A DNA stretch of 24,654 bases, taken from a virus. The stretch is taken from positions 1-24,654 of the IMG/VR virus record IMGVR_UViG_3300045454_000111; one strand, given 5' to 3'. The position numbers and the translations under genes are program-made. The notes below the pieces were generated by a model. That model was given only the letters and a program-made list of their open reading frames with translations. It did not search any database and was not told the DNA's origin. This document shows positions 1-24,654 of the stretch, one piece after another. How positions within the stretch are numbered: the stretch's first letter is position 1; every line of letters begins with the position of its first letter.

Positions 1-231
1 TCAGGATCCGTATCGCTGCTGCGCGGCCTGCTTGGTGACTCCGAAGACGTTGCCGATCTCGGTCCAGCTCATGCCCATGGAGCGGGCGATGGTGACCTGG
101 TGGCGGAGTTCGGTTTCGACGTGGCGGGCGTATTCGGCGTAGCTGGCGAGGATGGTGGCGGGGGTGGCGTCGTTGGGGTCGGTGCGGAGGGTGGCGGCTC
201 CGTCGATGATGGTTTGTGCGGTGCTGGTCAT
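1..231 (-). CDS. Small helix-turn-helix DNA-binding protein, probable autoregulated regulator
   Basis: A 76-residue protein whose last 30 residues form a helix-turn-helix of the kind seen in many small actinobacterial proteins: a helix around ARSMGMSWTEIG, a turn, then a recognition helix around VTKQAAQQRYG. The N-terminal 45 residues are predicted helical and may dimerise. The ATG at 231 has no Shine-Dalgarno sequence before it. A good -35/-10 pair ends 6 nt upstream, so the mRNA is probably leaderless. Inverted TTGACG half-sites cover that promoter, which suggests the protein represses its own gene; this is an inference. It lies beyond the lysis genes, where phage regulatory or attachment regions often sit. 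It could also be a flanking host gene, because the window ends at its stop codon. Confidence 0.75.
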   Translation of the reverse strand: MTSTAQTIIDGAATLRTDPNDATPATILASYAEYARHVETELRHQVTIARSMGMSWTEIGNVFGVTKQAAQQRYGS

Positions 232-232
232 G

Positions 233-280
233 CGTCAAGTATGACTTGACGACTGGGGATGTGTCAATAGTTCCTTGACG
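233..280. promoter_or_regulatory. Operator cluster of four TTGAC half-sites
   Basis: The perfect inverted repeat CGTCAAGT-atg-ACTTGACG occupies 233-251. A second pair, TGTCAA (262-267) and CTTGACG (274-280), faces inward across 6 bp. All four half-sites share the core TTGAC/GTCAA and fall within 48 bp between two divergent genes. The first dyad covers the -10 element of the leftward promoter and one half-site of the second is its -35. This arrangement suggests a repressor binding as two dimers. The natural candidate is the HTH protein encoded directly downstream, but binding is inferred. Confidence 0.6.
238..267 (-). promoter_or_regulatory. Leaderless promoter of the left HTH gene
   Basis: On the minus strand TTGACA (complement of 262-267) is followed by an 18-nt spacer and CATACT (complement of 238-243). 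Six more bases lead directly to the ATG at 231, so transcription would begin at or next to the start codon. This is the usual geometry of leaderless actinobacterial genes. The -35 is a perfect consensus match and the -10 matches at four of six positions. Confidence 0.6.
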
Positions 281-344
281 ATTGCAACTGATCGGCCCGT
301 TCCGTTTCACTTCACGCGGGGAACGGAAGTTGCATGATGAGGGC

Positions 345-500
345 ATGGACCCGCTCGAGCACGCCACCCAGGACTGCCCCCGATGTAACGTGACGATGCG
401 CCCCGAGCGCGACGGCGACGCGTGCCCCGCATGCGGCCACCGCGAGCCCTGGGAGCGTGTCTCGCGGCCGTCCGACCCTCCAGGCATCATCGACCTATAG
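345..500 (+). CDS. Small zinc-ribbon protein
   Basis: A 51-residue plus-strand frame with two CxxC knuckles, CPRC near residue 12 and CPAC near residue 29, separated by a charged linker (RPERDGDA). This spacing is typical of a zinc ribbon. The ATG at 345 is chosen because it immediately precedes the conserved part; the frame is also open upstream to a TTG at 282. The Shine-Dalgarno sequence is weak (GAGG only 2 nt from ATG). It is one of only three plus-strand genes in the window and faces the lysis operon across a hairpin-rich spacer. Function unknown; nucleic-acid or protein binding is possible. Confidence 0.5.
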   Translation: MDPLEHATQDCPRCNVTMRPERDGDACPACGHREPWERVSRPSDPPGIIDL

Positions 501-509
501 ACGCACGAA

Positions 510-572
510 ACCGCCCCCTCCTGGGGAGCCTGCCGCCATCTGGCGTCAAGGACTCACCCGGGAGAGGGCGGT
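510..572. terminator. Inverted repeat between converging genes, possible terminator
   Basis: ACCGCCCCCTCC (510-521) and GGAGAGGGCGGT (561-572) form a 12-bp stem with one mismatch around a 39-nt loop. It lies in the 111-bp gap between the plus-strand zinc-ribbon gene and the end of the minus-strand lysis operon, where a two-way terminator would be expected. The long loop makes it a weak candidate. Confidence 0.35.
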
Positions 573-580
573 GCGCTTCG

Positions 581-601
581 TACTCTCAAGATTTGAGAGT
601 A
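581..601. terminator. AT-rich perfect hairpin at the end of the lysis operon
   Basis: TACTCTCAA-gat-TTGAGAGTA is a perfect 9-bp stem with a 3-nt loop, 10 bp past the stop codon of the last lysis gene. Its position fits a terminator for that operon, but no T-run follows on either strand and the stem is unusually AT-rich for this genome. It could instead be a protein-binding site. Confidence 0.45.
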
Positions 602-611
602 GGTGCGAGCG

Positions 612-845
612 TCAGGCGCTCGGGGTGTTCGGGTTGTCGACCGCGACACCGAAGACGAGGCGGAGGTACGACCAGGCCGCGACGACGGGCGCGGTGATCG
701 CGGTCGCGTCGAACGCATCCGAAGCGAGGTCGACGACGATGACCGTGCCGACAAGGGCACCGACCACGTCCAGGACGGTGCGGGCGATCTTGCGGGCCTT
801 CGGGTTCTCGATGACCACGTTGGGGGTCTGGGTGGGATTGGGCAT
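612..845 (-). CDS. Small two-helix membrane protein, probable holin
   Basis: A 77-residue protein with two hydrophobic segments, about residues 22-42 and 49-68, separated by a short acidic turn (ASDAFDATAI). The N-terminus is polar and the C-terminus short. The start is the ATG at 845, preceded by GAAGGAG at a good distance; the frame is open further upstream but without a ribosome site. Two helices, small size and a place at the end of the lysis cassette fit a class II holin, which makes the membrane pores that release or activate endolysin. Three other small membrane proteins lie in the same cassette, so the holin assignment is not certain. Confidence 0.6.
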   Translation of the reverse strand: MPNPTQTPNVVIENPKARKIARTVLDVVGALVGTVIVVDLASDAFDATAITAPVVAAWSYLRLVFGVAVDNPNTPSA

Positions 846-847
846 GT

Positions 848-1291
848 TCACTCCTTCAGTGGTTGGGTGTCCTCGAGATCTCCGAGCGACATCAGGTGGG
901 ACAGGCCGAGCCGTCGGAGGATCGGCTCGGGCAGGGACGGCATGGGGCCGGGACGGTTGCGGATGTTCCACAGCCACAGCTGCGTCTCCCGGGCACGGAT
1001 CGCGTCGTTCATCTCGTGCGACTCGCGGCTCAGCGTGGCCAGGTCGGTGCGGACCTCATCGAGCTCGCGCTGCAGATCCGCCACAGCGGCCGTGACGCGG
1101 GCCTGCACGATCCCGTCGACGTAGGTCTGGAACGCCTGCTGCCCCTTGAGGAACGCGTCGGTGGCGGACGCCTCGGTCTTCGATTCCTCGGTCTCCGCGT
1201 CCACCTTCTTGCCGCGGAACAGCAGCCAGGCGCCGCCCAGGCCAGCCGCGAGACTGCAGACGGACGCGATGACGGTGCCGAGCCACTCCAT
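848..1291 (-). CDS. Membrane-anchored coiled-coil protein of the lysis cassette
   Basis: A 147-residue protein with one N-terminal membrane helix (about residues 3-25, ending in the positive stop FRGKK). A long charged helical stretch follows (about 30-105) with heptad-like spacing around LQRELDEVRTDLATLSRES, then a proline-rich tail. A single N-terminal anchor with a coiled coil outside or inside the membrane resembles several uncharacterised actinophage lysis-cassette proteins. It could be a holin partner, antiholin or accessory factor, and I cannot tell which. The ATG overlaps the stop of the upstream gene (TGATG), so translation is coupled. Confidence 0.7.
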   Translation of the reverse strand: MEWLGTVIASVCSLAAGLGGAWLLFRGKKVDAETEESKTEASATDAFLKGQQAFQTYVDGIVQARVTAAVADLQRELDEVRTDLATLSRESHEMNDAIRARETQLWLWNIRNRPGPMPSLPEPILRRLGLSHLMSLGDLEDTQPLKE

Positions 1292-1764
1292 CAGCTACCA
1301 CCCGTCGAGGTTGCCCGCCTCCGCTGCCGCTCCCGGCCGAGTCGGGCGAGGTTCCACATCGGCAGGACGATGATCGCGGTGAGGCCGGCGGCGACGAACG
1401 CGCGGCCCCATTCCCCCGACAGCAGCAGCACCCACAGCGCGCCGGCATACCCGCCGAGCACGGCGACCATCGCGATCTTCCCAACGGCCTCGGCGATCCA
1501 CAGGCGCGGGAACGCGATGCCACACAGCGCGACCAGCCCCGCCGCGAGCAAAACCCACGACGCGGCGATCGCCACCGCGGGACTGTAGACGAGGTCGAAC
1601 GACGGCATCCCGTACCGGACCGCGTTGACGCCCATGACGATCACGAGCACGTCGAAGATGGGCAGCACGAACCGCTTCAGCTCGCGCGACGCCTGCCCTT
1701 CCTCCGGGGGGATCGCGTCCGGGTGCCAGATCGATGCGCGCCACAGGCGCCGAGCGAACGTCAC
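1291..1764 (-). CDS. Four-helix membrane protein in the lysis cassette
   Basis: A 157-residue protein with four strongly hydrophobic segments: around residues 33-50, 61-84, 90-115 and 122-136. The basic N-terminus (FARRLWRASIW) and very basic C-terminal tail (RLGRERQRRRA) suggest both ends face the cytoplasm. The start is a GTG at 1764 that forms a GTGA overlap with the gene before it. Proteins of this shape occur next to endolysins in actinophages, usually annotated only as membrane proteins. A holin or antiholin role is possible but unproven. It sits between a one-helix 46-residue peptide and the coiled-coil membrane protein. Confidence 0.7.
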   Translation of the reverse strand: MTFARRLWRASIWHPDAIPPEEGQASRELKRFVLPIFDVLVIVMGVNAVRYGMPSFDLVYSPAVAIAASWVLLAAGLVALCGIAFPRLWIAEAVGKIAMVAVLGGYAGALWVLLLSGEWGRAFVAAGLTAIIVLPMWNLARLGRERQRRRATSTGGS

Positions 1765-1901
1765 GGAGCACCTCCCGAGAGGACATAGAAGAACGCGCCG
1801 AGCAGGTGAACTAGGGCGTTCCCGACCTCGAGCAGCGCGAGTGTGGCGGCCGCGAGGAGAACGAGCCCAGCGACCGCCACGGTGAACCTGACCGACCTCA
1901 C
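1761..1901 (-). CDS. 46-residue single-pass membrane peptide
   Basis: A very small protein consisting almost entirely of hydrophobic helix (about residues 6-42) with a basic start (VRSVRF). The GTG at 1901 overlaps the endolysin stop as GTGA, and its own stop overlaps the next GTG in the same way, so it is bracketed by coupled genes. That tight fit is the main evidence it is real, since its length alone would not be convincing. Peptides like this beside an endolysin may be holins, antiholins or regulators of them. The function is inferred only from hydrophobicity and position. Confidence 0.6.
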   Translation of the reverse strand: MRSVRFTVAVAGLVLLAAATLALLEVGNALVHLLGAFFYVLSGGAP

Positions 1902-2950
1902 GTGATCGGTGCTTCCCACGCCGCCCGCCAGGTCTCCGGGCCGATCAGAGCGTCGACCTGCAGGCTCTTCTCCGACTGGAACTCGCGGGCGATGCCGGCC
2001 GTCTGCGGGCCGTAGAGCCCGTCCGGGTTGATGATCCAGCCGCGGTCCTTCATCCGCTGCTGCCAGCGGCGCAGGTCCTCGCGGTGGGAGAAGTACCCCG
2101 AGACGCTCTCGCGCGGGCCAGACTTCGGGCCGAAGTACCAGCCCGCCGGCAGAGGGTACGCAGGCGCTGGGACGCCCGGGATCGGCTGCTTTGCGCCGGC
2201 CGGGGCCTTCTGCAGTTCGCCCCACGTCTTAGGACCGACGATGCCGTCCTTCTCCAGACCCTTGAGCTGCTGGAACGTGTAGATGCCGGCGATCGTGTTC
2301 GGGCCCATCTGGTTGTCGATGCCGTGCGGGCCGACGCTGACGCCGTGTGCGACCAGCCGGCGCTGCACGTCGGCGACCGACACGCCCACGGTGATGTCGC
2401 CGGGGGCGTAGTAGGCCGGTGCCGCCGGAGCGGACGTGCTGCCCTTGCCGCCGAGGATCTCCTGCGCGCGCTTCACGATCCACCCGAGGTTCATGCCGCC
2501 CGGGCAGGCGGTCGCATAGGAGCCGCCGTGGATGGTGTAGACCTCGCGGTGACCGATGACCGTCCACGTCTTCGGATTGCCGTCGCGGTGCGGCCAGACG
2601 CCGGTGTCACGCGAGGTCACCGCGATCCACTGTGCGATCGACTCGTGCGTCGCCTCGCTGAGGTTCCAGCCGGGCGCTCCGCTGCTGTTCACGCACTCGC
2701 ACGTCAGCGCCCAGGAGTCCCAGTACGCGTCGGCCAGCGACCAGGCGCGACGGTTGTGCGGCACGGCCTGGATCCGCTGCCCGTCCTTGAACGCGCCGTG
2801 CGCCGAGACAGTGCGGCCGCCCGGCATCATCAGGTTCAGCAGGGCGTGGACCGTGCCGGTCATCGCGGCGTGGTGCAGCACCCAGCCGCCGATCGCCCGC
2901 GTACGCGGAGAGTGGTCGGACGTCAGCCGCGTCCCAGTGTAGGCGCCCAT
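1898..2950 (-). CDS. Endolysin: N-acetylmuramoyl-L-alanine amidase with two peptidoglycan-binding domains
   Basis: A 350-residue lysin that should cut the amide bond between muramic acid and the stem peptide at the end of infection. Residues about 15-165 form an amidase_2/PGRP domain with the expected zinc ligands: His26 in WVLHH, His134 in GHRE and Cys149 in ACPGG. Two PG_binding_1-type repeats follow: about 185-247 (VADVQRRL...GIVGPKTW) and about 285-345 (LRRWQQRM...ALIGPETW). They are joined by a proline-rich linker and target the enzyme to the wall. There is no signal peptide, so export depends on a holin. The ATG at 2950 overlaps the stop of the 42-residue gene upstream (TGATG). Length and domain order are usual for actinophage endolysins. 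Confidence 0.93.
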   Translation of the reverse strand: MGAYTGTRLTSDHSPRTRAIGGWVLHHAAMTGTVHALLNLMMPGGRTVSAHGAFKDGQRIQAVPHNRRAWSLADAYWDSWALTCECVNSSGAPGWNLSEATHESIAQWIAVTSRDTGVWPHRDGNPKTWTVIGHREVYTIHGGSYATACPGGMNLGWIVKRAQEILGGKGSTSAPAAPAYYAPGDITVGVSVADVQRRLVAHGVSVGPHGIDNQMGPNTIAGIYTFQQLKGLEKDGIVGPKTWGELQKAPAGAKQPIPGVPAPAYPLPAGWYFGPKSGPRESVSGYFSHREDLRRWQQRMKDRGWIINPDGLYGPQTAGIAREFQSEKSLQVDALIGPETWRAAWEAPIT

Positions 2951-3078
2951 CAGTCGTCACCGCCCTTGTCGCCCTCGGGATGGGCCATCGCGTCGCTGCC
3001 GTCGTACTCGTGATCGGGATCGAGGGCCTTCCGCATCAGCGACAGAACCTCCTGCTCCCGCTCCTCCTGCGTGGACAT
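2950..3078 (-). CDS. Acidic 42-residue protein upstream of the endolysin
   Basis: A short frame beginning MSTQEEREQEVL and ending HPEGDKGGDD. It has a perfect ribosome site (GAGGAGGT, 3 nt before the ATG) and a TGATG overlap with the endolysin start. It is hydrophilic, with an amphipathic N-terminal helix and an acidic tail. No family is recognised. Being the first gene after the tail-operon terminators, it may serve partly as a leader that couples translation into the endolysin. The excellent ribosome site and overlap make it convincing despite its size. Confidence 0.65.
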   Translation of the reverse strand: MSTQEEREQEVLSLMRKALDPDHEYDGSDAMAHPEGDKGGDD

Positions 3079-3096
3079 GGGACCTCCTCGTGAATG

Positions 3097-3125
3097 ACGA
3101 AGCCCCCCGGCGAGCACCGAGGGCT
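3097..3125 (-). terminator. Second, weaker hairpin of a tandem terminator
   Basis: An imperfect hairpin: AGCCC (3101-3105) pairs with GGGCT (3121-3125), with an inner CGG/CCG. Its left flank ACGAAGCCCCCCGG (3097-3110) almost repeats that of the stronger hairpin 36 bp away, so it may be a degraded duplicate. It lies downstream of the tail operon on the minus strand. Confidence 0.4.
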
Positions 3126-3132
3126 GGGAACG

Positions 3133-3163
3133 ACGAAGACCCCCGGCGACGCCAGGGGTCTTC
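3133..3163 (-). terminator. Intrinsic terminator after the tail operon
   Basis: GAAGACCCC (3135-3143) and GGGGTCTTC (3155-3163) form a perfect 9-bp stem, and the loop contains a further GGC-gac-GCC stem. It stands between the last tail gene (stop at 3236) and the lysis cassette (first start at 3078). It would stop or attenuate leftward late transcription before the lysis genes. Confidence 0.7.
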
Positions 3164-3172
3164 AGGTCAGGA

Positions 3173-3188
3173 GGCCGAGATCTCGGCC
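3173..3188. repeat. Perfect 16-bp palindrome
   Basis: GGCCGAGATCTCGGCC is a perfect palindrome with no loop, in the non-coding gap after the last tail gene. Beside it ATCGAA (3197-3202) and TTCGAT (3221-3226) form another dyad. With no loop it is more likely a protein-binding site than a hairpin, although it could add to termination. Confidence 0.5.
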
Positions 3189-3235
3189 AGTGCGTGATCG
3201 AAACGGGTCAATGTACTGCGTTCGATAGTTGGGGG

Positions 3236-3679
3236 TCAGGCGGTCCCGGGAAGCGTCGTGGGCCAGGCATCCTGAGTCGTGTAGCTCCACTCCTGCGTCG
3301 AGGGGACAGTCCCCTCCGTCAGGTCGAGCTGAATTCGACCATCCGCGAGGACGTTCATAATCGGTGTGGTGTTGCTGTTTCCCCAGACCCGGAAGGTCCG
3401 GTCCTGATAGGGGCGGAACCCGACCGGGAGTGCGGCGGCGAGGATGTTCTGCAGTCCGGCGGGGCCAGCGAGACCGTTGAATCGAAGCTGGATGTTCCGT
3501 CCGTTACGTGCGACGTGCAGGGTTCCGGTGATGCCGGAGGCGAGACCGGCACCGCTGAGGTTGCGCCAGCCCGTACCGACCAGGATCTGGTTGAGCGCCT
3601 CCTCCATCTGGTTGATGTTCGGGATGAAGTTCGGGTCGCCTTCAGCATGGTTCGTGGGGCGAGGAAGTGTGACAGCCAT
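3236..3679 (-). CDS. Short receptor-binding-like tail protein
   Basis: A 147-residue protein ending the tail operon. Residues 1-40 (through NQMEEALNQILVGTGW) look like a short helical anchor. The rest is predicted beta-sandwich, with the motif LPVGFRP near residue 85 and DGRI near residue 113. These motifs recur in the distal head domains of siphophage receptor-binding proteins and fibre tips. The start at 3679 has AGGA 5-6 nt upstream. Its place directly after the rhamnosidase-like gene suggests the two act together at the tail tip in host recognition. No close family is recognised, so the role comes from motifs and location. Confidence 0.6.
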   Translation of the reverse strand: MAVTLPRPTNHAEGDPNFIPNINQMEEALNQILVGTGWRNLSGAGLASGITGTLHVARNGRNIQLRFNGLAGPAGLQNILAAALPVGFRPYQDRTFRVWGNSNTTPIMNVLADGRIQLDLTEGTVPSTQEWSYTTQDAWPTTLPGTA

Positions 3680-3693
3680 GATGGTCCTGCTTT

Positions 3694-6135
3694 CTATCTC
3701 GGGAGGGAGTGCGTGCCGGACGCGAGCGGCACGCCCGCGTGTGTGGCGGTGAGTCCGGGTGGGATGGTGATGGTTGTTTCGGTGGCGTTCCAGGACACCG
3801 TGACGGGGCCGCGCGGCGTGCGCACCGTTGCTGCGCAGGACGCGAGCGCAGCCGGATAGTGCGGGTCGATGAGAACCTCATCCGGCCCGAGAACCCGAAT
3901 CCCCGCCAGCACGCCCAGGAACCATGCGACATACGAACTGTGCATGTGATGCGACAGGGTGCGTTGCGCCGCTATGTCGCCATATCCGTTCCAGGTCGTG
4001 GTCGCGCCGAGCGTCGCCCACTGGCCCCATGACGGATGCACGGTGACCTGCGTTACCGCGAACGCCAGATCCACGTACCCCTGCTCGGTGAGCGTCCAGA
4101 GCAACTCCTCCTCGGAGAAGATCCCCAGGTTGAGCCGGTTCGACCTTGCTTCGAGATCAGCAACGAGGCGTGCGGCGACCGCCGCTTCCTTCCCCTCTGG
4201 CACCAGCCCGTGGGCGAGGGCGAGGACGTTCGGCCCCTGCCTGTAGTCGCCCGTGTAGGTGGCCTGCGGTCGGAACGTGTCCACGCCGTCGAACAGCCGA
4301 GCCGTGTATGCCGCCCGAAGCGAAGCCGCCCGTGATCGGTAGGCGGACGACGGCTCACCGAGCGCGTCGCACATGTCCGCGAATGCCTCCGTCTGGAGGA
4401 TCACGAACAGGGTTGCCGAGTAGTCCTTGCCGCCTTCGTTGCCGTTGCCGAGCGGGGACGACCAGTCTCCGAACACCGAATCCCAGACCGTCTTCGTGGA
4501 TGCGCCGAGCGTGTTCTCGATGTGACGCTTCATCGCTGGGAAGTGCTGGCCGATGACCGTGCGGTCGCCGGTGAGCTTCCAGATGCGGTGCGCGATCAGT
4601 AGGAACGCCGACGACCACTCGGGCGCTCGCCCGTACCCGTACCAGCCGGACGAGGGGACGATGAATGGGAGGACTCCCGCGGCGTCCGTCGAGTCCGCCA
4701 TGTCCGTCAGCCACTTCCTCAGCAGAGGATGCGCATCTGATGCAGCCAGGAGAGAACCGGCGGTGACGTTCGTGTCGCCCAGCCACCCGATCTTCTCGTG
4801 CGTCGGGGTGTCGGACACGATGCCGTGCGCGTTGATCCGCTGCGACTGTCGGGCCATCCCCCAGAGCTGGTTCAGCAGCGCGTTCGAGGACGTGAACGAG
4901 GCCATGTCCGGCACGTCCGAGTACACCGGGACCGCGACGACGTTCGACGGCTGCGCCGGGGCCTCGAAGAGCACGTACCGGAAGCCCTTGTACGAGAAGC
5001 GCGGTTCGTACTCCACCGCCGATCCATTGAGGATGACGTGATCGGTCTGCATGACCCCGACGACGGCGGGGTTGTCGACGTTCGGCTCGCCCGTGGACGC
5101 CTTGATCTTCTCCCCGTACACGACCCGCACGTCCGTGCCCGCTGTGCCGGTGAGAGTCGCGGAGACCCATCCGGCCGTCACGATGCCGAAGTCATACAGG
5201 TAGCGGCCACCGGTCAGTTCCGTGACCGACACGGGCTCGATCGGCGCGTGCCGAACAATCGGAGGCTGCCGCATCGCCTGCACCCGCGCGGCCGGCGCGG
5301 GCCAGACGGTCGCGGCCGTCCACCCGGTGGACGTGTCGATGCGCGTGTCGATGATCTCCCCGAGGTAGATCGAATCCGCGGTGATCTGCGAGGCTCGCGT
5401 CTCCCACGAACCATCTGTGACGACCCGTACATCACCCGCGGGGGTTTCGGCCAGCAGCACCATCATCGTCCGCGGCGCGCCGTGCCACGGGGCCGTGTTC
5501 CAGTCCCAGTCGGTGTCCGTGGTCACGCCATAGAACCCGCGGCCGAGGATCGCGCTGAGCGTGTTCGAGCCCGCATTCAGCAGCCCGGTCACGTCGTGCG
5601 CGGCGTACTGCACCCGCTTGTTGTAGACGGTGTAGCCCGGTTCCAGAACGCGCGTGTCCGACACCGGCACGCCGTTCACGGACGCATCAACGTACCCGGC
5701 TCCCGCGACGAACAGGAACGCTCGCGTCGCGGCCGCCGGGAGCGTGAAGGTCCGGCGGACCAGCGGGGCCGCGTCAACATCAGGGCCACCGATCCACTGT
5801 GCGCCCGCCCAGTCGAACTGCGAGAACAGCCCGGTCGTGAAGACGATGGACGCCCAATCGGAGGCGACATTCGCCGCGTCCCACACACGCACCCGCAGGT
5901 GGTAGGTCGTGGCAGACAGCATCGGGAACGTCAGCTCGATGTCCTGCACGGTCGAGGTGACCTTGCCGGTCGCCAGCACGTCCGCGCCAGCCTCTGTGGT
6001 GCCGACCTGAATCTCGTAGGCAGTCTGCGCGTCCCCCGGCGTTGCGGACAGGAGGGTCCATCGGAGCATCGGCGTGGGGTCGTCCATGCCGATGAGGTTC
6101 GCGTTGCCGGGGAACGTCAGAGAATCAACCTGCAC
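3694..6135 (-). CDS. GH78 alpha-L-rhamnosidase-like tail protein, possible depolymerase
   Basis: An 813-residue protein with full GH78 architecture. An N-terminal Ig-like domain spans about 1-102 (LRWTLLS...TAYEIQV). A Bac_rhamnosid_N-type beta domain follows (about 110-245, with GYVDASVNG and LEPGYTVYNKRV). A concanavalin-like domain covers about 300-405 (YDFGIVTAGW, SYKGFRYV), then an (alpha/alpha)6 catalytic barrel (about 410-745) and a C-terminal beta-sandwich. In the barrel, Asp442, Glu447 and Asp454 of DTPTHEKIGWLGD match the D-x4-E-x6-D motif holding the general acid. In the later GATTxWE motif the usual catalytic-base Glu appears as Asn716 (GATTTWNGYG), so it may have altered activity or only bind rhamnose glycans. 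It starts at GTG 6135, overlapping the collagen-like fibre gene by 11 bp with a weak ribosome site. The GH78 fold begins near residue 10, leaving no obvious virion anchor. In this position it probably recognises or trims rhamnose-containing wall polysaccharide. Confidence 0.85.
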   Translation of the reverse strand: MQVDSLTFPGNANLIGMDDPTPMLRWTLLSATPGDAQTAYEIQVGTTEAGADVLATGKVTSTVQDIELTFPMLSATTYHLRVRVWDAANVASDWASIVFTTGLFSQFDWAGAQWIGGPDVDAAPLVRRTFTLPAAATRAFLFVAGAGYVDASVNGVPVSDTRVLEPGYTVYNKRVQYAAHDVTGLLNAGSNTLSAILGRGFYGVTTDTDWDWNTAPWHGAPRTMMVLLAETPAGDVRVVTDGSWETRASQITADSIYLGEIIDTRIDTSTGWTAATVWPAPAARVQAMRQPPIVRHAPIEPVSVTELTGGRYLYDFGIVTAGWVSATLTGTAGTDVRVVYGEKIKASTGEPNVDNPAVVGVMQTDHVILNGSAVEYEPRFSYKGFRYVLFEAPAQPSNVVAVPVYSDVPDMASFTSSNALLNQLWGMARQSQRINAHGIVSDTPTHEKIGWLGDTNVTAGSLLAASDAHPLLRKWLTDMADSTDAAGVLPFIVPSSGWYGYGRAPEWSSAFLLIAHRIWKLTGDRTVIGQHFPAMKRHIENTLGASTKTVWDSVFGDWSSPLGNGNEGGKDYSATLFVILQTEAFADMCDALGEPSSAYRSRAASLRAAYTARLFDGVDTFRPQATYTGDYRQGPNVLALAHGLVPEGKEAAVAARLVADLEARSNRLNLGIFSEEELLWTLTEQGYVDLAFAVTQVTVHPSWGQWATLGATTTWNGYGDIAAQRTLSHHMHSSYVAWFLGVLAGIRVLGPDEVLIDPHYPAALASCAATVRTPRGPVTVSWNATETTITIPPGLTATHAGVPLASGTHSLPR

Positions 6136-6967
6136 TAGCGATCACCGCCCCATCGAGATTGACCCAAGGCGCGGAACCGCCCGAGAGGATCTGTTCGACC
6201 ACGAGACCCGTCGCGGTCGTCAGCAGAAGAACGACACCAGTCGGTGTCTGCACGGTGACGCGCTTGTCTGCCGCCCAGACGCCGGGCGCTGCCGTCGCCA
6301 GCAGAACGCCGGGCTCGATGTCCGCGGCACCCGCGGCGATCTGCCCAGACAGGAACACTGCTTCGCCAGCGGAATACGCTGCCGGGAACTGTCCCCATGC
6401 GGTTGGCGTGAAGCCGGTGGCGATCGACATCGGCACCGCGACAGCCCCGCCGCCGGGCGCGTACCCGTTCGGCATGAGCGCGAGCGGAATCCGGCCCTCA
6501 TCGTCGAGCCGGGGGACGTACTCCCACACAGGGTACGCGGTGCTCACCGGATACGTCCCGGGGTAGATGGACGGATACACCGTCGTCGGCTCGTCCCATC
6601 CGAGCCGAACTGTGTTGTCCTCCGCCTCGGGGATTACGCCGCCTTCGCTCGTGATGACCACCGACTCCACAGCGGTCTCGATCTTCTCGGCCACTTCGGG
6701 GCCGTCCAGGATCGCGTCGATGGCGGGCGCGACGGCCCCATAAATGGCGGCCGATATTTGGGACGGCGAAAGCCGCCCGGTCTCGACGGTGTCCTGAACT
6801 TCCTTTGCGGCCGCGACCTCGAGCACCGCTGCGTGCGTGGCGGTGTCGTCCTCGCGAACATAGGTAGCCACGGCCTCGTCGTTCTCCACGGCGTTCACGC
6901 CAGGGAGGCCGCGGGGGCCCGTCTCGCCCTTCGGGCCCTTGAGGTTGGCGATCGGAACACGTGCCAT
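6125..6967 (-). CDS. Collagen-like tail fibre protein
   Basis: A 280-residue protein. Residues about 11-23 are Gly-X-Y triplets (GPKGETGPRGLPG), the collagen-like motif that trimerises many phage fibres. A helical acidic region follows (about 25-115), then a proline/tyrosine-rich stretch (TVYPSIYPGTYP, about 128-140) and a beta-rich C-terminal part (about 165-280). The start at 6967 is 2 bp after the previous stop with little Shine-Dalgarno sequence, so it is probably translated by coupling. The stop overlaps the rhamnosidase-like gene by 11 bp, suggesting linked assembly. Likely a homotrimeric fibre or appendage; its ligand is unknown. Confidence 0.75.
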   Translation of the reverse strand: MARVPIANLKGPKGETGPRGLPGVNAVENDEAVATYVREDDTATHAAVLEVAAAKEVQDTVETGRLSPSQISAAIYGAVAPAIDAILDGPEVAEKIETAVESVVITSEGGVIPEAEDNTVRLGWDEPTTVYPSIYPGTYPVSTAYPVWEYVPRLDDEGRIPLALMPNGYAPGGGAVAVPMSIATGFTPTAWGQFPAAYSAGEAVFLSGQIAAGAADIEPGVLLATAAPGVWAADKRVTVQTPTGVVLLLTTATGLVVEQILSGGSAPWVNLDGAVIASAG

Positions 6968-6969
6968 CG

Positions 6970-7458
6970 TCAGCTCACAATCTCGAGAATTCCAGTCCCG
7001 CTGGAGGCGGGATCGTCAGGGTCGCCGGGCGGCTGCCCAGGACCGGGCGCGTTGAGGTACCAGCCGCGGTAGCCCGGCGGCGGCGGGTCGAGGGACACGA
7101 GCACGCTGTAGATCGACAGGTCGACCGGTGCGAGCTCCGAGATCGGCCCTCCGTTCGGGTACGGGTTGAAGGTCCACGACCACTCCGCGTACCCATACGC
7201 CCATCGCTCGGGGCCGTCGTCGGTGTTGATCAGCCACCGCAGGAACGGCGTGTAGATCGTCCACGGCTCGGCGAGGAGCTCGCATGTAAAGGCCCCGGTC
7301 TCCGGGTTCAGAGTGGCGATCGCCTCGACGTCTGCTGCGAGACCGCCGTCGACGAGGTTCGACCGCGACGGGCGGAAGCCGAAGACGGGGCGCCGCTCGG
7401 CGGGGATCGGCGCGCCCGTGTGATCCCACACGTTGCCGGTGACGGTGACGAGAGCCAT
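6970..7458 (-). CDS. Minor tail protein of unknown function
   Basis: A 162-residue protein starting MALVTVTGNVWDH at 7458, with AAAGGAG upstream. The N-terminal 85 residues resemble a prealbumin- or Ig-like beta domain (VTGNVWDHTGAPIP...LNPETGAFTCELL). The C-terminal part is rich in Pro, Gly and Trp and ends in a flexible PGPGQPPGDPDDP segment. Similar small proteins sit between the tail-tip hydrolase and the fibres in actinophages, where they may connect or bind carbohydrate. The assignment rests on operon position more than on a recognised family. Confidence 0.6.
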   Translation of the reverse strand: MALVTVTGNVWDHTGAPIPAERRPVFGFRPSRSNLVDGGLAADVEAIATLNPETGAFTCELLAEPWTIYTPFLRWLINTDDGPERWAYGYAEWSWTFNPYPNGGPISELAPVDLSIYSVLVSLDPPPPGYRGWYLNAPGPGQPPGDPDDPASSGTGILEIVS

Positions 7459-7468
7459 CGGGTCTCCT

Positions 7469-8530
7469 TTAGGCGTTCTGGTAGGTGGCCATGAAGTCGC
7501 GGGGGTTGATCGGCACACCGTTCACGTGGGTCTCCAGGTGCAGGTGGTTCCCGAAGCTGTTGCCGGTGTTGCCGATGCCGCCGAGCGTCTGCCCCTTGCC
7601 CACCTGCTGGCCGAGCGAGACAGCCGGCGGCTGGTACATGTGGGCGTACAGGGTGCGGAGGTTGTTGCCGAGCACAGTGCCGTGGTCGACCACGACACCG
7701 TTGCCCCAGCCGTGCCCCTGCCCCTCGGCGAGGATCCGAGACACAGTCCCGCTCCCCATGCACGGGATCGGGGTGCCCTCGATGTTCGCGATGCCGAGGC
7801 CGAAGTCGATGCCCTCATGGCTGGGGCGATCAGGCGGCCGGAACTCCGAGGTGACGAGGTCGAGCGAGAACGGCCACTGGAAGCGGGATCCGCCCGGGCC
7901 GCCGCCGGAGCCACCCTGGGTCCGGTAGAGGCGGTTGTCGGACCCGAGGACGAGGTACTCCCCCGTCATGCCCGACGGGAGTTGCGGGATCAGGCCACGA
8001 TTCACCAGGATGTGGCCGCTGTCGTAGAACGCGATAGCCGTGTTGCCGTCGACGACGATCCCCACGGAGCCGCCCTCGATGCTGACCCGGGAACCGCCCG
8101 GGCCGACGAGCTGGATGCCGCCGGAAGCGACGTTCACCTCGATGTCGCCGGGGCCGTCCACGCGTACCGCGTTGCTCGACACCACGACGCCGGCCTCGCC
8201 GGGGCCGTCGATAGAGGTGGTTGACGCGTTCGCGCTCAGCACGTTGTGATCCGCGTACCGGACAACGAGGTAGCCGCCCTCCCCGAAGATCAGTCCTTCC
8301 GTGCCGACCGCGATCTGCGCCTGGCCACCGAACTGCCCGAGCGTCACCGGCTCGTCACCGCCGACCATGATCGTGCCCGGGGCTTCCACCCTGATGCCCT
8401 CGGCTGCGCGGACGGTCATGCCGCCCCGGTCGATTGACGACGCCTCGAGGATGGACCCCGACTCGAGGCGGGTGATCCTGCGCTTCAGGTCCACCAGCTC
8501 GGCGTTGAAGTCGCTCAGGTCGTCGACCAT
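7469..8530 (-). CDS. Tail protein with C-terminal M23 peptidase domain
   Basis: A 353-residue protein. Residues 1-25 form a short coiled coil (LSDFNAELVDLKRRITRLES). Residues about 30-205 are repetitive glycine-rich beta structure. A Gly/Pro linker (TQGGSGGGPGG) leads to an M23/lysostaphin-type metallopeptidase at about 215-350. Its zinc and catalytic residues are present: His238 and Asp242 in HEGID, His297 in YAHM, and His329/His331 in HLHLE. The fold cuts peptide cross-bridges of peptidoglycan. In a tail-tip operon it probably opens a local hole in the wall during DNA entry, separate from the endolysin used for exit. The ATG at 8530 directly follows the stop of the previous gene. Confidence 0.88.
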   Translation of the reverse strand: MVDDLSDFNAELVDLKRRITRLESGSILEASSIDRGGMTVRAAEGIRVEAPGTIMVGGDEPVTLGQFGGQAQIAVGTEGLIFGEGGYLVVRYADHNVLSANASTTSIDGPGEAGVVVSSNAVRVDGPGDIEVNVASGGIQLVGPGGSRVSIEGGSVGIVVDGNTAIAFYDSGHILVNRGLIPQLPSGMTGEYLVLGSDNRLYRTQGGSGGGPGGSRFQWPFSLDLVTSEFRPPDRPSHEGIDFGLGIANIEGTPIPCMGSGTVSRILAEGQGHGWGNGVVVDHGTVLGNNLRTLYAHMYQPPAVSLGQQVGKGQTLGGIGNTGNSFGNHLHLETHVNGVPINPRDFMATYQNA

Positions 8531-9580
8531 CTACTGCACCTCCGGCTTCACGTTCACCGTCATGTCTCCGGAGAGCGCGATGATGCGCCGCTGGTAGACA
8601 CCGCTCGGGATCCACGGGTCGTCTCGCACGTCGAGTCGCACGATCCGGCCCGGCTGCACCATCTGCGGGGTGACCGGGTCCTCGAGGCGCACGCCGAACG
8701 ACCACTGCTCGGTCACATCGGCCGCTTCCGCCATCGCGTAGTTCGCCTGCGCCTGCAGGACGATCGGGATGTCGATGTCCTTCGCCTCGCGCTTCTCGTC
8801 GCGCGCGGGGATCCCGTATGGGTTGCGAGCGGAACCGGCGACGAGCATGTTCGCCCCGGTGCCCTTCCCGGTGACGATCACGCCCGTCGCCTGCGACGCC
8901 CCGTCCTCCACGACGCTGAGACCCTTGACGACGGACTGCGACGCGTTGACCGTCAGATCTGTGGCGCCCCGTTCGATCCGCTCGGCCACGTCCACCGCCC
9001 ACCGGAGCGACCCGCCAGGCGTCAGATAGGGGCGGAAGTCAATCTCCACCCCCGTCTTCTCGAGCTCCTCGAACAGGTCCGCAGCGGTCACCGTCTCCCA
9101 GTACCGGACGTCGCGGGAGTAGCCGCCTGACCCGTCCGAGGGCAGGTCGATCGGAAGGGCGTGCGCCGAGGTGATGCCCGTCGCGCGGACGAGGATCGCG
9201 CGGGCCGCGCCCGATGGGGACCGCCCCTGGATATTCAGGTTCCACATCGGCCCGTAGCTCAGCGCCCCGCCGGTCGGGCGCTTCGAGAACAGCGACCGGA
9301 GCTCGCTGAGCGACGCCTGCACCGTGCCGGCGTCACGGTCGTACACCCGGCGTGTGATCAGCCCGGCGTACGCGACGAACGTCCCCCACCGGACCACGAG
9401 CGTCCGCGACCATGCCGTCAGCAGCGACCGCGGATCCGAAATCGACGTGCCGTCGGCGAGCTTGAACGTCGCCGTACCGGTGCCGGTCCCGGTCAGGCGC
9501 CGCGCCCACGGGCACGCCGCCGGGTAAACCTGCTGCAGCGGCGTCCCCGACTGCGTGTCGTGGATCCAGAACTGCCACAT
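8531..9580 (-). CDS. Baseplate hub / Tal-like minor tail protein (gp27-like)
   Basis: A 349-residue protein directly downstream of the distal tail gene. It begins MWQFWIHDT and has the mixed beta-barrel pattern of siphophage Tal/gp27-like hub proteins. A central segment WETVTAADLFEELEKTGVEIDFRP (around 157-180) recalls the ReqiPepy6 gp37-like family of actinophage tail proteins; that match is from memory of the motif and is unconfirmed. Such proteins form a trimeric hub closing the tail tube and carry the fibres. The start at 9580 has AGGGGG upstream. The position between Dit and the M23 tail lysin is the standard one for the hub. Confidence 0.7.
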   Translation of the reverse strand: MWQFWIHDTQSGTPLQQVYPAACPWARRLTGTGTGTATFKLADGTSISDPRSLLTAWSRTLVVRWGTFVAYAGLITRRVYDRDAGTVQASLSELRSLFSKRPTGGALSYGPMWNLNIQGRSPSGAARAILVRATGITSAHALPIDLPSDGSGGYSRDVRYWETVTAADLFEELEKTGVEIDFRPYLTPGGSLRWAVDVAERIERGATDLTVNASQSVVKGLSVVEDGASQATGVIVTGKGTGANMLVAGSARNPYGIPARDEKREAKDIDIPIVLQAQANYAMAEAADVTEQWSFGVRLEDPVTPQMVQPGRIVRLDVRDDPWIPSGVYQRRIIALSGDMTVNVKPEVQ

Positions 9581-9592
9581 GGGCGCCCCCTA

Positions 9593-10384
9593 TCAGGCGA
9601 ACGTGTCGACCACGCGCACCGTCATCGACCCGGCCCCGCCGGTCCCGGTCAGCGACATGGGTTCATCCGCCGACCCGGGCGGAATGTGGATGACCTCGGC
9701 CGCGGCGACAGCGCCGGTCAGTAGCGCACCGTTTCGGTACAGCCAGCCGGTGCGCATGTCGATGCGGTCCGTCTGCCCCGTTGCCAGCGGCGCATCCACG
9801 ATGAACGCCGTCGACCCGTACGCGACGACGTATCCCTGTGGGAACATGCCCGTGACGAGCACCTCTGGGATCGCGGGCATCGTGCCGTAGTGGAAGGGAA
9901 CGACCTGGGCGCCCGTGAACTCCCGGGCCTTCCCATACCGACGCGGGTCGGGCGCCCAGAACTGCACCTGATAGTCGGCTACCGACGGGTCCTCACCGTG
10001 GATGCGCACCCCTGGGGCGCCGGCCCGGCGCACGCGCGCCCACAGCGGCTCGAGCGCGTCCTGCACGGTGAGCGTGTCAGCGCCGCCGTCGGCGAGCAGT
10101 CCGTTCAGCTGGCGGACCGCACGTTGCAGGCCCGCCGGCGAGTCGCCGAGGATCACCCCCGTGATGCTCACCACGCGAGCGGTGAGGTACCCCGGTGCGT
10201 CGAACGCGCCGTGCTGCAGCGGACGGTCCTCCTCGTCCCGGCGCATGTCCGGCGCCTCATCCCAGCCCGTCATCTCCTGGATCACGAAGTAGGGACCGTC
10301 CCCTGCTCGCACGTGGATGCCGCGGAAGGTGAGTCCGCCGATGTCCACGCGGAGCCTTCCGAGCTGCGCGACGCTGAACGGCAT
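9593..10384 (-). CDS. Distal tail protein (Dit-like)
   Basis: A 263-residue protein following the tape measure, the standard place for Dit, which forms the hexameric ring at the tail end. Early residues include a Dit-like beta-strand pattern (RVDIGGLTFRG). The middle contains LQRAVRQLNGLLADGG and QVQFWAPDPRRYG, the 'F.A.DP..Y' type motif common in Dit proteins. The C-terminal half looks like a galectin/CBM-like sandwich. The ATG at 10384 is preferred because GGGAGG lies 4 nt upstream and it overlaps the tape-measure stop (TGATG). In-frame ATGs at 10387 and 10405 have worse ribosome-site spacing. Confidence 0.8.
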   Translation of the reverse strand: MPFSVAQLGRLRVDIGGLTFRGIHVRAGDGPYFVIQEMTGWDEAPDMRRDEEDRPLQHGAFDAPGYLTARVVSITGVILGDSPAGLQRAVRQLNGLLADGGADTLTVQDALEPLWARVRRAGAPGVRIHGEDPSVADYQVQFWAPDPRRYGKAREFTGAQVVPFHYGTMPAIPEVLVTGMFPQGYVVAYGSTAFIVDAPLATGQTDRIDMRTGWLYRNGALLTGAVAAAEVIHIPPGSADEPMSLTGTGGAGSMTVRVVDTFA

Positions 10385-11967
10385 CATGCCTCCCTGAGTG
10401 CCCATGCGAGCCGCTCGGCAGCGACGCGCCCCACGGTCGCCTCATCCATGCCCGGCGCTCCGTAGACCTTCATCTCGATGGGGCGCCCGCCACCGGACCG
10501 GGATCCGACCAAGCCCTCCTCGAGCGCCCGGTTCATCAGACCCGTGTCGACCACGGTCTCGGGTCGGCCCGCCTCCGCGAGGATCGCGGCCGTGCCACCG
10601 CGCCTCGGGAGGACCGTCGCGCCATCCGCGAGCCGCGGCAGCTCCACATGGGGCATCGTGTCGAAGGTGATGCCGACGTGACCGCCGATGTCGTTCAGGC
10701 CACCGACCAGCCCGTTGATGAGGTCGATCGCGCCGTTGACACCGCCCTCGATCCAGCCGAGCACGGTGTTCCACGCGTCCCGAACCACGCCCGGGATCGT
10801 CTCGCCCCAGAACGTGTCCCACGCCGCTGCGATGCCCGACCACGTGTTGTCCCACCAGGTGGTGAATCCCGCGGTTGCCTCCTCGATCCAGGTGAGGAAC
10901 CCGCTCCAGATGTCGGTCACGAACGCGACCACGTGGTCCCAGTTCGCGATCAGCGCGACGACCGCCGCGGCGAGCGCGACCAGGCCGAGCACCACCCAAG
11001 TGATCGGGTTCGCCAGCAGCGCGGCCGTCGACGCCCAGATCGACGCGGACCAGGCGATGAACGCCGCCACCAGCGTGATGCCGATGACCGAGCCGATAGC
11101 GACCAGCACGGGCTGGTTCTCGGACAGCCACGTGAACGCCGTCGCGAGCGCGCCCGTGATCGCCTGCAGCGCTGGCATGGCCGCCGACATGATCGTCTCG
11201 CCGAGCCCACCCAGCGAGTGGCCCAGCAGGTCCATCTGCCCCTGGTAGGTCTCCGCGTACGCGGCGCCCGACCCGCCGAACTGGCTGTTCAGCTCGCCGA
11301 GGATGATCTTCTGGGCCTCCATCGTGTCGCCCGACTCGACCAGCGACTCGATCATCGCCTTCTGGTCGTCGGTGAACTGGATGCCCACTCGGGACAGCGC
11401 CGAGATGCCCGCGATCGGGTCGTTGAGCGCCTTGCCGAGCTGGATGGCGGCGGACTGTGGGTCGGTGCCCATGGCGCGCGCCATGTCCACCAGCGAGGTC
11501 GTCGCCTGGTTGAAGATGTCGTTGCCCTCGCCGACCCCGTTCTGGATGTTCTTGAAGGTCAGCAGCAGGTTGGCGCCCTCCTGGATCGCCTCCGACTCGG
11601 TCGCCGTGACCGACTCGAGACTGTCGGCGAGATTGCGCACCTCGTCCGCGGAGACGTTCGCCGCGCCGCCGGTCGACTCGATCACCGAGCGGGTCTGGGC
11701 GCCGATCGTCTCGATCCGAGCGAGCCCGTTGATCGACTCGGTGACGAAGCTGCCGATCTGGTTGGCGACGAACATCCCGCCGAGAGTCGTGGCCAGCCCA
11801 CCGACGCCCTTCAGCACACCCGACGACCACTTCTTGCCCGTGTTGGTGGCGGCCGACTCGACGCCCTTGTCCGCGCCGGCGATCTCCTTCGTGATCTGAT
11901 CCTGCGCGCCCTCGAACGACGGCACGAGCCGGATCCACGCGGTCGCGAGCTCGACACCAGTAGCCAT
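10384..11967 (-). CDS. Tape measure protein
   Basis: A 527-residue protein that spans the tail tube during assembly and sets its length. The N-terminal half contains a PhageMin-type tail segment (VRNLADSLESVTATESEAIQEGANLL, about 110-135, then LVDMARAMGTD). The middle has a strongly hydrophobic region (about 265-345, with VLVAIGSVIGITLVAAFI and WVVLGLVALAAAVVALIA) and Trp-rich repeats (TTWWDNTWSGIAAAWDTFW), probably used in membrane passage. It is short for a tape measure; at about 1.5 angstrom per residue it predicts a tail near 80 nm. The ATG at 11967 follows GAGAGGCGGG; a GTG one codon upstream is possible. It sits right after the chaperone frameshift genes, as expected. Confidence 0.92.
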   Translation of the reverse strand: MATGVELATAWIRLVPSFEGAQDQITKEIAGADKGVESAATNTGKKWSSGVLKGVGGLATTLGGMFVANQIGSFVTESINGLARIETIGAQTRSVIESTGGAANVSADEVRNLADSLESVTATESEAIQEGANLLLTFKNIQNGVGEGNDIFNQATTSLVDMARAMGTDPQSAAIQLGKALNDPIAGISALSRVGIQFTDDQKAMIESLVESGDTMEAQKIILGELNSQFGGSGAAYAETYQGQMDLLGHSLGGLGETIMSAAMPALQAITGALATAFTWLSENQPVLVAIGSVIGITLVAAFIAWSASIWASTAALLANPITWVVLGLVALAAAVVALIANWDHVVAFVTDIWSGFLTWIEEATAGFTTWWDNTWSGIAAAWDTFWGETIPGVVRDAWNTVLGWIEGGVNGAIDLINGLVGGLNDIGGHVGITFDTMPHVELPRLADGATVLPRRGGTAAILAEAGRPETVVDTGLMNRALEEGLVGSRSGGGRPIEMKVYGAPGMDEATVGRVAAERLAWALREA

Positions 11968-11979
11968 CACACCCGCCTC

Positions 11980-12701
11980 TCAGCGGGCGGTGCCCGCAGA
12001 CTGCGCGTCCCACCACGCGTCGAAGTCGCTCACCGGAATCGGGTCGCGGCCGAGCTTCTGCCCCTGGGCCTTCTCCCACGGGCGCGGGAACCGCTTCGGC
12101 TTCGGCGCGTTCTGCTTGCCGGCCCGTTGCCAGTTCGCCAGCTGAAGCACGTCGATGACGGTCGCCAGCAGCTGCGCTTCCGTGCTCCACCGCTCCCCGT
12201 GGATCGCCTCACACGTCGCCGTGCCCGGCGTCTTCTGCCACCGCATCACCAGGACCCACAGGTCCCGCCACGACAGCGTCATGCCGAGCTCGTCGAGCGA
12301 ACGTCCGATCTGCAGCAGATCGAACTCGATGCCCTCGCCGAACCGCTCGATCAGTCGGCAGAGGGAGAAGATTCCCCCAGGCTGATCCCCGACGCCTCCT
12401 GCCACGCCTGCATGAGCGCGGGGATCTGATCGTCGGTCAGCTGTTTGTACAGGCCCGGCGCGTACGTCTCGAACAGCTCACGCTGGATGGCCTGCACCTC
12501 GAGCGTCTGCTCCGGGGCGGGCTGCCCACCCTCGTCGATGATCCGCTTCAGCGGGATCGACGCCTCCTGCATCCGCAGGCGCAGATCGGACGAGATGAAC
12601 TGCAGCTTCGGCACCGACCACGTCTTCTTCTGGCCGGGCAGCTTGAACTTGAACCGGTTCTGGTCGATCGACGCTTTCGACGCCGGCACCTCGAACACCA
12701 T
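11980..12701 (-). CDS. Tail assembly chaperone fusion made by -1 frameshift (gpGT-like)
   Basis: The downstream reading frame (about 12405 to 11980) has no convincing start of its own and is entered from the upstream chaperone gene by a -1 slip. The G-run at 12378-12374 lets Gly109 (GGG) re-pair one base back. The product is residues 1-109 of the upstream protein followed by 131 more, 240 in total, starting GGIFSLCRLIERF. The extension includes WRDLWVLVMRW and a basic, proline-rich stretch (PKPKRFPRPW), typical of the T part of lambda-like G/GT pairs. The longer product binds the tape measure and recruits tail tube subunits. It sits just before the tape measure gene, the invariant position for this pair. 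Confidence 0.8.
12351..12701 (-). CDS. Tail assembly chaperone, unshifted product (gpG-like)
   Basis: A 116-residue protein beginning MVFEVPASKASID at 12701, with AAGGAG 5 nt before the ATG. It carries a conserved-looking core (FKFKLPGQKKTWSVPKLQFI, about 17-36) and helical segments (around 67-85 and 90-104), then ends GISLGESSPSAD. It lies between the major tail protein and the tape measure and overlaps the next frame, as tail chaperone genes do. Most ribosomes should make this short form, with a minority shifting at codon 109. It is a catalyst of assembly and is not expected in the finished virion. Confidence 0.85.
   Translation of the reverse strand: MVFEVPASKASIDQNRFKFKLPGQKKTWSVPKLQFISSDLRLRMQEASIPLKRIIDEGGQPAPEQTLEVQAIQRELFETYAPGLYKQLTDDQIPALMQAWQEASGISLGESSPSAD
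12372..12378 (-). other. Programmed -1 frameshift slippery site
   Basis: On the minus strand the heptamer GGGGGAA is read in the upstream frame as (CT)G GGG GAA. Five consecutive G residues allow the glycine tRNA on GGG to slip back one base without losing pairing, after which GGA and ATC are read in the second frame. The upstream frame would otherwise stop seven codons after codon 109. Position, direction and run match tail-chaperone shifts; no clear downstream pseudoknot was worked out. Confidence 0.7.
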
Positions 12702-12736
12702 GGGGACTCCTTCGGGGATGCGGGGATCGGGAGAGT

Positions 12737-12777
12737 CTGCGGCGGCGGGGCGGATCCCCAGCGCCCCACCGCCGCAG
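12737..12777 (-). terminator. Strong hairpin after the major tail protein gene
   Basis: A 16-bp stem with one mismatch: left arm 12737-12752 (begins CTGCGGCGG), right arm 12762-12777 (ends CCGCCGCAG), around a 9-nt loop. It fills the 92-bp gap between the major tail gene and the chaperone gene. There is no T-run, so it probably attenuates transcription or protects the 3' end of an abundant major-tail mRNA. Confidence 0.7.
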
Positions 12778-12793
12778 GTCGAACCGGGACGGG

Positions 12794-13378
12794 TCAGGCC
12801 GCAGCCTTCACGCCGTCGTCGGTGTAGATGTAGATCGAGTTGCCAGCGGCGTCCGGGTAGGTCGACAGCGTCACCGGGAGGGTGACCGCGCCCGACGCGG
12901 TCAGCGGGATCTCCCCGCGCTCGGTGACCTGCCCGTGCGGGACGAACACGCGCACCCGGCGCGAGCCGTCCTTGATCTTGAAGTGCCAGGCCTTGATCGG
13001 CCGCTGGCCGGCACCGATCGCGGCGCGCGTCTGCTCGCCGTGAGCGGTCGTCGCCTCGGTCACCGTCACGTTGTCGTCGCCCATGTAGTTCTTCAGGGCG
13101 GCCACGGACAGCTCGAGGTGCGTCCACGCGATCGTGCCGTCGAACTCGGAGAGGATCTTCCGGATCACCTTCAGCGACCAGTCGAGGATGTTCGTCGTCG
13201 ACTCCGACGGGGTGATCGTCACCCCGTCCTCGTTGACGTAGCCCGAGTCCTCGAGGCCGGTGTCGACGAAGTCGTCGATGCCCTCCGGGACGACGTCGGT
13301 CTCCGGGCCGGTGAGGATCGCGCCCGTCGTCGCCTGATCCGGGGCGCCGACGAACACCTTCTTGCTATCCACGCTCAT
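12794..13378 (-). CDS. Major tail protein (tail tube subunit)
   Basis: A 194-residue protein beginning MSVDSKKVFVGAPDQA, with AAAGGGG before the ATG. It is predicted mostly beta-strand with one central helix region. The sequence around SGYVNEDGVTITPSESTTNI and WSLKVIRKI (about 46-75) is typical of actinophage tail tube proteins, where the first part describes the gene's 'GY.s.dGvt' loop. It polymerises as hexameric rings to form the tail tube. Its position after the tail terminator and before the chaperones is standard. The hairpins on both sides suggest it is expressed at a different level from its neighbours, as needed for an abundant structural protein. Confidence 0.87.
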   Translation of the reverse strand: MSVDSKKVFVGAPDQATTGAILTGPETDVVPEGIDDFVDTGLEDSGYVNEDGVTITPSESTTNILDWSLKVIRKILSEFDGTIAWTHLELSVAALKNYMGDDNVTVTEATTAHGEQTRAAIGAGQRPIKAWHFKIKDGSRRVRVFVPHGQVTERGEIPLTASGAVTLPVTLSTYPDAAGNSIYIYTDDGVKAAA

Positions 13379-13408
13379 GCGTATGCCCCTTTCAGGCAGG
13401 ACGAGACC

Positions 13409-13428
13409 GCCGACCCGGTCGGGTCGGC
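13409..13428 (-). terminator. Hairpin between tail terminator and major tail genes
   Basis: GCCGACCCG-gt-CGGGTCGGC is a near-perfect palindrome with 9-bp arms in the 63-bp gap before the major tail gene. A 2-nt loop is tight, so about 8 bp would pair in RNA. No T-run follows. It may mark an mRNA processing or attenuation point upstream of the major tail transcript. Confidence 0.45.
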
Positions 13429-13441
13429 GTGGTGGTGGGGA

Positions 13442-13870
13442 TCAGACCGTCGCCTTGCGCAGGTCGACGGAGATCGTTGACGTGAACCGGAAGTGAGTCG
13501 GCACGTCGGGGTGTGGGAGGTTCGCCGGCATGGACGCCGACGCCGCGTAGCAGGGCACGCCACCGAGCACTCCGGCGCGCGCCGCGGCCTCGACGACCGC
13601 GACGGCCAGCGCGCACAAGTCCCGCGCGTCCTGCTCGCGCTTCGCGTAGCCCTCGAGCGCGAGCACGTGCGTGCCCGTGACGAGATCGCGCCCCGGTCCC
13701 CCGGTCGCCACCACGCGAATGAACTCGGCCGGTTTCGGATCGGCTGTCGGGATCTTCGTCCCGACGGTGCCCGCGGCCATGTTGAGCTGCTTCCCGAGGG
13801 TCGGCAGCACGGTCGACAGCTCGGTGAGCACTGCGACCTCCGGGTCGGCGGGGACGAGGATCTCGACCAT
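13442..13870 (-). CDS. Tail terminator protein
   Basis: A 142-residue protein (MVEILVPADPEVAVLTELST...). It has the alpha/beta layout of tail terminators such as lambda gpU: an early loop with the conserved-style KIPTADPKPAEFIRV stretch (about 39-53), a GG-PGRDLVTGTHVLALEGYAKRE region (57-80), a helix (DLCALAVAVVEAAA) and a final beta strand (FTSTISVDLRK). It caps the finished tail tube and joins it to the head. The ATG at 13870 overlaps the upstream stop (TGATG); a GTG at 13873 is an alternative. It occupies the usual slot between the HK97 gp10-like gene and the major tail gene. Confidence 0.78.
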   Translation of the reverse strand: MVEILVPADPEVAVLTELSTVLPTLGKQLNMAAGTVGTKIPTADPKPAEFIRVVATGGPGRDLVTGTHVLALEGYAKREQDARDLCALAVAVVEAAARAGVLGGVPCYAASASMPANLPHPDVPTHFRFTSTISVDLRKATV

Positions 13871-14136
13871 CACGGCCTCCCGGCGTCGAGCGCAGACAGC
13901 AGCGTCCGGTCGCGGGCCTCCCGGGCGCGCGCCGCGAACGTCGTCGTGCTCACCTGCACCGCCGCGCGGTCAGGCGCCACCGACTCCTCAGCGACGAACC
14001 CCGCCGCTTCACCGCCGGCCGCCTCCGCGATCGCCTCGCCGCGGCGCATGAGCTCGGCGCGCACGGCCTCCGAGTTCAGCAGCTCCTTGAAGCCCGCGCT
14101 ATTCAGCTTCAGCCGAACGCTCTTGATCGTCGCCAT
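13870..14136 (-). CDS. HK97 gp10-like head-tail joining protein
   Basis: An 88-residue protein starting MATIKSVRLKLNSAGFKELLNS. The pattern of an initial strand followed by a helix over 'GFKELLNSEAVRAELMRRGEAIAEAA' is that of the HK97 gp10-like family, found between stopper and tail terminator in many siphophages. A C-terminal segment (TTFAARAREARDRTLLSAL) resembles the family's conserved basic end. The ATG at 14136 overlaps the previous stop (TGATG). The role is in completing the neck or tail, but the exact biochemical function of this family is not settled. Confidence 0.7.
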   Translation of the reverse strand: MATIKSVRLKLNSAGFKELLNSEAVRAELMRRGEAIAEAAGGEAAGFVAEESVAPDRAAVQVSTTTFAARAREARDRTLLSALDAGRP

Positions 14137-14477
14137 CAGCCCACCCACCTCACGAGTCGGAGGATCGTGTGCGAGGTCGCGCCGGTCGGGCCCGGCTGTC
14201 GCAGCACCTCGCCGTCGATCTCGTAGTCGTGGCCGAACAGCTCGATGTGGTCGTGGCGCTGCACGTCGGCCTCGAACGGGCCGCGGAGCGTCCACTCGAC
14301 GGACGCGCCGTCGCGGTTCGTGGTGTCCTCGACCGTGTTGCCGGCGTCGGCGGCCCAGCCCGCGATCGGCTCGTCGGTCGTGCGCGTGTAGTCCGGCTCG
14401 TGGCCGCCGCGGCCGTCAGCGACCATCACGGGCCGCTTCCGCACGATCAAGTGCCGTGCGACGAGCCCGCCGATCAC
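14136..14477 (-). CDS. Head closure (stopper) protein
   Basis: A 113-residue, mainly beta protein with GTG start at 14477, overlapping the upstream stop as GTGA. It lies second after the adaptor, the usual place for a head-completion/stopper protein (SPP1 gp16 / HK97 gp7-like). Recognisable features are the early strand (HLIVRKRPVMVADGRGG), the middle strand with WTLRGPFEADVQRHDHIELFG, and the closing HTILRLVRWVG. The 'H..i...G..yei.GevlrqpgPtG' pattern is common in this family in actinophages. It should close the neck after DNA packaging. The assignment is by pattern and gene order. Confidence 0.68.
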   Translation of the reverse strand: MIGGLVARHLIVRKRPVMVADGRGGHEPDYTRTTDEPIAGWAADAGNTVEDTTNRDGASVEWTLRGPFEADVQRHDHIELFGHDYEIDGEVLRQPGPTGATSHTILRLVRWVG

Positions 14478-15007
14478 GGCAGCGCCCCGATCCGGTACAC
14501 CGACAGCCGGGCCTCGTCGTCGGCGGTCAGCGCACCCGACATGCGGGTGAACGTCACCGACACGCCACCCGCCTGCTCACGGGAGATTCCGAGCGGTGTT
14601 CCGAGCCCGCCCGCGGCGAGCTCCAACGTGAGCTGCACGAGATCCTCCGGCACCGCGAGGAACCCGGCGACGTACTCGACCGTCACGTCGCTCCCACGAA
14701 GGTTCGTCCACCCCGTCTCCGGGTCGAACTTCACCGAGCTCGGCGTGACCTCGACCCCGTCGACAGTCGCGGACACGATCGACTCGATCTGCATCGCCGG
14801 CAGCCACACCGCTTCATGCCACGGCCGCACACGGCGGTGCCGCACCTGCTGAGCAGTCGCGATATGCCAGCCGCACGCGTTCCGGATCGTGCGAGTCGCG
14901 GCCTTCAGCTCCCGTTCTAGGAACGGGTGGGAGGTGGTGGTGATCGCGCCGAGCGATCGATCCTGCATGTCCTGTGCGGACGCGAACGACTCCGGATCCA
15001 GCGCCAC
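14474..15007 (-). CDS. Head-to-tail adaptor (HK97 gp6-like)
   Basis: A 177-residue mostly helical protein. The motif region ERELKAATRTIRNACGWHI (about 32-50) followed by a beta segment LPAMQIESIVSATVDGVEV and EYVAGFLAVPEDLVQLTLELAA is the gp6-like connector pattern; the adaptor ring binds under the portal. The GTG at 15007 is chosen because GGAGG lies 8 nt upstream; the same frame has GTGs up to 15022, three bases past the previous stop codon, so a slightly longer protein is possible. The repeated GTG/GGTGG tract makes the exact start uncertain. The stop overlaps the stopper gene by 4 bp. Confidence 0.75.
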   Translation of the reverse strand: MALDPESFASAQDMQDRSLGAITTTSHPFLERELKAATRTIRNACGWHIATAQQVRHRRVRPWHEAVWLPAMQIESIVSATVDGVEVTPSSVKFDPETGWTNLRGSDVTVEYVAGFLAVPEDLVQLTLELAAGGLGTPLGISREQAGGVSVTFTRMSGALTADDEARLSVYRIGALP

Positions 15008-15025
15008 CGCCACCACCTCCACCGA

Positions 15026-15181
15026 TCACTTCTGGGTCGGCCGCGCGGCCTTGTTGGCCGGCGCCTTCTGCTTGTTCTGCGGCGCGCGCTGCTTCGAGTC
15101 GATGAGCTTCGCGCCCTTCGGCGCGAGCTTCTCGTCGAACTGGTAGGTGCCGCCGTTGTACTCGTACTCCCGGAGGGCCAT
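15026..15181 (-). CDS. 51-residue basic protein downstream of the major capsid gene
   Basis: A small frame starting MALREYEYNGGTYQFDEKLA, with GAGGAG 5 nt before the ATG at 15181. It ends in a Lys/Gln/Ala-rich tail (QNKQKAPANKAARPTQK). The N-terminal 'EYNGGTYQF' stretch looks structured and the C-terminus disordered and basic. Small proteins at this position between capsid and adaptor occur in many actinophages and are of unknown function; a head decoration or neck role is possible. The ribosome site, tight packing and consistent codon use support it. Confidence 0.65.
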   Translation of the reverse strand: MALREYEYNGGTYQFDEKLAPKGAKLIDSKQRAPQNKQKAPANKAARPTQK

Positions 15182-15214
15182 GACGTCTCCTCGTCTGGGT
15201 GTCGGGGAAGGGGT

Positions 15215-15249
15215 GAGCTGAGGGACGGGTCACGCCCGCCCCTCAGCTC
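15215..15249 (-). terminator. Strong hairpin directly after the major capsid gene
   Basis: GAGCTGAGGG-a-CGGG (15215-15229) pairs with CCCG-c-CCCTCAGCTC (15235-15249): a 14-bp stem with one mismatch and a 5-nt loop. It begins 5 bp after the capsid stop codon. It has no T-run, so partial termination or 3'-end protection of the capsid transcript is more likely than full termination, since essential genes follow. Confidence 0.75.
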
Positions 15250-15253
15250 GCGA

Positions 15254-16474
15254 TCACGCCGCGGGAGCGGTGGTCGAGAAGGTGACCTTGACGAAGCCCG
15301 CGGGGCGGCGATCGGCGAGCGCCAGGCGCTCCTCCGCACGGACCGTCACACGGTTGTTCGTGAAGTCGTCCTCGTCCGTGTTGGTCGTCTCGACCCGGAT
15401 GCCACCCTTGCGGATGACCGACGCGGACTGCGCGAACGCGCCGACAAGGGCAGTGCCCGCGGCGATCGCAGGGGTGACCACCGTGCGCAGACCCCACAGC
15501 GGCGGCTGCTCCTGGATGCCGCCGTTGCCGTACTGGCCCGAGAAGAACCCGCCGCCGAAGTACTGGCCGTTGGCGTCCTTCGACAGCCGCAGGCTCTGGT
15601 AGTCGGCGGGGTTGATCACGATGCCGTCGGCGTCGAGGCCCGAGCCCGTCGCGACCTTGGTGATCGCGCGGAACAGGGCGTCGGCGTTGTCCGTGTTGTC
15701 CGCCGCCGTCTCGGTCTGCACACCGGAGCGGTTGAGCAGGCCGAGCAGGTTCGAGCCGGTGCCGTCACCCGCGAGCAGCTGGTTCTCCTCGAACAGGCCG
15801 AGGTTGTACACCAGACGCGAGTTGATCGCCGAGGCGAGCCACGGGGCGTCCTCGAGGATCTCGTCCGACTCCTTGATGAACGCGGCGATCTTCTTGAGCG
15901 CCTCGGTCACCGCGGTCGGGTCGGCGTAGTGGATCTGCGGCTTCTGGCCGTTCTCGCCGACGGTCGTGAAGTCGCCCTCGAGGGCACCCTCCACGAAGTA
16001 GGTGATCGCGTTGCCGCTGATCGTCTCCGAGCCGAGCAGGTCCGCGACCGTCAGGCGACGACGAACACCGGTGACGATGTTCGTGTCGACCGTCGTCAGC
16101 GCCGGCGCGATCGACGACGGCGTGACCTGTGTGTCGGTCGCCGCCTTGAACTCGGGCGCCGCGATCGACCGCTTCTCGCCCCGCGCGCCGGAGAGCTTGT
16201 CGCCCGCCGACTTCACGAAGTGCTCACCGAGCGACTTCGCCGCGACCGTCGTGTTGCCGGTCGGCTCCGTCTCGGCGGTGCCGCCGATCTGCGCGACCAG
16301 CGCGGCGGACTTCTCCGCACGCTCGATCTTGCCCTTCAGCTCGGCCGCCTCGGCGGCCTTCGACTCGAGATCGGTGATCTCCTCGTCGGTCAGGTCACGG
16401 CCGGCGGCCTTCGCGCCGTCCACGATGGACTGCATCGCCTTCTGCAGGGCGAGCAGCTTCTCCTTGAGGTTCAC
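15254..16474 (-). CDS. Major capsid protein, HK97 fold with N-terminal delta domain
   Basis: A 406-residue protein. Residues about 1-60 form a coiled coil (KEKLLALQKAMQSIVDG, LTDEEITDLESKAAEAAELKGKIERAEK), the scaffold-like delta domain that the prohead protease removes. The HK97-fold part starts after a linker near 75-110 and includes typical stretches: VADLLGSETISGNAITYF, KPQIHYADPTAV, DEILEDAPWLASAINSRL and LLGLLNRSGVQ. It ends with an RVTVRAEERLALADRRPAGFVKVTF strand, which is strongly diagnostic of phage major capsids. The start is GTG at 16474, preceded by AGGAAGGGG. It lies after the protease and before a strong hairpin, the normal arrangement for high expression. Confidence 0.95.
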   Translation of the reverse strand: MNLKEKLLALQKAMQSIVDGAKAAGRDLTDEEITDLESKAAEAAELKGKIERAEKSAALVAQIGGTAETEPTGNTTVAAKSLGEHFVKSAGDKLSGARGEKRSIAAPEFKAATDTQVTPSSIAPALTTVDTNIVTGVRRRLTVADLLGSETISGNAITYFVEGALEGDFTTVGENGQKPQIHYADPTAVTEALKKIAAFIKESDEILEDAPWLASAINSRLVYNLGLFEENQLLAGDGTGSNLLGLLNRSGVQTETAADNTDNADALFRAITKVATGSGLDADGIVINPADYQSLRLSKDANGQYFGGGFFSGQYGNGGIQEQPPLWGLRTVVTPAIAAGTALVGAFAQSASVIRKGGIRVETTNTDEDDFTNNRVTVRAEERLALADRRPAGFVKVTFSTTAPAA

Positions 16475-16496
16475 GGTGTGAGCCCCTTCCTCCCTC

Positions 16497-17234
16497 TCAG
16501 AGGGTCTGGATGAACTGGTTGATCGCCAGTGCTCGGGCGGACGGGTTCGAGCTCCGGCCCTCGGACTTGACGTCGCCGCCCTCGTCCTTGACCTCGGCGT
16601 TACCGCTGGCCTTCTCCTGGTCTTCGTCTGAGGTCGCCGATGACAGCACGCGGTCGATCAGGTCGCGCGCTGCCTTCAGGTCGTCCTCGTTCTTGGCCGA
16701 CAGCACCCTGCCGGCCTTCGCAGCCCCGGCGAGCGCTTCCGCGTTCGCCTTGACCGCGAGGATCTCGGTCTCCTGGTTCGCACCCACGGTCACCACGGAC
16801 ACCTCGAACAGCTCGAGCTCCCGCAGCTCGTAGAACTCGTCACCGTCTCGGGTCACCCACGCGCCCTCGATGACGTCGTACGCGAACGACATCTGGTTGA
16901 GGCGCCCACCCTTCAGCGCCCGATACGTGGCCGCGGCCTTCGGCTGCTCGAGGTCGAGGTAGCCCGTCACCAGTAGCCCGTGGTCGTCCTCCACCGCATC
17001 GACGTGTCCGATGTTGAAATCGGGGTCGGACATGTTGTGGCCGAACAGCAGCGGGATAACCGCGTCCTTCGCGGCCCACCGCTCGAGAGTCCCCGCGAAC
17101 GCGCCCGGCATGACCACATCGCCGTAGCTGTCCTTGTTGCCGAACACAGACGCGTACGCCGTGAACTGCCCCTCCTCGAGCCCGGCATCCGGGCCCGCCT
17201 TGACTCGGACGCTCAGGTCCTTCGTCTTCACCAT
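16497..17234 (-). CDS. Prohead (capsid maturation) protease, HK97 gp4-like U35 family
   Basis: A 245-residue protease that cuts the capsid delta domain during head maturation. The N-terminal half has the family pattern FTAYASVFGNKDSYGDVVMPGAF (24-46). The likely catalytic His66 is in LFGHN and the likely catalytic Ser116 in LNQMSFAYD, followed by the ELELFEVSVVTVGANQET strand (about 139-156). The C-terminal 80 residues are charged and low complexity (DEDQEKASGNAEVKDEGGDVKSEG), probably a removable scaffold-binding tail. The ATG at 17234 has AAAGGAG 5-6 nt upstream, with the portal stop lying inside the ribosome site. Directly upstream of the capsid gene, as usual. Confidence 0.92.
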   Translation of the reverse strand: MVKTKDLSVRVKAGPDAGLEEGQFTAYASVFGNKDSYGDVVMPGAFAGTLERWAAKDAVIPLLFGHNMSDPDFNIGHVDAVEDDHGLLVTGYLDLEQPKAAATYRALKGGRLNQMSFAYDVIEGAWVTRDGDEFYELRELELFEVSVVTVGANQETEILAVKANAEALAGAAKAGRVLSAKNEDDLKAARDLIDRVLSSATSDEDQEKASGNAEVKDEGGDVKSEGRSSNPSARALAINQFIQTL

Positions 17235-17245
17235 GACGGCTCCTT

Positions 17246-19177
17246 TCAGCCGAAAGAGATCTCCACTTCGCAGGAACATCCGGCCACACCATCCGCTCCG
17301 AGTACCGGATCACCCGGCCAGCGGGCGCCGTTCGAGAACAGGTCATCGATGCCGACCGTCTCGCCATCCATCGCCGCATGCTCGGGGCGCGGGTTCGACG
17401 ACGTGACGAGCCACGACTTCGTCGCAGCGCCCGACTGCCGACCCGCCTCGACCGTCGCGAACGTCGCGTACGTCGTAGCGAGCGTGACTCCCGCGGTGGC
17501 CGCGCGAGACTGCTCCGCGATGTCGAACACGTGCGCCGGACTCTCGGCGTCCTCCGGGCCGTCCCCGGCGAGGATCGACACGATCTGGTCCCGTGTGGTC
17601 GCGTTGATCATGTCCGCACGCGACGCGGCGACCGCTTTCAGGAAGTTGGTCGTCCGGTCCACGTCGTACTCGTCAGGGTCGAACCCGGCCCGCTCGAGCA
17701 GCTCACGCGCAGCGTCGGCCGTGAGCGTGAGCGACAGAGCCAGCAGGTCCGCCGCGAGCTCGCGGTTCCACCGTGCCCCGTCCCACCACTCCGGATCCTT
17801 CGACCCGAGCTCCGACAGCACAGACTTCCGCTGCCGGGCGAAGAAGGTGCGCAGCACCTCCGTCACCTTGTCGGCGTGGTTCGGGTTCCTCGCGGCCTTG
17901 ATCGCCACTTTCCCCGCCTTCACGCGCGTCACCGCCGACCGCTCATTCTGCGTCCCCGAGTCCCGCGGAGACGCCTGACCACCGAGGATCACGTTCAGCG
18001 GCGTCACGAGAACGTCGCCACCTTCGATCGCCGGGAGGTTCTGCCGCGCGCGAGCCTCATTGCGGGTCATCCACGGGGCACCCGTCGAGGACGACAGGAT
18101 CGTCGCCTGCTCCTCGAAGTCGCCCTGCAGCTTCTCCGCGATGTTGAACTCGACGTACGCGCGCTCAGCACGCGCGACACGCGGCACGAGGAACGTGTTC
18201 AGCCGGTCCTCGATCATCGCGAGCGTCGGCCCCAGCGTCTCGCTGTAGAGCATTTTCCGGAACTCTTTGGTGTTCGAGAAGTTCGCGTTGTCGAGGATGC
18301 CGACCATCACCGGGTTCACGTGGTAGACAGCGGCCACGGTCGACAGTGCTACCTTCGCGACCTCGGCCCACTCGTCCTCGCGCGCGGAGAAGCCGAGGCG
18401 GCTCATCGTCATGCCGTCCTCGAGGATGGGCATGCCGCCGGCGTTCTCGCCCTGCCCCGTCCACGACGCCTTGAGGTCCGTGATGAACCGCTGCCGCGCC
18501 GCGTCCGACCAATTCACACCCGCGGGGCGGGTGATCACGGCGCCCACACGGCCACCGCGCTTCCAGATCTGCTGCCGGTAGGTCCATGCCTGCACCTGCT
18601 CGGCGAGGATCTGCTTCAGCGTCTCCACGGGCGACGTGCCGTGCTTCGGACGCCCCGGATTCCAGCCGTGGAACACGATCAGGTCCCCGGCGTCGACCGG
18701 AACGCGAGTGCCGCCCGGGCTCTGGACGACGTACTCCGCGGGCGCGAACGCATCCCCGCCGCGGGTCTCGACAACCCAGGAGGGCGGGATCGGGCGGATC
18801 TCCCAACCCGAAGCAGCGGTGCTCGACTGCGTGAGCAGCCAGTACGCGACGTCATACAGGCCGAGGTCCGACACGAGCGTCTCGATCAGCTCGTAGCGGG
18901 TCATCGTCGGGTTCGGCCGCGACAGCAGCTGCGCGAGCGGGTCGTCGACCAGCCGGGCGCGGTCGGTGTCCGACACACGGTTGAACGCCTGCAGGCCGAG
19001 GTGCGCGACGTTCCGAGCGACGAACGAGAGCACGATCCGCAGATGCGGCTGCGTGCGGTACAGCTCCTCCGGCGTCAGCCCGAGCACCATCTCCCGCATC
19101 GTGGGGCCCAGCCACTCCACAACCGTCCGGTTGTCGCCGCGCTCGAACAGAGCGGCCAGTGCATCACGAATAGCCAC
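17246..19177 (-). CDS. Portal protein fused to a C-terminal MuF-like domain
   Basis: A 643-residue protein. The first ~400 residues are an HK97-type portal (HLRIVLSFVARNVAHLGLQ, DPLAQLLSRPNPTMTRYELIE, GDLIVFHGWNPGRPKHGTSPVE, MVGILDNANFSNTKEFRK), which forms the dodecameric DNA channel. A helical linker leads to residues about 587-643, which match the end of MuF/SPP1 gp7 minor head proteins: KSWLVTSSNPRPEHAAMDG, a central F-x2-G, and a terminal CSC motif in place of the usual CRC. No separate MuF gene is present, so one polypeptide may do both jobs. The GTG at 19177 is chosen because GGGAGG lies 5 nt upstream; an ATG at 19189 overlaps that ribosome site and is less likely. Confidence 0.9.
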   Translation of the reverse strand: MAIRDALAALFERGDNRTVVEWLGPTMREMVLGLTPEELYRTQPHLRIVLSFVARNVAHLGLQAFNRVSDTDRARLVDDPLAQLLSRPNPTMTRYELIETLVSDLGLYDVAYWLLTQSSTAASGWEIRPIPPSWVVETRGGDAFAPAEYVVQSPGGTRVPVDAGDLIVFHGWNPGRPKHGTSPVETLKQILAEQVQAWTYRQQIWKRGGRVGAVITRPAGVNWSDAARQRFITDLKASWTGQGENAGGMPILEDGMTMSRLGFSAREDEWAEVAKVALSTVAAVYHVNPVMVGILDNANFSNTKEFRKMLYSETLGPTLAMIEDRLNTFLVPRVARAERAYVEFNIAEKLQGDFEEQATILSSSTGAPWMTRNEARARQNLPAIEGGDVLVTPLNVILGGQASPRDSGTQNERSAVTRVKAGKVAIKAARNPNHADKVTEVLRTFFARQRKSVLSELGSKDPEWWDGARWNRELAADLLALSLTLTADAARELLERAGFDPDEYDVDRTTNFLKAVAASRADMINATTRDQIVSILAGDGPEDAESPAHVFDIAEQSRAATAGVTLATTYATFATVEAGRQSGAATKSWLVTSSNPRPEHAAMDGETVGIDDLFSNGARWPGDPVLGADGVAGCSCEVEISFG

Positions 19178-19190
19178 GTGGCCTCCCATC

Positions 19191-20735
19191 TCACACGACC
19201 ATCAGGTCGTTGTCCTCGTAGGCCGAGACGATCAGCTCCGGCGCGTTCTTCATCAGCCAGTAAGCGCCGGCCACCGCTGACAGCGGCGAGGCGTCTCCCG
19301 GTGACCCGTGGCGATCGATCACGTAGCCGTCTCCGAGTCGCTTCATCACGGCCGTGCCCGCGGCCACGTCAAGCACAGGCTGAGCACGGTGCCGCAGCTT
19401 CCCGAGGTTGACGCCGTCGAGCAGCATGCCCGTCGCGCGCCCGAGATCCGCTCCGCCCCACTCGACGATGTCCAGCCCGGCGTCCTCGAACTCGCTCACC
19501 AGCGACGACACCGGCGCGCCCTTGGTCTGGAACGTGATCCCCGCGGGCTTGAACCGCCGCTCGGGCGATGTCAGCCACGGCACGACCCAGTCGGATCCGG
19601 GACGTGAGGCCATGATTCCGACGTGGACGAGCCCGTCCTCCCGCTCGCTGGCGAAGCCAATGTGCGCCCACTCGCGATTCGAGGAGACCTCGATGCAGAG
19701 GTACACGGGCGCGCCGTCGCGGCGCTTGGACACTCGGTCGAATCCCTCAGCCCACTTGCCAGGCTGGAAGGGCCCGCCGACCGACGCGTCGACGAACAGG
19801 TTCCCCACCTCAGAGGCGAACACGGGCGCCGGGTCGCTGACCCAGTACGACGCGAGGTTCTCCTGCGGCAGGTTGTAGTTCATCGACGGGTTCGAGTACG
19901 CCCACGCCTCGGGCGAGTCGAGCGGCATCCCCGGCGGCGGCGACCACCAGAACAGGCCGATCGTCGTGGAATCGTCGCCCGACTCGATCGCGTCGATCGC
20001 CATCTTGTGCAGGTGGCGCTGCACGATCGCGTCCATGTCGCCGGCGTTCGACGCCGCGATGAGCTGCGACCGCCGGCGCGCTGCGGTGGTCTTCGACAGC
20101 GCGGACCACGCCTTGAACGTCTTGTGCTTGAGGATCTCGTCGACGAACACCAGATCGAACGTGAGACCGCGGCCGCCGTTCTCCGCGGAGTCGACCCAGT
20201 ACCGCTGCCCGCCGGTGAGCTCGAACCACAACTCGCCGTTGATGCTGTTCGTCTTCCCGCGCTCCTGCGCCAGGCGCGGGACCGCGTCGATCAGCTTCTG
20301 CGCGTGCTCCCACGTCTTCTTCGCCGTCGCGAGCTTCTGCGCGACGCCGATGATCTGCGCGTCCCCGTCGACGAACATCCGGAACAGGATCAGCAGCGCC
20401 GCGATGAACGTCTTGCCGTTCTGCCGCGCCACCCACAGCAGCACCGTCTTGAATCGGTACGTGCCGTCCGGGTTCAGCTCGAGCGCGTGGATCAGGAACC
20501 ACCGCTGCCACGGGTTCAGCTTCGGCGCGAGCTCCTCGTGCCGAGTGCCCTTCACCTGCTCGTGCAGCCAGTCCGCGAAGTGGATCGCCGCGTACCCGGC
20601 CGACGTCTTCGGCGTCAGCGGCCGCCGCGGCGGGGTGAACACCCGCGGGCACTCGTGCCCGTAGATCCGCGGCGGCGCGCTACGCCTTCTTGCGCGCGGG
20701 GCGCTTGCGCGCTTCCGGGTCGTCGTCGACGGCAT
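19191..20735 (-). CDS. Terminase large subunit
   Basis: A 514-residue packaging motor. The ATPase domain carries Walker A ARQNGKT (103-109), Walker B LVFVDE (195-200) and a C-motif-like AASNAG (227-232). The C-terminal nuclease domain begins near 340. It has an acidic LCIEVSSNREW (347-357) and a late DASPLSAVAGAYW (481-493), which supply metal-binding acids expected of the RNase H-like fold. The basic N-terminus (TTRKRASAPRARRRSAPPR) is unusual but follows a good GGGAGG ribosome site 4 nt before the ATG at 20735. It overlaps the small terminase gene by 56 bp. It cuts concatemers and translocates DNA into the prohead through the portal. Confidence 0.95.
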   Translation of the reverse strand: MPSTTTRKRASAPRARRRSAPPRIYGHECPRVFTPPRRPLTPKTSAGYAAIHFADWLHEQVKGTRHEELAPKLNPWQRWFLIHALELNPDGTYRFKTVLLWVARQNGKTFIAALLILFRMFVDGDAQIIGVAQKLATAKKTWEHAQKLIDAVPRLAQERGKTNSINGELWFELTGGQRYWVDSAENGGRGLTFDLVFVDEILKHKTFKAWSALSKTTAARRRSQLIAASNAGDMDAIVQRHLHKMAIDAIESGDDSTTIGLFWWSPPPGMPLDSPEAWAYSNPSMNYNLPQENLASYWVSDPAPVFASEVGNLFVDASVGGPFQPGKWAEGFDRVSKRRDGAPVYLCIEVSSNREWAHIGFASEREDGLVHVGIMASRPGSDWVVPWLTSPERRFKPAGITFQTKGAPVSSLVSEFEDAGLDIVEWGGADLGRATGMLLDGVNLGKLRHRAQPVLDVAAGTAVMKRLGDGYVIDRHGSPGDASPLSAVAGAYWLMKNAPELIVSAYEDNDLMVV

Positions 20736-21153
20736 CGGTCCTCCCGGTGTAGAACCGGCGGCGCAGCTCGTCGAGCTCGTCCCTCTCGCGCGGCTTCGCG
20801 GCCGCGATCAGAGCCTCGAGGCTCGCCTCGTACTTCGCGGCCAGACCGGACCGCTGCGGAATCGCGAGCGGCGCATCCAGATCCGCCGCGAGACGCAGCA
20901 CGAGCGCTACCCTCCACCGGTCGCGCACCGGCACCTCGAGCTCCGCGACGACCTCCCGAGCCGCCTCGAGATTGGACGGGATGGCGTCCGCGGATGTCCC
21001 ACCCTGTGTCCCACGTTCTGTCCCACGTCCGACACCCGGATCCGGGCCGATCTGCGGCAGCGCCTCGAGCTTCGGCTTCTCCCGATTCGCCGCGCGCTGA
21101 CGCGCCTTCCGCTCCCGATCCCGCTTCCGTCGCTCCTCAGGTGTCATCGGCAT
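20680..21153 (-). CDS. Probable terminase small subunit
   Basis: A 157-residue protein directly upstream of, and overlapping, the large terminase. The N-terminus is highly basic (TPEERRKRDRERKARQRAA), followed by a disordered Gly/Thr/Pro linker, a helical core (NLEAAREVVAELEVPVRDRWRVALVLRLAADLDAP) and a C-terminal helix pair with a basic tail. Actinophage small terminases commonly have this basic-linker-helical layout and recognise the packaging site. The ATG at 21153 has GGAGG 8 nt upstream; a second ATG two codons later is possible. The assignment depends chiefly on position, since small terminases diverge rapidly. Confidence 0.72.
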   Translation of the reverse strand: MPMTPEERRKRDRERKARQRAANREKPKLEALPQIGPDPGVGRGTERGTQGGTSADAIPSNLEAAREVVAELEVPVRDRWRVALVLRLAADLDAPLAIPQRSGLAAKYEASLEALIAAAKPRERDELDELRRRFYTGRTDAVDDDPEARKRPARKKA

Positions 21154-21292
21154 CGCGACCACCTCCCTGAGGGGTGGGACATGGGACAACATCGTCCGGA
21201 GGGGGATAGATCACTGCCGGCGGAGTGCTTTGGGCGTCGAGTTGCAGAGATTTGAACGCCCCTACCCGTCGGCGCGGCGACGCGGTGATCGG
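21154..21292. other. Non-coding gap between HNH and small terminase, candidate cos region
   Basis: This 139-bp gap stands out in a late operon where genes otherwise overlap or nearly touch. It holds several short dyads and G-rich runs and no frame with a ribosome site apart from the small terminase leader. Sites cut by HNH-associated terminases usually lie beside these genes, so this is the best place in the window for cos. No cut sequence can be identified by eye. Confidence 0.35.
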
Positions 21293-21589
21293 TCACCACA
21301 CCTCGGATGGGTCGCCCAGGCCGGGACGGGCGTCGCCCGCTCCCTTGTTCCTGTTGCACCGCAGATGTGCGGGCTGCCCGTTCGCCGGGTCGTCCGCCAG
21401 CTCCGGGTGAGTCTTGATCGACTTCACGTGGTCGTACTCGAACGACTCCGGGTGGTTCCTCGGGAGCGTCGTGTCGATCGCTTGGCCACAGATCGCGCAC
21501 GGCAGGTTGTGCTCCGCGGTGAGCCGTTTCAGGTCGGCCCGGTTCTTCCGGTGCTGCGCCGTGGATCTCCCGGGGACTCCGCTGGCCAT
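21293..21589 (-). CDS. HNH endonuclease
   Basis: A 98-residue protein with a complete HNH motif. The zinc knuckle has C31 and C34 in CAIC, then EYDHV (Asp53-His54), Asn70, and the closing HLRCN (His75, Cys78, Asn79). The N-terminal 30 residues are basic and probably contact DNA. Small HNH proteins beside terminase genes help the large subunit cut cos DNA in HK97-like and many actinobacterial phages. The ATG at 21589 is chosen because AGAGGA lies 6 nt upstream. The frame extends further upstream but without a ribosome site, and would collide with the divergent gene. It is the first gene of the late structural operon. Confidence 0.92.
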   Translation of the reverse strand: MASGVPGRSTAQHRKNRADLKRLTAEHNLPCAICGQAIDTTLPRNHPESFEYDHVKSIKTHPELADDPANGQPAHLRCNRNKGAGDARPGLGDPSEVW

Positions 21590-21634
21590 CGCCGTTCCTC
21601 TCTTGCCAGAGGCTCGCGGGTCACGCGTCTCCGG

Positions 21635-21640
21635 TACCCT
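21635..21640 (+). promoter_or_regulatory. Candidate leaderless -10 element for the plus-strand island
   Basis: TACCCT fits the TAnnnT actinobacterial -10 pattern and ends 7 nt before the ATG at 21648, so the transcript would start at the start codon. The gene has no Shine-Dalgarno sequence, which fits a leaderless mRNA. No -35 consensus is seen at the right distance, so this is a modest call. Confidence 0.4.
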
Positions 21641-21647
21641 CTGCGGC

Positions 21648-21968
21648 ATGAGCAGCGTGAAGGCAGAGTCCCTGAACGGTTCGATCGAGTTCCTCGGCAA
21701 CGGGGTGATTCTGAAGACGAAGGGGTCGACGCAGACGATCCCGCTCGACCGGATCCAGGGCGTCGAGTTCAAGAAGGCCGGGCTGACGGCCGGGCACATC
21801 CGTGTGATCGTCGCTGGGGCGGGCGAGCCGACGGCGGCGTTCGGGAAGGTGCGGAACCGGACGCAGGCGGTGCAGGTGGACAAGTACGCCGTGCAGTTCT
21901 CGCGGGCGTCGAAGAATGCCGAGTTCGAGGCCGTCGCCGACGCGATCAATCGGGCGCTGCTCGGCTGA
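21648..21968 (+). CDS. DUF4429-like protein
   Basis: A 106-residue plus-strand protein with the layout of DUF4429, a beta-sandwich with similarity to PH-type domains common in actinobacteria. An opening strand (NGSIEFLGNGVILKTKG) is followed by the marker IPLDRIQGVEFKKAG (34-48), GHIRVIVAGAG, and an ending strand and helix (YAVQFSRASKNAEFEAVADAINRALLG). Cellular DUF4429 proteins often hold tandem copies; this one has a single domain. The ATG at 21648 has no ribosome site but follows a TAnnnT element by 7 nt. It is divergent from the HNH gene and runs against every neighbouring phage gene. Function unknown; a lysogenic-conversion or exclusion role is only a guess. Confidence 0.78.
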   Translation: MSSVKAESLNGSIEFLGNGVILKTKGSTQTIPLDRIQGVEFKKAGLTAGHIRVIVAGAGEPTAAFGKVRNRTQAVQVDKYAVQFSRASKNAEFEAVADAINRALLG

Positions 21969-22044
21969 CCTTCGCCGAGCAGTGTCGGTGGCCCCGTGTA
22001 CCGTTGATCCCCCATGCGTGGCGCTGGGGGAGGAAGGGGCCACG

Positions 22045-22200
22045 ATGGCTACGACGAAATGCCCGAAGTGTGGAGGGCTGGCGGACGTGACGACGAACCC
22101 GCCGCGGTGGACGCTCTCGAAGCTGCGCGGCGAGTGCCGGGAATGCGGTCACGGGTGGAGCTTCAATCCGCCGGCGCGTGATCCTCGGATGGTCGGCTGA
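22045..22200 (+). CDS. 51-residue zinc-ribbon protein
   Basis: A small plus-strand protein with two clear zinc knuckles: CPKC near residue 6 and CREC near residue 31, followed by GHGWSF. The spacing (about 25 residues, with a PPRWTLSKLRGE linker) is that of a zinc-ribbon fold. The ATG at 22045 is preceded by GGAGGAAGGGG. It follows the DUF4429-like gene by 76 bp and ends 5 bp before a strong hairpin, so the two probably form one transcription unit. Such ribbons bind nucleic acid or protein; no specific role can be given. Confidence 0.72.
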   Translation: MATTKCPKCGGLADVTTNPPRWTLSKLRGECRECGHGWSFNPPARDPRMVG

Positions 22201-22205
22201 TCGCG

Positions 22206-22246
22206 ACGAAGCCCCGGTTCCTCTTTCGTGAGGGCCGGGGCTTCGT
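22206..22246. terminator. Two-way terminator between converging operons
   Basis: ACGAAGCCCCGG (22206-22217) and CCGGGGCTTCGT (22235-22246) form a perfect 12-bp stem with a 17-nt loop. It lies 5 bp after the plus-strand zinc-ribbon gene and faces the end of the minus-strand small-gene operon (stop at 22325), so it can serve both. The remaining gap to 22324 shows no gene; a somewhat AT-richer stretch near 22285-22315 has no assignable function. Confidence 0.78.
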
Positions 22247-22324
22247 TCTGGGCGGACTGCTCCACCATCTACGTTTCACTGTGCCACGAATGCAGGATTT
22301 GCATATCTGGATTCGGGTGGATCT

Positions 22325-22522
22325 TCACCGGCGTGTCGGGACACCCGCCGGGCGTCCCCGCTTCAGCTCCTCACCCAGCCGGGCAGCCGCTTTCGACAGG
22401 ACGTGCACCTTCCCGCCGATCATCCGCGAGGCGATGCGCTCCGTCCGTACCCACTCGTAGACCGTCCGCTTCGACCTGCCCGCGACGAGAGCGGCCGCCT
22501 CCACCGTGATCCACTCCTTCAC
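22325..22522 (-). CDS. Excisionase / AlpA-like winged helix-turn-helix protein
   Basis: A 65-residue protein matching the HTH_17/excisionase pattern: WITVEAAALVAGRSKRTVYEWVRTERIASRMIGGKVHVLS, in which a first helix, recognition helix and beta wing can be traced. The GTG at 22522 overlaps the previous stop as GTGA. The C-terminus is basic (ELKRGRPAGVPTRR). Proteins of this type either act as recombination directionality factors with an integrase or as transcription regulators of the AlpA kind. No integrase is in the window, so which role applies is unknown. It is the last gene of the right-hand operon, next to the packaging genes. Confidence 0.8.
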   Translation of the reverse strand: MKEWITVEAAALVAGRSKRTVYEWVRTERIASRMIGGKVHVLSKAAARLGEELKRGRPAGVPTRR

Positions 22523-22845
22523 GACTCGTCTCCCTTCTCGGTGAGCGCGGCTTCCAGGACGACACGGGCCGCCCACATGTACTGCTCGCGCTCGGACTCT
22601 TCCCAGTCGTCAAGGTCGACGCCCACGTCCTCCATCGACTTCCGCCAGTAGGCGCGCGCCGCCCGCTCGACCATCTCCTCGGTCACCGTCTCCCTTGTGG
22701 CGGACGCGGGGCCGGTCGCGTGCGCCTGTCGGTAGTGGGCGTCGATGTCCCACAGGAGGACACCGCACTCGGCGCATGCCAAGAGTTGCACCTCGGGCGC
22801 ACCTGTTCGCACCGCCTCGGCGCGGGCCTCCTGATCGATGCTCAC
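22519..22845 (-). CDS. Zinc-finger-like small phage protein
   Basis: A 108-residue protein. Residues 24-42 form a C2H2-like finger (CAECGVLLWDIDAHYRQAH). The second half is an acidic helical segment (MVERAARAYWRKSMEDVGVDLDDWEESEREQYMWAARVVLEAAL, residues 58 on), a layout often seen in actinophage early proteins of unknown function. The GTG at 22845 is preferred because AAGGAG lies 8-9 nt upstream and it overlaps the previous stop (GTGA); longer in-frame starts lack a ribosome site. Its stop in turn overlaps the HTH gene. A nucleic-acid or protein-binding role is plausible. Confidence 0.75.
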   Translation of the reverse strand: MSIDQEARAEAVRTGAPEVQLLACAECGVLLWDIDAHYRQAHATGPASATRETVTEEMVERAARAYWRKSMEDVGVDLDDWEESEREQYMWAARVVLEAALTEKGDES

Positions 22846-23087
22846 GATCCCTGCTCCTTCCCCTGCTCCCTGATCCGCCGCGCGATCGACCGCGGGACCC
22901 ACGGGTGAATCGTGTGCTTCTCGTGACTCTCCGCGATCTGGGCGCATCGTTCGCGTTCCTCCTGGCGGACGGCCTCGATCACCGGCATGATGCGGTCGGC
23001 CAGGAGATAGTCGCTCTCGCGGATCTCCCATGTGCCGGGGCTGAGGAAATCGCGGACGACCCGGGCAAGTTCCTCGCGCTCGCTCAT
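22842..23087 (-). CDS. Small helical phage protein with EERERC motif
   Basis: An 81-residue protein starting MSEREELARVVRDFL. It is almost wholly helical and contains PVIEAVRQEERERCAQIAES (about 35-54), a stretch found in many small actinophage proteins. The ATG at 23087 overlaps the previous stop (ATGA). Its N-terminus and the (A)xRxEERxR motif resemble neighbouring proteins in the same operon, which suggests a family created by duplication. No biochemical function is known. Confidence 0.72.
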   Translation of the reverse strand: MSEREELARVVRDFLSPGTWEIRESDYLLADRIMPVIEAVRQEERERCAQIAESHEKHTIHPWVPRSIARRIREQGKEQGS

Positions 23088-23335
23088 TTCTGCCCCCTGA
23101 TCCCGTCGAGGATCCGAAGCGACCGTTCCGTGAACACGTCCTGGCGCACGAGGCTGTCCTGCGCTTCGTCGATCGTTCGTTCGCGCTCCTCGGCACGGAC
23201 GGCCTCGATCAGAGGCGGCAGGTACTTGTCGATCGCCTCTTCCAGCGCCTCGTGCCAGACACGCGGGTTGTGTCGCATGTAGTTTCGGGCGTCGATCTTC
23301 ATGCCCTCGATCAGCGGCTCGTCACGCTCGGTCAT
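23084..23335 (-). CDS. Small helical phage protein beginning MTERD
   Basis: An 83-residue protein starting MTERDEPLIEGMKIDARNYM. The centre (PPLIEAVRAEERERTIDEAQ, about 40-59) matches the shared helix motif of its neighbours. The ATG at 23335 is chosen because GGAGGTGG lies about 6 nt upstream and the first 12 nt belong to a repeated junction sequence. It overlaps the end of the previous gene by 14 bp, and its stop overlaps the next start (ATGA). The frame is open much further upstream but only as a shadow of the neighbouring gene. Function unknown. Confidence 0.72.
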   Translation of the reverse strand: MTERDEPLIEGMKIDARNYMRHNPRVWHEALEEAIDKYLPPLIEAVRAEERERTIDEAQDSLVRQDVFTERSLRILDGIRGQK

Positions 23336-23349
23336 CGGGAACCACCTCC
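23319..23349 (-). repeat. Repeated gene-junction sequence, copy 1 (31 bp)
   Basis: This 31-bp block is identical to 24021-24051. On the minus strand it holds GGAGGTGG, an ATG, and the codons MTERD for the downstream gene. In another frame it encodes the last residues EVVPDDRA and the stop of the upstream gene. A 20-bp part of it recurs at 23737-23756 and a 17-bp part at 24375-24391. Confidence 0.85.
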
Positions 23350-23753
23350 TCCAGGGCGAGCAAGGCGCGGGCGTGATCGGCGTACCGCGCCTGGTCCTCC
23401 GGCGCAGTCTCCTCAGCCCACACGTCAGCGTCGGCGTCCATCCGCCCGTAGAGGTCGTAGGTCGCGAGCGCCGCCGCCACGCGTTGCACAGCCTCGTCCG
23501 CGGGCGTCTCCCGCTCGGTAGGCGACTGTAGGTGCTCGACGGTGTCCCAGTCGCGCGACTGGAAGGCCTCCTCCAGTTCGTCCTCCCGCTCCCTGATCCG
23601 GGCGCGCTCCTCACGGCGGATGGCCTCATCGTGCGCGGACAGCCAGCGGTCGAACTCGATGACACGTTCGTCCCAGTTCGGACCCGAGCCGAGCGCGCCG
23701 TAGCACATGCGCACGTCGTCCAGGCTCGGCGTGTACTCGTCACGCTCGGTCAT
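23322..23753 (-). CDS. Acidic helical phage protein beginning MTERD, partner of the cut gene at the right edge
   Basis: A 143-residue protein starting MTERDEYTPSLDDVRMCYG at 23753, where the ATG overlaps the previous stop (ATGA). Residues 41-65 form a charged helix (HDEAIRREERARIREREDELEEAF), followed by QSRDWDTVEHLQSP, then a second helical half that ends EEVVPDDRA. Residues 46-86 are encoded by DNA identical to that at the right edge of the window, while the C-terminal half differs. No known domain is recognised. Its last codons double as the ribosome site and start of the next gene. Confidence 0.72.
   Translation of the reverse strand: MTERDEYTPSLDDVRMCYGALGSGPNWDERVIEFDRWLSAHDEAIRREERARIREREDELEEAFQSRDWDTVEHLQSPTERETPADEAVQRVAAALATYDLYGRMDADADVWAEETAPEDQARYADHARALLALEEVVPDDRA
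23493..23618 (-). repeat. 126-bp exact direct repeat, inner copy
   Basis: The sequence is identical, base for base, to 24529-24654 (offset 1036 bp). It lies wholly inside a coding gene and encodes its middle portion. It diverges abruptly at 23492. The other end cannot be fixed because the second copy reaches the window edge. Confidence 0.92.
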
Positions 23754-24037
23754 CGGTCGTCCCCGTATTCCAGATCCAGGAACCCGATCACACCGCGGCG
23801 CAGACTCTCGTCCAGCGCCGCTCGATGCTCCGGCTTCGTCATGTCGAACGGCTCCCACCAGTCGTCGGTGCCCGGCTTCGGGGCCATGATCGTGCCGCGT
23901 TCGCTCTCGCCGAGGATGTCGTGCGAGAACTCGTCGGCGTAGAACTCATCGCGCTCGAAGATCCGCGAGAGGCTGGCCTTCACCCAGGCCTGCGACTCCG
24001 CAAAGGTCACCGTGCTCAGGTCGTCACGCTCGGTCAT
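23750..24037 (-). CDS. Small acidic phage protein beginning MTERD
   Basis: A 95-residue protein starting MTERDDLSTVTFAESQAW. It has a helical first half, a middle rich in Trp and Asp (GTDDWWEPFDMTKPEHRAAL, about 56-75) and a C-terminal helix. The ATG at 24037 has GGAGGTGG about 6 nt upstream within a repeated junction sequence. It overlaps the end of the previous gene by 14 bp and ends in an ATGA overlap with the next. Apart from the first five residues it does not resemble its neighbours. Function unknown. Confidence 0.7.
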   Translation of the reverse strand: MTERDDLSTVTFAESQAWVKASLSRIFERDEFYADEFSHDILGESERGTIMAPKPGTDDWWEPFDMTKPEHRAALDESLRRGVIGFLDLEYGDDR

Positions 24038-24051
24038 CGGGAACCACCTCC
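24021..24051 (-). repeat. Repeated gene-junction sequence, copy 2 (31 bp)
   Basis: Identical to 23319-23349. Again the minus strand carries the end of one gene (EVVPDDRA and stop), a GGAGGTGG ribosome site and the ATG plus MTERD codons of the next. The shared 17-bp core is also present at 24375-24391, before the third gene of this operon. Confidence 0.85.
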
Positions 24052-24377
24052 AAGTCCTTCATGCGGCGCTCGCGCCACCGCTCGTGATTGATCCGCAGTC
24101 GACGGTTCAGCTCGGCAGCATGCTCGTCCTCGTCTTCGCGCTCCTCTGCCCACTCGGCAACCGCGTCCGCGGAGATCAGCCCCCCATCGTCGTAGCCGTC
24201 CAGCCACGCCCTGTCCGTCGCCACGGCGCACGGCGTCAGGTGCGACTTCCAGACGCCGACCGATCCGGCATCGAACGTCACGGCCCGCTCGTATGTCTCG
24301 CCCGGCTCGATGGGCCAGCCGCACACCTCGCAGGCGTGTCGCTTCCGTGCCTTCACGTCAGCACGCGTCGTGTCCAT
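24024..24377 (-). CDS. Zinc-ribbon-like phage protein
   Basis: A 117-residue protein. The N-terminal part has a CxxC knuckle with a preceding His (RKRHACEVCGWPIEPGETYERAV, about 11-33) and a later HLTPCA; this resembles a common actinophage family with 'kC..Cg..I.pGe.Y'. A charged helical second half follows (AEWAEEREDEDEHAAELNRRL) and the protein ends LEVVPDDRA. The ATG at 24377 has GGAGGTGG about 6 nt upstream; longer in-frame readings upstream are shadows of the next gene. It probably binds zinc through CxxC and nearby His/Cys residues. No specific function can be assigned. Confidence 0.75.
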   Translation of the reverse strand: MDTTRADVKARKRHACEVCGWPIEPGETYERAVTFDAGSVGVWKSHLTPCAVATDRAWLDGYDDGGLISADAVAEWAEEREDEDEHAAELNRRLRINHERWRERRMKDLEVVPDDRA

Positions 24378-24654
24378 CGGGAACCACCTCCGTCCAGGGG
24401 CCAGCCTTGCGGCGGCGCATGAGGCGTCGTCCGTACTTCCGAGAGATGAGGCGAGCCACCTCTTCACTCGTGAATGGGTTGATCTGCGAATCGTGCTGAC
24501 GTGACTCTTCGGGAGCCGACCACTCCCACTCGTCCGCGGGCGTCTCCCGCTCGGTAGGCGACTGTAGGTGCTCGACGGTGTCCCAGTCGCGCGACTGGAA
24601 GGCCTCCTCCAGTTCGTCCTCCCGCTCCCTGATCCGGGCGCGCTCCTCACGGCG
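24358..24654 (-). CDS. Partial gene at window edge: helical phage protein, C-terminal 98 residues
   Basis: An open frame runs from the window edge to a TGA at 24358 and overlaps the next gene's start by 20 bp. No start is visible, so the gene is cut by the window. The first part (RREERARIREREDELEEAF, then QSRDWDTVEHLQSPTERETPADE) is encoded by DNA identical to part of the gene at 23322-23753. From there it switches to an unrelated ending (WEWSAPEESRQHDSQ, then EEVARLISRKYGRRLMRRRK) that closes with EVVPDGHDAC. The ending is basic where its paralogue's is acidic. It looks like a mosaic paralogue; function unknown. Confidence 0.65.
   Translation of the reverse strand, partial: RREERARIREREDELEEAFQSRDWDTVEHLQSPTERETPADEWEWSAPEESRQHDSQINPFTSEEVARLISRKYGRRLMRRRKAGPWTEVVPDGHDAC
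24529..24654 (-). repeat. 126-bp exact direct repeat, outer copy at window edge
   Basis: Identical to 23493-23618 and still matching at the last base of the window, so the true repeat may be longer. It encodes the start of the visible part of the cut gene. An exact match of this size means a recent duplication, gene conversion, or an assembly effect at a contig end. Confidence 0.9.

Follow-up and report, generated by a model that had tools for sequence, protein, structure and literature searches.

Background

The closest described relatives of the protein treated here are the GH78 alpha-L-rhamnosidases of known structure, SaRha78A (3w5m/3w5n), DtRha (6i60) and AtRha (6gsz). In SaRha78A, Glu636 is the general acid and Glu895 the general base (PMC7263609), and the base motif of the family reads GATTLWERW (PMC12838782). 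The protein shares their domain order, barrel, acid and sugar pocket, but it has an Asn where they have the base Glu and two glutamates, E675 and E676, at helix 10, it is encoded in a phage tail operon, and it lacks the CBM67-type domain found in SaRha78A. Two other kinds of enzymes are worth comparing. For the inverting fucosidases of GH95 and GH139, as well as for GH45 and GH43_24, an Asn base activated by a nearby Asp has been proposed (PMC12282258), and our protein may work in a similar way to the fucosidases, although they belong to other families and have their Asn at another position. Tailspike endorhamnosidases of the P22/Sf6 type are phage tail proteins that act on rhamnose-containing glycans, which would be the likeness here, but they are internally cutting beta-helix trimers, whereas our protein has an exo-type (alpha/alpha)6 barrel fold.

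The tail operon

The window, by which we mean the whole stretch of DNA that was analysed, corresponds to a whole virus record of IMG/VR, 24,654 bases long. Its minus strand carries a complete HK97-type siphophage module, with head genes for terminase, portal, protease, major capsid protein and connectors, and tail genes for tail tube, chaperone, tape measure, a Dit-like protein and tail-tip proteins, several of which find their best likeness in phages of Arthrobacter, Microbacterium, Gordonia and Curtobacterium. This set of genes, from terminase to tail tip, bears out the siphophage tail operon in which the initial annotation had placed the GH78-type gene. The tail-tip genes are followed by one for a protein with an M23 peptidase domain, one for a small protein and one for a protein of 280 aa that begins like collagen, and then by those for the GH78-type protein, a protein like minor tail proteins and an amidase endolysin. 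The genes around the GH78-type gene are:

10384..11970, minus strand: tape measure protein
9593..10405, minus strand: Dit-like minor tail protein (phrog_5577 / phrog_33)
8531..9580, minus strand: tail-tip protein (phrog_1885 minor tail protein)
7469..8530, minus strand: tail-operon protein with a C-terminal M23 peptidase domain
6970..7518, minus strand: small tail-operon protein, no family
6125..6967, minus strand: upstream tail-adaptor candidate, 280 aa, collagen-like N-terminus, C-terminal domain at 6128-6499
3694..6135, minus strand: GH78-type protein, 813 aa, GTG start
3236..3679, minus strand: protein downstream of GH78, C-terminus resembling phage minor tail proteins (phrog_6614, phrog_3971)

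The M23 protein (7469-8530) is likely an enzyme for penetration of the cell wall and is distinct from the endolysin at 1898-2950. At the other end of the window (22300-24654) there are several small ORFs with common repeated motifs (MTERDE..., ...RAEERER), visible as short direct repeats, which by these motifs are a local family of small proteins with no assigned function. The final 126 bases of the record (24529-24654) are an exact copy of 23493-23618; the assembly probably broke off at this repeat, in which case the right end is not the natural end of the genome.

Fold of the GH78-type protein

All five GH78 domains are matched in Pfam, namely Ig_Rha78A_N (4-104), Bac_rhamnosid_N (136-305), Bac_rhamnosid (307-392), Bac_rhamnosid6H (410-739, with 7e-61) and Bac_rhamnosid_C (753-798), so the full domain set that had been read from the letters is there, and together with the similarity over the full length of the sequence it places the protein in GH78. 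An earlier AF2 model built from 5 sequences reached a pLDDT of 63, with active-site loops too poorly predicted to be of use, and was superseded by a second model of the catalytic domain, with pLDDT 78 and pTM 0.82. The superposition on known structures that had been suggested for this protein gave a GH78 barrel, with Z 42.9 to 6i60, 42.1 to the rhamnose complex 3w5n and about 42 to 6gsz, at an rmsd of 2.4-2.5 over about 395 residues. The predicted structure thus has the (alpha/alpha)6 catalytic barrel of the family, although confidence in the base loop is low (pLDDT about 50), and the barrel and beta-sandwich fold is not the trimeric parallel beta-helix of the P22 type.

An active site with one exception

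Residue equivalences were taken from a phmmer alignment of the protein to SaRha78A (3w5m). The acid E447 corresponds to E636, and D442, W451 and D454 to D630, W640 and D643; further into the pocket W507, W558 and H729 correspond to W695, W747 and H916. In the same residue-by-residue alignment N716 stands opposite E895. Both parts of the site as first read, the D-x4-E-x6-D arrangement of Asp442, Glu447 and Asp454 and the altered base Asn716 in GATTTWN, are thus confirmed. The features that matter for the argument are:

4774..4812, minus strand: general-acid motif DTPTHEKIGWLGD, residues 442-454 (D442, E447, W451, D454)
4618..4620, minus strand: Glu506, clade-specific, adjoining the conserved pocket residue Trp507
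4108..4113, minus strand: Glu675-Glu676 pair, clade-specific, on the first turn of inner helix 10; a candidate to replace the base or to activate Asn716
3988..4008, minus strand: base motif GATTTWN, residues 710-716, with Asn in place of the base Glu (N716 codon 3988-3990)
3985..3990, minus strand: Asn716-Gly717 dipeptide, in both phage proteins (see below), with G717 clade-specific and mostly R elsewhere
3949..3951, minus strand: His729, the pocket residue His916 of SaRha78A, kept

Every other sugar-pocket residue that was checked, the general acid included, is kept, and from KoRha it is known that these residues grip the sugar (PMC4690510). The protein has the general acid of GH78, but since it has Asn where the Glu of GATTxWE should be, we file it as a GH78-derived variant and not as a canonical rhamnosidase.

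The substitution is inherited

Scanning a single genome for each species gave one close relative, a GH78 protein of Pseudarthrobacter polychromogenes (L020, NZ_BMKU01000019.1) that is 48% identical over its full length and sits in a prophage together with tail and lysis genes. Its base motif is GATTTWNGWG. We compared both phage proteins in one alignment with 52 further GH78 rows of bacterial or viral origin, 51 of which reach the base column. The acid column holds Glu in 52/52 of them, and the positions of D442-x4-E447-x6-D454 hold D, E and D in 52/52; the base column holds Glu in 51/51 and Asn only in the two phage proteins, and those GH78 genes of P. polychromogenes itself that were aligned also retain the Glu. 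In a tree built without the base column and the columns of 675-676, the phage proteins form a clade with 100/100 support, nested within an actinobacterial group, and a single change from Glu to Asn is enough to explain the tree. The codon of N716 is AAC in the window and in the prophage, and because the two genomes are independent a sequencing error is very unlikely; we reject error or chance as the source of Asn716.

D442, E447, W451, D454, W507, W558 and H729 are kept in both phage proteins despite their 48% identity, as are 58 of the 77 family-conserved columns, and dN between the two is 0.53 against a dS of 1.28 (NG86), the latter being near saturation. The pair share two departures from near-invariant columns, N716 and T726, while none of 206 other pairs at 40-60% identity shares more than one. 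Going beyond the altered base that the initial annotation had claimed, we conclude from the alignment and the tree that the swap has become fixed in a phage lineage of actinobacterial GH78 origin and is passed on within it. Judging from a partial sampling of about 1,200 actinobacterial genomes, where the search for further members gave the prophage only, this clade is known from two members only.

A candidate adaptor

The GH78 fold had been noted to begin near the N-terminus, with no evident virion anchor; the first part stands, with a start at about residue 4 and no anchor of the protein's own, while the gene upstream provides a co-conserved candidate for an adaptor. The C-terminal approximately 125 residues of its product are similar (36% identity over 125 aa) to the protein encoded just ahead of the prophage GH78; the N-termini of the two upstream proteins and the types of the tails are unlike. 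In both elements the end of the upstream gene runs into the GH78 start, with an overlap of 11 nt in the window. The domain was absent from the rest of 774 genomes sampled, and the entire upstream protein had no match among GenBank phages. The C-terminal domain is the likely answer to the missing anchor, and we read adaptor and GH78 as a cassette that may have moved between tails. The prophage GH78 has the same Asn-Gly at the base site, the same E-E pair and the homologous upstream domain as the protein in the window, but it lies in a differently built, Gp37-type tail operon, after an endolysin gene and with another protein downstream. Judging from the order of the genes and from the adaptor domain conserved alongside it, the GH78-type protein would have a role in the tail.

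Other viral GH78 proteins

Virus contigs in IMG/VR hold three more GH78 genes, which differ from ours in that the Glu base is kept and in that they branch elsewhere in the tree:

L086, 1467-4124: GH78 with intact Glu base, tail-fibre-like ORF directly after it
L087, 559-2976: GH78 with intact Glu base, tail-fibre-like ORF directly after it
L084, 10334-11827: GH78 with intact Glu base

The unnamed viral protein A0A1P8VV88 in BFVD (833 aa; TM 0.87 and 34% identity to the catalytic-domain model by structure alignment) looks like a further viral GH78, and no matching phage record was found for it. GH78 in viruses is thus rare, but not unique. Among 50,697 GenBank phage records there was no convincing GH78 phage, and a literature search, with subscription papers outside its coverage, gave no report of GH78 in a phage tail.

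Scans of IMG/VR for the base motif GATTxWNG matched glycosyltransferases and unrelated proteins and no GH78; the seven matches to an acid-motif pattern were all due to chance, a second motif pattern matched four GH78 proteins, every one of them with the Glu, and the pattern GWLGDxNV found no GH78. Six GenBank matches labelled 'Bacteriophage sp.' (MT835686, MT835628, MT835809, MT836800, MT837039 and MT836649) were rejected as phage relatives, since in the five that were examined (MT837039 was left out) the neighbours are bacterial carbohydrate-use or metabolic genes, such as RhaA, GH106, GH2, GH3 and a sugar transporter. The six appear to be mislabelled bacterial contigs.

A rebuilt base, or a lost one?

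If the base is gone, something else could have taken over its task. The two phage proteins have 60 residues in common that are rare elsewhere in GH78, and among those in the barrel 410, 506, 567, 675 and 676 are acidic. Where other GH78 proteins read T-P or T-K in the GFLGTP loop, the phage pair has E675-E676, and in no other protein compared are these positions acidic. Inner helix 10 comprises residues 672-684 of the model, and since the known active-site residues sit just ahead of inner helices 2, 4, 6, 8 and 12, at that end of the barrel, topology predicts that the pair should face the same pocket, beside the Asn716 loop. They are candidates for a replacement base or for an activator of Asn716, although, being just 2 of 60, they may be there by coincidence. 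Neither this pair nor the shared Asn716-Gly717 dipeptide, both of them relevant to the chemistry, figured in the initial annotation. The predicted arrangement, with Asn in place of the base Glu and acidic residues peculiar to the clade on an adjacent inner helix, may suit an Asn base of the GH95 and GH139 type. A division of the base role between a pair of glutamates is known from GH130, and base mutants of inverting enzymes are not always inactive (PMC4599007).

The explanation that we favour, even if it falls just short of an even chance, is that the protein hydrolyses rhamnosides by means of a rebuilt base while attached to the tail. An actinobacterial GH78 alpha-L-rhamnosidase would have been the ancestor, and its descendant would have become attached to a phage tail. 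In one phage lineage the base Glu (E895 of SaRha78A) would then have given way to Asn716, with no loss of the acid Glu447 or of the sugar pocket, and the activation of water would have been rebuilt around Glu675/Glu676, which start inner helix 10 in the ring position beside the Asn716 loop and would act as the base itself or as activator of Asn716 in the manner proposed for GH95 and GH139. The upstream gene product would fix the protein to the tail through its C-terminal domain, and at adsorption the protein would bind terminal alpha-L-rhamnose of the host wall glycan and trim it. That the acid motif and the pocket are retained speaks for an enzyme still active on terminal rhamnose. The activity, the role of E675/E676, the location in the virion and the substrate are all what we infer for the protein, and an exo-acting enzyme would be unusual as a tail depolymerase. 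As for the chemistry taken by itself, we consider a rebuilt base possible and somewhat less than evenly probable, be it that E675-E676 replace the base or activate Asn716 as an imidic-acid base, or that Asn716-Gly717 deamidates post-translationally and makes a self-timed tail enzyme.

The most serious rival is that hydrolysis was lost together with the base, leaving a catalytically dead pseudoenzyme whose intact pocket grips terminal rhamnose as a receptor-binding lectin. We regard this as possible, if less so than the rebuilt hydrolase. A Glu that is invariant in 51/51 other proteins is missing, all checked residues that contact rhamnose are kept except the base, and a tail operon is where receptor binding is needed; but Glu447 and its full motif are kept, which a pure binder with no need to donate protons could do without, there are new acidic residues at the face of the pocket, and some activity is possible in base mutants of inverting enzymes (PMC4599007).

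That last point can also be turned into another proposal, in which the protein is an ordinary, if weak, alpha-L-rhamnosidase that does not strictly depend on its base and tolerates Asn716, with no novelty in the chemistry. Mutants in the candidate base of several inverting enzymes are indeed not fully inactive (PMC4599007), but a dispensable base is difficult to reconcile with its invariance in the compared rows (51/51), and we think this unlikely. More doubtful still is that Asn716-Gly717 deamidates after folding, so that Asp or isoAsp arises at the base position and the enzyme switches on over time. Asn-Gly is the dipeptide most prone to deamidation, and it is present in both phage proteins with a Gly717 that is specific to the clade. 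There is also a viral precedent at a glycan-binding site, Asn373 of the norovirus P-domain (PMC6428809), but there are two sequences only, and Asp is one methylene shorter than the Glu of GH78. The least probable reading, a rhamnoside phosphorylase or transglycosylase in which phosphate or another sugar attacks, draws on GH94 and GH65 phosphorylases, which have the same barrel fold in the structure comparison and work without a base, and is made very unlikely by the newcomers at the pocket face, which are acidic and not basic, and by the lack of an evident use for a phosphorylase on a virion.

Significance

As the base Glu is invariant in all other GH78 proteins that were compared, a lineage in which it alone of the site was lost offers a test, made by nature, of how an inverting glycosidase can be rebuilt or turned into a lectin. 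The GH78 protein in the window further hints that rhamnose on the walls of actinobacteria serves phages as a receptor, and rhamnan has been reported in the walls of some Curtobacterium (PMC9862828).
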